IMG/VR virus record: IMGVR_UViG_3300021363_000008
Location: 1-45,587 of that record
Strand: one strand, 5' to 3'
Source of the DNA: a virus
Length of the DNA stretch: 45,587 bases
The notes under the pieces: generated by a model
The model's input: the letters and a program-made list of their open reading frames with translations, nothing else
Told to the model about the DNA's origin: nothing
The model's database searches: none
In this document: in pieces, positions 1-45,587 of the stretch
Layout: each line of letters opens with the position of its first letter
Position numbering within the stretch: position 1 is the stretch's first letter
Made by a program: the position numbers and the translations under genes

Positions 1-176
1 ACCAGCACGTCGGCCGGCGCGCGCGGGTGCAGGCACAGCATGACCCGGATGTGGATGCCCACGTCGATCTCGGCCGGGAACTCGGGCGCCTTGGACACGG
101 TGTCGATCCAGTCCTCGATCAGCTCGCCGCCCTGCGCGCGCAGCTGGCGGAAGAGTTCGTCGCGGGTGATCTTCAT
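1..176 (-). CDS. hypothetical protein, C-terminus off the window
   Basis: The ATG is at 176-174 and overlaps the stop of the DUF1643 gene (ATGA), so this is the next cistron of the leftward operon. The 58 visible residues begin MKITRDELFRQLRAQGG and continue with a hydrophilic helix; no known domain is recognised. The reading frame runs off base 1. If base 1 is joined to base 45587 the frame stays open and ends at a TAA at 45532-45530, giving a protein of about 78 residues. Confidence 0.7.
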   Translation of the reverse strand, partial: MKITRDELFRQLRAQGGELIEDWIDTVSKAPEFPAEIDVGIHIRVMLCLHPRAPADVL

Positions 177-709
177 GGCGACGGTGCTCCAAACATCGGC
201 ACCGGCCGCAGGTCCGCCCGCAGGTAGAGCGGGTGCGTCGGGCTGCCGTCCTGATTGCGACAGAGCGCGTGGGGCCGTTTCCCGCCCGCGCACTCGATGA
301 TCGCGAGCACGTCGCTGGCGCGGCGGCCACCAAGCTTGCCCCAGCCGCATACCACGATCTCGGCCTGCGCGGCCCAGTGCGCAATGTGGTAGTCGTTGTC
401 GGGGCCGATCGCCAGCGGGTCGGGCGGCACCAGGTCCGGGTCGGTCTCGCGCCACGCCCGCACGTTGCAGACCCAGGCCCAGCCAAAGCCCCAGCGGCGG
501 CAGTAGTCGATCCATCGATCGATCGTCCGATCGGTCGTCTGGGCATCGGCGGTAGACGGGTTGGCGAAGACCCCAAGTGCGGGGCGATCGTTGTCGACGC
601 CGGTAGGCCAGGCGAGGAAGTAGCGGTACCGCTCGCAGGGCGAGAAGATCGCGCGCGGCCATCGGCAGGTGCCTTCTCCGGGCAGGCCGGGCAGCTGGGA
701 TTGCTTCAC
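173..709 (-). CDS. DUF1643 family protein
   Basis: 178 residues. The protein starts from GTG (709-707), which overlaps the upstream stop as GTGA. Typical DUF1643 features are visible: the N-terminal R-Y-F-L block, GVFANPSTADA with the conserved N-P-S-x-A-D, TIDRWIDYCRRWGFG, then the N-V-x-A-W-R-E-T-D-P block and a C-terminal H-P-L-Y-L motif. The length matches the family, which is common in phages and mobile elements and has no settled biochemical role. It sits among small early genes. No frameshift is seen. Confidence 0.88.
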   Translation of the reverse strand: MKQSQLPGLPGEGTCRWPRAIFSPCERYRYFLAWPTGVDNDRPALGVFANPSTADAQTTDRTIDRWIDYCRRWGFGWAWVCNVRAWRETDPDLVPPDPLAIGPDNDYHIAHWAAQAEIVVCGWGKLGGRRASDVLAIIECAGGKRPHALCRNQDGSPTHPLYLRADLRPVPMFGAPSP

Positions 710-903
710 GGCGCTGGCTCAAGCTGCTCTTCTGCGAGCAGGTCGGGCGCGTGCTTGCCGATCCATTTCACGATCCGACGCCTGACCTTCGCGGTCTCGG
801 CGTCAGTCAGAAAGCCGTGCACGTGGAGCATCATCATGCAGGCGCTCACGCGCTGGACTGCCGATTTGCGCGGCCAATTGACTACACGGTCACGCGGTTT
901 CAC
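706..903 (-). CDS. small hypothetical phage protein
   Basis: 65 residues from GTG 903-901. This start is chosen because it overlaps the preceding stop as GTGA and the gene's own stop overlaps the next start, as throughout this operon. The product is basic and helical, starting VKPRDRVVNWPRKSAV and containing a short M-M-M-L-H segment and an AKVRRRIVKWIGKHAP helix. It resembles small uncharacterised phage proteins. Nothing shows its function; a small nucleic-acid-binding protein is possible. Confidence 0.7.
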   Translation of the reverse strand: MKPRDRVVNWPRKSAVQRVSACMMMLHVHGFLTDAETAKVRRRIVKWIGKHAPDLLAEEQLEPAP

Positions 904-1583
904 GGCAGCCTCGCGAAAGCGATTCGCCACACCCACGGATTGAAGTCCCATCCCTTCGGCTCGTAGATCCCATTGATCTCCGTCCACAGTGCCCGATAGG
1001 CGTTGCGCGCGTTTCGGTAGCTCTTGCCGCCCGCGATGCCCCAGCCGTCGCCGACCGGGACGATTCCCTCGGCCCCCGCGTCCTCCTCGGTGATGTCCTG
1101 CAGGCGCTGGGGCGTCGGCTCCTCGGTCACCGTCAGCGTGATGCGCGAGGCCCGTCGGGGCATGAAGATCGACGGGCGTCTCTTCCCGGCGGCGCCAGCG
1201 CATCCAGTGTTCGCGGTCTGCGGATCGGCCCAGTACCAAGCCCAATGCCCGGTAAGCTGGCTGGCGCGAAGATGGTCCTCGTCGAGCCGCCGTGCCCACG
1301 TCTCTTTGACCCAGAGCCGGTCCCCCTTCTCCCACCGCGGATAATGCCGGTGGCACGGGTTCAGGTTGCCGCGCTCGTCACGCCCGGCGTCCGCATCCTG
1401 CGGGTGGTGGTGGGGGACGCACAGGCGACGGACGCCGGCCGGGTTGTCGGTGAACGCGCGGTCGAAGTAGTGGGGGTGCGACTTTGGGCCCTGCCAGGTC
1501 ACGAGACGGCGGGTTTGGGTCTTGGTGCCGGCGAGCAGGGCGCGGATCATCGGAGCGCTCATCAAAATAGGGTGCTCTTTCAT
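900..1583 (-). CDS. ASCH-like phage protein
   Basis: 227 residues. The N-terminus, PMIRALLAGTKTQTRRLV, is the hallmark of a widespread phage family (often labelled morphogenesis or ASCH-like) in which a small-molecule or RNA-binding beta barrel is suspected. Other matching blocks are GDRLWVKETWA, SRITLTVTEEPTPQRLQDIT with the following E-D-A-x-A-E-G, and a C-terminal W-x-x-I-N-G block. A role in nucleotide or RNA recognition is only inferred from the fold. It overlaps both neighbours by 4 bases. Confidence 0.8.
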   Translation of the reverse strand: MKEHPILMSAPMIRALLAGTKTQTRRLVTWQGPKSHPHYFDRAFTDNPAGVRRLCVPHHHPQDADAGRDERGNLNPCHRHYPRWEKGDRLWVKETWARRLDEDHLRASQLTGHWAWYWADPQTANTGCAGAAGKRRPSIFMPRRASRITLTVTEEPTPQRLQDITEEDAGAEGIVPVGDGWGIAGGKSYRNARNAYRALWTEINGIYEPKGWDFNPWVWRIAFARLP

Positions 1584-1876
1584 TCGCCACGCTCCGCACG
1601 AGCGGCGTCGGCGTCCTTGACCTTGTCGGCGTGCAGGGCCTCGGCGCGAATGTTCTCCGAGATGACGCAGCCCTTCGAACCGCGCTCCTCGTGCTCCTGC
1701 GCGATTTCGACGGCATCCCAGAGCGCGACGGCCCGGCCGTCGTTGTAGCCCTCGCGCAGCGCCGCCGCCCGGATCTCGCGGTCACGGGCGACGACGGCGT
1801 TCAGCCATTGCTGCTCGGCTCCCTCCTCGCCTTCGCCGTAGTAGACGTCGTGGACGAACTGGGCGGCGGTCTTCAT
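1580..1876 (-). CDS. hypothetical phage protein, acidic helical
   Basis: 98 residues from the ATG at 1876-1874, which overlaps the stop of the DUF5131 gene; the open frame extends further upstream but that part lies inside the DUF5131 gene. The sequence (MKTAAQFVHDVYYGEG, then long helices with EIRAAALREGYNDGRAVA) looks like a small phage protein of unknown role. The C-terminus is charged and probably helical. Confidence 0.75.
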   Translation of the reverse strand: MKTAAQFVHDVYYGEGEEGAEQQWLNAVVARDREIRAAALREGYNDGRAVALWDAVEIAQEHEERGSKGCVISENIRAEALHADKVKDADAARAERGE

Positions 1877-2865
1877 CGGGGGAACTCCCGGGGCCAGTCG
1901 TAGGGCGGCCAGTATTGGGGATCGCCGCCCTTCGGGTCGCCGTGGGCCTTGCCCTCTGGCGTGGCGATCTGCTTGGTGAACACCGCCACGCGGGCGATAA
2001 AGCACTGGTCGACGATCGCGCGCGCCCACGCGACATCCATCGGGCGCGCACCGGGCCCACTCTCACTCCCGACCACGACCCACGAGAGGCCGCGATCGCG
2101 CGCGGCCCAGTATTTCCAGTCGTCCCATTCCTCGGCATTGGCCAGCGGCTTGGTGGGGACGTCCTCGGGCGGATCGGACACCGCCGGCATGGCGAACCTG
2201 ATCGGCCCCAGTAGCGGCTCGGCGCTCACCCATCTGACCGCCGCCGGCGTCGCCAGCAGCAGCGGGATCCGCTCGTCGGCCGTTGGCTGGTCCTCGGCGC
2301 TGACGCCCAGCCAGACGTTCGGGAGCGGCCACAGAGCACCGTCCAATGTTTCGGTCCAGCTTCGGCCATGGATGGCCGGGCTCCCGATGATGCAGCTTGC
2401 TTCGCGGCACACGCTCCTCAGCGGATCCAACTCATCGGCCTTGACCCACGCGAACCAGTTCCGCATCCGCTCGGCGCGCTTCGTCAGGATCTGGAATTGG
2501 TGCTGAGGCGCTGCCGCCATCACGCCGAACACCGCCGCGATCTGCTCGTTGGTCAACGCCTCGTGGAAGAGATCTGACATCGAATTCACGAAGATCTTCT
2601 GTGGCTTCTTCCAGCCGAGAGGATCCGCCAAGCGGTCGGCCACGAGCTTGACCTCGCCCGTCCAGCGCGGGCCGCCCTTCGTCATGCGCGTGAGGCCGGC
2701 GTACAGGTCCTTGGTGTGCGGCATCGTCGCGAGGCGGTGGGCCATCCGCTCGGCGTAGCAGCCACCGCCCTTGACGGCGCCGTCGCCGCAGCCCGCCGAC
2801 ACACGCGAGCAACCGATCGTCGGGTTCCAGACCTTGTCGGTCCACTGTATTGACGAATCAGCCAT
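1873..2865 (-). CDS. DUF5131 (phage Gp37/Gp68) family protein
   Basis: 330 residues from the ATG at 2865-2863 (MADSSIQWTDKVWNPTIGC); the longer frame upstream overlaps the HNH gene and is rejected. Family marks are W-N-P-T-I-G-C-S-R-V-S, G-G-C-Y-A-E-R-M-A-H-R, KIFVNSMSDLFHEA, F-Q-I-L-T-K-R and WVVVGSESGPGARPM. The three cysteines and fold are reminiscent of radical-SAM proteins such as spore photoproduct lyase, but catalysis has not been settled. Here about eight residues separate the second and third cysteine, where many relatives have two. Its start shares one base with the HNH stop (TGATG). Confidence 0.9.
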   Translation of the reverse strand: MADSSIQWTDKVWNPTIGCSRVSAGCGDGAVKGGGCYAERMAHRLATMPHTKDLYAGLTRMTKGGPRWTGEVKLVADRLADPLGWKKPQKIFVNSMSDLFHEALTNEQIAAVFGVMAAAPQHQFQILTKRAERMRNWFAWVKADELDPLRSVCREASCIIGSPAIHGRSWTETLDGALWPLPNVWLGVSAEDQPTADERIPLLLATPAAVRWVSAEPLLGPIRFAMPAVSDPPEDVPTKPLANAEEWDDWKYWAARDRGLSWVVVGSESGPGARPMDVAWARAIVDQCFIARVAVFTKQIATPEGKAHGDPKGGDPQYWPPYDWPREFPR

Positions 2866-3299
2866 CAGCTTGGCTTTCGAAAAGAGGTGTTGTGCCCAGT
2901 TACGAACCGTCGCGGTCTGCCGCTGGCGTCGAACATTGTGAACTCGGTGCCGCACCCGCAGCCGCACAGCAACAATCGGTTCGGCTCGCCGGGGAATCGC
3001 AGGCGGTCAGCACTCTCTGGTTTGCGGTGGTGCATCCGGTGTTCCGCAGTGCTGGCCACCACCTCCAGGTTCTCCGGCGCGTTGTTCTGTTTGTTGTGGT
3101 CGACGTGGTGGACCATCTCGCCAGCCTGGAGGCGGCGACCCAGCTTGTGCTCGGCGACCAGCCGGTGCTCGTAGGCGTACCCACGGACGTCGGCCAAGTG
3201 GTGATCGAAGCCAACCTTGATCAGAACGTAGCCGTTCGACGCCACGGAACGCCCACCCTTCCAGAAGCCGTTCTTCTCGCGGGACTGGTCCTTATTCAT
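2865..3299 (-). CDS. HNH endonuclease
   Basis: 144 residues from ATG 3299-3297, overlapping the previous stop as ATGA. The HNH core is clear: E-M-V-H-H-V-D-H-N, then N-x-x-E-N-L-E-V-V and H-R-M-H-H. The N-terminal part (GGRSVASNGYVLIKVGF and YAYEHRLVAEHKLGRRL) matches the phage and free-standing homing HNH group. The tail carries a C-G-C-G-C-G knuckle that may bind zinc. It lies inside the early operon, so it could be a mobile nuclease or a recombination accessory. Confidence 0.9.
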   Translation of the reverse strand: MNKDQSREKNGFWKGGRSVASNGYVLIKVGFDHHLADVRGYAYEHRLVAEHKLGRRLQAGEMVHHVDHNKQNNAPENLEVVASTAEHRMHHRKPESADRLRFPGEPNRLLLCGCGCGTEFTMFDASGRPRRFVTGHNTSFRKPS

Positions 3300-3541
3300 C
3301 GGCCGGCCTCGATCTCGCGTGCTACCGCCTGGGCCGCCGCCTGGACCTGTTCCCCCAGGCTTTGGATGGTCGCCCACTTGCCGTGCGGGAACCATTCCGG
3401 GCGGTCCTCCAGCTCTTGCAGGACCAGGATCACCCACGCCATTCGCTCGGGCAGTTCGACGCCGTAGAAGTCGCCGATGCCGAGAGTCGAGAGGAAATCC
3501 GCTGTCGCACCGAGCATGGCCACGTGGTCAGTCTTACTCAT
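3296..3541 (-). CDS. small hypothetical protein
   Basis: 81 residues, ATG at 3541-3539, with 8 bases overlapping the previous stop. The protein is mildly acidic and mostly helical (MSKTDHVAMLGATADFLST; ERMAWVILVLQELEDRPEWF). No domain is recognised. It lies within the overlapped operon, which supports it being a real gene. Confidence 0.7.
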   Translation of the reverse strand: MSKTDHVAMLGATADFLSTLGIGDFYGVELPERMAWVILVLQELEDRPEWFPHGKWATIQSLGEQVQAAAQAVAREIEAGR

Positions 3542-3851
3542 GCGCCGCCTTCCACTCGACGAACTTCCTCGCCGATTCCTCGATGAATACGCGCGCCTCG
3601 TCGTCGGGCATGTAGCCAGCCTCGAACGGGATGTCCGGCTTGTAGGGGCAGCCGGTGCTGAACACCGGATCTTCCTCCGGCAGATCGAACATGGGACCCA
3701 AGCCGTCGCCGGTCAGCCCGACGCCGAGCGCCCAGACGTCGAACGTCCAGCCCTCGCCGCGCGCGCGGAAGTAGAACCGGTGCCCGTCGACCAGGCCGTC
3801 GCCCTGCACGGGGCACAGGCCGCCCAAGCACTGGATGTCGAGATCACCCAC
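3534..3851 (-). CDS. hypothetical phage protein
   Basis: 105 residues. The N-terminus QCLGGLCPVQGDGLVDGHRF is typical of a group of uncharacterised phage proteins with a C-x-G-G-L-C motif, followed by a Y-F-R-A-R-G beta segment and a C-terminal helix. The start used is GTG 3851-3849, about 30 bases after a GGAGGGAG sequence. That ribosome site sits closer to an ATG in another frame, so the true start is not certain. Confidence 0.7.
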   Translation of the reverse strand: MGDLDIQCLGGLCPVQGDGLVDGHRFYFRARGEGWTFDVWALGVGLTGDGLGPMFDLPEEDPVFSTGCPYKPDIPFEAGYMPDDEARVFIEESARKFVEWKAAHE

Positions 3852-3899
3852 GGCTCGGCTTCTTTCGGCATGGCGCTCCCTCCGCTGGCGCGAACGGCA

Positions 3900-4145
3900 T
3901 CAGTCGTCCCCCAGCCCGTAGCGGGCCCGGCCCTTGACCCACTCCTCGTCATGCGCGCTGTTGGCGGTCAGCAGATCGCGGAAGACCTGCCGCGCGCGGC
4001 GCAGTTCGGCGATCAGCCACGCGATGTTGCCGGCCGTGTCGTCGTACAGGCACGCCTCGATGCCGTCGATAAATTCGTCCTCAAAAGGCCGGCCAATGAC
4101 GCCCCCATGCACGGAGCGCCAGCCCTCACGCGAACGCGTCGTCAC
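3900..4145 (-). CDS. small hypothetical protein
   Basis: 81 residues from GTG 4145-4143, which overlaps the previous stop (GTGA); the ATG further upstream would lie inside the preceding gene. The product contains DEFIDGIEACLYDDTAG and a helical IAWLIAELRRARQVFRDLL stretch. No family is recognised. A 48-base gap separates it from the next gene. Confidence 0.65.
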   Translation of the reverse strand: MTTRSREGWRSVHGGVIGRPFEDEFIDGIEACLYDDTAGNIAWLIAELRRARQVFRDLLTANSAHDEEWVKGRARYGLGDD

Positions 4146-5017
4146 GCCGCCTTCTCCGCCTTGAACTTGTCCAGCGCGACCGCCACGAATTCCAAGCGGC
4201 CGACCGACCACCCGATCGCCCCGGCCGCTTCTTCGCTCTCCAGCGCCGGCGCGCGCCCCGCCAGCTCGCGGATCTCGGCCGCCCAGGCGTGCACCTTGTC
4301 GATGTCGGGGCGCATGAACTCCAGCCGAGCCGCCTCGAGCACCGCTGCCGCCTCGGCCTGCAGGGCCGCCAGGCGGTCGCGTTCAGCCTGGGCCTTGCCC
4401 TCCGCCTCGATGCGCACCAGCCGCTGGCGCTCGGCCTCGGCGCGCGCGGCCGCCCGCTGCTGGGCTTCCATAGCCTGGCGCTGCTCATCCAGCGCCCGGC
4501 GGTCGGCGTCGATGCGCGCCTGGGCGGCCCGCTGCTCGGCCTGCACCCGCTGCCGCTCGGTCTCGTGGGCGGCCCGCTCCTGCGCGATGCGCGCGGCCTC
4601 CTCGCGCAGCCTGGCGTTCTCAACCTCGCGCTCGGCCCGCAGCTTGGTCTCCAGCGCCACCAGCTCGGCCCGCTCGGCCTCGCGCTTGAGCCGTTCGCGC
4701 TCGTCGTCCACGGCGGCCTTCTTCGCCAGCAACGGGGCTTCGATATCGACGATCAGGGTCGTCAGCTGCTTGGCGACGCTGTCAACGCGGCGCCCGTGCT
4801 CGAGGGCAGCCGCCTTTAACTCCACCCGCCGCTTCTCGATCGACGTGCGGGTGGTGCGCAGGTGCGCGATGGCGGCCCGCACTTCTTCGTACCCCGCGGA
4901 CGAGTCGGCGTTGAGTGCCCGGTACCGGGCGCGGGCGCGGGCGATGTCGATCTCGGTGATCCCGTACTCGACTGGCAGCGGCTCGGCCAGCGCGGTGGTC
5001 ACTTGGGGTTCATCCAT
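4142..5017 (-). CDS. coiled-coil phage protein, recombination-associated
   Basis: 291 residues. Residues about 30-80 resemble DUF1351-like phage proteins (YEEVRAAIAHLRTTRTSIEK). A long Glu/Arg/Ala-rich coiled coil follows, from about 85 to 225, with runs such as ERERLKREAERAELVALE. A short C-terminal domain ends FVAVALDKFKAEKAA. Proteins of this type often sit beside phage exonuclease and annealing genes, as here, but their exact job is unknown. It overlaps the upstream annealing-protein gene by 19 bases. Confidence 0.72.
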   Translation of the reverse strand: MDEPQVTTALAEPLPVEYGITEIDIARARARYRALNADSSAGYEEVRAAIAHLRTTRTSIEKRRVELKAAALEHGRRVDSVAKQLTTLIVDIEAPLLAKKAAVDDERERLKREAERAELVALETKLRAEREVENARLREEAARIAQERAAHETERQRVQAEQRAAQARIDADRRALDEQRQAMEAQQRAAARAEAERQRLVRIEAEGKAQAERDRLAALQAEAAAVLEAARLEFMRPDIDKVHAWAAEIRELAGRAPALESEEAAGAIGWSVGRLEFVAVALDKFKAEKAA

Positions 5018-6168
5018 GACGGCAGCTCGTCATCGGTGGGCGCGGCGGCGGCGCGGTTGACCGCGTCGTCGTCATCGGCGCCGACCTCGCGCGCGGGCGC
5101 CGGGGCTGGGACCCGCGCCAGGGGATCAGTTGCGGCCGGCTTGGTGGGGATCGTCTGCTGGCCGGGCCTGGCCTCGCGCTTCGCCTTCGCGCTGGCGGCC
5201 AGGTCGGACAGCGGCGCCTTGCCCTTGGGTGCTGCTGCTGCCGCGGGCGCCCCGGCCGCGGGAGTCTTGGCCTCTCTCTCCTTGTCGATGTCCCGCTTCT
5301 GGGCCATCACGTCCGCCCATGTGGTCTCGCCGTCTTTGAGCCCCGAATAGATCAGGCGCAGGCGCTGCAGCTCGGCCGGGTTGAGGGTGCCGAGATCGTG
5401 GCCGATGAAGTCGGCCAGCTGCTTGGGGTCGACGCCCATGTCGTAAAAGCCGTCGATGACCCGGCGCTTGGCGGCGTCGGGGTGTTCGGCGTCCTCCTTG
5501 TGGCGCGTCTCGCGGATCTGCGCGAAGGCGTCCTCCTTGATATCGCTCGGGAGCAGGCGCATCAGCAGCTCGCGCATCGCCTTGCTGCACAGGGCCGCTT
5601 CCTTGGTGGCCGTCTCGTCGTCGGTCGCCCCCACCAGGAAGACCGGATCCCCGTAGCTGTTCTGGCGCTGGCCGAGGATCTGCGTGCCGGGCTTGGGGTG
5701 CTTGCGCTCGACGGTTTTCTCGACGTTGACGTCCTTGTAGAACGTCAGGTTCGATTCGAGATCGGTGGCCGTCACGCGGACGATGCGCTTCTTGCTGTCA
5801 TCGTAGATCGCCGCCACCTCGGCGAGGATGTTGGTCATCGCGCGCGCCGCTTCCTCGGCGAAGCGGATGGACGGGCCCTGGATGGTGTCGCCGCCCATCG
5901 GCTTGGCGTAGATGGCATCCTGCGCGAACAGCGGGCGCTTGCACGCCTTGATCAGCGCGACCCGAACCACCTCCCAGTCGCGCGGCCGCTGCAGCGCGAT
6001 CACGTACCGGGCCTGCACGGCCGCCGTCGCCTGCGCCGCCAGCGCGGTGGAGGAGGTCTCCGCCTTGCGCTCCAGCGACGTGGACCCGAAGTCGGCGCGC
6101 GACACCTCGCCGGCCTGGGGGACCGCCACCTTGTTGTTGCCGTTCCCGTTGCCCGTCACTTCAGCCAT
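4999..6168 (-). CDS. putative single-strand annealing-type recombination protein
   Basis: 389 residues. The core (about 50-260) has A-R-Y-V-I-A-L-Q-R-P-R-D-W, then IQGPSIRFAEEAARAMTN and VRVTATDLESNLTFYKDV. This is a family often found directly next to a YqaJ exonuclease and presumed to be a RecT- or Erf-like annealing protein. A Pro/Ala-rich linker follows, then an acidic tail ending D-D-E-L-P-S-W-M, like the tails that bind SSB-type partners. The function is inferred from neighbourhood and layout, not from a motif I can prove. It overlaps the exonuclease gene by 13 bases. Confidence 0.6.
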   Translation of the reverse strand: MAEVTGNGNGNNKVAVPQAGEVSRADFGSTSLERKAETSSTALAAQATAAVQARYVIALQRPRDWEVVRVALIKACKRPLFAQDAIYAKPMGGDTIQGPSIRFAEEAARAMTNILAEVAAIYDDSKKRIVRVTATDLESNLTFYKDVNVEKTVERKHPKPGTQILGQRQNSYGDPVFLVGATDDETATKEAALCSKAMRELLMRLLPSDIKEDAFAQIRETRHKEDAEHPDAAKRRVIDGFYDMGVDPKQLADFIGHDLGTLNPAELQRLRLIYSGLKDGETTWADVMAQKRDIDKEREAKTPAAGAPAAAAAPKGKAPLSDLAASAKAKREARPGQQTIPTKPAATDPLARVPAPAPAREVGADDDDAVNRAAAAPTDDELPSWMNPK

Positions 6169-7109
6169 GTTCGTTTCTCCTTATCCTTGTCGAGTCGCAG
6201 AGTCCTGTAGGTCACCGGCTCCACAGTGAAACCCGCGCGCTCCGTGGTCTTGAGCGAGAGGTGTCGCCCGTCGGTCAGTCGCGCGTACGTGGCGTCACCG
6301 ATAAGAGCCCGCAGCTTGGCGTCGGCGGCGTCCTTTTGTTTCTTGGCGGCCGATTCGGCCTTTCGCGCCGCCTCGATCTCCGCCCACCACTCCATTGCCT
6401 CGGGCGGCAGCTCGATCAGGGTGCCGTTGTCGGCCGGGTGCAGGCGCTTGAGGGTGTCCAAAGACCGGTGATCGATCTCGTCGGCCGGAGGCTGCTCGTC
6501 GCGCTCCACCATCTGCCAGAACAGGCGCACCTGCTCGAAGAGCTCGGCGATGAAGGCATCGTTTCGCTCGACGTCGAAATACCGAAACTTGTTGCCGCCG
6601 ATCAGGACCGCGACGCTGGCCCAGTCGAGCCCGAGCACTGCCATCTCGTGCTGCACCTGGCACTGCACGAAGTCGGGCGGGCCTTCGTTCCAGTCGTGCG
6701 CCTTGTAGGCGCTGGCGTTCTTGATCTGCAGCGCCCCGCGCGTGGTGCGGTTTGGCGAGCGCAGCACCAGCCTGTCGGGGGTCGCGAACAGGATCGGGAT
6801 CGTCGGGTGGGTGGCGATGCAGAACGGGCCGCCCTGCCAGATCTCGGAGCCGGTGACGGTCGCGTACCGGTCGGCGATCAGCGGTTCGAGGATATTTCCC
6901 CAGTCGAGCCACTCGGCGCCGGCCGCGTCGTCCTCGCGCTGCAGCTTGCCGGCCTTCTCGGCCCACAGTGACAGCTTGGTGTGCCACGGGCTGACGCCGA
7001 AGAGCGCGGCCGATTCGCTGGCCCCGACGCCGTGCATGCGGGCCGCGAGCCACTTGGGCCGGGTCCCGTAGTCGACGAGGTGCAGATCGTCGTCGGCCTG
7101 GGCGCTCAT
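6156..7109 (-). CDS. YqaJ-family viral exonuclease
   Basis: 317 residues from ATG 7109-7107 (MSAQADDDLHLVDYGTR); the frame upstream overlaps the next gene. YqaJ marks are R-M-H-G-V-G-A-S-E-S-A-A-L-F-G-V-S-P-W, GNILEPLIADRY, F-A-T-P-D-R-L and A-L-Q-I-K-N. The D-(E)xK metal site is therefore D in TPDRL plus QIK, where most relatives have EIK. The product should be a processive 5'-3' dsDNA exonuclease feeding the adjacent annealing-type protein in phage recombination. A C-terminal helical region carries an A/K/E-rich coiled coil (KAESAAKKQKDAADAKLRAL). Confidence 0.9.
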   Translation of the reverse strand: MSAQADDDLHLVDYGTRPKWLAARMHGVGASESAALFGVSPWHTKLSLWAEKAGKLQREDDAAGAEWLDWGNILEPLIADRYATVTGSEIWQGGPFCIATHPTIPILFATPDRLVLRSPNRTTRGALQIKNASAYKAHDWNEGPPDFVQCQVQHEMAVLGLDWASVAVLIGGNKFRYFDVERNDAFIAELFEQVRLFWQMVERDEQPPADEIDHRSLDTLKRLHPADNGTLIELPPEAMEWWAEIEAARKAESAAKKQKDAADAKLRALIGDATYARLTDGRHLSLKTTERAGFTVEPVTYRTLRLDKDKEKRTWLK

Positions 7110-7336
7110 CAGAAGCACCTGTCGCAAGTGCAGTATTCGCGCGTGCCGCCACTGGCGAGCGAGCCGCTCTCGCAGTACCGCGAGCCCTCGCGCGTGACGG
7201 GATCGAGGTCGACGGCGCCGAACGCCGGCTTGCAACCCGGCGAGCAGTACCAGGCGCCATGGCCGCCGTAGATTGGCGGCATGTGCTTGATCGGCTGGCG
7301 GCAGCCGTGGCACTTGGTGCCGTCGGGGGCGGTCAT
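7109..7336 (-). CDS. small zinc-binding protein
   Basis: 75 residues from ATG 7336-7334. It has three Cys pairs or knuckles: K-C-H-G-C near the start, WYCSPGCKP in the middle and Y-C-T-C-D-R-C-F at the end. It probably folds around zinc. It lies directly upstream of the YqaJ gene in the operon with a 1-base overlap. No function is known. Confidence 0.7.
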   Translation of the reverse strand: MTAPDGTKCHGCRQPIKHMPPIYGGHGAWYCSPGCKPAFGAVDLDPVTREGSRYCESGSLASGGTREYCTCDRCF

Positions 7337-7596
7337 GGGCGCACCTTGCCGGCCGGCATGTTGGCGGTACTGATCTGGTGGGACAGGCGCCGCAGGCCTG
7401 CGGGTGACCACGGCTGCCGAGGAACCGCTGTCGAACCGTCGATTCGCAGGCACGAGCCGCACGTCACCTTGACCGGATCGCTGGTCAGGTGTGCGTCGTC
7501 GCAGATCGCGCCATTGATGTTGTTGCACTTGGCGAGCTTGCGAAGGTCCGGGCGTTGCTTGTCGTCCCAGTAGCGACGATGAACCTTGGTGCTCAC
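7333..7596 (-). CDS. small cysteine-containing hypothetical protein
   Basis: 87 residues from GTG 7596-7594, overlapping the previous stop (GTGA). The core CNNINGAICDDAHLTSDP followed by V-K-V-T-C-G-S-C-L matches small phage proteins with paired cysteines, probably zinc-binding. The C-terminus is basic and Pro-rich. Confidence 0.65.
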   Translation of the reverse strand: MSTKVHRRYWDDKQRPDLRKLAKCNNINGAICDDAHLTSDPVKVTCGSCLRIDGSTAVPRQPWSPAGLRRLSHQISTANMPAGKVRP

Positions 7597-7805
7597 GACG
7601 CCACCACCTTCGCGCGGCCCGTCCCGCCGCACGCGTCACAACGCTCAGTGGCGCCGCCGGGGCTGACGTTGAGCGGATTGAGAAGGAACTCGCCCGCCCC
7701 CGCGCAGTCCGGGCAACACCGACAGTTGTACTCGTCGCAAGTCTCGCAGGGCTTGACGCATTCGGAGCAGCCGGTCTCGCAGCAAGCGGTCATGATCGTG
7801 GCCAT
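7593..7805 (-). CDS. DnaJ-type zinc-finger-like small protein
   Basis: 70 residues. ATG 7805-7803 is preceded by a good GGAAGGA site 5 bases upstream, which settles the start. Thirteen cysteines lie in C-C-E-T-G-C-S-E-C, C-x-x-C, C-R-C-C-P-D-C-A-G-A-G and C-D-A-C-G-G-T-G-R; the last two resemble the CxxCxGxG repeats of DnaJ. It is likely a zinc protein for RNA or protein binding; the role is unknown. Confidence 0.72.
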   Translation of the reverse strand: MATIMTACCETGCSECVKPCETCDEYNCRCCPDCAGAGEFLLNPLNVSPGGATERCDACGGTGRAKVVAS

Positions 7806-7891
7806 CGTGGTCCTTCCGTTCTCTCGTAACAAGCGCCGCGCACTGTGGCGATTGTGATCAATTGTGAATGGTTTGAATCAGCGCCCGACTG

Positions 7892-8119
7892 TCAGATGCG
7901 CTTCCAGGTCCGGCCGCCGTTGCTGGACGCCATGACGTGGACCCCGCGGTACTCGTACGAGCACCACCACTTCGCGGCGCGCGCCAGGGCCCTGGGCAGC
8001 AGGACCGCGCCGAAGTCGACGGCCTGTCCGTCGGACTTGCGGACCGCGAAGGCGTGGCCGAGGGAGGGTTGCGCCAGGATGGCGGCTGCGAGTTGGGTCA
8101 TGCGAGTTGTTGTTTGCAT
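7892..8119 (-). CDS. small hypothetical protein, first gene of leftward operon
   Basis: 75 residues. The protein (MQTTTRMTQLAAAILAQPS, then beta segments ending WKRI) has no recognised domain. It is the first cistron left of the AT-rich divergent control region and is separated from the next gene by 86 bases. No strong ribosome site precedes the ATG; a TATACT sequence lies only about 12 bases upstream, so a near-leaderless message is possible. Confidence 0.6.
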   Translation of the reverse strand: MQTTTRMTQLAAAILAQPSLGHAFAVRKSDGQAVDFGAVLLPRALARAAKWWCSYEYRGVHVMASSNGGRTWKRI

Positions 8120-8204
8120 GTAACCTAGTATAACCTTTTAGGTTATAAATAGCACCAGCTAGTTTTAGGTTTTATTAGTACCGAATAGGTGCCAGACTCC
8201 TGGC
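8120..8204. promoter_or_regulatory. divergent early promoter/operator region
   Basis: The 85 bases between two divergent operons are clearly AT-rich against a GC-rich genome. They hold TAACCT at 8121 and 8131 (one helical turn apart), the inverse AGGTTA at 8140, a fourth copy AGGTTT at 8167, and a perfect 19-bp palindrome at 8129-8147 (TATAACCT-TTT-AGGTTATA). A second palindrome, TGCCAG-ACTC-CTGGCA, spans 8190-8205 and runs into the start codon on the right. TATACT (leftward) and TATAAAT (rightward) are possible -10 boxes. The likely ligand is the ribbon-helix-helix protein encoded immediately to the right. Confidence 0.7.
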
Positions 8205-8402
8205 ATGCCGAAGACGGTCACGACGACGCGACGCAAGCCAGAGGCGGAGCGAAAGGAACGGGCAATCACTGTTTGGGTCAGCGAATCCCAGGGGGATCAG
8301 ATAGATCGGGCGGCCGGCGACATCCCGACCGCCACCTGGGCCAGGGCGGCGCTGCTTGCCGCAGCCCGGGAGGCCACGGGCGAAACAAAGAGAGGCCGCT
8401 GA
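8205..8402 (+). CDS. ribbon-helix-helix-like DNA-binding protein
   Basis: 65 residues. After a basic N-terminus (MPKTVTTTRRKPEAERKER) comes AITVWVSESQGDQIDRAA, a beta strand plus helix, and a second helix TATWARAALLAAAREA: the layout of an RHH/CopG-like regulator. It is the first gene of the rightward operon, with an operator-like palindrome overlapping its start, so autoregulation is likely. No ribosome site is visible; its place is taken by the palindrome. Confidence 0.6.
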   Translation: MPKTVTTTRRKPEAERKERAITVWVSESQGDQIDRAAGDIPTATWARAALLAAAREATGETKRGR

Positions 8403-8830
8403 TGAGCATCTACTCGCTCACCGATCCGAGGACGAATGTCTGCCGGTATGTCGGGCGATCGCATAACCCGCAGCGAAGGCTGAGGGTGCACCTTGAACGG
8501 CCCCACTCCGAGCGGATGCGTGAGTGGCTCGGAGATCTGGCTGCCGCGGGGATCGCGCCAATACTGGCAAGACACGAAGGGAAAACCGAGGCTGACTGGA
8601 TCGTCGAGTTGCGGCCGGACCTGAACATTCAAAGGGGACGGAGAAAAGAGGAGCCAGAGCGTCTCACGGACGCCCGCCTCGACATCCGACTACCCGAAGA
8701 CGAAAGGCTCCGGGTGGACCAAGCCGCCGAGGCCGAGAGGCTGCCGATCACGCTGTGGGTCCGCAGCGTGCTGAAGCGGGAGGCGACCAAGGTCCTGGCG
8801 AAACTACGCGAGAAGAAAGGCGGGCGCTGA
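8402..8830 (+). CDS. GIY-YIG nuclease-like domain fused to ribbon-helix-helix domain
   Basis: 142 residues from ATG 8402, sharing one base with the previous stop (TGATG). Residues 1-80 fit a compact GIY-YIG fold: S-I-Y-S-L in place of GIY, C-R-Y-V-G-R-S in place of YIG, the conserved Arg in N-P-Q-R-R-L-R-x-H, and an E in the K-T-E-A-D-W-I helix. Residues about 92-135 form an RHH-like module (LDIRLPEDERLRVDQAAEAE then LPITLWVRSVLKREA). The fusion suggests sequence-directed nicking or repressor-coupled cleavage. Catalysis is inferred only. Confidence 0.65.
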   Translation: MSIYSLTDPRTNVCRYVGRSHNPQRRLRVHLERPHSERMREWLGDLAAAGIAPILARHEGKTEADWIVELRPDLNIQRGRRKEEPERLTDARLDIRLPEDERLRVDQAAEAERLPITLWVRSVLKREATKVLAKLREKKGGR

Positions 8831-9237
8831 TGAAACCCAAACCGAAGGCCAAGCGCAAGCCCGCCAAGAAGCCGGTGGCGCTGACCGAGGTGCAGCGCCT
8901 CAAGAAAGAGATCCGCGAGCTGACGGTGCGGAACAACTTCCTCGGGAAGAACGCGGCGGAGTTTGGGCGCAAGGCGCTGGCAATCGAGGCCCTTCTGCGC
9001 GTTATCGTCCCCAACGCCCGCCGCTGGATCGAGACCGCGCTGCAGGGCCCCGAGCCCGAACGTGAGCGCCTCTTGCAGTGGAACCTCACGGAGAGCGGCA
9101 TCCTGGCCGCCGAGGCGATCATCGGCCGGCTGCAGGTCGCGCAGCCGATGCGGGAGCCGCCGCCGACACCGCGGGAAGAGGGGTACGGGCGATCCGGCAC
9201 GGCGACGCTGGCCGAGGTCAAGCCGGATGCCGAGTAA
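8830..9237 (+). CDS. hypothetical protein, basic N-terminus and coiled coil
   Basis: 135 residues from ATG 8830 (TGATG junction). The start is a Lys/Pro-rich basic tail, MKPKPKAKRKPAKKP. A probable coiled coil (VQRLKKEIRELTVRNNFLG) and further helices follow, then a Pro-rich C-terminus. It looks like a small nucleic-acid-associated protein; no family is recognised. Confidence 0.65.
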   Translation: MKPKPKAKRKPAKKPVALTEVQRLKKEIRELTVRNNFLGKNAAEFGRKALAIEALLRVIVPNARRWIETALQGPEPERERLLQWNLTESGILAAEAIIGRLQVAQPMREPPPTPREEGYGRSGTATLAEVKPDAE

Positions 9238-9641
9238 TGTCTGACCTCGACGCCTTCCGTGCGCGGAGGGAACGGGGGATGACCGCCGACGAGATCCTGA
9301 CCCTCCTCTGCGTGAACGCCTATCTCGTCTATCGAGAGACGCTGATCGGGCCGTCGGTGCCGAACATCGAGCGCCTACAGGATGAGCTTCGGAATCCGCG
9401 CGTCGGTGATCTCGTCATGGAGACCAGCACTATCTACGATCGCAAGCGCGACCTCGAACGGATCGGAGTCCTGTTGGTAGATGAGTGGCGGCCGATGTAC
9501 ACGCCCGAACAGGCCATGGAGTGCGGCTTCGTGGATGGCGAGAAGATCCCGAACGAACGGGTCTTCGTGATTCAGCCGCTCGGCGGCGGCGAGTACACGT
9601 GGACCAACGCCAGCTTCATCAAGGTGAAGCGCGACCTCTAA
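9237..9641 (+). CDS. hypothetical protein
   Basis: 134 residues from ATG 9237, which overlaps the preceding stop (TAATG). The middle part (TADEILTLLCVNAYLVYRET, then TSTIYDRKRDLERIGVLLVD) looks like a helical, possibly winged-helix protein with a Y-D-R-K-R-D-L-E-R-I-G segment typical of HTH recognition regions. No sure family. It is the last gene before a structured leader region. Confidence 0.6.
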   Translation: MSDLDAFRARRERGMTADEILTLLCVNAYLVYRETLIGPSVPNIERLQDELRNPRVGDLVMETSTIYDRKRDLERIGVLLVDEWRPMYTPEQAMECGFVDGEKIPNERVFVIQPLGGGEYTWTNASFIKVKRDL

Positions 9642-9659
9642 CCCGCGCGTGCCACTTTG

Positions 9660-9681
9660 GACAGTCGGTCGCTGTTCTTAA
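9660..9681 (+). repeat. 22-bp element, copy 1
   Basis: The 22 bases beginning GACAGTCGGTCG and ending CTGTTCTTAA recur exactly at 39943-39964 in the same orientation; allowing two mismatches, the match extends to 28 bases. It contains ACAG-N7-CTGT, a short inverted repeat. Both copies lie just upstream of a plus-strand transcription unit, so a shared promoter part or operator is the simplest reading. Confidence 0.75.
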
Positions 9682-9694
9682 TTGGCAAATTCGT

Positions 9695-9782
9695 CTTTGT
9701 TGCGCCGCGCGCCCGTTGCTGGTTATCGTTCTTGCCGAAAGGCATGGTATCCAAATGACCAGCAGAGCCTCCGCAACAAAGG
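9695..9782 (+). promoter_or_regulatory. structured 5' leader that would hide the ribosome site
   Basis: Three nested stems are visible by eye. The outer stem CTTTGTTGCG (9695-9704) pairs perfectly with CGCAACAAAG (9772-9781). The middle stem TGCTGGT (9717-9723) pairs with ACCAGCA (9758-9764). The inner hairpin TGCC-GAAA-GGCA (9733-9744) has a GNRA-type tetraloop. The 3' outer arm contains the AAAGG ribosome site (9778-9782) of the gene starting at 9790. Folding would block its translation, as in a riboswitch, thermometer or autoregulatory leader. It matches no riboswitch class I know. Confidence 0.55.
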
Positions 9783-9789
9783 TTGTACG

Positions 9790-10134
9790 GTGAGCGCCTC
9801 CTCCGCACTGGCTGCCGAGTCGATTCCGAATCTCGACAAGCGCTATCGGCAGCACGTCAAGCCGACGCCGCGCAAGCTCCCGGCGATTCGAGCGTCGTTC
9901 AAGGCGACGCTCTGGTTTTCGCCTGCGCAGTACGTGCAGATGATGTCGATGTCGGCCGAGCTCAAGACCGGCAAGATGAGCCTCAACGCGTTCCTCGTGC
10001 ACGCGCTCGGCCTCGACGGCGCCAAGGATCGCGTGCCGCGCGCTGCCCAGATGGCGGCGGTGCGAGGGATGCACAAGCCGCCCAAGCACGATGAGCTGGC
10101 CGCTCGCCGGCGCCACAAAAGCCGAGCCAAATAA
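9790..10134 (+). CDS. hypothetical protein
   Basis: 114 residues from GTG 9790, chosen because AAAGG lies 7 bases upstream; the frame continues upstream only through the structured leader. The protein has an Arg/Lys-rich N-terminus (LDKRYRQHVKPTPRKLPA), then FKATLWFSPAQYVQMMSMSA and a helix, resembling a degenerate RHH or other small DNA-binding fold, and a basic tail ending in R-R-R-H-K-S-R-A-K. No family is assigned. Confidence 0.6.
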   Translation: MSASSALAAESIPNLDKRYRQHVKPTPRKLPAIRASFKATLWFSPAQYVQMMSMSAELKTGKMSLNAFLVHALGLDGAKDRVPRAAQMAAVRGMHKPPKHDELAARRRHKSRAK

Positions 10135-10135
10135 A

Positions 10136-10948
10136 GTGAGTCATTCGAGCGAGCCAGAGGTCGCTCCGGGCAAGCGGTTCGCCCTCTTCAAGCAGAAGGG
10201 GGCTCGCTCGTTCAGCGCGAAGATCGTGATGCCCGACGGCTACCGGGAGATCTTCGAGACGGACACGCAGCAGGAATCCTTGGCGATCGGGCGCGGTCTC
10301 GGCCGCGTGCGAACGCTCTACCGGGAGCGGAATCTCCCACTGCCGCTCGCGCGTGGCGCTGTCAATGGCGTGTCTCCCTACAAGATCAAGGTGCGGGCGG
10401 AGATGGGCTTGCCGCCGACCGCGACTGTGGAGGAGCTCAAAGCGGCCAGGGCAGCCAAGTCCGGCAAGAGCCTCGGCGCCGGGCAAAAACCCCCCGGGAT
10501 GTCCGCCAACCAGATCAAGAGGCGCGAGCGGTTGGGCCTGCCACCGACCGCGACCTACGAGGAGGTTCAGCGAGCCGGCAGAGCAGCCGTGCGAAGGTCG
10601 ATCAACGCCGAGCTGGAAGCAACGTTCGAGGCGGCGGAAGCGCTGCTCTGGGATCTCAAGGTGGAGGATATCGAGATCGTCAAGCAGCTCCGGCTGATGG
10701 TCACGACAGCCCGAGCGCGTCGTCCTGACCCGGCGCCAATCGTGCCCAAGCTGATCAAGGGCGACGCCGAGCACGCACTCGCGCTCGCCGAGGTGGACCG
10801 CCTAATGCAACTCACCCCGGTGGACGGTGATCGCTTGGAGCTGTTCGCGGCGCTGATCGTGATGTACGAGAAGGTTCGCTTCCCGATCGAGGAGCCGACC
10901 GCTGAAGAAGCGGCGGCGTTCCGGGCAGAGCAGGAGCGGCGCAGATGA
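10136..10948 (+). CDS. hypothetical protein with HigA-antitoxin-like C-terminal segment
   Basis: 270 residues from GTG 10136, one base after the previous stop; an ATG at 10091 would overlap the previous gene by 44 bases. The centre holds two similar units with G-L-P-P-T-A-T-x-E-E (AEMGLPPTATVEELKAAR and RERLGLPPTATYEEVQRAGR), so it has an internal repeat. The last 65 residues (LALAEVDRLMQLTPVDGDRL, then a Y-E-K-x-x-x-P-I-E-x-P block) match the segment that precedes the HTH in HigA-type antitoxins, but no HTH follows. The role is unknown. Confidence 0.65.
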   Translation: MSHSSEPEVAPGKRFALFKQKGARSFSAKIVMPDGYREIFETDTQQESLAIGRGLGRVRTLYRERNLPLPLARGAVNGVSPYKIKVRAEMGLPPTATVEELKAARAAKSGKSLGAGQKPPGMSANQIKRRERLGLPPTATYEEVQRAGRAAVRRSINAELEATFEAAEALLWDLKVEDIEIVKQLRLMVTTARARRPDPAPIVPKLIKGDAEHALALAEVDRLMQLTPVDGDRLELFAALIVMYEKVRFPIEEPTAEEAAAFRAEQERRR

Positions 10949-11307
10949 TCCACGCCGACGTCAAGACGGTGTGGGATCTGATGGCCTACATCGTCGAGCA
11001 CCGGGAGTCGATCGCCATTCGCCACGGTGGCCGGTCCTTCTGGCTGTCCGAAGTGGGGGAGGATCTGGCGGCGGCTTGGGTCATCGAGTTCGTGGAGAAG
11101 TTCGCCCATAGCGGGTTCATTCCGACCCGCGTACTCCCGGAGCCCCGCGTGCACCACCTGCACCACGGCGTCGCGGCTTGCGCCGCCGTGACGCCAGCGG
11201 TGAGGGGGATGCCGAAGGACTGGCCGGATGGTCACCGGTGGTCCGTCGACTGGGGCGAGGTGACGTGCCTCGCCTGCCTGCTGCACGCGCCGGGGCCGCT
11301 CGAATGA
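10945..11307 (+). CDS. hypothetical protein
   Basis: 120 residues, ATGA overlap with the previous gene. It has a helical N-terminal half (TVWDLMAYIVEHRESIAIRH) and a C-terminal half with H-x-L-H-H and C-L-A-C-L-L-H, possibly metal-binding. No family is recognised; a filler gene of the early rightward operon. Confidence 0.6.
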   Translation: MIHADVKTVWDLMAYIVEHRESIAIRHGGRSFWLSEVGEDLAAAWVIEFVEKFAHSGFIPTRVLPEPRVHHLHHGVAACAAVTPAVRGMPKDWPDGHRWSVDWGEVTCLACLLHAPGPLE

Positions 11308-11627
11308 AGACCCCCGGGCAGATCCGCCTGCTGCTGAACGCCGCCCGCGTGCTCGGGATCGCGTTCACCGATGCGCAGGCGCCGGGCGCGTGGCCGAACG
11401 GCAGTCGGCTGGTCAAAACGAAGCTCGAAAAAGGGGACGCTCACCAGATCGGTGCGATGGCCACCGTGATCGGCAGCCTCGGGCCCGCCCGGGACGAGCA
11501 GACCGGCGCGACGTACGGCTATTTCGTGCTGTGGGACGAGCCGCCCGGCGACTACGTCCCGGTTTTCGTGGTGGACAGCCGGGTCGCGCTCGCGACCGCA
11601 GACAGCGCCGCCGGGGGCCGCAATTGA
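11304..11627 (+). CDS. hypothetical protein
   Basis: 107 residues from ATG 11304 (ATGA overlap). It starts MKTPGQIRLLLNAARVLGI and contains beta-rich segments (GATYGYFVLWDEPPGDYVPV). It looks like a small globular phage protein of unknown role. Confidence 0.6.
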   Translation: MKTPGQIRLLLNAARVLGIAFTDAQAPGAWPNGSRLVKTKLEKGDAHQIGAMATVIGSLGPARDEQTGATYGYFVLWDEPPGDYVPVFVVDSRVALATADSAAGGRN

Positions 11628-11629
11628 GC

Positions 11630-11860
11630 GTGGAGTTCTTCTCGACCAAGGAGGGCGAGCAGTGCTTGCCCCACGAGCGCAACGACGTCCGGGCGGGCAA
11701 ATGCCCCGACTGTGGCGCCGCCCTGCGCGAGGGTCCGCACGGGGGCCTCTCGGTCAACTGGTACTGCACCGCCGCCAACTGCGGCAGCGGGTTCAATGTC
11801 ATGCCGGTGTTCGGGATCGACCGAATCACCGACGCCATGCCGAAACGCGGGACGGTCTGA
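11630..11860 (+). CDS. small zinc-ribbon-like protein
   Basis: 76 residues if GTG 11630 is used; a TTG at 11624 that overlaps the previous stop would add two residues and cannot be excluded. Cysteines lie in E-Q-C-L-P-H-E, K-C-P-D-C-G-A and W-Y-C-T-A-A-N-C-G, a likely zinc ribbon. It forms a run of three consecutive zinc-type genes with the next two. Confidence 0.6.
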   Translation: MEFFSTKEGEQCLPHERNDVRAGKCPDCGAALREGPHGGLSVNWYCTAANCGSGFNVMPVFGIDRITDAMPKRGTV

Positions 11861-11861
11861 C

Positions 11862-12152
11862 ATGACCATGATCTGCGAAAGGTGCGGCGCCAGCTGCGAC
11901 ACCGACGCGCCGTTGTGCGTCCCGTGCGCGGTAAAGGTCTGGACAGAGTCGTTCGAGCGGGCGCGGGCTCAGGCCAAGGTGCTGTTGCCGCTGGTGACGG
12001 CGAATACCGAGGGTCCCGGCGAAGCCGTGCTGTCGCTTCTCCTGCTTGCCCACGCCATTCACAGGAAGATGGCCGGCCTGCCGCCCTTCGACTTCTACGT
12101 GGAAGCCGTCGTGCACGGTGGCAAGCTGAAAGCCGGCTGGCCAGGGTCATGA
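11862..12152 (+). CDS. zinc-finger protein, paralogue A
   Basis: 96 residues. An N-terminal C-E-R-C-G-A-S-C ... L-C-V-P-C finger is followed by a helix and the block NTEGPGEAVLSLLLLAHAIH. The next gene has the same layout with N-T-H-G-P-G-E-A-L-L-S-L-M, so the two are a tandem duplicate pair. No function is known. Confidence 0.65.
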   Translation: MTMICERCGASCDTDAPLCVPCAVKVWTESFERARAQAKVLLPLVTANTEGPGEAVLSLLLLAHAIHRKMAGLPPFDFYVEAVVHGGKLKAGWPGS

Positions 12153-12436
12153 CCTGCGAGGACTGCGGCGCCGAGACCAGCGAAAACCTGTGCGATGGCT
12201 GTACCGTCGTCCGCGTGAAGCAGGCCAGGGCCGCCGCGATCCGAAACGCGAGGTTCCTGACCGACTGGGCGCTCCAAAACACGCACGGGCCCGGCGAGGC
12301 GCTCTTGAGCTTGATGACGGCGTTCATGATCATCCACGCGACGTCGTCGAACGTGGTTGAGTCGCCTGTCTCTCTGTGGGTGGCCCGCGCGCATGAGGTG
12401 CTTTCGGCGTCGTTGGCAGCGAACCCGAAGGGCTGA
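12149..12436 (+). CDS. zinc-finger protein, paralogue B
   Basis: 95 residues from ATG 12149 (ATGA overlap with paralogue A). It begins M-T-C-E-D-C-G-A-E-T and L-C-D-G-C, then a helical region carrying the shared N-T-H-G-P-G-E-A block. It is diverged from paralogue A outside the finger and the GPGEA block, so the duplication is not recent. Confidence 0.65.
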   Translation: MTCEDCGAETSENLCDGCTVVRVKQARAAAIRNARFLTDWALQNTHGPGEALLSLMTAFMIIHATSSNVVESPVSLWVARAHEVLSASLAANPKG

Positions 12437-12476
12437 AACTTCAGACCCACACCCAGCCGGCCGCACTCTGGCGGGC

Positions 12477-13280
12477 ATGGCGATCATCATCGACGGCGCA
12501 CGCGAAGAGATCCCCGGCATCCGGTCGACCTGCTACCTCGACGACAGCTCGCTGGGCCTGACCGCCGAGGACTGCCGGAACAGGTCGGCGGTCTGGATCC
12601 GTGGCATCGTGCTGCACACCACGAGGGGGATCCCGGGGGGCCGCGACCTGCGCCCGCAGGTCATCCTGCCTGGCATCGGGGCTTCGAGCGACGCCGGCCA
12701 CCGGGTGGCGTCCTGCTGGGCTGCCGCCGGCCGGGCCGGCGGCGCCCACCTGGTGGTCGACTACGACGGGCAGGTCTCGTGCTGCGCCGATCTGCTGCGG
12801 ACCGCGACCTACCACGCCGGCGCCGTGAACAACGTGACCATCGGGATCGAGGTAGCGCAAGGCTCGCGCGCCGAGCTCTACGCCGGCCAGCTCGACCTGG
12901 TGGTGCAGCTCGTCGACTGGCTGACCAAGCGGTTCGGGATCCAGCGCCAGATCCCGGACGGGTACCACGGCCCGATCGAGCGGCTGGAGCTGGGCGCGCG
13001 CGACTTCGTGGGCGTGTTCGGGCACCGGGACAGCAGCAACAACCGGGGCCAGGGTGATCCGGGCGACGAGATCTTCCGCCTGCTGGAGGCGGCCGGTTAC
13101 GAGCGCTGGGACCTTCTGCAGCGCCAGGACATCGGCGCCTGGAAGAGCCGGCAGCACGCGCTCGGGATCGAGCCGGCGGACGGGGTGCCGGGCCCGATGA
13201 CGGTGGTCGCGCTGGCGGCGGCGGGGCACCGCGGCGGGCTGTGGGTTCCGCGGCCGGGCGACGCGCCGCTGGTGGCGTAG
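12477..13280 (+). CDS. endolysin: N-acetylmuramoyl-L-alanine amidase with peptidoglycan-binding tail
   Basis: 267 residues. The Amidase_2 (T7-lysozyme/PGRP) fold is visible: R-G-I-V-L-H-T-T with His47 as first zinc ligand, TYHAGAVNNVTIGIEVAQG, and F-G-H-R-D with His183 followed by G-D-P-G. It should cleave the amide bond between MurNAc and the stem peptide. Residues about 215-260 (SRQHALGIEPADGVPGPMTV) look like a PG_binding_1 repeat. There is no signal peptide, so export needs a holin. It ends the rightward operon, on the opposite strand from the holin-like gene at 14512. Confidence 0.88.
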   Translation: MAIIIDGAREEIPGIRSTCYLDDSSLGLTAEDCRNRSAVWIRGIVLHTTRGIPGGRDLRPQVILPGIGASSDAGHRVASCWAAAGRAGGAHLVVDYDGQVSCCADLLRTATYHAGAVNNVTIGIEVAQGSRAELYAGQLDLVVQLVDWLTKRFGIQRQIPDGYHGPIERLELGARDFVGVFGHRDSSNNRGQGDPGDEIFRLLEAAGYERWDLLQRQDIGAWKSRQHALGIEPADGVPGPMTVVALAAAGHRGGLWVPRPGDAPLVA

Positions 13281-13285
13281 CGAGA

Positions 13286-13489
13286 CTAGCCAGTTGCCAG
13301 GTTCAGATCGAACAGGACCTGGTTGATGCTCTCATAGCCGCACTTGTCGCACCGAAACCCGGGCACGTTGTGCACCAAGAGTTTGAAGCCGACCATTACC
13401 GAGAAATCGAAGGTCGCGAGTTCGACTGGCTGCAGGTGTCCGCCGCAGTCGCAAACGGTCCTCTTGATTTTGCTCGTCGCGGTTTTCAT
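13286..13489 (-). CDS. zinc-ribbon protein, MqsA/YgiT N-terminal-like
   Basis: 67 residues. Two Cys pairs, T-V-C-D-C-G-G-H and F-R-C-D-K-C-G-Y, separated by a beta-rich V-P-G-F core, match the YgiT-type zinc finger found at the N-terminus of MqsA antitoxins. No HTH follows and no toxin gene is adjacent. It converges with the endolysin gene, whose stop is 5 bases away. Confidence 0.65.
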   Translation of the reverse strand: MKTATSKIKRTVCDCGGHLQPVELATFDFSVMVGFKLLVHNVPGFRCDKCGYESINQVLFDLNLATG

Positions 13490-13568
13490 GCCGTCCGCTT
13501 GTCATTTACAACAGCCCGCCCCGGAAGGCGAGCGTTCTCCGTTTTCAGGCCCGTGCTGGCGGCCTGAC

Positions 13569-13637
13569 GATCTGACGATCCTTCTCGCAAACCCGAAAGC
13601 AGGGGGGCTTCAGACCGGCGGTCGGGATCGTCAGATC
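13569..13637. other. 69-nt three-stem structured element
   Basis: This lies in the 184-base non-coding stretch 13490-13673. A perfect 13-bp inverted repeat (GATCTGACGATCC at 13569-13581, GGATCGTCAGATC at 13625-13637) closes a region containing a hairpin with a GAAAGC/GCTTC stem (13595-13611) and the hairpin GACC-GGC-GGTC (13613-13623). That is the layout of a three-way junction. It could be a small RNA, a leader for the zinc-ribbon gene downstream on the minus strand, or a protein-binding DNA cruciform. The strand is not decided. Confidence 0.5.
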
Positions 13638-13662
13638 GGGGCTGCCAGGGCCACCGGGATAA

Positions 13663-13684
13663 TTACCTGGTTTTTACCGGGTAA
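13663..13684. other. hairpin spanning the RuvC-like gene stop
   Basis: TTACCTGG (13663-13670) and CCGGGTAA (13677-13684) pair with one G-T wobble around the loop TTTTTA, which contains the gene's stop. No U-tract follows on the minus strand, so it is a weak terminator candidate or a 3'-end protecting stem. Confidence 0.35.
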
Positions 13685-14180
13685 CTATTTCTGACCGCGG
13701 CAGCGCGCCGCTGGAGGCCCTCACCTTGCCCGCGAACAGCTCGCGCCGCGCGACAAAGGTTCCAATTCCGATGGCGTCAGCTATGTCCTCGGAGACCACC
13801 AGCCCATACGTCGCCTTGACCCAGATGGCCGCCGCACGCTTTCGTTCCGCGCTCTTCGACTTGCCGGTGATGAGTCCCGTCAAAAGGGCCTTCTGCCAGA
13901 CGTCGGCCATCACGAGCTCCGTCGGGATGCCACGGGTCGCGAACGCCTGTTCAAATCGACCTTGTATTCGAGAGAGTACCTTCACGGTGTTGACGTTTTC
14001 GCCGAGGTAGGAATCCTCGATTGCCACCAGATCCGGGCGCCCGATGCTGTTGACCAGTGCCGCGAGGGTGTCGATGCGCGCCGGTTCGCGCGCGTTGATG
14101 GTGCCGTACTTGATTGGGCGGCAGCCGTCGAGAAGGGCCCAGCCAGAGCAAGAAGCGCTGTCGATCCCCAGCACGATCAT
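13674..14180 (-). CDS. RuvC-like Holliday-junction resolvase
   Basis: 168 residues. The RNase H fold acidic residues are in place: Asp7 in V-L-G-I-D-S-A-S, Glu55 in L-V-A-I-E-D-S-Y, and Asp132/Asp135 in S-E-D-I-A-D-A-I-G-I-G. A basic region (GKSKSAERKRAAAIW) precedes the last motif. The length fits RuvC and phage relatives. It would resolve branched DNA before packaging, working with the YqaJ recombination pair. The gene overlaps the holin-like gene by 4 bases. Confidence 0.85.
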   Translation of the reverse strand: MIVLGIDSASCSGWALLDGCRPIKYGTINAREPARIDTLAALVNSIGRPDLVAIEDSYLGENVNTVKVLSRIQGRFEQAFATRGIPTELVMADVWQKALLTGLITGKSKSAERKRAAAIWVKATYGLVVSEDIADAIGIGTFVARRELFAGKVRASSGALPRSEIVTR

Positions 14181-14512
14181 CGGGTCGACGCCGGCGGCGT
14201 TGGTGGTGGCGATGGCGGAACCGGCAGGCCCAGCGGCTCGGTCGGCGTGCGGCTGAAGACCAGCGGCGTCCCGATGCCGGACTTGACCATCGCGTCAGCC
14301 TTGCTGATCGCCGCCGACTTGCCGACGTCGGTCAACCCCTGCACGCCGAGCAGCGACAGACCGGCCAGCACGACCCGATCTCGGATCCCAGGATCGTCGA
14401 TGAACACCGCCGCAAGCGAGGTCAGGATCGCGGTCAAAACCTTCTTGGAGGACAGGTAGTCGACGAGCAGGGTCCGCAGCGTGATGGCCAGTGCGAGCAA
14501 GATCGGCCTCAT
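14177..14512 (-). CDS. holin-like membrane protein
   Basis: 111 residues. N-terminal hydrophobic helix LLALAITLRTLLVDYL and a second one around KVLTAILTSLAAVFIDD, then V-V-L-A-G-L-S-L-L-G-V-Q, a polar stretch and a Pro-rich tail. The size, helix layout and position among lysis-type genes suggest a holin, but there is no diagnostic motif. Confidence 0.55.
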   Translation of the reverse strand: MRPILLALAITLRTLLVDYLSSKKVLTAILTSLAAVFIDDPGIRDRVVLAGLSLLGVQGLTDVGKSAAISKADAMVKSGIGTPLVFSRTPTEPLGLPVPPSPPPTPPASTR

Positions 14513-14805
14513 TCGTCGCGCTCCTTGCTGACCAGCGCCTTGCCGGCGCGTCCGACAACCTCAAGCGCCGCGTACGCGTCCCGGATCTCGTCCCGCAGCT
14601 CGGGTGGCAGCGGCTCGCGCGTCATCCTGACCTTGTGGACCAGGCCGGTCAGCGTGGAGGTGAGCTCCTTGACCGAGATCAGCGAGCCGAGCAGGGCGAC
14701 CACGTGCCGCCGGTTGATGGGCAAGCACGCGTCGGGGTGTTCGGACGGCGTGTCGTCGCTCGGCAGCTCGTCGGCGTCGTGCCCGTTGCCGTCGAGGTCG
14801 CTCAT
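14509..14805 (-). CDS. hypothetical protein of lysis region
   Basis: 98 residues with an acidic N-terminus (MSDLDGNGHDADELPSDD), then helical INRRHVVALLGSLISVKELT and a basic C-terminus. No signal peptide or membrane helix is certain. ATGA overlaps on both sides tie it to the holin-like genes. Confidence 0.6.
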   Translation of the reverse strand: MSDLDGNGHDADELPSDDTPSEHPDACLPINRRHVVALLGSLISVKELTSTLTGLVHKVRMTREPLPPELRDEIRDAYAALEVVGRAGKALVSKERDE

Positions 14806-15113
14806 GGCAGCTTGCTCGACTGGACCATCCAGGAGATCCGCATCAGCCAGCCGAGCAGGCCGACGGCGCCGGCGGTGACGACAGCGAGCCAGACCTTGAT
14901 CCAGAAACCGCGCCGCTCATCGTGCACCTTGACCCGGGCGCTCATCGCTTCGAGCGCCGCGTCCATGGTGACGACGCCTTTCTCCAGCGCGACCCGCAGG
15001 GCCCAAAGGCCCTCGGTGAGCTGCGCGTTGAACTTGCGCTGCTCGTCGATGTACCGCTCGGCGTTCTCGACCCGGCGCGGGATGTCGACGTAGGCTGGCT
15101 GGGGGTCGGCCAC
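14802..15113 (-). CDS. membrane-anchored coiled-coil protein (lysis accessory candidate)
   Basis: 103 residues, GTG start at 15113-15111. A soluble helical N-terminal part (VENAERYIDEQRKFNAQLTE) is followed by one clear C-terminal membrane helix (WLAVVTAGAVGLLGWLMRI). The layout resembles hemolysin XhlA-like or tail-anchored lysis accessory proteins. The function is inferred from layout and neighbours only. Confidence 0.55.
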   Translation of the reverse strand: MADPQPAYVDIPRRVENAERYIDEQRKFNAQLTEGLWALRVALEKGVVTMDAALEAMSARVKVHDERRGFWIKVWLAVVTAGAVGLLGWLMRISWMVQSSKLP

Positions 15114-15183
15114 AGCGCAAGCCTACCGGCTTGGCGGCGCGACCCAAGTTTGCGTCTAGATCACGGGGACAGGGCGCCGGCGG

Positions 15184-15588
15184 CTACTGCGGAATGCCGG
15201 CCCGCCCACAATCCTTCTTCTCGATCGCCTTCCACTTCTGATAGCTGGGCTCGTCCTTCGCTTGGATAAAGGCTGCGGAAACGAACCCAGCGTGAACGCA
15301 TGCATCCATTCGCGTGCCGCTGCGATTCGCGATCTCGTACTGCGTCACGGCGTCGTCAGCGACCTTCTTCTCGACGCTTGCCATGAATGTGGAGCCACCG
15401 GCGCTGGTGACCACCTCGCCCACGTTGTTGCATGCCTTGATGCCGACGATGAAGATGACCAGGGAGAGGGCACCCACTGCCACCTTGGCTCCGGAGCTGG
15501 TAGTTGGATGGGGCCTACCGCATCCAGGACAAGTTTTCGCCGTTGTGTCGACCGCTTGCTTACATCCGATGCACGGTTTGAGCGCCAA
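15184..15588 (-). CDS. zinc-ribbon plus membrane-helix protein
   Basis: 134 residues from a TTG start (15588-15586) with AAAGGA 6 bases upstream. The N-terminal zinc ribbon is C-I-G-C-K ... C-P-G-C-G-R, then a membrane helix (GALSLVIFIVGIKACNNV), then an extracytoplasmic domain with two further Cys. Such ribbon-helix proteins occur in hosts and phages; membrane-level exclusion or lysis control are possible roles. Confidence 0.6.
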   Translation of the reverse strand: MALKPCIGCKQAVDTTAKTCPGCGRPHPTTSSGAKVAVGALSLVIFIVGIKACNNVGEVVTSAGGSTFMASVEKKVADDAVTQYEIANRSGTRMDACVHAGFVSAAFIQAKDEPSYQKWKAIEKKDCGRAGIPQ

Positions 15589-15626
15589 GATTGATCCTTT
15601 CGGTTACAGCGTTGGGGAGGTGCGGG

Positions 15627-16145
15627 TCAGAGCGGCGCGCACTCGTCGCAGGAATGGACGCACAGGACGCTGTTCGGGATCGTGCACTCCTCGGCCTGCA
15701 GCGCGAAGGGGCTCGGCTGGCAGGTCATGCACTGGAGGTTGCCCCCGTTCTTGAAGAGGGTGTCGCCGTGGGCGTTCAGGCAGTATTGACCCCCGGCGGG
15801 CGCCCAGTTCACCAGGACCGCCATGCAGGTGCGGTAGGTCGTCGCTGGCGCGCCGCCCGTGCCCGCGGCGCCGCCGCTGCCGGCCATGGTGCCGCCAGAT
15901 CCGGTCACGCCGCCCGTGCCCACCACCGCTGCGCCGCCGGTTCCGCCGGCGTCGGCCAGGGCCTGGCCCCCAGCCCCTCCCGTTGCGCCTGTGTCGCTCG
16001 TGGCGCCCCCCGAGCCGGGGGGCTGGCTATCAGCCGCCACCAGTGCGTCCCCGCCCGCGTCAGCCTCGCGCATTGCGGCCGGGTCTGACCCACAGCTCGC
16101 GACCAGCAGTCCCAGCCCCAGAAATCCTGCCCACAGCGTCTTCAA
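15627..16145 (-). CDS. lipoprotein with Gly/Ala/Thr-rich linker
   Basis: 172 residues from a TTG start preceded by GAAGGGA. The signal peptide MKTLWAGFLGLGLLVASC has a lipobox L-V-A-S-C, so the mature protein should be lipidated. Residues about 40-105 are a low-complexity linker built from G-S-G-G, G-T-G-G and T-G-G-A units, then a Cys-rich domain of about 65 residues with eight cysteines. The linker is typical of Myxococcota lipoproteins, so host origin is likely. Roles could be superinfection exclusion, spanin or host fitness; none is shown. Confidence 0.72.
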   Translation of the reverse strand: MKTLWAGFLGLGLLVASCGSDPAAMREADAGGDALVAADSQPPGSGGATSDTGATGGAGGQALADAGGTGGAAVVGTGGVTGSGGTMAGSGGAAGTGGAPATTYRTCMAVLVNWAPAGGQYCLNAHGDTLFKNGGNLQCMTCQPSPFALQAEECTIPNSVLCVHSCDECAPL

Positions 16146-16195
16146 GGTGTCCGTCCCTTCGGTTTCGTCTCATTCGGTTGTTCTGATAAGCCCCC

Positions 16196-16675
16196 CTAGC
16201 GTTTGCGGCTTGGCGCCAGTCCCCGCCCGATTGCTTCGTCCATCTCCTCGACCGTCGCCGGTGGCGGCGGCCCGTCCGGGAATGTCAGCTTGTGGATGTC
16301 GTCGAACGTCACGGCGCCAGTTGATTTTTCGAGACGCTTCAGGTTCTCGCGGACAAGCCGTGGATGCCGCGCCACCATCTTGAGCAGCGCCATCGCCGGA
16401 CCCTCCGGCTTGCGCCGGCCCTGCTCCCAGCCCCGGAGCGTACCCGCGCTGATTTCCATCGCCTGGGCAAACTCAGACTGCGACATGCCGACGTAGCGGC
16501 GGAACGCGGCGATGTCCTCGCCGGACTTGAGGTCGCCCGCGCGAAGCCGTAGAAGGGTGCTGTGCCGGATGGCGCGCGCGAAATCTGCCTCGGTCATCTC
16601 GGGGATGTCTTTGAAAGAGATGCCGTGATGCCGCTTGTTGAGGCGATTCTTTTTCGGGTCCCTGGTGAACTTCAT
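16196..16675 (-). CDS. XRE-family HTH regulator with BrnT-like N-terminal segment
   Basis: 159 residues. Residues 40-110 match HTH antitoxins of the HigA2/NadS type: A-G-D-L-K-S-G-E-D-I-A-A, then FRRYVGMSQSEFAQAMEISA, T-L-R-G-W-E-Q-G-R-R-K-P-E-G-P-A and A-R-H-P-R. The first 21 residues (FTRDPKKNRLNKRHHGISF) look like the start of BrnT toxins, which normally continue for about 90 residues; here they run straight into the antitoxin part. It is likely an autoregulator acting at the operator just upstream. No separate toxin gene is present nearby. Confidence 0.82.
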   Translation of the reverse strand: MKFTRDPKKNRLNKRHHGISFKDIPEMTEADFARAIRHSTLLRLRAGDLKSGEDIAAFRRYVGMSQSEFAQAMEISAGTLRGWEQGRRKPEGPAMALLKMVARHPRLVRENLKRLEKSTGAVTFDDIHKLTFPDGPPPPATVEEMDEAIGRGLAPSRKR

Positions 16676-16684
16676 CTAAGAATA

Positions 16685-16713
16685 AGTATACGTCACTGAC
16701 GCACCTGTGTCAA
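16685..16713 (-). promoter_or_regulatory. consensus sigma70-type promoter
   Basis: On the minus strand TTGACA (16713-16708) and TATACT (16690-16685) are separated by exactly 17 bases. The ATG of the HTH gene follows only 9 bases after the -10 box, so the message would start almost at the start codon and be leaderless or nearly so. Confidence 0.85.
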
Positions 16714-16721
16714 TGACGTAT
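16688..16721. promoter_or_regulatory. operator: 13-bp inverted repeat
   Basis: ATACGTCACTGAC (16688-16700) and GTCAATGACGTAT (16709-16721) form an inverted repeat with one mismatch and an 8-base spacer. It covers the -35 box and part of the -10 box of the promoter above, so a bound dimer or tetramer of the HTH protein would repress it. Confidence 0.82.
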
Positions 16722-16755
16722 GAATCTGACGAACTTGCGAGCTGCCCGCCCGGGT

Positions 16756-17796
16756 TCAGTAGCTCTGCGCGTACTGCACGGGGCCAATGTGCATCACGAG
16801 CGCGCCGCTGCCGGAGAGCTTCTTGGCGCCAAAAGTGGCAAAGGACTGGCACCCGACCACCGAGGGCGTGGTGATCGTCGCGACCGGCGCGCCGCCGTTG
16901 ATGTAGAACTTGAACGCGGCCCCCGTCCATTCGACCCGCATGTGCTGCCAGGCCGCGCCAGCGACGGCCACGCCCGTGTCGACCGCGGTCCCGAGCGTGG
17001 TGCCGTTGGCGACCACGGCTTGCCAGTTGCCGGAGGAGGCGTCAGTAAAGAACAGACCGCCTCTCATCGAGGCGACCACAGGACCGGCGGTGCCGAGATC
17101 CCCGTCGCTCAGGCCCATGAACAGCTGGGATTCCGCCACCGCGACGGTGCCCGGGTAGACGTCCCATTGCATGGCGATACGGTTGGACGCCCTGAACGAG
17201 CCCTGCCGCATCTTGAGAACGTCGATCCTGTCGCCGACGGTGGTGCCGAGACTGAAGTACATCAGGTTGGAGAACTCGATCGGCGAGCCTCCGAATGACG
17301 AGTCGATCGAAAAGACTGCGCCCGGGCCCACCATGATCGCGTGCCAGAGCTTCGTCTCAAGGCCGGTGAAATCTGTGTTGCCGGGGGCTACCAGGCTGGC
17401 ACTGCCGGACCACGACTCGGTCCACCTGATGGCCCGGCCGGTCGGAAACCCGAGCGCATCGAGCACCAGGAACCAGTTGCCGAGGTCAGCGCCAGGCGCC
17501 AGCGCCAGCGTGGCGGAGCCGACCACCATATAGATCGCGCCGTCCGGCCCACGCACCAGCGAGCCGGTCGCGTAGACGCGATCGTCCTGCCAGTTGGGCA
17601 GGCCCCACGCCATCAGGTACGTGACCGCGTTGCTCGCGAACTTCAGCACCCAGTTGAAAAAGCCGCGTGACGGCGGGATCGCGGTCAGCGGCCAGCCGGC
17701 CTGGATGAACCCGTCGGCCGGCCTGACCAGGTCGGGCGACGACAGCGCGGTCTCGGCCCAGATCGGGGCGACTTCAGGTTCGAGGGGAAATGCCAT
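16756..17796 (-). CDS. tail fibre / receptor-binding structural protein
   Basis: 346 residues. The N-terminus (F-P-L-E-P-E-V-A-P-I-W, then FIQAGWPLTAIPPSRGFFNW) is typical of the baseplate-attachment part of phage tail fibres. The C-terminal half (FKFYINGGAPVATITTPSV) looks like a concanavalin/LamG-type beta sandwich. It follows the baseplate genes as the last structural gene, where host-recognition proteins usually sit. The start is preceded by the CAAAAGAAAGAGAG leader shared with other structural genes. Confidence 0.75.
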   Translation of the reverse strand: MAFPLEPEVAPIWAETALSSPDLVRPADGFIQAGWPLTAIPPSRGFFNWVLKFASNAVTYLMAWGLPNWQDDRVYATGSLVRGPDGAIYMVVGSATLALAPGADLGNWFLVLDALGFPTGRAIRWTESWSGSASLVAPGNTDFTGLETKLWHAIMVGPGAVFSIDSSFGGSPIEFSNLMYFSLGTTVGDRIDVLKMRQGSFRASNRIAMQWDVYPGTVAVAESQLFMGLSDGDLGTAGPVVASMRGGLFFTDASSGNWQAVVANGTTLGTAVDTGVAVAGAAWQHMRVEWTGAAFKFYINGGAPVATITTPSVVGCQSFATFGAKKLSGSGALVMHIGPVQYAQSY

Positions 17797-17823
17797 CGCT
17801 GACTCTCTTTCTTTTGACCGGCC

Positions 17824-18495
17824 TTAGAAGATCTCCGACAACGGCCCGCCAGGCGGCGCGGCCAGGTTCAGCTCGCCAAACGGCTTGGCGCCCGGCGTGT
17901 CGTCGAACCCGAAGAAGTCGCCCGCAGCGTCGAAAAACTGCTGCGTCACGAACACCCCCATCGGCCGGGCCAAGATGGTGCCGCCCGCCCCGCCGTTGAG
18001 GACCGCCGCCTCGGCGGACGTGACGACCCGGCCGATCGCGTACCCGATCGCCATGCCGCCGTAGTCGGTCAGGATGATGGGCGCATCGAAGACCTGCGAC
18101 AGGATCGCCAGGATGTCGGGCCCGGTGGCCTTGGCGGCGTTGCGGGTGATGCGCGCCTTGATCAGGATCCGCAGCTGGGGATCGAGCGCGACGTCGCCGT
18201 TGACCAGCTCGCGCAGCTGGCCGACCAGCTCGCCCGTGGTGGCGAGGTTCCGATCGCTCGCGAGATCGATATCGTCGAGCGGCTCGATCTGGAGCAGGAC
18301 GTTGTCGATCTCCTGGCAAAAGTCCATCAGCGCGTAGATGAACCCGAGCAGCCGGGTGCTCTGCCGGTACTGGATGATGACCCGGCTGGCGGCCTGGGCG
18401 CGGTAGCGCCCAACCGGAGGGGGCGGCACATCGCCATGCCAGAAAGTGTCTGCGGACTCAGCGCCTCCGGTAACGTATCCATCGACGTCAGCCAT
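17824..18495 (-). CDS. baseplate/tail protein, DUF2612-like
   Basis: 223 residues. The core VIIQYRQSTRLLGFIYALMD, then L-A-T-T-G-E-L-V-G-Q-L-R and LRILIKARITRNAAKATGPD, matches DUF2612-type tail proteins placed between baseplate J and the fibres. It probably links the baseplate wedge to fibres (gp48/YmfQ-like position). A Gly-rich region near residue 165 is a likely loop. Confidence 0.75.
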   Translation of the reverse strand: MADVDGYVTGGAESADTFWHGDVPPPPVGRYRAQAASRVIIQYRQSTRLLGFIYALMDFCQEIDNVLLQIEPLDDIDLASDRNLATTGELVGQLRELVNGDVALDPQLRILIKARITRNAAKATGPDILAILSQVFDAPIILTDYGGMAIGYAIGRVVTSAEAAVLNGGAGGTILARPMGVFVTQQFFDAAGDFFGFDDTPGAKPFGELNLAAPPGGPLSEIF

Positions 18496-19563
18496 TTACA
18501 CTCCGAGGAGCATCGTGGTGGCGCCGTCCCACGGAAGTACGAAGTCGTCAACCACAATGAAACGTTTGGATCCGTCGCCGGGCAGGTGGTCTCCCGTAGA
18601 CAGCGAAGGTACCGTCAGCCACATATCGACCAGATGTCCGCGTCGACCACGGTCGCCGGGCGCGGCCACGCCCGCGCCGAACCAGGTGACGTTGTGAACG
18701 CCGAGTGAGGTGAGGGGATATTCACCACTGAGTTCGTTGGCGTAGTCGCCGCTCACCACCAACGTGCCGCCGCTGTGTGCTTCCGTGCCGAGCGTCGGAT
18801 ACATGGGCGCGCCGCTGTTTCCGAGAGCGTAAAAACAGCCCGTGCCGAGGTAGCCCATGTTTGTAGAGACGCGATCGGCGTAGTTCAGCCAGCGAGAGGC
18901 GCTCAGCGTCAGTGCACCCGACGAATGAGTCATCGCGGCGATCACGGGGTTTGCCCACCCCGACACCGCGCTGCCCGGAGCCTCGAAGGCGAGGTAGCAT
19001 GTGATGCCCCCCCCCGCGCACCCAAGAATCCGAGTGCATTGCCCGTCGGTGGATTGCATCACGTGGATGACGTACTGACGGGAAACGAGCGCACCTCCCG
19101 GCGAGATCCAGTCGGCAGGGGCATTGCCGACGTTGTAGAGCGTCACGACGACCTCGTCGCTCGCCGTGGGTCGAACGATAGTGGTGCCGCCTGTGAATCC
19201 AGCGGACGGCGAAAACACCACGTCAATGCCACTGTCGCTCGGGGCGTACCACGATCTGAACTCAAAAAGCACTTGGGCGCCCCCGTTCAGGCCCGGCTGT
19301 CTCAATACAATCCAGGAGTGGTCATAGGGGGGCACATCGCCGCCGACGATGTTGGCGAACGTGACGAGGAGATCGGTCCCGGTCATATTCGAGGTCACGC
19401 CGTTGCTGGATCCGGCCACTGTCCACGGGCTCAAGGGCATCGCCTTTAGCGCGTTCTTCAGCAGGATGAACGCCTTTCTGATGTCGTGGACAGGGATGCC
19501 GTCGGTGGTGTTCTGGAGATTCAGGGCGAACTGCCAGGTCTTTTCGAGAACAGGAATGGGCAT
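18496..19563 (-). CDS. virion structural protein, paralogue 2
   Basis: 355 residues. It shares with the next upstream gene an N-terminal T-W-Q-F-x-x-N block, A-L-K-x-x-x-x-x-P-W, S-N-x-x-x-x-N-M-T/S-G-T-D-L-L, HVMQSTDGQCTR and a C-terminal P-G-D-G-S-K/H-R block ending L-P-W-x-G. The two are tandem paralogues of a fibre-like or tail-surface protein. The position among baseplate genes supports a virion role; no enzymatic motif is seen. Confidence 0.72.
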   Translation of the reverse strand: MPIPVLEKTWQFALNLQNTTDGIPVHDIRKAFILLKNALKAMPLSPWTVAGSSNGVTSNMTGTDLLVTFANIVGGDVPPYDHSWIVLRQPGLNGGAQVLFEFRSWYAPSDSGIDVVFSPSAGFTGGTTIVRPTASDEVVVTLYNVGNAPADWISPGGALVSRQYVIHVMQSTDGQCTRILGCAGGGITCYLAFEAPGSAVSGWANPVIAAMTHSSGALTLSASRWLNYADRVSTNMGYLGTGCFYALGNSGAPMYPTLGTEAHSGGTLVVSGDYANELSGEYPLTSLGVHNVTWFGAGVAAPGDRGRRGHLVDMWLTVPSLSTGDHLPGDGSKRFIVVDDFVLPWDGATTMLLGV

Positions 19564-19566
19564 CTG

Positions 19567-20577
19567 TTAGCCGATCACGATGTTGGTGCCGTTCCACGGC
19601 AGCGCAAAATTGCCCACGATTATCAATCGATGGGATCCATCCCCTGGGTATGTGTCGCCAGCCGCTGGAAGGCCGGACGTCACCCACAGATCGAAGAGAT
19701 GCCCGTGGCGTCCACGCTGCCCCACTGTGACGTCATGAAAAAGCCCAATGGGGGCAATGCCCAGTTCGGCGGTCGGCTCGATGTAGATCTCAGGCTCAAC
19801 CGGATACGGCCACTTTGCTGGATACTGACACGGGGATTCTGCCGTCAACTTAAACGGCATGTCGCCGAGAGGACCTCGGGCTGCCATCCTGACCGTGCCC
19901 CCAAACCAGTTTTCGTAGTGGAAGGGGCCCACGGTGTAGTTGTCGCCGTAGATGTCGCCGTAGTTCGAAGCTACCGCTGTCGCTATCGCCGGACTAGACC
20001 AGCCAGCCACCGGACTAGCCGGGCGGTCGATAAGCCACATTCCCCGGAACACATTGTCTGAGGCTGTAATGAGGCGAGTGCATTGACCGTCGGTGGATTG
20101 CATGACGTGGGCGCGAAATGGAAAACCGGCAGTCCCGGTCCACGTGCCACACCAGGCGGCTCTGTCCAGGAGCCTGACTTCATCGGTCGCGGTAGGCCGA
20201 CTGGTCACCGAGCCTCCCGTGAATCCGGCGGCTGCCGAGAAATATAGGGTCAGCTTGGACACGGTCAGATGATTCAGGTCGATACAGATCGAAGTGTTGC
20301 CGTTGATGGCAGGTTGCTTCAACACGATCCACGAGTGGGCATTGCCGGCGGAGTCGCGGACGCAATCGGCGCCGACGGCCAACAGATCGGTCCCGGACAT
20401 ATTGAACGCCAACGAGTTGGAGGACCCGACCACAACCCAGGGGAAAAGGGCGAAGGTCTTGAGCGCGTTCTTGACCTTCAGGAAAATGGAGTCCATGTCG
20501 CCCTTGTCGGTCCCGGTGACATCACTGTGGATGTTGACGTTGAACTGCCAGGTCTTCGCGGGCGTGGGAAGTGGCAT
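19567..20577 (-). CDS. virion structural protein, paralogue 1
   Basis: 336 residues. Same architecture as the 18496-19563 product (T-W-Q-F-N-V-N-I start, shared central HVMQSTDGQCTR and C-terminal block), but the middle third is diverged, as expected for a surface-exposed or receptor-facing protein. It lies directly after baseplate J. Confidence 0.72.
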   Translation of the reverse strand: MPLPTPAKTWQFNVNIHSDVTGTDKGDMDSIFLKVKNALKTFALFPWVVVGSSNSLAFNMSGTDLLAVGADCVRDSAGNAHSWIVLKQPAINGNTSICIDLNHLTVSKLTLYFSAAAGFTGGSVTSRPTATDEVRLLDRAAWCGTWTGTAGFPFRAHVMQSTDGQCTRLITASDNVFRGMWLIDRPASPVAGWSSPAIATAVASNYGDIYGDNYTVGPFHYENWFGGTVRMAARGPLGDMPFKLTAESPCQYPAKWPYPVEPEIYIEPTAELGIAPIGLFHDVTVGQRGRHGHLFDLWVTSGLPAAGDTYPGDGSHRLIIVGNFALPWNGTNIVIG

Positions 20578-20586
20578 GGGGTCAGC

Positions 20587-21741
20587 TCACTCTGATTGCG
20601 AGAGCACGATCTGGGTCGTCTCCCACGAGGCGACCGCGTTGTATGGGATCACCAGGTTGAGCTCCTCGGTCGGGCTGGACGAAAGGCCGAGGAACACGTT
20701 GCGGATGTTCAGCCCCGGCACGCTGTTGATCGGGACGTACAGCTGCGACCGGATCACGTCCGTGCCGATGTCGGAGTGCTCGCGCCCCCAGGCCACGATC
20801 GCCGCCTTCATGGCGGCCTGGGTCGCGGTGCCGGGCAGCGGATCCATCACGACATGGATCCAGATCGGCGCGACGATCGGTCGGTCGAATTTGATGATCT
20901 GGGTTGTGCCCTGGCCGTCCACAATCGGCTGCTCGACCGCGCCGACCTGGGTGACGCCGAGCGACTTCTTGAGCCAGATCGCCTCGGCGATCTTGTCGTT
21001 GGCGCCGCCCTCGACGATGCACTGGATCGAATGGCGGGGCAGGCCGTTGGCGTCGATGATGTCCGTTGGGTTCTCGTAGACGCGCGAGCGCGTGACGTCC
21101 GGGACCTGCAGCAGGGCGGCGTTCAGGCCGTCCAAGATCCCCTGCGACGGGATGGCGACCGACATGGCGCGCCGCACGCGAAGCGCGGCGTCGGTCTCGA
21201 CCGCGGTGCCGAGCGTCGCGGCCACCGGGTTGGTGGCTCCGGTCCAGCCGCTGATGACGGTCTGGATCGACATCAGGCTGGCGGCCAGCGCCACGACCGG
21301 GCCCGGCACCGTCGCGCGCGCCGTGCCGGTGACCGTGCCTCCCCCGCCGATAGTCAGCGTGGCGGTGGTCTCGAAGACGGCGGTCGGATCGGCGGCGTTG
21401 GCGATCAGCGAGCCTGCAGGGATCACGGTTGAGGGCACGCCGGACAGCGTGACTCCCGCCGTGCTGAACGCCTCGGGCTTGCGCGTGACGCCGTTGAGCC
21501 GCACCAGCCGCGACAGGCCCGCCCCGCGCGCGCCGGCGGGCGAGCGGGCGTTGAACACCGCCTCGGCCAGCTCGTCCAGGTCGGCGATCGCCTCGGCGAA
21601 GATCCCGAGCAGCTGGCCGTCCGGGGTCTCGGCCGACAGATCGAGGTCGGTGCCGAAGATCCCTTTGACCGCCGCTTCGAGCTGGGCCTTCCGCTCGGGC
21701 AGCCGGGTGCGGACGAAGCCCGAATCGTCAATGAGGCTCAC
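20587..21741 (-). CDS. baseplate J-like protein
   Basis: 384 residues from GTG 21741, GTGA overlap with the wedge gene. Gp47/J features are visible: ETPDGQLLGIFAEAIADLDE near the start, V-R-L-N-G-V-T-R, G-A-T-N-P-V-A-A ... E-T-D-A-A-L-R-V-R-R, and PDVTRSRVYENPTDIIDANG. It forms the wedge arms of a contractile tail baseplate around the hub. Confidence 0.9.
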   Translation of the reverse strand: MSLIDDSGFVRTRLPERKAQLEAAVKGIFGTDLDLSAETPDGQLLGIFAEAIADLDELAEAVFNARSPAGARGAGLSRLVRLNGVTRKPEAFSTAGVTLSGVPSTVIPAGSLIANAADPTAVFETTATLTIGGGGTVTGTARATVPGPVVALAASLMSIQTVISGWTGATNPVAATLGTAVETDAALRVRRAMSVAIPSQGILDGLNAALLQVPDVTRSRVYENPTDIIDANGLPRHSIQCIVEGGANDKIAEAIWLKKSLGVTQVGAVEQPIVDGQGTTQIIKFDRPIVAPIWIHVVMDPLPGTATQAAMKAAIVAWGREHSDIGTDVIRSQLYVPINSVPGLNIRNVFLGLSSSPTEELNLVIPYNAVASWETTQIVLSQSE

Positions 21742-22130
21742 GGCCCCACCTGCGCCTGGTTGATGGTCCAGGCCTCGCCGTCGACAGTGGTGCCGTTGCC
21801 GGTCACGCTGAGCTTGCGGGTCTCGGGGTTGAGCGACAGCGCGAACCCGTCGAGGGTCGCGATGCCGTCAGTTTCGAGGATGGTCGCCTTGAGCACCGAT
21901 TCAGTGTATTGGAGGTTGCGCTGGCCCCCCATAATCGGGGGCACCGAGCTTGAGGCCGGCTGCCACCACGGCACGCCGCCGTCGGTGTCCAGGAACCACT
22001 CGCCCCGGATGAACAGCAGGCGGCAGACCAGCCGCTGGGCCGTCGCCTCAGCCCCGCGCGCGAGGTTGCGCATCCCGTGGCCCAGAGTCATGTCGTGGTT
22101 TCGGTCCAAGCGGCGAACGATCTGGGTCAT
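21738..22130 (-). CDS. baseplate wedge protein, gp25/gpW-like
   Basis: 130 residues. The block A-T-A-Q-R-L-V-C-R-L-L-F-I-R-G-E-W-F-L-D followed by G-V-P-W is typical of the small wedge/sheath initiator of simple contractile phages (gp25 family). It overlaps baseplate J, its structural partner, by 4 bases. Confidence 0.85.
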   Translation of the reverse strand: MTQIVRRLDRNHDMTLGHGMRNLARGAEATAQRLVCRLLFIRGEWFLDTDGGVPWWQPASSSVPPIMGGQRNLQYTESVLKATILETDGIATLDGFALSLNPETRKLSVTGNGTTVDGEAWTINQAQVGP

Positions 22131-22133
22131 GGG

Positions 22134-22808
22134 TCAAACCGCCTTCACGCTGCTGGAGCCGCCGGTGATCTCGCCACCTGTCAGCACGGTCGGGGCGGGC
22201 GGTGGGGTGGGGGCCGTTCCTGAAGGGACAAAGGCTCCGGTCGCAAGCAGCGCGCTGGCGAGGGCGGCCACGTCCGCCGGCAAGAGCGTCAGCTTCGCCG
22301 TGTCACCCATCCGGGCCAGCCGAAGGGGGGGCGCCGAGCCGTCTCGGGTTCGGAGCTCGACGCCGGTGGTGCTGAAAGCCGGCAGCTTGCGCGGCTTGCT
22401 CGACACGCCCACGATCGCGAACGCGTCCGACAGATCGTGCAGCCGGTACTCCGACGGCAGTTGGACGCGGCCACGGTCCCACCAAAAGTCGATCGCGCGC
22501 TCGCTGAAAACCAGCAGGCACTCGTCTTCGGGCTCGACCGGGAACGTCAGCACGAAGTTGCCGCCCGAAGGGAACTGGACGGGCACGTCGACGCACAGGG
22601 GCAGGCTTACCGCGCCTTGTTCGACGAAGATCTGCTGAATCGCCGGCTGCACGGTCGCGGTCTGGGTCTCGGGGTAGAACTTCTTGATGATCCCCGGCAG
22701 GCAGGTGTGGGTGTCCATGATCGCGGCCCGGACGTGGGTGCGGATCGCGCTTTCCAGGGTGGCGTCCTGCTGCTCGTCGCGCTGGGCGGCCGCCTGCTTG
22801 GTGTCCAT
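22134..22808 (-). CDS. baseplate spike, Gp138 N-terminal-like
   Basis: 224 residues from ATG 22808-22806. Marks are HTCLPGIIKKFYPETQTATV with Q-P-A-I-Q, then D-V-P-V-Q-F-P-S-G-G-N-F-V-L-T-F-P, the Gp138 OB-fold spike core, and E-R-A-I-D-F-W. The C-terminus is Thr/Pro-rich. It should form the membrane-piercing spike at the tail tip. Confidence 0.88.
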   Translation of the reverse strand: MDTKQAAAQRDEQQDATLESAIRTHVRAAIMDTHTCLPGIIKKFYPETQTATVQPAIQQIFVEQGAVSLPLCVDVPVQFPSGGNFVLTFPVEPEDECLLVFSERAIDFWWDRGRVQLPSEYRLHDLSDAFAIVGVSSKPRKLPAFSTTGVELRTRDGSAPPLRLARMGDTAKLTLLPADVAALASALLATGAFVPSGTAPTPPPAPTVLTGGEITGGSSSVKAV

Positions 22809-23740
22809 CACGCCGCCTTCTTGGTGGGCGGGATCGGGTGGCCGAGGCTCACGCACGTGACCTGGGTCGACCAGGTGTTCGAGCGGGTGTCGCCCTCGTG
22901 CTCGATCTTGATGACCTTGTAGACGCCGTCGGGATCGAGCCGGGCCAGCACGCCGCGGTGCTTGGTGGTCTTGACCTTGCGCGCGCCCGGCTTGGTCTCC
23001 AGTTCCTTTTGGATCTTCGCCTTCAGATCGTTGTTATCGAGCCAGATCTTGCCGTTGACCCGGATGCGGGGGTTGAGCATGCAGGTCGCGGTGATCCCCT
23101 TGTCGTCGATCTCGGGCGCGCCGAGCAGGCCGGTGTCGGAGCGCAGGACGATGGCCTCGGTCGGCAGCGTCGAGTCGGCCGGCACGATCTCCAGCACGCC
23201 GTTCTGGATCGACCAGTGCGCGTCGCTGTCTTGCGCGATCTCGTCGAGCACGTCGCGCGCCATGCCGGTCACGACCCGGCCGCGCAGCCGCTTGCGATCC
23301 TTGACCACCGCGTGGCCCTTCTTCGTGGTGGTGAATTTAGCAACCACCTGGTCGAGCAGCTGCGAGGTGGACGAGCCGGCCGCCAGCGTGAAGTTCAGGA
23401 TCGTCTTGCGGAAGTCTCTGTCGCCGTCGGCGGCGTCGATCTCGGTGATCTGGTCATTGCCGTCGCGGTAGCGGAAGACGTGCCGGATGTTGCCGCGGAA
23501 GACCAGCAGCGCGGCGCCCTCGTAGCCGGCGTTGACCAGCACGTCGTCGAACTCGTCGCGGATCTGGTTCTCGTGGGCCTGGGTCAGGTTGTAGATCTTG
23601 ATGAGCGCCGTGTTCGGGACGCGGGCCAGCGACTTTTCGACCTTGAAGTAGATGCGCAGATCCTGGATCGACAGGCCGCGCCCCGCCTGGCCGACCACCA
23701 CCTCGCACTGCCGCTTCCACTGCAGGGTGGAGGCTTTCAT
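22808..23740 (-). CDS. baseplate hub protein (late control D-like)
   Basis: 310 residues from ATG 23740-23738; the open frame further upstream lies inside the next gene. Features are LRIYFKVEKSLARVPNTALI, IYNLTQAHENQI and F-R-G-N-I-R-H, the phage hub domain 1 signature, then a T-S-Q-L-L-D region and a C-terminal KVIKIEHEGDTRSNTWSTQV segment. It joins tube, spike and wedge. Confidence 0.85.
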   Translation of the reverse strand: MKASTLQWKRQCEVVVGQAGRGLSIQDLRIYFKVEKSLARVPNTALIKIYNLTQAHENQIRDEFDDVLVNAGYEGAALLVFRGNIRHVFRYRDGNDQITEIDAADGDRDFRKTILNFTLAAGSSTSQLLDQVVAKFTTTKKGHAVVKDRKRLRGRVVTGMARDVLDEIAQDSDAHWSIQNGVLEIVPADSTLPTEAIVLRSDTGLLGAPEIDDKGITATCMLNPRIRVNGKIWLDNNDLKAKIQKELETKPGARKVKTTKHRGVLARLDPDGVYKVIKIEHEGDTRSNTWSTQVTCVSLGHPIPPTKKAA

Positions 23741-24093
23741 TGCGTGACACCCAGCCCGGGCGTTCCGACAGACGCCAGGAGCGCAAGCTCCTGCTCGGTC
23801 ACGTAGACCACGATCAGCCGCTCGCCCAGATCGTCGGGGCCGGCGTCGGTCTCGGTGTTGCTCAGGTCCGACGCGATCATGCCGCCGATCTTGAGCGCGT
23901 AGCTGGACAGCAACTCCTGGCCGAGCAGTAGCGGGACGCCCGACACCAGCCGCACCCCGTCGATGTCGCGCGTGACGTCGAACGTCCAGGACGCAGATCT
24001 CACGTTGTAGCGGGTCTCGATCGTGTACTCGCCGCCCGCCAGATCGGTTGTGAAGAACCGGCTCGGGTCGGACGTGAGGGGAAGGAGGAGCAT
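23737..24093 (-). CDS. baseplate plug-like protein (DUF6983/Pam3 gp18-like)
   Basis: 118 residues. The beta-rich sequence with Y-T-I-E-T-R-Y-N-V, ASWTFDVTRDIDGVRLVSG and G-Q-E-L-L-S-S-Y matches small phage proteins encoded between the Dit-like and hub genes in simple myoviruses. It likely plugs or packs the hub. ATGA overlaps on the hub side show co-translation. Confidence 0.75.
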   Translation of the reverse strand: MLLLPLTSDPSRFFTTDLAGGEYTIETRYNVRSASWTFDVTRDIDGVRLVSGVPLLLGQELLSSYALKIGGMIASDLSNTETDAGPDDLGERLIVVYVTEQELALLASVGTPGLGVTQ

Positions 24094-24812
24094 CAGGGCG
24101 CCCCGCTGATGAGGCCGACCCCGCGGGCAATATAGTCGGCAATCGCCTGTCGGGACAGCTTCGGGGTGCCCACCGACATTAGGGGGGCCTTAGGGTCGGC
24201 GGGCGTGCTCTGCGCCTTGCCGGCCGCCACGGTCGGCGCAGCCTGGAGCTTGGGCTTGCCGGGCTTGCGGGGCGGGTAGGTGACGGTGCGGGTCCCGACC
24301 CGGATCACCTCCCGCAGGCTGGCTTTGAAGATCAGGATCGCGGCCGTCTCCTTGTCCTGATCGGCCGTCAGGCTGGTGATCACCATGTTGGGGTACAGGC
24401 GCAGGCCGGTCTGTACGCTGAACGGCTCGGCCAGGCGCTGGAGAGTGAGCAGGTACCCAAATGCGGCGCCAGCACGGCTGGCGTCGCTCCTGAACGTGTC
24501 CTCGACGGTGTTGCCGTGCTGATCCTTGCCGTACAGCCACACGTCGCCGACCGCCCCTTCGACCTCCAGCCTTTGCGGCTTCATGTACGCATGATCGGAG
24601 ACCACGACGCCCGTCTCGATCGGGTTCTCGGTGATTTCGAGCTCCGAGGTGTGGCCCTCGCGGATGACGGCGTCGAACGACACGGCGTGGGTCTCCGCGA
24701 TGTTTTCGCCGGCGACACCTTCGCTGGTCTGGGGGATGAGCCAGACGCGCTTGACCGCGGTCGGCCAGTCCTCGGCCCCGAGCACGCCCGCAGCAAGCAA
24801 ACCGACCGGCAT
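24093..24812 (-). CDS. Dit-like tail protein
   Basis: 239 residues. Residues about 40-180 have V-S-F-D-A-V, HTSELEITENPIETGVVVSD, Y-M-K-P-Q-R-L-E-V-E-G and a P-F-S-V-Q-T-G-L-R-L-Y-P-N-M segment, which is the phage Dit-like N-terminal domain pattern. A Pro/Lys-rich linker and short helix follow. It lies between tape measure and baseplate genes, as expected for the tube-to-baseplate adaptor. Confidence 0.82.
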   Translation of the reverse strand: MPVGLLAAGVLGAEDWPTAVKRVWLIPQTSEGVAGENIAETHAVSFDAVIREGHTSELEITENPIETGVVVSDHAYMKPQRLEVEGAVGDVWLYGKDQHGNTVEDTFRSDASRAGAAFGYLLTLQRLAEPFSVQTGLRLYPNMVITSLTADQDKETAAILIFKASLREVIRVGTRTVTYPPRKPGKPKLQAAPTVAAGKAQSTPADPKAPLMSVGTPKLSRQAIADYIARGVGLISGAP

Positions 24813-26698
24813 CAGAGCACCTTCGGCGTCTGGGCGTTACGGGTGGCCGATCGGTGATCCTGCTTGACCACCTTTTCCACAGCCTTGCCAGCCGCCTCGG
24901 CGTCGGGGGCGGTGATGTTGACGGTCACCGGGCCGTTCGTGACGTTGGTGGTGATGGTGTTGTTGCGCGAGCTGTTGACCGAACCATACGCGGTGGCGTA
25001 GTCCTCGCCGCTCATGCTCGCGGTCGGCCCCTGCCAGCCGGCGGGGTGCTCCTCGGTCAGGCCGGTGTCCGAGTTGAACCACTTGACCGGTTGCTGGCCG
25101 GCCGCGCCGGCGGCCTGGGGCACCATGCGGGAGCCGCCGCCTGCCTTCCGAGCCGCTCGCCGCTCTTCTCGCTTTTTCCGGTCAGCGTCATCTTTCGGGT
25201 TGTTCCACTGCGGCAACTCGACCGGCTGGCCGTTGGTGTCCAAGCCGCCGTTCATCCCGGCCGAAACGTTGCTCATCACCCCACCGAGGAAACTGTCGAG
25301 TTTGTAGATCCACTCGGGCAGTTCGAGGCCGTCGATAAAGTCGTCCCAGAGATCTGACAGACCGGTCGTGATGACCTGCCAGTCGGCGAGGAGTTCGTAA
25401 GCGGCCACGCCGACCGCGCCGATGGCCAGGATGGTGAAAAATAGCGGGAGGGTCGCCGTGATCCAGGCGAGGGCTGTCTTGATTGCCGCCGCACTCGCCT
25501 CGGTCGCGAGCAGCGCGAACCCGGCCGCCACCGCAGCGAGCGACCATGCGATGGCCTTGAGCGCCGGGTCGAGCCGGTCGACGAGCCAGCCCGTTACCGA
25601 TTGACCGCCCTCGCGGAAGGTATCGATGTCCTCGACCAAAAGCGCGATCCCGAGGGAGAGGGCCGCGATCGGGAACAGCCACACCAGGAACATCAGCGCG
25701 CCAGCGATCATCGCCTTCTTGGCGCCGCCTTGCAGGTCGGTCAGCCAGCCGATGATGTTGCCGGCGGTGTCCACGAGCTGCCCACCCCACTTGACCAGCA
25801 GTTTCCCGTCGGCGACGATCTCGCGTCCGAACGCGGTGAGCTCCCCGTCGGAGTCGAACAAGGCATCGTTGATCTTGCCGAGCCCGATCTTGACTGCTTC
25901 GAAGAGACCCTCGGTCGCGAGGCGGGTAATCACCGAGAACGTCGACTCGACCGCGCCCCACATCGCGTCGAAGCTCTTGGCCGAGGCCTTGAGCATCGGG
26001 TCGAGCTTGACGAGCGCCGCGTTGATGATCTCGAAGCGCTTGGCCTGGCTGAGGGCATTGAACGCCGTTGGGTCGAGCGCCGTGCCGTCGGCCGCTTTCG
26101 GAAGCAGGGCCTGCATGCGCTGCCACAGGACGTTGTGGCCGCCGGCCCGGCCGTGGGCGGCGAGCAGCATCTGGGTCTCGCGCCCGGTGGTGCCAGAGTC
26201 GAGGTTCTGCGACTTGCCGTACGCGGCCAGCCGGTTTGAAAACTCGACCATCTGGTTGACGGTCGAGCCCTTCATCGCCTCCTTGATGACCGGGAACGCG
26301 GTCTTGAAGACGTCGATGTACTCCTGCGCGGTGCCGGGCAGAAGGGCCGCGTCCTTGACGATCTTCTGCATCACGCGGGAGGCCTCGGTCAGCCCCTCTT
26401 CGAAGGTGCCCGAGACGCCGAGCGCGTTCAGAAAGCCAGCGATCTGGATCTTGTTCTGCTCCCACTGGTTGCCCACCATGACGGCGCCCGTCACCATGGC
26501 GCCGATGCCGGCGGCAGCGAGCCCAAGGCCGCTGGCGTACGACAGAACCCCGGCCCGCATCTTGGCGCTGCTGGCGTGGACCGAGGCGCCCAGCGACATC
26601 AGCGACGCCTTGGCGGTCGCGACGCTGCGCTCCACCTGCGCGATGCCGGCCGGATCTACCTTGAAGCCGAGCGCGATGAAAAATTCGTCGAGGATCAT
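24812..26698 (-). CDS. tape measure protein
   Basis: 628 residues, short for a contractile tail. The N-terminus (F-F-I-A-L-G-F-K-V-D, then GIAQVERSVATAKASLMSLG) is typical. Hydrophobic segments lie near residues 48-75, 330-360 (MIAGALMFLVWLFPIAALSL) and 385-445. The C-terminus is polar with repeated Asn/Thr (NTITTNVTNGPVTVNIT). It sets tail length and is ejected at infection; it lies just downstream of the frameshifted chaperone gene. Confidence 0.88.
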   Translation of the reverse strand: MILDEFFIALGFKVDPAGIAQVERSVATAKASLMSLGASVHASSAKMRAGVLSYASGLGLAAAGIGAMVTGAVMVGNQWEQNKIQIAGFLNALGVSGTFEEGLTEASRVMQKIVKDAALLPGTAQEYIDVFKTAFPVIKEAMKGSTVNQMVEFSNRLAAYGKSQNLDSGTTGRETQMLLAAHGRAGGHNVLWQRMQALLPKAADGTALDPTAFNALSQAKRFEIINAALVKLDPMLKASAKSFDAMWGAVESTFSVITRLATEGLFEAVKIGLGKINDALFDSDGELTAFGREIVADGKLLVKWGGQLVDTAGNIIGWLTDLQGGAKKAMIAGALMFLVWLFPIAALSLGIALLVEDIDTFREGGQSVTGWLVDRLDPALKAIAWSLAAVAAGFALLATEASAAAIKTALAWITATLPLFFTILAIGAVGVAAYELLADWQVITTGLSDLWDDFIDGLELPEWIYKLDSFLGGVMSNVSAGMNGGLDTNGQPVELPQWNNPKDDADRKKREERRAARKAGGGSRMVPQAAGAAGQQPVKWFNSDTGLTEEHPAGWQGPTASMSGEDYATAYGSVNSSRNNTITTNVTNGPVTVNITAPDAEAAGKAVEKVVKQDHRSATRNAQTPKVL

Positions 26699-27290
26699 TT
26701 GGACGCGGCCTCATACCGGCGCTGGTACTCCGCCTGCTCGTCGAGCGCCTCGTGCATGTCGGCCAGATCGTCGATCGAGTAGGTGCCGTCCTGCAGGTCG
26801 CGCAGCCGGCACAGCGGCGGATCGTGCATAACGGGCCTCCAGAGATACAGGTTGATGTTGGCTGACTCGATCGCCTCTACTTTGGAATCGCGCCGGCGAG
26901 AGAAGCGGAGAGGCCGGCGGGAAAAAAATCGCTGAAGTTCACCCGGAGCGCCTCGATGAAGACCTCCCAGAGTTGCTTGTTCTGGCCGGTGAACGTGCTG
27001 TCGATGTCGATGCGCTTGCCGTCGCACGAGCAGGCATCGAACACGGTCTTCATCTGGACCAGCAGATCGTCGGCCTCCATGCGCGAGGTCAGAAGGCCGA
27101 TCGCCGCACCAGCGGCGGCAAGCTGCTGGTCGGCGCTGGAGTCCTTGCCCTTGATGTCCATGAAGGCCCGAAACAGCGGCTCGCCGATCACGCGCGCGAT
27201 CGCGACCTCGACCCGGACCGCCTGGGTGGCGGGCAGGATCCCGAAGCTGAACACCCGCCCGCCGATCGTCTTTTGCGCTGCCGAGGCCAC
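26695..27290 (-). CDS. tail assembly chaperone, -1 frameshift product (gpGT-like)
   Basis: Reading 27290 to the TTTTTTT at 26928-26922, shifting -1 and continuing to 26695 gives a 198-residue protein: the first 123 residues of the short chaperone plus 75 new ones. The extension contains E-S-A-N-I-N-L-Y-L-W-R-P-V, PPLCRLRDLQDGTYSIDDLA and E-A-L-D-E-Q, a pattern known from the second chaperone part of related myoviruses. The part of the extension upstream of the ATG at 26829 has no good start codon of its own, which supports frameshifting. It ends at the tape measure start (ATGA). Confidence 0.75.
26877..27290 (-). CDS. tail assembly chaperone, short form (gpG-like)
   Basis: 137 residues from GTG 27290. 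It has an IGGRVFSFGILPATQAVRVE start, a helical core with V-Q-M-K-T-V-F-D-A-C and a W-E-V-F-I-E-A-L-R-V-N-F helix just before the slippery site. Its place between tube and tape measure genes and the frameshift identify it as the chaperone that coats the tape measure during tail assembly. Confidence 0.8.
   Translation of the reverse strand: MASAAQKTIGGRVFSFGILPATQAVRVEVAIARVIGEPLFRAFMDIKGKDSSADQQLAAAGAAIGLLTSRMEADDLLVQMKTVFDACSCDGKRIDIDSTFTGQNKQLWEVFIEALRVNFSDFFPAGLSASLAGAIPK
26922..26928 (-). other. -1 programmed frameshift slippery site
   Basis: The minus-strand mRNA reads GAT-TTT-TTT-CCC in the zero frame, so the heptamer T-TTT-TTT allows both P- and A-site tRNAs to slip back and re-pair fully. 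A following GC-rich stretch (26920-26890), CCGCCGG ... CCGGCG, could give a stimulatory stem. Confidence 0.75.
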
Positions 27291-27293
27291 CGG

Positions 27294-27758
27294 TTACGCC
27301 GTCTCGGCCAGCGCTGTTGCGAACCCGACGAACGCCGGCGCGCCGAGGATGAGATCGAGCCGCTCGACCACGAAGGTCCACTCCTGGGTCGCGATGCCGG
27401 CGCCGCGCGAGACGTCGGGCAGCTTCTTGATGTACCCGAGCGCACCGGCGCCCATGTCCTGACGGTACGAGTCCTGGAAGGTGATCACCACCGGGACGAA
27501 GCGCTTGGGCCCCGCGGCCTGCAGGTTGGCCAGGCCGTTGAGGTAGGCGTTGCTCGGCGAGGTCTGCATCAGCTTGATCGTGATCTCGCCCGACCGGTCG
27601 GCGTTGAGCGCCAGCGCCATCTTGCCGTCGGCCCCCATCTTGTCGGTCGCGGCGTCGGCGCGCCGGGTGATCTTGATGACGTCGTCGCCGTCCGCCCACC
27701 CCGACAGGGGCACGAGGTTGACGTTGACGAACGTGTCGAGAAACGAGTACGCCTTCAT
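27294..27758 (-). CDS. tail tube protein, DUF3277-like
   Basis: 154 residues. The start (YSFLDTFVNVNLVPLSGWAD with G-D-D-V-I) and ADRSGEITIKLMQTSPSNAY are the signature of the DUF3277 myophage tube family. A strong TAGGAG ribosome site precedes the ATG, fitting a protein needed in many copies. It is directly after the sheath gene. Confidence 0.88.
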   Translation of the reverse strand: MKAYSFLDTFVNVNLVPLSGWADGDDVIKITRRADAATDKMGADGKMALALNADRSGEITIKLMQTSPSNAYLNGLANLQAAGPKRFVPVVITFQDSYRQDMGAGALGYIKKLPDVSRGAGIATQEWTFVVERLDLILGAPAFVGFATALAETA

Positions 27759-27767
27759 CGCAAGCTC

Positions 27768-29246
27768 CTATCGCTGAAAGGTGAACGTGATGGCGGCGCT
27801 GTGGATGGCACCCCCGCCGATGCCGATCGCCGAGATGGGGGGGCTCTTGCGCAGATCGCGGTCGGCCGTCAGCTGGTCGGCGACCGGCTGGGCGTAGACG
27901 TAGTAACCGGTCGGCAGGAAGTCGCCGGTCTTGACCTCGCCCAGGTTCTGGCCCTTCCAGACGCCGGGCGCGAGCAGGCCGTTTGACTTGGCCATGTTGA
28001 GCGCGCCCATCGCGGCCTGGGTCAAGATCCCGACCCCCTCGTCGGTCTGTGGGATCTTCGTGACCCGGGTGGCCAGAGCAGTGAAGACGGCGTTTTGCAT
28101 GGTGGCCTGCAGCCAGTCGAGGCCGTGCACCTCGTCGAAGAACCGTCCCGACGCCACCACGCCCTGCGCGACCATCGGGAAACCGCCGACGTCGGTGTAG
28201 TAGTTGAGGTTCTTGGCCTCAAGCGCGAGCCGCTCGGTCTCGGTCAGGTTGTCGATCGCGATGCCGGGCAGCTGCTTGAACTTGAGCGTGCTGGTGCTGT
28301 TCGGCTGGTCGAAGTCCACGATGAACATGCGCGCCATGCCCGACAGCGCGGCGTACGGGCTGCCCGCGCTGTAAAACCCGATGGTCCGCACGTAGCCGAG
28401 GTTCTTGGCGTAGTAGCCGAGGTCGCTGGTGGCGGCCGACAGCTTGGCGTTCGGATCGGCGGTCGTGTAGAAAAACGCCATCTTCGCCGCCTCGGCCCAG
28501 GCCATCGCGTCCTTCTGATCTTGCGTGCTCGACGCCGCGGTCAGCGCGACGCCGTAGAAGGTCGCATCGAAGATCTGGGAGGCGTTGAGCGCGTCGGTCA
28601 GCGTCTCGATCGCGATCCCAGGCGCGCTGGTGGCGCCCGCGGCGGCGGTCAGGCCCAGGATGGTCGATGCGTCGGTCGGCGAGCCGCCGCCGGTCGGGGC
28701 GACGGCGTGCAGGACGATCGAGGCCGTGCCCGTGGTGGGCGACGTGATGACAAACCGCAGCCCGACCGTGTCCCAGGTGCAGGTGGTGGCGGCCAGCGCG
28801 GCGGCGAGCTTGGTCTGGATCAGCGTCGCGACCGCCGCCAGGCTGGCCGCGCCGGAAAGATCGAGCGCGGTGATCACGCGGTTGGTGCCGTTGATCGTGA
28901 TGTCGAACCCGCCGTTCGTGATCCCGGTGTAGGCGGCGAGCAGCGCCGAGACGCCGGCGCCCCGCAGCTGGCCGGCCTGCGCGGCCAGGAACTGGCGCCC
29001 GATCTTGAGCTGCTTGGGCGCGGGGGTCTGGCCGAAGTAGGCGGCGGCCGCCTTGTACTCCTCGGTGCCAGAGCCGAAGTCGACGCTCACCCCGCCAGAC
29101 AGCTTGGTGTACGTGCGGATCCGTTCGGACAGGGGCAGGACGGTAGCCACGCCGAGGACGAGCCCCACCCCGAAGCCGCGCGCGACCGGCGCCTGGGGAG
29201 CGACGAGGATCTGGACCGAGACGACCGAATCAACAGAAAGGCTCAT
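27768..29246 (-). CDS. tail sheath protein, DUF3383-like
   Basis: 492 residues. Typical marks are the S-V-Q-I-L-V start, R-I-R-T-Y-T-K-L-S-G-G-V-S-V-D-F-G, YKAAAAYFGQTPAPKQLKIG, R-F-F-D-E-V-H-G-L-D-W-L and a C-terminal TGYYVYAQPVADQLTADRDL with R-K-S-P-P-I. It forms the contractile sheath and pairs with the tube gene 9 bases downstream. Confidence 0.92.
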   Translation of the reverse strand: MSLSVDSVVSVQILVAPQAPVARGFGVGLVLGVATVLPLSERIRTYTKLSGGVSVDFGSGTEEYKAAAAYFGQTPAPKQLKIGRQFLAAQAGQLRGAGVSALLAAYTGITNGGFDITINGTNRVITALDLSGAASLAAVATLIQTKLAAALAATTCTWDTVGLRFVITSPTTGTASIVLHAVAPTGGGSPTDASTILGLTAAAGATSAPGIAIETLTDALNASQIFDATFYGVALTAASSTQDQKDAMAWAEAAKMAFFYTTADPNAKLSAATSDLGYYAKNLGYVRTIGFYSAGSPYAALSGMARMFIVDFDQPNSTSTLKFKQLPGIAIDNLTETERLALEAKNLNYYTDVGGFPMVAQGVVASGRFFDEVHGLDWLQATMQNAVFTALATRVTKIPQTDEGVGILTQAAMGALNMAKSNGLLAPGVWKGQNLGEVKTGDFLPTGYYVYAQPVADQLTADRDLRKSPPISAIGIGGGAIHSAAITFTFQR

Positions 29247-29809
29247 GGAGTCACCTCAAAGGCGCGGGTTTGTCCGGGCTGTAAAGACAGCGTCACCGGG
29301 GCGGTCAGGATGGTCTGGATGACCGCGCTTTCGCGGTTGACGAAGCTGAAGGTCAGATCGATCTGCCCGCGGCTCTCGTACGTGTCGTCGGCCAGCGCGG
29401 TCAGATCGCGCGCGGCCCCGACCTGCAGAAGGCCAAGCCCGAGCGCGCGCATCAGCGCCACGTAGGCCGACATCTGCAGCCGCTGGCGCAGGCGGGCGGC
29501 CCGGTCGAAGGCGGCGCGGCTGTAGCGCGCGATGCCGGCCGCATCGGCCGCCGCCGAGCGGAAAAACTGGACGCTCGCCACCACGATCTTGACCGCGTCG
29601 GTGACCTCGGTGGTCACGGTCGGGCTGGTCGCCACCAGGCTACTACTGGCGCGCCCGCTGTCGCTGATGGAGATGATCTTCACCGTCGCGAACTGCGCCA
29701 CCTGTCCGCCGGACGGCATGATCTGATCGGCCGGCCTGACCGCGTTGGCCGGCATGCCCATCACGACCCGGACGAGGCCGCAGACGATGCGGGTCACGTC
29801 CTCGATCAC
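29243..29809 (-). CDS. tail terminator / neck protein (gp12-like)
   Basis: 188 residues from GTG 29809. Contains VRVVMGMPANAVRPADQIMP and G-Q-V-A-Q-F-A-T-V-K-I, then R-L-R-Q-R-L-Q-M-S-A-Y-V, as in neck-terminator proteins of myophages with DUF3383 sheaths. It overlaps the sheath gene (ATGA). Confidence 0.78.
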   Translation of the reverse strand: MIEDVTRIVCGLVRVVMGMPANAVRPADQIMPSGGQVAQFATVKIISISDSGRASSSLVATSPTVTTEVTDAVKIVVASVQFFRSAAADAAGIARYSRAAFDRAARLRQRLQMSAYVALMRALGLGLLQVGAARDLTALADDTYESRGQIDLTFSFVNRESAVIQTILTAPVTLSLQPGQTRAFEVTP

Positions 29810-30159
29810 GAGACGTACCCTTCGGCCAAAACCTTGTAGTAACCGGCATCAGGCCAGGGGTCGGCTTTGATCACCCGGTACCGCTTGCCGTCGACCAGGA
29901 TGACGTCCGACTCGATGGTCGAGCCGTCGCCGGCCCGGATCTCGCTGTGGCTCCAGACCGCGATGACGTCCGACAGCCGAGACCCCTCGGGCAAAAGCTT
30001 GAGCTCGTTGTCGCTGGCCGGCTGCACGATCCCGGTCAGTTGGGTGGTCGCGTACGTGGACGACGCCACGCCCTCGTTCGCGACGGTCAGCGTCGGCCGC
30101 ATGATCGAAAACGCCCGAACGAAGTCGGGGTCGCTCATCAATTCGGAGACGTCGATCAC
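29806..30159 (-). CDS. neck / head-tail joining protein
   Basis: 117 residues, GTG start, with V-R-A-F-S-I-M-R-P, LTGIVQPASDNELKLLPEGS and DVILVDGKRYRVIKADPWPD. This fits a small beta-barrel neck protein found in this gene position in related myophages. Confidence 0.72.
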   Translation of the reverse strand: MIDVSELMSDPDFVRAFSIMRPTLTVANEGVASSTYATTQLTGIVQPASDNELKLLPEGSRLSDVIAVWSHSEIRAGDGSTIESDVILVDGKRYRVIKADPWPDAGYYKVLAEGYVS

Positions 30160-30626
30160 GTGGCCTCGCCGGTGACGATCTGGTAGGTAATCGACTGCCT
30201 CAGCGATCCCGTGTCGATCAAGGGCTTGGACGAGCCCTTGCGCCGGATGGTGGCAGGCCGCAGCGGGACATAGCTGCCCTCGACGATCTGGCGCTGCACG
30301 GCCGCGACGGCGAGCGCCCCGACCCGGCCCAGCGCCACCGGCACGGTGAGCGTGCCGCGCGCGATGCCGCGCAGGCTGTTGGCGTTGACCTCGGTGAGAT
30401 GGGGCAGGGCGGCCCGGATCCCGGTGCGCAGGAACGACCGCTCCGGGATCCCCTGCGACGGCGATCCGAACTCGTGCACGGCGGCGATCATCGCGATCGA
30501 CGTGCCGTCGGCCTCGGCCGGACCCTTGGGCACGCCGACTAGCACCCGGCGCGTATCGTTCGCCAGGCGGTGCGCCAGCGCCTGCAGGCCCTTGCCGTGC
30601 GTGTCCTTGAGAACGGTGACGCTCAT
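30156..30626 (-). CDS. HK97 gp10-like neck protein
   Basis: 156 residues from ATG 30626-30624. Marks are V-L-V-G-V-P-K-G, HEFGSPSQGIPERSFLRTGI, VPLRPATIRRKGSSKPLIDT and G-S-L-R-Q-S-I-T-Y, the minor tail/neck family signature (gp10/gpG of other phages). The frame upstream of this ATG is shadow of the next gene. Confidence 0.85.
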   Translation of the reverse strand: MSVTVLKDTHGKGLQALAHRLANDTRRVLVGVPKGPAEADGTSIAMIAAVHEFGSPSQGIPERSFLRTGIRAALPHLTEVNANSLRGIARGTLTVPVALGRVGALAVAAVQRQIVEGSYVPLRPATIRRKGSSKPLIDTGSLRQSITYQIVTGEAT

Positions 30627-30627
30627 G

Positions 30628-30978
30628 TCAGACCGCCAAGGCGCCCACGCCGAGCTGGCGCGCGAGGTAGCGGTACATCCGCCCGTACGACGTGCGCAGG
30701 AACGGGTCGGCCATCTGCTTTTCGAGCATGGCGGCCGACCGCATGACGCTGACCTGACCGACGCGCTTTTCGACCGCGTCGTCGGCGCCGCCGCCGGTTG
30801 CGTTGAGCTGCTCGACCTTGATGAAGTGCGCCACCACGTTGCCGAAACCGAGGTCATACCGATCGCCCCAGAGCACGGTTTCCACGAACCGGCCCGCGGT
30901 CGTCATGTGCCGGGTGATGTCCGGCGCACTGACGGCCGCGAAGACCGGAAACGCGGTCTGGAATTCGGCGACGGTCAT
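30628..30978 (-). CDS. head-tail connector protein, DUF4054-like
   Basis: 116 residues. F-Q-T-A-F-P-V-F-A-A-V-S, V-V-A-H-F-I-K-V-E, DPFLRTSYGRMYRYLARQLG are typical of DUF4054 connectors that sit under the portal. One base separates it from the gp10-like gene. Confidence 0.85.
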   Translation of the reverse strand: MTVAEFQTAFPVFAAVSAPDITRHMTTAGRFVETVLWGDRYDLGFGNVVAHFIKVEQLNATGGGADDAVEKRVGQVSVMRSAAMLEKQMADPFLRTSYGRMYRYLARQLGVGALAV

Positions 30979-30981
30979 CGA

Positions 30982-31245
30982 TCACTTCGTGGGTTTGCTC
31001 GTGCGGTCGTCGGTGTGGGTCGCGCCAGCCGGGGCGGGCGCGGCCTTGCCCTTGACCAGATCGCCGCTGGCGAACAGCGCCATCGTGAACTTGTCGGCCG
31101 CCAGCGCGGCGAGCAGCTCGTCTGGCACGTCGGCCGCGCCGTTTTGCTTGCCGTCGTCGCCGCCGTGGCCGCGCGGGATGCTCACAGTCGGCAGATCTTT
31201 CGCCGACAGGTCGATCTGTCTTTCGGAAGTGTTCTCAACTCGCAT
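30982..31245 (-). CDS. small hypothetical structural-cluster protein
   Basis: 87 residues, hydrophilic, with an A-L-A-A-D-K-F-T-M-A-L-F helix and a Thr/Lys-rich tail. An AGGAGA ribosome site stands 7 bases before the ATG. No family; the position between capsid and connector suggests a minor head protein. Confidence 0.6.
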   Translation of the reverse strand: MRVENTSERQIDLSAKDLPTVSIPRGHGGDDGKQNGAADVPDELLAALAADKFTMALFASGDLVKGKAAPAPAGATHTDDRTSKPTK

Positions 31246-31270
31246 TGTCGGTCTCCTTTTGAAAGTGGCC

Positions 31271-31291
31271 GGCGTCCCTCACCAGGACGCC
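31271..31291. other. hairpin downstream of capsid gene
   Basis: GGCGTCC (31271-31277) and GGACGCC (31285-31291) form a perfect 7-bp stem around CTCACCA, 35 bases after the capsid stop on the minus strand. No U-tract follows, so partial termination or mRNA 3'-end protection of the capsid message fits better than a strong terminator. Confidence 0.45.
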
Positions 31292-31297
31292 ACGTTG

Positions 31298-31311
31298 TTT
31301 CCACGTGGAAC
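31298..31311. promoter_or_regulatory. parS-like palindrome
   Basis: TTTCCACGTGGAAC includes the perfect 12-bp palindrome TTCCACGTGGAA (31299-31310) with a CACGTG core. It matches 13 of 14 bases of the form GTTCCACGTGGAAC, a variant of the chromosomal ParB site. It sits next to the hairpin above, 15 bases from the capsid stop. It may equally be the second stem of a 3'-end RNA structure. Confidence 0.4.
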
Positions 31312-31325
31312 GGGCCAGGTGCGGG

Positions 31326-32366
31326 TCAGATCCCGTCCATGTAGTAGGCGGTGGCCGGGCGCCTGATCTCGAGGCCGCCGTACTTGTACTCGCCAGGCAC
31401 CACCACGCGCAGCACGTCCATCTGGGGCGCGAGGAATTTGATGGGCATTGGGATGTGGAACTTCATGTTGTCGTTGCCGGGGTTCCAGAACGCCATCCGC
31501 TTGGTGCCGCCAGCGCCGAGCGTGACCAGCTCGGTGACCGCCGTGATGGTCAGCCCCGGATAGAGGCGCTTGATGAACTCCAGCACCGTGGTGTCGCTGG
31601 CCGTCGAGCGCGGCTTGAGCAGCAGCGCGGCCGAGCTGACCGGCAGCGCGATGTGGGTCGGAAAGTCATTGGTGACGGTTGCGACCTGAACGGCGGTCAG
31701 TCCGGCCGTGATGTCGGCGATGATCGTGTCGGCGGTCGCGGCATCCCAGACCGCGCCGGAGGGCCGGTTGGCCGCCGTCACTGAGGCGTTGTTGAACAAC
31801 CCGGTGAAGTTGCTGCTGGTCTCGCCCTGGAGGGCGACCTTGTTCATGTGACGGCGAAAGCCGATGTTCGCGGCGTTCAGCTTGTCGGTGGGCAGCGGGC
31901 GCTGCAGGTAGGCCGCGATGCGCAGCTCTTCCTGGTTGTAGAAGTACCCCTCGCCACCGTAGGCGACGGGCTTGCTGATCCGGGCGTACGCGACGTCGGC
32001 GAACGGCATATCGTTCGCGGCCGGCGACATCCGCCTGCCCATCGCCACGTAGTCGACCAGGGTGTACTCGATCGACTGGGCCCACTCTCCGGCCGCGTAG
32101 CTGATGACGCCGGGCAGGAGGGTCTCGTACATCATCGGCTGGTACTGCCGCTCGAACACGCCGGGCTCGTTCCAGGCCAGCTGCGACACCACGAAGGCCT
32201 GCGCCTCGACGGCGTCGCGCGCGGACGATCTGCCGTACGCGCCTCCAGCGCCGTTGCCCAGGATGTCTGGGTGGTTGCGGAAGAAGGCGTCGAGGGACGC
32301 GTAGCGGTTGTCGTCGACTTCGGCGTTGATCCACCGGCCGGCCTCGTCTTTTGCTTTGATGCGCAT
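31326..32366 (-). CDS. major capsid protein, DUF2184-like
   Basis: 346 residues. HK97-fold capsid of the DUF2184 family: YASLDAFFRNHPDILGNGAG near the start, A-F-V-V-S-Q-L, VISYAAGEWAQSIEYTLVDY, L-N-A-A-N-I-G-F-R-R, THIALPVSSAALLLKPRSTA and a C-terminal G-L-E-I-R-R-P-A-T-A-Y-Y-M-D-G-I. The leader has TTTCAAAAGAAAGA instead of a classical ribosome site. Confidence 0.92.
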   Translation of the reverse strand: MRIKAKDEAGRWINAEVDDNRYASLDAFFRNHPDILGNGAGGAYGRSSARDAVEAQAFVVSQLAWNEPGVFERQYQPMMYETLLPGVISYAAGEWAQSIEYTLVDYVAMGRRMSPAANDMPFADVAYARISKPVAYGGEGYFYNQEELRIAAYLQRPLPTDKLNAANIGFRRHMNKVALQGETSSNFTGLFNNASVTAANRPSGAVWDAATADTIIADITAGLTAVQVATVTNDFPTHIALPVSSAALLLKPRSTASDTTVLEFIKRLYPGLTITAVTELVTLGAGGTKRMAFWNPGNDNMKFHIPMPIKFLAPQMDVLRVVVPGEYKYGGLEIRRPATAYYMDGI

Positions 32367-32414
32367 GGTGCTTGGTTTCTTTCTTTTGAAAGTGGTTGTT
32401 TGGCGGCCGGCCGT

Positions 32415-32924
32415 TTACGGGGTCACGATTCGGATCATTCCGACCGCGCCAGCGAGGGTGGTCGTCTCCCAGATCGCGCCCGGGACCGCGACGCGGCCCG
32501 TGCCGGCCGCGCCGGCCGTGGTGCCCGAGAGCTTTCCGCCCTGGGCGGTGACGGCGATGACGCCGTCGCCGGCGACCACGTTCTCGAACGCGGTCGCGCC
32601 GATCGCGCCCATCGTCATGAACGGCACGTCGTGGTACCGCGGATAGTTGATGGTGTTGACGCCGTCGTTGCTGGCGATGAGCGGCGCGGCGTTCCGGACG
32701 CTGATGCCGCAGATCACGTCAGCGTCCAGGCCTTGCGGTTTGATGTTCAGGACGGCGCCTGCGGCGACCGCGGTGCCGCGACAGACGGCGACGCCAAAGT
32801 CGATCGCGGTGGCGCTCGAATTGACGCCGGTCTTGATGATGTTGGGGCCGGCCTCGGCAACCTGCCCGGCGTAGAGCGGGGCAAGCTCAAGGCCGCCGTA
32901 GGTGGCCAGTGTGGGTGCGGGCAT
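32415..32924 (-). CDS. capsid decoration / structural cement protein
   Basis: 169 residues. G-V-N-S-S-A-T-A-I-D-F-G-V-A-V, DADVICGISVRNAAPLIASN, V-P-F-M-T-M-G and AVTAQGGKLSGTTAGAAGTG fit the trimeric cement protein placed between protease and capsid genes in such phages. The leader is GGAAGAAAGAGAGACC. Confidence 0.78.
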   Translation of the reverse strand: MPAPTLATYGGLELAPLYAGQVAEAGPNIIKTGVNSSATAIDFGVAVCRGTAVAAGAVLNIKPQGLDADVICGISVRNAAPLIASNDGVNTINYPRYHDVPFMTMGAIGATAFENVVAGDGVIAVTAQGGKLSGTTAGAAGTGRVAVPGAIWETTTLAGAVGMIRIVTP

Positions 32925-32977
32925 GTTGGTCTCTCTTTCTTCCGTTGGGTGGTCGGGTTAGCGGTCGGTGGTGGCGC

Positions 32978-33637
32978 CTACTTGGCGGCGGCTCGGTCGG
33001 GCGCGAAGCCGGCTTGCAGGCGCGACATGTACAGATCGCGACCGCGCAGAGGTGGCGCCTGGCCGGCGGCGTTCGGATCCCCGGCGAAAGCGCGGGCCGT
33101 CTCGGCGTCGCGGGCGCGTGCGGCCCCGTCGTCCGCGCGCGTGCCGCGCGCCGCGATCACGGCGTCGAAGGCGGCCCGCACGATCGGATCGGCCGCCGCG
33201 GTGGGGGCAACGCCGCCCAGGACCGCGAGCGCTACCGGCTTTAGGGCCTCGTCGGACGCGATCACGGTGGCCAGCACCTCGGCCCGAATCGCCGGGACGG
33301 TCTTGCCGGCGGGCTTGAACTCGGGGCAGAGCAGGGCCGCGTCGCCAACGACCTTGGCCCGCTCGGCGGCCAAGGCTTCGATCTGCTCGGGCTTGAGGAT
33401 CTTGGCGGTCAGGTCGGCCACCACGGCGGCGTGATCGGCGACGAGCTTGGTGGTGGCGTCAGTCGCGGTCTTCAACGCCGTTCGCGCGTCGGTCACCTCT
33501 TTGGTGGCGGCGGCGAAGGCGTCGGTCGCCGCCTTTTCGGCCCGCTTCGCGTCGCCGACGATCTTCTCGACGAGGCTCGCTTGGGTGGATTCCAGATCAA
33601 GACTGACGCCGTCGAGAACGATCGTGCGGGTGGACAT
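32978..33637 (-). CDS. nested scaffold protein (internal start in protease gene)
   Basis: An in-frame ATG (33637-33635) is preceded at 33649-33644 by GAGGAG, a stronger ribosome site than that of the full gene. It would give a 219-residue protein starting MSTRTIVLDGVSLDLESTQA, equal to the helical scaffold part. This parallels the nested scaffolds of lambda (Nu3 in C). The internal start is inferred from sequence only. Confidence 0.6.
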   Translation of the reverse strand: MSTRTIVLDGVSLDLESTQASLVEKIVGDAKRAEKAATDAFAAATKEVTDARTALKTATDATTKLVADHAAVVADLTAKILKPEQIEALAAERAKVVGDAALLCPEFKPAGKTVPAIRAEVLATVIASDEALKPVALAVLGGVAPTAAADPIVRAAFDAVIAARGTRADDGAARARDAETARAFAGDPNAAGQAPPLRGRDLYMSRLQAGFAPDRAAAK

Positions 33638-34198
33638 GGGTGGCTCCTCGGTTGTGAAGTGATCGGCGATTCGGCACGTGACGCCGCCGCGTGCAGCGGG
33701 AACGATTGCGGTGTGGTTGCCGCGGATCTGGCGCTGGATGCCGTCGTAGGCGACGCCGTCAGGCGTGGTGCCGGACTTCGCGTCCAGCTCGAACGAGTAG
33801 CCGTTCGAGATCTGCGAGGTGCCATCAAGAACGGCGCGCACGGCCTGGTGATCGCGGATCATCACCTGGCCTTTCATCTCGACGCCGTCGACCTTGACGT
33901 CGCGGACGTCGCCGACGGCGACGAGCTTCCAGTTCTTGGCGTTGACGTTTTCGGTCGGGTGCTTGAACGTGATCGTCCCCGACTCGAAGGACGCGACCGA
34001 ATCCGTCGCCGAGACCTCCTCGGGCGGCCGGTAAAGGCGCAGTGTCCGGTTCTCGCCCGGCAGCCCAAGCTCGCGCGAGCTGTACTCCTGCACGTTGCCG
34101 GCGCGCGCCAGCACCGCGGGCGCCAGCAGAAACCCTTCGTCGGTGATCCGGCGAGCCGTGATGCCGACCAGGTCGACGGCGTTGCAGCGCACGCTCAC
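32978..34198 (-). CDS. prohead protease with scaffold tail, DUF2213-like
   Basis: 406 residues from GTG 34198 (GTGA overlap with the head morphogenesis gene). Residues 1-185 are the DUF2213 protease part: T-D-E-G-F-L, R-P-P-E-E-V-S, FKHPTENVNAKNWKLVAVGD, V-M-I-R-D, GYSFELDAKSGTTPDGVAYD and N-H-T-A-I-V, the last holding a likely active His. From about 188 the protein is an Ala/Lys/Glu-rich helical scaffold ending in a conserved Y-M-S-R-L tail. Confidence 0.85.
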   Translation of the reverse strand: MSVRCNAVDLVGITARRITDEGFLLAPAVLARAGNVQEYSSRELGLPGENRTLRLYRPPEEVSATDSVASFESGTITFKHPTENVNAKNWKLVAVGDVRDVKVDGVEMKGQVMIRDHQAVRAVLDGTSQISNGYSFELDAKSGTTPDGVAYDGIQRQIRGNHTAIVPAARGGVTCRIADHFTTEEPPMSTRTIVLDGVSLDLESTQASLVEKIVGDAKRAEKAATDAFAAATKEVTDARTALKTATDATTKLVADHAAVVADLTAKILKPEQIEALAAERAKVVGDAALLCPEFKPAGKTVPAIRAEVLATVIASDEALKPVALAVLGGVAPTAAADPIVRAAFDAVIAARGTRADDGAARARDAETARAFAGDPNAAGQAPPLRGRDLYMSRLQAGFAPDRAAAK

Positions 34199-36117
34199 GC
34201 GGCCACCTGCTCCTGCTCAACGCCGGCGTCGAGCTCGTCGAGGTTGAAGACGGGGATCGGGACGCAGCGACAGTTGTGTGTTACGATTCCGCCCGTTACG
34301 TACCAGCCGACCGAGGTCTCCAGGTTGAACACATGCCCAGACCACCCATTGATTCGGAGCGCCTTGACCACGCGGCTCGCCTTCTGGGCGAAGGGAAGAC
34401 ACTGCGGGAGGCGGCCCGAATCGTCGGCGTCGGGGATGACGCCCTCTCTCGCCGCTTGCGCGAAAGAGGTGTGCGGACCGACCTCCGGGCTGGCCGAGCG
34501 TCCTGGAACCGTCACGAGATCGACGTGCCCGCCCTCGTATCCGCCTACTTGTCTGGCGAGAGCGTGCTGTCGCTGGCCAAGCGCCTCGGCGTCGAAAGGA
34601 TCGTGCTCGACCGAAGGCTCGCCGAGGCCGGCGTTCACAAGCGCGGCGAGTCCGAAGCCAATCGCTTGAGGATGCAGCGCCTGACGCAAGAAGAACGCCA
34701 GCGTCTGTCCGCTGCGGCGCACGAGGCGGTCCGCGGCCGACACCACACGGAGGAGCATCAGCGAAAGCGGGCCAACGCCCGAGAGAGAGTCAGGGGTGTT
34801 GGCGAGGCTGAGTTGGTTGCCGCGCTTCGCTCGGCCGGGGGAAAGGACATCGATCAGCAGCGACCGTGCGGGAAGTACAACCTCGACCTCGCCGTCGGTT
34901 CCGTCGCCGTGGAAGTCATCAACTCGAAGATCGCGCGTGTAACGGGCGCCGCCGCCCGCCGCCGCTTCGAATACCTCCGCGATCAGGGGTGGACGATCCT
35001 GGTGGTCTTTTTCTGCCGACTTGACGATCTGCTTGGCAACCTCGATCACGTCGTCGCCCTCATTGAGCGCGCCGATCGGCATCCACCCGCGGCTGGTAAG
35101 CACTGGATGATTCGGTGTGGCGCGGAGCGTTTTGCCAGACTCCGTGACGATCTCGGCCAATTCGCCGCTGAACCAACGGCGGTACGCTTTTTTCACGTCG
35201 TGAGCGAACTCGATCTGTGACTCGCCAGGCAGGCAGTTGATCGGCTGGCCCGGGTGGGCCGGCTCGCCGTCGACCTCCGGGGGCTGGTCCCAGCGGTGGG
35301 TCGTGCCGTTCAAGGCTGCGTGCGAGCGCCGGACGCGCTCGTCTTGCACGGTCGACCAGATGTAACGGTCGATGCCGAGTGAGCGCTGGCGCACGCGGTT
35401 GAAGTCGCTGTTTAGTTTTCCCGTCTGGTCACGGGCGATCAGCTTGGCGCGCGATTCGGTGACGTCGCCGACCTGCTGGATCGTCTTGGCCAGCGATTCC
35501 CAGCGCGCGCCGTCCGTCCAGCTCTTGTCAATCGCCTCGCGCAGGCGCTCGAAATACTCGACGGGGATCGACTTGATGAGCGCGACGTTGGCCTCGATGG
35601 CTGCGTCGACCTCGGACGCTATCCGGGTGTCGGCATGGATGACGGCGCGCAGATCGATGCCGACGGACTCGTGGATCGCCTTGCCCAGCCGCTCGTCGAC
35701 CTCGCCCAGGTTCTTGCGGGCCGCCAGGGTGGCAAGCCGGCGCGCCTGGACCTCGAGGCCCCCGAACCTGGCCGCTTCCTCCTCGAGCAAGGACGGCAGG
35801 ATCGGATCGGTTTCATCGGCGGCGGTGAGTTGCCCGTCGTTGCCCCGGGACACGGCCCTCGGCCACGACGAGCGCAGCCCTTCCCCGATCCTCGAGCCGA
35901 CGCGGCGGAGCACTTTGACGATCGCCCCCAGCTCGGCCCGGTACCAAAGCTCGGCCCGGTGACTCGGCCGGATCGGGCGCAGGCGGCGCATGTCCCGCTT
36001 GCGCAGCCGGGCGGTCCGCGGGTGAAGGGCGGCGATGTGGCGTAGGGCGATGTGCAGCAAGGCATCGTCAACGGTGTGCCGATCGCGCCGGATCTGAAGT
36101 TTTCGAAAATCGCCCAT
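34195..36117 (-). CDS. Mu gpF/SPP1 gp7-like head morphogenesis protein with in-frame intein
   Basis: 640 residues before splicing, 319 after. The extein has FERLREAIDKSWTDGARWES, R-A-K-L-I-A-R-D-Q-T-G-K-L-N, Y-I-W-S-T-V-Q-D-E-R-V-R-x-S-H-A-A-L-N-G and H-P-G-Q-P-I-N then C-R-C-V-P-I-P-V, the family's C-terminal signature, interrupted by the intein between N and C. The ATG at 36117 is used; a TTG at 36126 is possible. The protein is a minor head component acting with the portal, whose gene diverges from this one. Confidence 0.9.
   Translation of the reverse strand: MGDFRKLQIRRDRHTVDDALLHIALRHIAALHPRTARLRKRDMRRLRPIRPSHRAELWYRAELGAIVKVLRRVGSRIGEGLRSSWPRAVSRGNDGQLTAADETDPILPSLLEEEAARFGGLEVQARRLATLAARKNLGEVDERLGKAIHESVGIDLRAVIHADTRIASEVDAAIEANVALIKSIPVEYFERLREAIDKSWTDGARWESLAKTIQQVGDVTESRAKLIARDQTGKLNSDFNRVRQRSLGIDRYIWSTVQDERVRRSHAALNGTTHRWDQPPEVDGEPAHPGQPINCLPGESQIEFAHDVKKAYRRWFSGELAEIVTESGKTLRATPNHPVLTSRGWMPIGALNEGDDVIEVAKQIVKSAEKDHQDRPPLIAEVFEAAAGGGARYTRDLRVDDFHGDGTDGEVEVVLPARSLLIDVLSPGRAKRGNQLSLANTPDSLSGVGPLSLMLLRVVSAADRLVRRSGQTLAFFLRQALHPQAIGFGLAALVNAGLGEPSVEHDPFDAEALGQRQHALARQVGGYEGGHVDLVTVPGRSASPEVGPHTSFAQAAREGVIPDADDSGRLPQCLPFAQKASRVVKALRINGWSGHVFNLETSVGWYVTGGIVTHNCRCVPIPVFNLDELDAGVEQEQVAA
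34273..35235 (-). other. intein, 321 residues (residues 295-615 of host protein)
   Basis: Block A is C-L-P-G-E-S at Cys295. Block B is KTLRATPNHPVLTSRGWMPI, with T-P-N-H. Blocks F/G are G-H-V-F-N-L-E-T-S-V-G-W-Y-V-T-G-G-I-V-T-H-N, followed by Cys+1 (C-R-C). All residues for class-1 splicing are present. The middle, about 190 residues, contains DDFHGDGTDGEVEVVLPARS and has no LAGLIDADG or HNH motif on this strand. The homing nuclease lies on the other strand of the same DNA. Confidence 0.88.
34333..35220 (+). CDS. homing endonuclease encoded antisense within the intein
   Basis: 295 residues from ATG 34333; a GTG at 34276 would start 3 bases inside the intein's end. Two HTH-like units occur, LREAARIVGVGDDALSRRLR and SVLSLAKRLGVERIVLDRRL, as in the DNA-binding tails of homing nucleases, plus a NUMOD3-like R-G-R-H-H-T-E-E-H-Q-R-K-R. 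The nuclease core GKYNLDLAVGSVAVEVI with FEYLRDQGWTILVVFF resembles Vsr-like (EDxHD-type) enzymes. The stop at 35218-35220 falls 13 bases inside the intein's N-terminal edge. The whole gene overlaps the intein frame on the minus strand. Confidence 0.82.
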   Translation: MPRPPIDSERLDHAARLLGEGKTLREAARIVGVGDDALSRRLRERGVRTDLRAGRASWNRHEIDVPALVSAYLSGESVLSLAKRLGVERIVLDRRLAEAGVHKRGESEANRLRMQRLTQEERQRLSAAAHEAVRGRHHTEEHQRKRANARERVRGVGEAELVAALRSAGGKDIDQQRPCGKYNLDLAVGSVAVEVINSKIARVTGAAARRRFEYLRDQGWTILVVFFCRLDDLLGNLDHVVALIERADRHPPAAGKHWMIRCGAERFARLRDDLGQFAAEPTAVRFFHVVSELDL

Positions 36118-36142
36118 TCTGTACAAGCCGGTCCGGGCGGGT

Positions 36143-36185
36143 CACGCTGACCCCCATGGACGAGGTCAAGACACCGGTCAGCGTG
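36143..36185 (+). promoter_or_regulatory. hairpin enclosing the portal start codon
   Basis: CACGCTGACC (36143-36152) pairs perfectly with GGTCAGCGTG (36176-36185); the 23-base loop contains the ATG at 36156. No Shine-Dalgarno-like sequence precedes the ATG. Such a structure could limit portal translation, which needs only 12 copies per head. Confidence 0.5.
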
Positions 36186-37553
36186 GTGGCCGCCGATGGG
36201 CTGCAGAACGTGGTGTCGGCCCTGGGCACGAGCCGGGACAAGCATTCCTACACCACCTTCACGATCCCGCTGGCCCAGAACAAGACGGATCTAGACGCCA
36301 TGTTCAAGTCGGTCTGGTTGGCGCGCCGGATCGTCACGCTGGTGGCCAAGGACATGACCCGCGCCTGGCTCAAGCTCAGCTGGGACGGTTACGACGACGA
36401 CGAGGGCGGGGCCAAGGAGATCCAGCGCGCCGAGGTGGCGCTCGGCCTGCGACAGAAGGTCACCCTGGCCGAGATGTGGTGCCGCCTTTACGGCGGCTCC
36501 GTGATCGTGCTGTGCATGGCGGGCGAGGATTACAGCAAGCCGCTGGTCGTCGAGACCGTCAAGAGGGGGACGTTAGCCCACCTGCAGGTGCTCGATCGGC
36601 ACGAGATCGTTGCCGAAGGCGATCTAGACGCGGAGTTTGGGACGCCCAACTATGGGCTGCCACTGTTTTACAAGTGCACCCGCCCAGGGGCCGACAAGCT
36701 CGGCCTCATTCACTGGACCCGGGTGGTCCGGTTCGACGGCGCCGAGCTGCCCCACGAGCTGTGGGTGCAAAACCAGATGTGGGGCGACAGCGTCCTGCAA
36801 TCCCCGAACGACTCGCTGAAAAACTATCAGACCGCCACCCAGAGCGCGGGCTCGATGATCCATGAAGCGACCGTCGACATCATCCGGGCCGAGGGCCTGG
36901 CCGACCAGCTGTCGACGCCCGCGGGCACCGAGAACGTCATCAAGCGCTTCCTCAACGCGATGATGATGAAGTCCATCAATCACACGCTGCTGCTCGACAA
37001 GAACGAGGAGTACGAGCAGAAAACCACCCAGTTCGCGGGGCTGACGAACATCATCGCCAACTTCCTGACCGATATGTGCGGCGCGGCCGGCATCCCGGCC
37101 ACCAAGCTGTTCGGGATGAGCCCAGCGGGCCTCAACGCCACCGGCGAATCCGACACCCGCAACTACTACGACGACGTGTCGGTCTGCCAGGAGACCGAGC
37201 TGCGGCCCAGGCTGCTGCGCATCTATGAAGTCCTGGTCAGGTCGGTGCGCGGTCGCATGCCGGAGGGGTTCGACTTCAAATTCAATCCGCTGTGGCAGAT
37301 CAGTAAGACCGAGGAGGCCACGATCCGGAAGACCGAGGCCGACACCGACGCGGTCTACTTGCAGCAGGGCGTGCTGACCGAGGGCGCGATCGCGCGCGAG
37401 CTGCGGGACCGGGGGACCTACCGGACGCTTGAGGATGCTGACGTCACGCTGGCCGAGGAACTGGCGCTTCAGCCCGACCCGGTGCCAGTCGTGGGGTCGA
37501 ACGGCGTGCCCAAGGCGGCCGTGCCGCCGAAGTCGGCGCCCGCGGCAGTCTAG
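36156..37553 (+). CDS. portal protein, DUF1073-like
   Basis: 465 residues. Family marks are YTTFTIPLAQNKTDLDAMFK, S-V-W-L-A-R-R-I-V, W-C-R-L-Y-G-G-S-V-I, W-G-D-S-V-L-Q-S-P-N-D-S-L, K-L-F-G-M-S-P-A-G-L-N-A-T-G-E-S-D, and the Pro/Ala tail. It forms the dodecameric DNA channel. Unusually it lies on the plus strand, opposite to the terminase and all other virion genes. Only 38 bases separate its ATG from the divergent head gene's. Its TAG overlaps the TAG of the convergent gene at 37550 (CTAG). Confidence 0.92.
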   Translation: MDEVKTPVSVVAADGLQNVVSALGTSRDKHSYTTFTIPLAQNKTDLDAMFKSVWLARRIVTLVAKDMTRAWLKLSWDGYDDDEGGAKEIQRAEVALGLRQKVTLAEMWCRLYGGSVIVLCMAGEDYSKPLVVETVKRGTLAHLQVLDRHEIVAEGDLDAEFGTPNYGLPLFYKCTRPGADKLGLIHWTRVVRFDGAELPHELWVQNQMWGDSVLQSPNDSLKNYQTATQSAGSMIHEATVDIIRAEGLADQLSTPAGTENVIKRFLNAMMMKSINHTLLLDKNEEYEQKTTQFAGLTNIIANFLTDMCGAAGIPATKLFGMSPAGLNATGESDTRNYYDDVSVCQETELRPRLLRIYEVLVRSVRGRMPEGFDFKFNPLWQISKTEEATIRKTEADTDAVYLQQGVLTEGAIARELRDRGTYRTLEDADVTLAEELALQPDPVPVVGSNGVPKAAVPPKSAPAAV

Positions 37554-37801
37554 GGCCGGAGTTTGCGCAGGTCGGCCGCGAGGCGGTCCCGCAGTATTCC
37601 CAGCACCTTCTGCTGCGCTTCAATGCAGGCCGGGCAAACAATGCTGATCGCCACCCCGAGGTTCAGCTGCAGGTCGATCTTCTCGCCCAGCAAAACCCGA
37701 TAGTCGCGCCGCATCCGTTTGATCAGCAGCCACAGCCTCCAGAAGGTTATCTGCGCAATCGCGAAGGCCACGAGCAGGACCAAGTAGGCCACCATGGTCA
37801 C
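37550..37801 (-). CDS. small membrane protein
   Basis: 83 residues from GTG 37801 (GTGA overlap). One N-terminal membrane helix (VAYLVLLVAFAIAQITFWRL) is followed by a basic, then helical, cytoplasmic part with a C-P-A-C pair. No family; possibly an exclusion or lysis accessory. Convergent with the portal gene. Confidence 0.65.
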   Translation of the reverse strand: MTMVAYLVLLVAFAIAQITFWRLWLLIKRMRRDYRVLLGEKIDLQLNLGVAISIVCPACIEAQQKVLGILRDRLAADLRKLRP

Positions 37802-38124
37802 CCGCCCGGGGCCGGGCCTTCCTGGCCGCCGCCGTCGCCGCCGCGGTCCTCCTCGTTTCGGGCCTCCTGGCCCAGCTTGGCCGCGAGGTAGTCGAGCTGG
37901 CCCTTGGCGTGGCGCAGGCCTTCGGCGAAGGCGTCTCGCCGCGCCTGGTGCTCGATCGCGCGGTAGTGGTGCGCGGCGGCCAGCACCCGACGCGTGCCGT
38001 CCGCGATGGCGGCCTCGACCAGCGCGCGCCATTCGGCATCGCGCGCCTCGACCAGCGCGATCTCGTCGGCCTGGTGCCCGCACTGCTCGATATCCACGGC
38101 GATGAAGTCCCGCGCGCTTTTCAT
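37798..38124 (-). CDS. hypothetical protein
   Basis: 108 residues from ATG 38124. Helical, with KSARDFIAVDIEQCGHQADE and Ala/Glu/Arg-rich helices, then a Gly-rich tail. Part of an overlapped five-to-seven gene block of unknown proteins between terminase and portal. Confidence 0.65.
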   Translation of the reverse strand: MKSARDFIAVDIEQCGHQADEIALVEARDAEWRALVEAAIADGTRRVLAAAHHYRAIEHQARRDAFAEGLRHAKGQLDYLAAKLGQEARNEEDRGGDGGGQEGPAPGG

Positions 38125-38321
38125 CCGGTGATCTCCTTGGTTTCCCACGCCGCGATCTGCCCGCGCAGGTCCTCGATCATGCTGCGCATGGCGTCCAGCT
38201 GGGCCTGGTAGATGGACGGGTGAACACCGGGTGATGGCAGCCGCTCGATAGCCGACAGCCCGCTTTCGAAGCCGGCGATCGCGGTCTTCGTGATCTGGTA
38301 CTGCAGGTCGTTCTCGATCAC
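38121..38321 (-). CDS. orphan HigA-type antitoxin N-terminal-like protein
   Basis: 66 residues from GTG 38321 (GTGA overlap). Q-I-T-K-T-A-I-A-G-F-E-S-G-L and QAQLDAMRSMIEDLRGQIAA match the helical segment that precedes the HTH in HigA-like antitoxins, but the HTH is missing. No toxin lies nearby. It could be an anti-toxin-system factor or a plain helical adaptor. Confidence 0.6.
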   Translation of the reverse strand: MIENDLQYQITKTAIAGFESGLSAIERLPSPGVHPSIYQAQLDAMRSMIEDLRGQIAAWETKEITG

Positions 38322-38554
38322 TGCGTGCCTTCGATCAGCTTGCGGCGGCACTCGTCCAGCGCGCGGATCATGTCTTGCCGGTCGGCGTTCGAGGCGTAGG
38401 CCATCGTTCCGGTGTCGCCGAAGTCGAACACGAGGAGCGCGAAGCCCAGGCGCGGCGTACCGAAGTGGGCCGCGCCAACGGCCACGGCGTCGCTGATCTC
38501 TCGGGCGATGTCCCGGGTTATCCGTTCAACGTCCTGCTGCTCTTGGTCAGTCAC
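38318..38554 (-). CDS. small hypothetical protein
   Basis: 78 residues from GTG 38554. Amphipathic helix start (EQQDVERITRDIAREISDAV), a beta hairpin L-L-V-F-D-F-G-D, then a helix. It looks like a small phage protein of unknown role. Confidence 0.65.
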   Translation of the reverse strand: MTDQEQQDVERITRDIAREISDAVAVGAAHFGTPRLGFALLVFDFGDTGTMAYASNADRQDMIRALDECRRKLIEGTQ

Positions 38555-39090
38555 TGGTCACCTCGCAGCATCCCGACGAACCGGCCCTCAGCGTCGCCCC
38601 CCTCCCGCAGCGTGGTCTCTTCCCAGATGGGCCGATCCTTCCAGTCGCGCCGGTAGAACTGGGTCAGCATGAACGATCGCACCTTGGTCTCGACCGAGAC
38701 CATGATGACCTCGCGCTTGACCATGAACCGATCGAGATCCTCCAGCCGCCACGTCCGCCACCTCCGGTGGTCGAGGCCCGCAGCCTCGATCGCTTTCCTG
38801 TCCCGGAACTCCCGCAGCCAAGCGTCCGACACGAAAGCGAAGCAGATCGGCTTGATCAACCTTGCCGTTTCGCGCATGGCGTGCGCGGCGGCGTCGCGGA
38901 CGCGCACGTCTTCCCAGTCTCCGAGCGTGACCAGGGGCATTATCGTCAGCGACTCGTCGGCGCCGATCATGAATGCCACCGGCGCGCAGTCGCCAGCCTC
39001 GGCGTGCTGCTTGGCCTGGGCGAGGATCATGTTCGCGAACCGCTGATCCTGATCGGTCGGAACGAACGGCTCGTGGACCTCGACGGTCAT
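38551..39090 (-). CDS. hypothetical phage protein
   Basis: 179 residues from ATG 39090; the longer frame upstream lies in the next gene. Beta-alpha sequence with V-A-F-M-I-G-A-D-E-S, AFVSDAWLREFRDRKAIEAA and a C-terminal E-T-K-V-R-S-F-M-L. No known family. Confidence 0.65.
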   Translation of the reverse strand: MTVEVHEPFVPTDQDQRFANMILAQAKQHAEAGDCAPVAFMIGADESLTIMPLVTLGDWEDVRVRDAAAHAMRETARLIKPICFAFVSDAWLREFRDRKAIEAAGLDHRRWRTWRLEDLDRFMVKREVIMVSVETKVRSFMLTQFYRRDWKDRPIWEETTLREGGDAEGRFVGMLRGDQ

Positions 39091-39602
39091 GGCGGCGGGC
39101 TCTCCGCGCGCGCCCGCGCCTGCTCGGCCAAGCGCTCGCACTCCTGCCGCACGTACGCGATGTCCTTGTAGGTCTCGCGGTAGCCGTAGAGCAGGGCCAT
39201 CCCATTCTCGATGCTGATCCGCATCTCTTGGGGCAGCGCCTTGGTGAGCATGGCAGCATGGCCGGGCATGACGTCGATGCCGCCGTGCCCACAGTCAAAG
39301 CCGATCCAATAGACGTCGTCGGGCTGGCCCGGCTTGGGAACGTGGCAGATGTGACCCGAACACCCGGACGCGAAGGTCAGGCCGCCGTGCACGTCCACGT
39401 CGACGTCGCTGAGGCTCTGACCGTGCCAGGGGTGGCCGGGCGGCATGCCGACGTACCCGCACAGGTTGCCGAAGAGATCGTTTCGAACGATGAGGCACGG
39501 GAAGCCCGCGTGCTCGAACTCCAGACGGTCCGGCTCGTCCTGCCACGGGCCCGGTCCCCACGCGCTCTTGTCGATGGGATCCGCTTTCTCCATGGCGGTC
39601 AT
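39087..39602 (-). CDS. conserved phage hypothetical protein
   Basis: 171 residues. W-G-P-G-P-W-Q-D-E-P-D, VRNDLFGNLCGYVGMPPGHP, W-H-G, then DVDVDVHGGLTFASGC and the C-terminal IAYVRQECERLAEQARA helix are typical of a family seen in many phages. The function is not known. Confidence 0.8.
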   Translation of the reverse strand: MTAMEKADPIDKSAWGPGPWQDEPDRLEFEHAGFPCLIVRNDLFGNLCGYVGMPPGHPWHGQSLSDVDVDVHGGLTFASGCSGHICHVPKPGQPDDVYWIGFDCGHGGIDVMPGHAAMLTKALPQEMRISIENGMALLYGYRETYKDIAYVRQECERLAEQARARAESPPP

Positions 39603-39892
39603 ACGAGGGTCACCTTTGCGCCGGTGCGCGCGAAGATCTCAGCCTCGTACATCGCCTTCTCCCGCTCCATGCTCTCGCAAAGGGCGGTCCACAGTTCGGT
39701 TTCGGTGATCACGCCCTTGCTGATCAGCAGAGCCGCGACCGCGCCCTGGTCGGACATCGAAGCGTTCACGCCGACGCGCAGATGCTTGGGCGTCGTGTCC
39801 GCAGTGTCGTGGTTCATCTTGAGCGCGACGCCGGCCTGCATGGCGTGCAGCGCGCGGTGATATCGGGCCTTCAATGCATCGAGATCGTCCAT
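39599..39892 (-). CDS. hypothetical protein
   Basis: 97 residues from ATG 39892; a TTG at 39928 would add 12. M-D-D-L-D-A-L-K-A-R-Y-H-R-A-L-H-A-M-Q-A-G, V-N-A-S-M-S-D-Q-G-A-V-A and a C-terminal helix. Helical, of unknown role; first gene of this small minus-strand block. Confidence 0.65.
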   Translation of the reverse strand: MDDLDALKARYHRALHAMQAGVALKMNHDTADTTPKHLRVGVNASMSDQGAVAALLISKGVITETELWTALCESMEREKAMYEAEIFARTGAKVTLV

Positions 39893-39942
39893 GCCCAGAC
39901 GATAGCCGAACGCCGCAACCAGCGTCAAAGTCAGGCGATTTA

Positions 39943-39964
39943 GACAGTCGGTCGCTGTTCTTAA
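39943..39964 (+). repeat. 22-bp element, copy 2
   Basis: Exact copy of 9660-9681 in the same orientation, 114 bases before the ATG at 40078. Downstream sequences TTGCAA (39990) and TATATC (about 40014) are a weak promoter candidate. Confidence 0.75.
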
Positions 39965-40038
39965 CTGTGGGGACCGGGCTTGAATATTCTTGCAAACGTG
40001 TTTGACGCTCTTGTATATCCGACACCGGCGACCATGTG

Positions 40039-40066
40039 CTCCTTTCGGTCGTCGTCGAAACAGGAG
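40039..40066 (+). promoter_or_regulatory. hairpin pairing with ribosome site of secreted-peptide gene
   Basis: CTCC-TTTCG (40039-40047) pairs with CGAAA-CA-GGAG (40056-40066) with a 2-base bulge and 8-base loop. The 3' arm contains the AGGAG ribosome site 8-11 bases before the ATG at 40078. It echoes the leader of the gene at 9790. Confidence 0.45.
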
Positions 40067-40077
40067 GGGAATACAGA

Positions 40078-40266
40078 ATGAAATCGATTAAGAGAGTTTT
40101 GGTGGTGCTGGTCCTTTCGGGGGTCGTCCTTGGAACGGCCGGTGTGAGCCAGGCCCGTGCCCCCTGGTGCAGGGCGCTTTACACATTCCTCGGAAGCCCG
40201 GCCTCCGACGGCCTTAGCAACGCCGACTACTTCGGTCTCGTGTCCACCTACAACGAAAACTGCTAG
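40078..40266 (+). CDS. small secreted peptide precursor
   Basis: 62 residues from ATG 40078, with a strong AGGAGGGG site. The signal peptide KSIKRVLVVLVLSGVVLGTA runs to a likely signal peptidase I site S-Q-A-R, leaving about 21-25 mature residues with two cysteines (one near the mature N-terminus, one at the C-terminus). It has its own leader, promoter region and terminator, so it is a self-contained cargo unit. It does not resemble a known lysin; toxin, exclusion factor or signal are possible. Confidence 0.65.
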   Translation: MKSIKRVLVVLVLSGVVLGTAGVSQARAPWCRALYTFLGSPASDGLSNADYFGLVSTYNENC

Positions 40267-40274
40267 GTGGGCTG

Positions 40275-40306
40275 GGCCCCCGGCGACGGGGGCCACGTTT
40301 CTTTTT
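40275..40306 (+). terminator. Rho-independent terminator
   Basis: GGCCCCCG-GCGA-CGGGGGCC gives a perfect 8-bp GC stem with a GNRA loop, followed by ACGTTTCTTTTT. It lies 9 bases after the secreted-peptide stop. Confidence 0.92.
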
Positions 40307-40321
40307 GCGAAGGGGTGGCCC

Positions 40322-40930
40322 ATGCGCTTTCGATCGATTGCTCTCGTTTCTGGCGGTCTCGGCTTGGCGGTATTGGCCGTCTTTCTGCTCGGGGGACGCA
40401 GTCATTCACGGTCGTCCGGGGTCGGGGTCGCAGCCACGGAAACGGGCGCATCAGATCGTCCTGCCGGTGCCGCCGCCGCCGAAGGCGTGGTCGCCACCAA
40501 GAACAGTGACGGGCAGATCAAGGCCGCTCTGAGCGCTTTGGCATCGGCGCGACACCAAAAGTCGTCGGCACCGGAGCCGCCACCCGAGCCGCCACCCCCG
40601 CGCCATCCGGGCATGCTCAAGGGGCCTCCCGGTCCCATCCCCGACATCTATCGAGAGGTCGACATGACCCCAGAGGAAGAGGAAAAGGTCAACGGGCTGT
40701 TCGCCGACTTCCGAAAATCCGCGCGGGCCGCCTTCCAAGCGGCGGAGACAGGCAGCCAAGACGAGGCCGAGACACGCGCCCAGACCCGTGCTCTTGAACA
40801 AGACGTCAATGAAAAGTTGCGTGGGGTGCTTGGCAAGGAGCGGGCGGACCGCGTTGGGCGGTTGATACGCGGCCAGGAGGAACCCACCGCCAAAAGCGAC
40901 GGGATCAACGCCGGCATCAAGCGCGACTAG
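40322..40930 (+). CDS. exported/membrane-anchored Spy-like or cargo protein
   Basis: 202 residues from ATG 40322 with AAGGGG 7 bases upstream, starting just after the terminator (read-through or its own promoter). N-terminal signal anchor FRSIALVSGGLGLAVLAVFL, an Ala/Ser-rich stretch, a Pro-rich linker (E-P-P-P-E-P-P-P-P), then helices R-E-V-D-M-T-P-E-E-E-E-K-V-N-G-L and LEQDVNEKLRGVLGKERADR, resembling LTxxQ/Spy-type periplasmic proteins. Likely host-derived. Confidence 0.6.
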   Translation: MRFRSIALVSGGLGLAVLAVFLLGGRSHSRSSGVGVAATETGASDRPAGAAAAEGVVATKNSDGQIKAALSALASARHQKSSAPEPPPEPPPPRHPGMLKGPPGPIPDIYREVDMTPEEEEKVNGLFADFRKSARAAFQAAETGSQDEAETRAQTRALEQDVNEKLRGVLGKERADRVGRLIRGQEEPTAKSDGINAGIKRD

Positions 40931-40972
40931 CAAGATCTGGAGGCGCGCGCCGCCCGGTGCGAGGCTGCCGCC

Positions 40973-41224
40973 ATGAAGCCCACCGTCGGCCGCATCGTCC
41001 ACTTCCACGACGTCGTCAACCACCAGCTGCGCGAGGGCCGCGAGGATCTCGGGCCGGCCATCGGCGGCCCGTTCATGGCCTTCGTGCTGGCGGTGCTGGG
41101 CGACGAGGGCGACGTCATCCTGGACATCAGGTTCCCAGACGGCTCGGCCGGGGGTGGCATCTACCAGCACGCCGCCGACGACAAGCCGACGGCAGGCTGC
41201 TGGAACTGGCCGCCGCGGGAGTAG
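40973..41224 (+). CDS. conserved small phage protein
   Basis: 83 residues. KPTVGRIVHFHDVVNHQLRE, P-F-M-A-F-V-L, and a C-terminal C-W-N-W-P-P-R-E are typical of small phage proteins that start M-K-P-T-V-G-R-I-V-H. The function is unknown. Confidence 0.75.
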   Translation: MKPTVGRIVHFHDVVNHQLREGREDLGPAIGGPFMAFVLAVLGDEGDVILDIRFPDGSAGGGIYQHAADDKPTAGCWNWPPRE

Positions 41225-41231
41225 GGGTCCG

Positions 41232-41351
41232 TTGACCTGGCTGCGCCCGCTGTGCTGGTTGGTTGGCCACAAGTGGGCGATGTCCTGGTACGGGGACCAC
41301 GGCCGGCTGGTGCGCTACCGTTGCATGCGCTGCGACCACCCCGGGGACTGA
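41232..41351 (+). CDS. very small cysteine-pair protein
   Basis: 39 residues from TTG 41232, with AGGGG 5 bases upstream. It has W-L-V-G-H-K-W and a C-terminal C-x-x-C (R-C-M-R-C-D), a common micro-protein layout in phages. The TTG start is chosen for the ribosome site; confidence is limited by size. Confidence 0.5.
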   Translation: MTWLRPLCWLVGHKWAMSWYGDHGRLVRYRCMRCDHPGD

Positions 41352-41392
41352 TTCGCGATTCGCGAACCGCGCAAACCCGCGCCAGGGCGGTG

Positions 41393-42760
41393 CTACACCA
41401 CCTCCCACATCGACAGTCCGCGGGCCAGCTTGGTGAACGCGCCCGAGCTGGCGTCGACCGCGTCGTCGTGAACGTCCTTGGCCGGGAACGCCTCCATCTG
41501 CGAAAAGTAGATCGCGTTCCAGTTGCCGCGCACGACGTCGATGTTGCCCGCCTGCCACTGCGCGGCCAGCGGCTCGGCGCGCGTCTCCTTGTCCCCGGTC
41601 TCGCGATCGGGCACCACCGTGAAGCCGGCCAGCATGGTGGTGTAGCTCTGGATCTGCTCCTTGCCGGCCTGGCCGGGGTCTTGGGGAATGCCGACCTTCA
41701 CGCGCTGGCCGTCGTTCTGGGCCGTGCGCAGCACCATCTTGCGGACGTCGTCGGCGCGCCGCTGGATCATGATGGCGTCGGCGACCACGAACCGGCCGCT
41801 TCGGCGCTTCCCCATCTTCACGCCGGCGGTCCAGTCCGGGTCGGGCCGGGTCTCGGACGGCTCGCTGGCCGCCAGGTCCCAGCGCCTGATCCAGCTGATG
41901 ACGTCGTCCGGGACGGAATCGAGCAGCGTCACCTCGGCCTTGTTGAAGTAGTCGCCGCTCGCGGCCCGGGACTTCCAGTTGCCCCCCAACAACCTCGCGC
42001 GCTCGACGCGCGACATCGCCATCAGCTTGCCGCGGTAGGTGGGATCGGCCCGCTCGAAGATGACGTTCTCCTCGAGCTTGCCGGGGATGAAGGTCAGCGA
42101 CTGGACGTCGATGCGGGCGAGGCCCGGGACCTGCTCCATCACCGCCTCGGCGCTGTCGCCCCAGATCATCTCGTCGGAGACGCGGGTGAAGTGCCGCAGC
42201 ACCCCCTCGCGCTCGGGGATCGGGAAGCCGTAGTTCTCGCTCTCGGGGTCTTGCTCGATCCACCAGGCGATCAGGTCGGCGACCCAGGATTCAGCGTCCG
42301 GGTTGCAGGTGGCCAGGATGCGCGAGCGGACGCCGCACGAGCTCCGGTTGCGCGACGCCATGTACCAGAACTGCTTGGCCGTAAAATGCGGCAGCTCGTC
42401 GAAGACGATCAGCGGCACCTGGGCGCCCTGCCAGTCCTGTAAGTTTTTCTCGTATTCGAGGTGCGCCATCTTCACCTTGGCGCCCGAGTGCCAGTGCCAT
42501 TCGAGACCGGTGGGCCACGCGCCCAGCAGCGGGTAGATGTTCGATGACTCATCCCAAAGGCCACCCGGGTTGTGTACCTGGGTGGTGGTGCGCCGGAAGA
42601 ACACCGCGCTGAAGCCCTCGACGTGCATGTGGCGCGCGGCCTCGAGCAGGCAGATGAACGTCTTACCGCAGCCGGCGCTGCCGCCGCCGATGGTGATGTC
42701 CGCCAGGCTCGAGGCGAACTTCTCCTGGAAGCCCGGCTGCGGTTTAAGTACCAGACTCAT
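41393..42760 (-). CDS. terL: terminase large subunit
   Basis: 455 residues. Walker A GGGSAGCGKT, Walker B L-I-V-F-D-E-L, coupling motif A-T-C-N-P-D, and nuclease acids in I-R-R-W-D-L-A, P-Q-D-P-G-Q and D-V-H-D-D-A-V-D-A. The ATPase drives DNA into the prohead; the RNase H-like nuclease cuts the concatemer. The gene overlaps terS by 17 bases. The convergent small gene ends 41 bases away. Confidence 0.95.
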   Translation of the reverse strand: MSLVLKPQPGFQEKFASSLADITIGGGSAGCGKTFICLLEAARHMHVEGFSAVFFRRTTTQVHNPGGLWDESSNIYPLLGAWPTGLEWHWHSGAKVKMAHLEYEKNLQDWQGAQVPLIVFDELPHFTAKQFWYMASRNRSSCGVRSRILATCNPDAESWVADLIAWWIEQDPESENYGFPIPEREGVLRHFTRVSDEMIWGDSAEAVMEQVPGLARIDVQSLTFIPGKLEENVIFERADPTYRGKLMAMSRVERARLLGGNWKSRAASGDYFNKAEVTLLDSVPDDVISWIRRWDLAASEPSETRPDPDWTAGVKMGKRRSGRFVVADAIMIQRRADDVRKMVLRTAQNDGQRVKVGIPQDPGQAGKEQIQSYTTMLAGFTVVPDRETGDKETRAEPLAAQWQAGNIDVVRGNWNAIYFSQMEAFPAKDVHDDAVDASSGAFTKLARGLSMWEVV

Positions 42761-43523
42761 CGGCCCTGCCGGCGTCGCGCTTCGGCGCGGTGTTGTTGTC
42801 CGGCATGTACAGGACCACCGCCGGCGGCCCCACCAGCACGCCCGCCGCCTCGCCCGGCGCGATGCTGGACAGCAGCGCCTTGGAAAGCGCGGCGTGGTCC
42901 TTGGCCGCTACCGCCAGGCGCGCCGCCGCCGCCGCGACCGTGAACGCGCTGACGTGCTCCTTGAGGACCGTGATGACGTTGCCCTTGCCGTCGCGGCGGA
43001 TCTCCTTGGTGGCGGGATCGCGGTCGGGCACGCGCCGGTAGGTCACGAACGTGGCCGCCGCCGCCGCCTGCGCCAGACGCTCGGCCAGCTTGCCCAGCGC
43101 CTCGGTGGTGCTGGCCGCCGCCGCGAGCTGGGCACGGGCCGCGTCCTCCCAGGTCCCGGCGATCACGCGGGCGACCGTTTCCGCCGCTCTAACCTCGGCC
43201 TCGGTGGTGACCTGCTGGACGGCGGCCGCCACCGCGGCGGCGCTGGTCTCGGCGCGGTCCTTCAGCGCCGGGAACTTCAGGTCCGGCCAGCCGAACAGAA
43301 CCGCATGCCTGACCCGGTGGATGCCGGCCCGCACGATGCGCGCGAGCTTGGTCGGACTGCGTGCGCCGGCGCGATATTCGCGGTACCAGCGCTCGTACTC
43401 GACCTCGGTGGGCGGCACGACGTTGCGGGTCTGGGTGCCTGGATCTGCCCCTTGATCATCAGATTTGGGGGGCTGATCGCCTTGATCTCCGCCTTGATCT
43501 TTTGGCCCGTCACCGTCAGCCAT
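42744..43523 (-). CDS. terS: terminase small subunit
   Basis: 259 residues. An acidic Asp/Gln/Gly-rich N-terminus, a likely HTH (ARSPTKLARIVRAGIHRVRH then A-V-L-F-G-W-P-D-L), a long helical Ala-rich oligomer region and a C-terminal tail. Identified by position and layout. The iteron cluster starts inside its first 25 codons, as in pac-type phages. Confidence 0.8.
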   Translation of the reverse strand: MADGDGPKDQGGDQGDQPPKSDDQGADPGTQTRNVVPPTEVEYERWYREYRAGARSPTKLARIVRAGIHRVRHAVLFGWPDLKFPALKDRAETSAAAVAAAVQQVTTEAEVRAAETVARVIAGTWEDAARAQLAAAASTTEALGKLAERLAQAAAAATFVTYRRVPDRDPATKEIRRDGKGNVITVLKEHVSAFTVAAAAARLAVAAKDHAALSKALLSSIAPGEAAGVLVGPPAVVLYMPDNNTAPKRDAGRADESGT

Positions 43524-43625
43524 GCCGCGATCGACATTGCGGGAATGATTGCGGAACTCCAGATTGCGCGGGAGGAGCGGGCCCCTTGATCGCGCTGGAT
43601 GCCCCCTTGATCGCCGAGATCAAGG
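43450..43625. repeat. CCTTGATC iteron cluster, candidate pac site
   Basis: CCTTGATC occurs at 43450, 43480, 43492, 43584 and 43605, and inverted (GATCAAGG) at 43618. Copies 5 and 6 form a perfect 11-bp hairpin, CCCCCTTGATC-GCCGA-GATCAAGGGGG (43602-43628). Three copies lie in the 5' coding part of terS and three upstream. This is where terminase small subunits of headful phages bind. Confidence 0.65.
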
Positions 43626-43642
43626 GGGCGCGGCGGCGGGCC

Positions 43643-43873
43643 TTAGTCGATCGTCGTAGCGGCGCGCAGCGATGCAGCGGCGGCCATGTCGCGCAGCCGG
43701 TCGCGCTCGGATCGGTCTCCGGAGGACGCTTTCCAGCCGGTCAGGAACGCCTGGTGCTCGGGCGCCGTCATCGCGCGGCCGAGTCGGTCTTCGGCGTCCA
43801 GGATCGCGGTCCGCATGTCGGCGCCGCGGGTTCCCATCCGCTCGGCCCGGGTCCTGATTTCATCAAGGCTCAT
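43643..43873 (-). CDS. small hypothetical protein
   Basis: 76 residues from ATG 43873-43871, preceded by an A-rich GGAGACATG region. Helical: LDEIRTRAERMGTRGADMRT, then A-E-D-R-L-G-R-A-M-T and R-D-R-L-R-D-M-A-A-A. It lies directly before the iteron region and terS. No family. Confidence 0.6.
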   Translation of the reverse strand: MSLDEIRTRAERMGTRGADMRTAILDAEDRLGRAMTAPEHQAFLTGWKASSGDRSERDRLRDMAAAASLRAATTID

Positions 43874-43920
43874 GTCTCCAGTGAGCCGGTTTTCCCCGGT
43901 TCCAGCAACCGTTCTCAGCC

Positions 43921-44607
43921 TCAGGCGGCGACGTTCCAAAAAAGGGCGCCGGGCTGCGCCATCCGCTGCACAAACCTCCACGCCTTCGCGTCATAGTTCG
44001 AGCACGAGGGGAAGGGCGGCGGCTCGCGAGCGTCGTCCTCGAACCGCTCCGGCGCCACGTGGACCGTTGCGCGGCCCGCCCGGGGCTCGGCCCCCACCCG
44101 AACGGCATGGAAGACGGCGGCCGGCCAGGCCGCCTGCAGGGCCCGGCTCAACGTGCCGCTGCCCGCCACCGTCCACACCTCGGTCGGTTGCAGCTCCAGA
44201 CCGGCGGCGACAGCTGCGAAGCCCTCCAGGAACTCGGGGACGTCCAGCCCGAACGGCAGCAACTCGGCGCCCGTGGCGTCGCAGTAGGCGCGCGCCTTGG
44301 CCCGGACGTTGGTCATGTAGCCGGTCGGCACCATGATGATCCGGGCCCCCGCCCGCGCCGCCTCGGCGGTCCGGTCGTGCATGCGGGTCCGCTTGGCGGT
44401 GAAGACCGTAGCCCGGAGGCCCAGGTCCCGGCAGGCGTGGGCCAGCGCGATCTGGGCATAGCCGTACGCCGGGCTCGCGTACACGAACTCGGTCCCGCTC
44501 ACCAGCAGGCGGTCGATCACCCGGCGCTTGGAGCCGCCGGGGACCAGATCGTCGCGGACGACCCAGACGTCGCCGTGGCGCTCAACCTTCGGGGGCAGGA
44601 TCGCCAT
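43921..44607 (-). CDS. PLP-dependent lyase-like enzyme (fold type II)
   Basis: 228 residues. V-P-G-G-S-K-R-R-V-I carries the likely PLP Lys27. ASPAYGYAQIALAHACRDLG, V-F-T-A-K-R and VPTGYMTNVRAKARAYC match ACC-deaminase/cysteine synthase-like enzymes, and VWTVAGSGTLSRALQAAWP is the phosphate-binding Gly/Ser/Thr loop. It is shorter than free-living relatives (about 320). It overlaps the methyltransferase gene by 26 bases, so the pair likely acts together, probably in DNA base modification. Confidence 0.8.
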   Translation of the reverse strand: MAILPPKVERHGDVWVVRDDLVPGGSKRRVIDRLLVSGTEFVYASPAYGYAQIALAHACRDLGLRATVFTAKRTRMHDRTAEAARAGARIIMVPTGYMTNVRAKARAYCDATGAELLPFGLDVPEFLEGFAAVAAGLELQPTEVWTVAGSGTLSRALQAAWPAAVFHAVRVGAEPRAGRATVHVAPERFEDDAREPPPFPSCSNYDAKAWRFVQRMAQPGALFWNVAA

Positions 44608-45487
44608 CCGCCACGACCTCCCCGAACTCGTCGGCCATGTCCGCTACCTCGACCGGCCCGCAGGCTTCGGTGGCCTTCTTCGGGTCGCCCTTGCAGAACA
44701 CCAGGAACTGCTGGTGCGTCTTGCCCAGCTTGCGGCCCGCCGCGAACTGGCGCCCCACGCGAATGCTTAGAGAACCGACGGCCGTCACCAGGATCGCCTC
44801 GTTGTACAGACGCGCGCCCGCGTCTTGGAACGCGGCGATCGTGTCACTGACGAAGTTTCGATAGAACCCCTTTCGATCTCGAAAGTCCCCGACCACGATG
44901 GCGGCGAAGCGATCGGGTTTTAGCAGACCCACCGCGTGCCCGATGATGGCCCGCAGGGCGGCGATGAAGGCCGGGTAGTCCATGGACGAAATGTCCGCCG
45001 GGTTGTCGCTGTAGACCTCCAGATCGCCGTAGGGCGGGCAGGTGAACATGAAGTCGTACGCGCCCGGCGCCAGCGAAAGGAGGTTGGTGCTGTCGCCTTC
45101 CACCCACGTGGGCGAGCGCTCGGTCTTGATGCTGGCGAGTTGCGCGCGATTGGCGGCCACCTGCTCGGGCCGCAGTTCGACGCCCGTGTAGGAACGCCCC
45201 AGGACGCCCGCCACGATGCCGCGGACGCTGCCGCCGGCGAACGGGTCAAGCACGGTGCCGCCCGGCGGGCAGAACCACGTATAGGCAAGCTCGCAAAGGA
45301 CAGGATCGAAGATGCTAGTGCCACTGCTAGGCTGCGCCTCTTCCAAGGGCCGATCGCGTTCACCGTTCACAATACGTTCCTCGGTCGGTCGGTCGGTCGG
45401 TCGGTCGGTCGGTGCATGACTCATACCCAGTACGTGTTCGCCGCGCATCAGGTCTTGTCCGAAGGTGCGGCCCGGTGATTTTTTCAC
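44582..45487 (-). CDS. DNA methyltransferase (N4/N6-type), CPPY variant
   Basis: 301 residues from GTG 45487; inner starts (ATG 45424, GTG 45370) are possible. SAM motif I is V-L-D-P-F-A-G-G-S at Asp81; motif IV is F-T-C-P-P-Y-G-D at 150-153, Cys replacing the usual D/N/S of (D/N/S)PP(Y/F). V-Y-S-D-N-P-A-D-I-S-S-M and the C-terminal RKLGKTHQQFLVF segment also fit phage DNA modification methylases. The first 40 residues include an R-P-T-D repeat from (CCGA)8. The target base is unknown. Confidence 0.88.
   Translation of the reverse strand: MKKSPGRTFGQDLMRGEHVLGMSHAPTDRPTDRPTEERIVNGERDRPLEEAQPSSGTSIFDPVLCELAYTWFCPPGGTVLDPFAGGSVRGIVAGVLGRSYTGVELRPEQVAANRAQLASIKTERSPTWVEGDSTNLLSLAPGAYDFMFTCPPYGDLEVYSDNPADISSMDYPAFIAALRAIIGHAVGLLKPDRFAAIVVGDFRDRKGFYRNFVSDTIAAFQDAGARLYNEAILVTAVGSLSIRVGRQFAAGRKLGKTHQQFLVFCKGDPKKATEACGPVEVADMADEFGEVVADGDPAPEG
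45381..45412. repeat. (TCGG)8 tetranucleotide tract
   Basis: Eight perfect TCGG units inside the 5' end of the methyltransferase gene, encoding P-T-D-R repeats on the minus strand. A change of one unit shifts the frame of everything downstream. Confidence 0.95.
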
Positions 45488-45529
45488 TTCAGCACGTGAC
45501 CGGCGCCGTCGCCGCGCTCGGTCCTGCCG

Positions 45530-45587
45530 TTACGAAGCTTCATCGCTGGCCTTGGGGAGCCGCCGGGTGATGCCCCCCCCCCCGACG
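45530..45587 (-). CDS. C-terminal tail of a gene entering from the right edge
   Basis: The minus-strand frame is open from the edge to TAA at 45532-45530 (ending R-L-P-K-A-S-D-E-A-S). It is in frame with the partial gene at 1-176 if the ends are joined. An 11-base C run (45573-45583) near the edge may reflect sequencing or assembly limits. Confidence 0.45.
   Translation of the reverse strand, partial: VGGGGITRRLPKASDEAS

Follow-up and report, generated by a model that had tools for sequence, protein, structure and literature searches.

In the 45,587-nucleotide stretch of viral DNA analysed here (the window), a mobile intein very probably has its homing endonuclease encoded by a gene of its own, nested antisense within the intein, and not by an intein domain. 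In nearly all of 162 related loci, the nuclease gene lies codon on codon antisense within an intein of a MuF head gene, and the arrangement is widespread and SYSTEMATICALLY antisense. Along the element, the strand under selection changes, the minus strand being conserved in the flanks and at the ends of the Hint domain and the plus strand in the middle.

An intein in a head gene and the frame opposite it

The features of the minus strand are as follows.

34195-35991, minus strand: MuF/SPP1-gp7-like minor head (head morphogenesis) gene, interrupted by the intein
35236-35991, minus strand: N-extein, ending ...GQPIN at the insertion site (own intein profile)
34195-34272, minus strand: C-extein, opening with CRCVPIPVFNLD (own intein profile)
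34273-35235, minus strand: intein of 321 amino acids, Cys1 to His320-Asn321, followed by Cys+1 (own profile, TIGR01445, 40-intein alignment, Hint fold)
35020-35235, minus strand: Hint N-terminal half, residues 1-72, with block B T40-x-x-H43 (pLDDT 86-97)
34852-35004, minus strand: extra intein segment, residues 78-128, with F-H-G-D at 108-111 (pLDDT mostly >70)
34411-34848, minus strand: intein linker, residues 130-275, mostly disordered (pLDDT mostly <50)
34273-34389, minus strand: Hint C-terminal half, residues 283-321, with blocks F and G (pLDDT 86-95)

In its longest form, the minus-strand head ORF (34195-36126) opens at a TTG at 36126, and its start is likely the ATG at 35991 (MRRLRPIRPSHR...). 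The ORF matched Pfam PF04233 (E = 9e-15), TIGR01641 (E = 4.7e-15) and phrog_324/15127, and is followed downstream by a DUF2213 head maturation protease, a cement protein and the major capsid protein. A complete intein had been read in this gene from the sequence alone, and its boundaries were confirmed as PIN/CLPGES...IVTHN/CRCV, with the N-terminal splicing region scoring above the NCBIfam cut-off (TIGR01445). Residues C1, T40, H43 and N321 are invariant in an alignment of 40 inteins, and the Hint fold, block B and the terminal residues of an intein are all present. The leading structural matches of the intein model (Foldseek) were themselves inteins, and the model was fairly confident at residues ~81-128 as well. 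By sequence and model, the element belongs to the Hint inteins and should splice. No nuclease domain of the kind that marks a canonical endonuclease-containing intein was detected in the intein's own minus-strand frame by Pfam or NCBIfam.

The opposite strand of the intein carries the following.

34333-35220, plus strand: antisense nuclease gene, 295 amino acids, HTH-HTH-Vsr-like (ORF, homologues, AlphaFold2 model, structural alignment, codon-class test)
34333-34473, plus strand: first HTH unit, residues 1-47 (structural alignment; PF13542, E = 0.0026, below cut-off)
34504-34641, plus strand: second HTH unit, residues 58-103, resolvase-like (5cy1_A, Z = 6.7; profile matches to resolvase HTHs)
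34789-35082, plus strand: Vsr/I-Bth0305I/DUF559-like catalytic domain, residues 153-250, with E158, Y182, D185 and E194 (1cw0_A, 3r3p_A, 3hrl)

As the sequence-only reading had it, this ORF lies wholly inside the intein. For the structure of its product, an AlphaFold2 model was built with 48 relatives (mean pLDDT 90, pTM 0.64), giving two HTH units, helices and an alpha/beta domain from residue ~153. Alignment with VIA-align 2 placed the catalytic part on Vsr (1cw0_A, Z = 10.8 over 112 residues at 2.6 A), on the catalytic domain of the I-Bth0305I homing endonuclease (3r3p_A, Z = 9.1) and on 3hrl (Z = 8.3). By sequence, a profile of the nuclease family matched 3hrl (E = 3e-6) and 3r3p (E = 7e-5). 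Single-sequence Pfam matches of the window protein were weak and below cut-off (HTH_Tnp_ISL3, E = 0.0026; MTES_1575, E = 0.042), and NCBIfam PRK09767 (DUF559; E = 6e-5) scored far under its cut-off; among the 48 relatives, at E ≤ 0.01, MTES_1575 was found in 29 and DUF559 in 8. Across 53 nuclease sequences D185 and E194 are invariant and E158 is kept in at least 90%, all three acidic residues being present in the window. The two HTH units and the Vsr-like D/E core proposed earlier thus stand on the model, the structural alignment and the invariant D185/E194, and a Vsr/I-Bth0305I-like nuclease is supported, with the assignment made by fold. A NUMOD3-like patch had been proposed as well; no NUMOD family appears in the Pfam output at E ≤ 1 for the window, nor among the 25 families listed for the 48 relatives. 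The GGxxH histidine that follows E194 in many family members is missing from the window and its closest relatives (loci L092, L093 and L095), and the activity of the window nuclease could differ for this reason.

Conservation and selection on the two strands

Searched by tblastn, the plus-strand protein matched 125 of 50,697 phage records, from phages of Salmonella, Gordonia, Pseudomonas, Klebsiella, Vibrio, Acinetobacter, Edwardsiella, Haemophilus/Aggregatibacter, Escherichia and others. Among the matches listed, the annotated features were mostly head genes or hypothetical proteins, and the intein frame matched the opposite strand of these nuclease-bearing records. Scans of viral contigs enlarged the set to 162 loci including near-duplicates (~114 nonredundant), and a scan of genome contigs gave one locus. 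A profile made from ten diverse nucleases proved too divergent for the locus search. Because the 162 loci were found with nuclease queries, they give no fraction of MuF inteins that carry an antisense nuclease; a Hint-only query returned 137 records, and an antisense nuclease-like frame was present in all three MuF inteins of that set checked in detail. The usual insertion point is directly ahead of the Cys of the MuF CxC motif.

Both frames were stop-free across the match in 157 of the 162 loci, at GC contents of 0.39-0.73, which answers the question of whether homologous inteins keep the plus-strand frame. As for the other five, the stop lies outside the intein in L017, on the C-extein side, and is no break in the overlap; it lies upstream of the nuclease start in L062 and near the nuclease C terminus in L136. 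L009 is free-standing, and in L083, where the intein is open, the nuclease frame has two stops, which shows that the nuclease can decay. The other antisense frames at these loci generally contain several to dozens of stops. Over the overlap in 106 loci, TTA, CTA or TCA codons were expected 645 times in the intein frame and 508 times in the nuclease frame, and none was observed; since stops define the ORF limits, this zero is partly true by construction and serves as support only.

To separate the two strands, 19 pairs of relatives were put through a codon-class test. Codon differences of one base were scored as silent (S) or amino acid-changing (N), first for the nuclease and then for the intein, and counted per opportunity; the alignments were made on nucleotides, so neither frame was favoured. 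The SN/NS ratio was 0.09 in the exteins, 0.31 (95% interval 0.23-0.39) in intein codons 1-60, a mark of minus-strand selection, and 1.97 (1.56-2.54) in codons 61-125, where both frames are constrained (0.18 and 0.36). In the middle of the intein the nuclease-silent, intein-changing class was the commoner in 18 of 19 pairs, with SN/NS at 4.20 (3.01-6.13). The ratio fell to 1.56 (1.05-2.36) in codons 22-75 counted from the intein end and to 0.08 (0.03-0.16) in the last 21 codons, past the nuclease start. Within the middle, NS/SS for the nuclease frame was 0.18 (0.13-0.27), and SN/SS for the intein linker was 0.77 (0.54-1.18), near neutral. The result also holds in the ten closest pairs, and the window compared with its relative L092 gives a middle SN/NS of 5.0. 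Purifying selection on the plus-strand frame, the check on which the earlier proposal depended, is therefore found.

Nuclease codons are the reverse complements of intein codons, with codon position 1 opposite position 3. The overlap is not limited to the linker, the C-terminal part of the nuclease lying opposite the Hint N-terminal half. The earlier reading had paired the intein's D-F-H-G-D-G with the nuclease's Y-N-L-D-L-A; this was wrong, as D-F-H-G-D-G lies opposite nuclease S-V-A-V-E-V (190-195) and Y-N-L-D (182-185) opposite intein V-E-V-V. Two short features of the plus strand are as follows.

34903-34914, plus strand: doubly constrained motif, nuclease V-A-V-E (191-194) over intein F-H-G-D (108-111), with near-fixed silent positions
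34322-34325, plus strand: Shine-Dalgarno-like AGGT, 7 nt before the ATG and within intein block F, weaker than the GGAGGT of many relatives

Silent positions over F-H-G-D are nearly fixed (A192 GCC in 99 of 100, V193 GTG in 91 of 94, E194 GAA in 84 of 102), as are the nuclease silent positions opposite block B (over His43 in 106/106 and Thr40 in 104/106). The C-terminal tail of the nuclease largely follows Hint, and the linker follows the nuclease. In two free-standing lineages the V-A-V-E codons differ (GTG GCG CTG GAA and ACC GCT ATC GAG), which, with n = 2, fits a constraint from the intein side. The V-A-V-E/F-H-G-D motif appears to be held by both proteins.

The nuclease start typically lies opposite the block F His, and in 76 of 109 nonredundant loci its distance from the intein end is exactly 21 codons. 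In 88 of the 109 it is preceded by a Shine-Dalgarno sequence of at least 4 nt, compared with 19 of 190 control ATGs opposite extein His codons, and the intein Leu codon that forms it is CTC in 62 of 73 cases, where 20 were expected from extein usage. Independent translation of the nuclease is thus supported by a conserved start codon and Shine-Dalgarno sequence. No sigma-70-like promoter was seen in a simple scan of 33700-34400.

Mobility and competing explanations

Insertion junctions, read from the known intein ends, gave exact empty sites in close relatives. The intein-bearing gene of Escherichia phage Snoke (1860 bp) exceeds its intein-less counterpart in fEg-Eco19 (1044 bp) by 816 bp, or 272 codons, and the intein-bearing KpTDp1 has empty-site counterparts in BUCT_49532 and PEAT2. 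More distant, intein-less relatives of the window read across the site as GDDIQ-CRC (L174) and MIWN-CRC (L173). Presence and absence are therefore polymorphic at an identical site, and 925 phage records contain homologues of the window's N-extein, compared with 125 for the nuclease. The inteins of Snoke and Salmonella phage LSPA1 (L064) are 97.4% identical, with 60-nt extein bins at 77-95%, and those of KpTDp1 and L097 are 97.5% identical, with extein bins at 78-95%. For the pairs L005/L132 and L016/L103, intein conservation was no higher than that of the exteins, and the excess in the first two pairs therefore needs more than dual coding to explain it. Recent horizontal transfer is the simplest reading that these two pairs suggest, and together with the empty sites they lend indirect support to mobility of the intein.

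In the proposed mechanism, the minus strand encodes a head protein with a Hint intein that should excise itself. Between and partly over the Hint halves, the plus strand encodes an endonuclease of the HTH-HTH-Vsr-like type, for which translation would begin at a start codon with a Shine-Dalgarno sequence of its own, both within block F. On co-infection with an empty-site phage, the nuclease would cut the conserved site ahead of the CRC codons, and repair would then copy the element into the empty allele by gene conversion. The antisense nuclease thus probably spreads the intein, and as a single piece of DNA the two would travel together. Protein splicing, transcription of the antisense gene, cutting of the empty site and gene conversion are steps that we infer, as is any benefit from the overlap.

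Free-standing homologues and a second nuclease family bear on how far this scheme extends. In the Acinetobacter Obolenskvirus phages IME285, P1068 and BUCT629, identical copies of a convergent nuclease gene stand free at the 3' end of an intein-less head gene, and this arrangement is accordingly not a split intein. Its antisense frame has 12 stops where 11.2 are expected, making it a natural control. Locus L131 also has a free-standing nuclease beside an intein-less head gene, with the antisense frame open (0 stops against 5.2 expected); it therefore gives no second control, and its nuclease may be a recent escape from an intein. Gordonia phage Lennon and relatives have an intein at the same MuF site with a different antisense ORF, which carries a LAGLIDADG-like motif (AAYVAAFIDGEGTVTV). 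Pfam LAGLIDADG_3 matched this ORF at only E = 0.26; cyanophage PP and Caulobacter phages have homologues, and several of these carry an endonuclease annotation (E = 2e-6 to 8e-6). Between Lennon and Barsten, SN against NS differences number 38 and 3 in the overlap (rate ratio ~13.6) and 1 to 13 and 0 to 10 in the intein flanks. In Escherichia coli phage fEg-Eco06 a second MuF site holds an intein, and here too the antisense strand has a frame of the HTH-Vsr type. Judged from these frames, antisense nesting has arisen more than once.

A wider reading, to which we give some credence while doubting it on balance, makes antisense nesting a recurrent intein architecture of tailed phages, with at least two unrelated nuclease families (Vsr-like and LAGLIDADG-like) at two MuF sites, and makes the overlap itself adaptive. 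The overlap would uncouple nuclease expression from the structural gene and protect the nuclease against decay, since an indel in it would also ruin an essential head protein; F-H-G-D, off the back of the nuclease active site, would have been taken into the intein fold.

The nuclease might instead serve mainly as a weapon against co-infecting intein-less phages (marker exclusion), with homing a side effect. Intein homing cannot be its role where free-standing homologues adjoin intein-less head genes (the Acinetobacter phages and L131), and marker exclusion by phage homing endonucleases is established in other families, as cited in a passage of PMC7468147. This function is, however, compatible with homing; the nuclease sits inside the intein in nearly all loci, and the empty alleles and recent transfers fit homing. 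We regard it as an improbable account of the nuclease's main role.

Less probable again is a real antisense protein that is a decaying relic or no nuclease at all (e.g. only a DNA-binding regulator of the head operon) in a vertically maintained intein. The absence of the GGxxH histidine from the window and several close relatives would agree with this, as would the decayed frame of L083, but the invariance of D185 and E194, the low nuclease-frame NS/SS across lineages, the high SN/NS between the window and L092 and the recent-transfer signal in two intein pairs all speak against it.

It is barely credible that the plus-strand ORF arose as a by-product, its antisense frame kept open by GC-rich DNA and mirroring a conserved intein linker. 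Antisense frames of this register are often open in GC-rich genomes, and the window (~67% GC) has many long antisense ORFs, but the arrangement is kept at GC contents of 0.39-0.46. Nuclease-silent changes exceed the reverse 4.2-fold in the middle, and an excess is also seen in the ten closest pairs. The plus-strand product is modelled confidently with a known nuclease fold, in contrast to the mostly disordered linker; a free-standing homologue exists with no intein opposite, and the nuclease start codon and Shine-Dalgarno sequence are conserved. A chance antisense ORF is rejected on the low-GC conservation, the codon-class test and the fold.

Relation to known systems and significance

The nested gene can be set beside several known arrangements. 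Canonical large inteins (PI-PfuI, PI-SceI, VMA) share with the window element the Hint fold, insertion at conserved residues, empty sites and nuclease sequence between the Hint halves; their endonuclease domain is in frame, whereas in the window it is a separate gene on the opposite strand and the linker is mostly disordered and almost neutral. With Vsr-like/EDxHD homing endonucleases such as I-Bth0305I, the antisense nuclease shares the catalytic fold and the conserved E, D and E, but those enzymes are intron-encoded or free-standing, and here the gene is antisense and nested in an intein, with the motif histidine missing in the window. Vsr-like/EDxHD homing endonucleases were reportedly treated by Dassa et al. 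(2009) in connection with 'fractured genes'.

Nuclear group I introns can carry antisense homing endonuclease genes, and for I-DsqI both expression and cleavage of the empty site were demonstrated (PMC9548176). There too the nuclease gene is on the opposite strand of a self-splicing element, but the host is an RNA intron, which does not require an open protein frame through the part that encodes the nuclease; in the window the host is an intein, and both strands of the same DNA would be translated. Insertions in phage methylases (the ShiLan domain) hide out-of-frame HNH endonucleases without splicing domains (PMC11855218). These likewise are phage insertions that continue the frame of the host gene and whose DNA encodes a nuclease in a different one; they differ in being same-strand, HNH and devoid of a splicing domain or detectable ribosome-binding site, where the present element is antisense, Vsr-like and an intein with a conserved Shine-Dalgarno sequence.

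The MuF intein itself had been noticed before, in KMB36 (PMC11162368) and the Salmonella UPWr_S phages (PMC8425127), and the passages concerned do not mention an antisense gene. For the MuF intein of a Mu-like phage, a passage of PMC7468147 mentions a 0.8-kb homing endonuclease and no antisense gene. No description of an antisense nuclease within an intein was found in the literature searched, whose coverage stopped short of Dassa et al. 2009 and a preprint by Gosselin (2025) on non-canonical inteins of actinobacteriophages. According to a passage of PMC6801210, all intein endonuclease domains sit at one highly conserved place, in frame, and the antisense gene found in many lineages contrasts with that single place.

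Well-studied phages carry the element, among them Salmonella Jerseyvirus, E. coli Kagunavirus, Klebsiella Jedunavirus and Gordonia phages, and their records mostly annotate the head protein alone. Pairs of laboratory phages with and without the intein already exist. The antisense nuclease accounts for puzzling phage intein linkers and implies that intein surveys should read all six frames. With the head-protein insert and the nuclease on opposite strands, one stretch of DNA encodes two conserved proteins, a natural and replicated case of protein coding on both strands in which the strand under selection can be clearly mapped region by region.

Nuclease families and insertion sites in MuF inteins

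Antisense nucleases within inteins of the MuF minor head gene were of more than one family, and a second insertion site was also occupied.

L169 (Gordonia phage Lennon), 2504-3091, minus strand: LAGLIDADG-like nuclease, antisense in the MuF intein
L168 (Escherichia phage fEg-Eco06), 2570-3334, minus strand: intein at the second MuF insertion site, junctions DSRTSTT/C ... VKN/CRARDG

As in Lennon, the MuF intein of phage Barsten (L172) carries an antisense LAGLIDADG-like nuclease of this second family, and both inteins occupy the site that holds the Vsr-like-nuclease intein in Gordonia phage Vivi2. The second-site intein of fEg-Eco06 likewise contains an antisense HTH-Vsr-like nuclease frame.

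Free-standing copies, decay and an altered site

L131, 2920-3789, plus strand: free-standing nuclease, lying convergent at the 3' end of an intein-less MuF gene
L162, 3953-4846, plus strand: the same arrangement
L083, 2875-3816, plus strand: nuclease frame with two internal stops
L164 (Escherichia phage Schulenburg), 1180-2256, minus strand: capsid morphogenesis gene

The free-standing convergent layout may represent an intermediate or escape state. At locus L083 the intein frame is open, so the nuclease can decay without decay of the intein. The N-extein of the intein-bearing Escherichia phage Snoke is nearly identical to its Schulenburg counterpart; at the insertion site Schulenburg reads HFG/C in place of HPN/C, and this site possibly escapes the nuclease. 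An HNH endonuclease gene lies downstream in Schulenburg.

Strand arrangement of head genes and intein nucleases

Window, 36156-37553, plus strand: portal gene (Phage_portal_3, E 3e-100)
L170 (Xanthomonas phage FoX3, NC_055837.1), 2467-3189, plus strand: helicase intein with LAGLIDADG_2 endonuclease (Pfam E 8e-22)

In the window this portal gene and the minus-strand head genes are divergent; head and portal genes share one strand in L004-L006. The FoX3 endonuclease lies on its intein's own strand in a different reading frame, showing that out-of-frame intein nucleases are not confined to the antisense strand.
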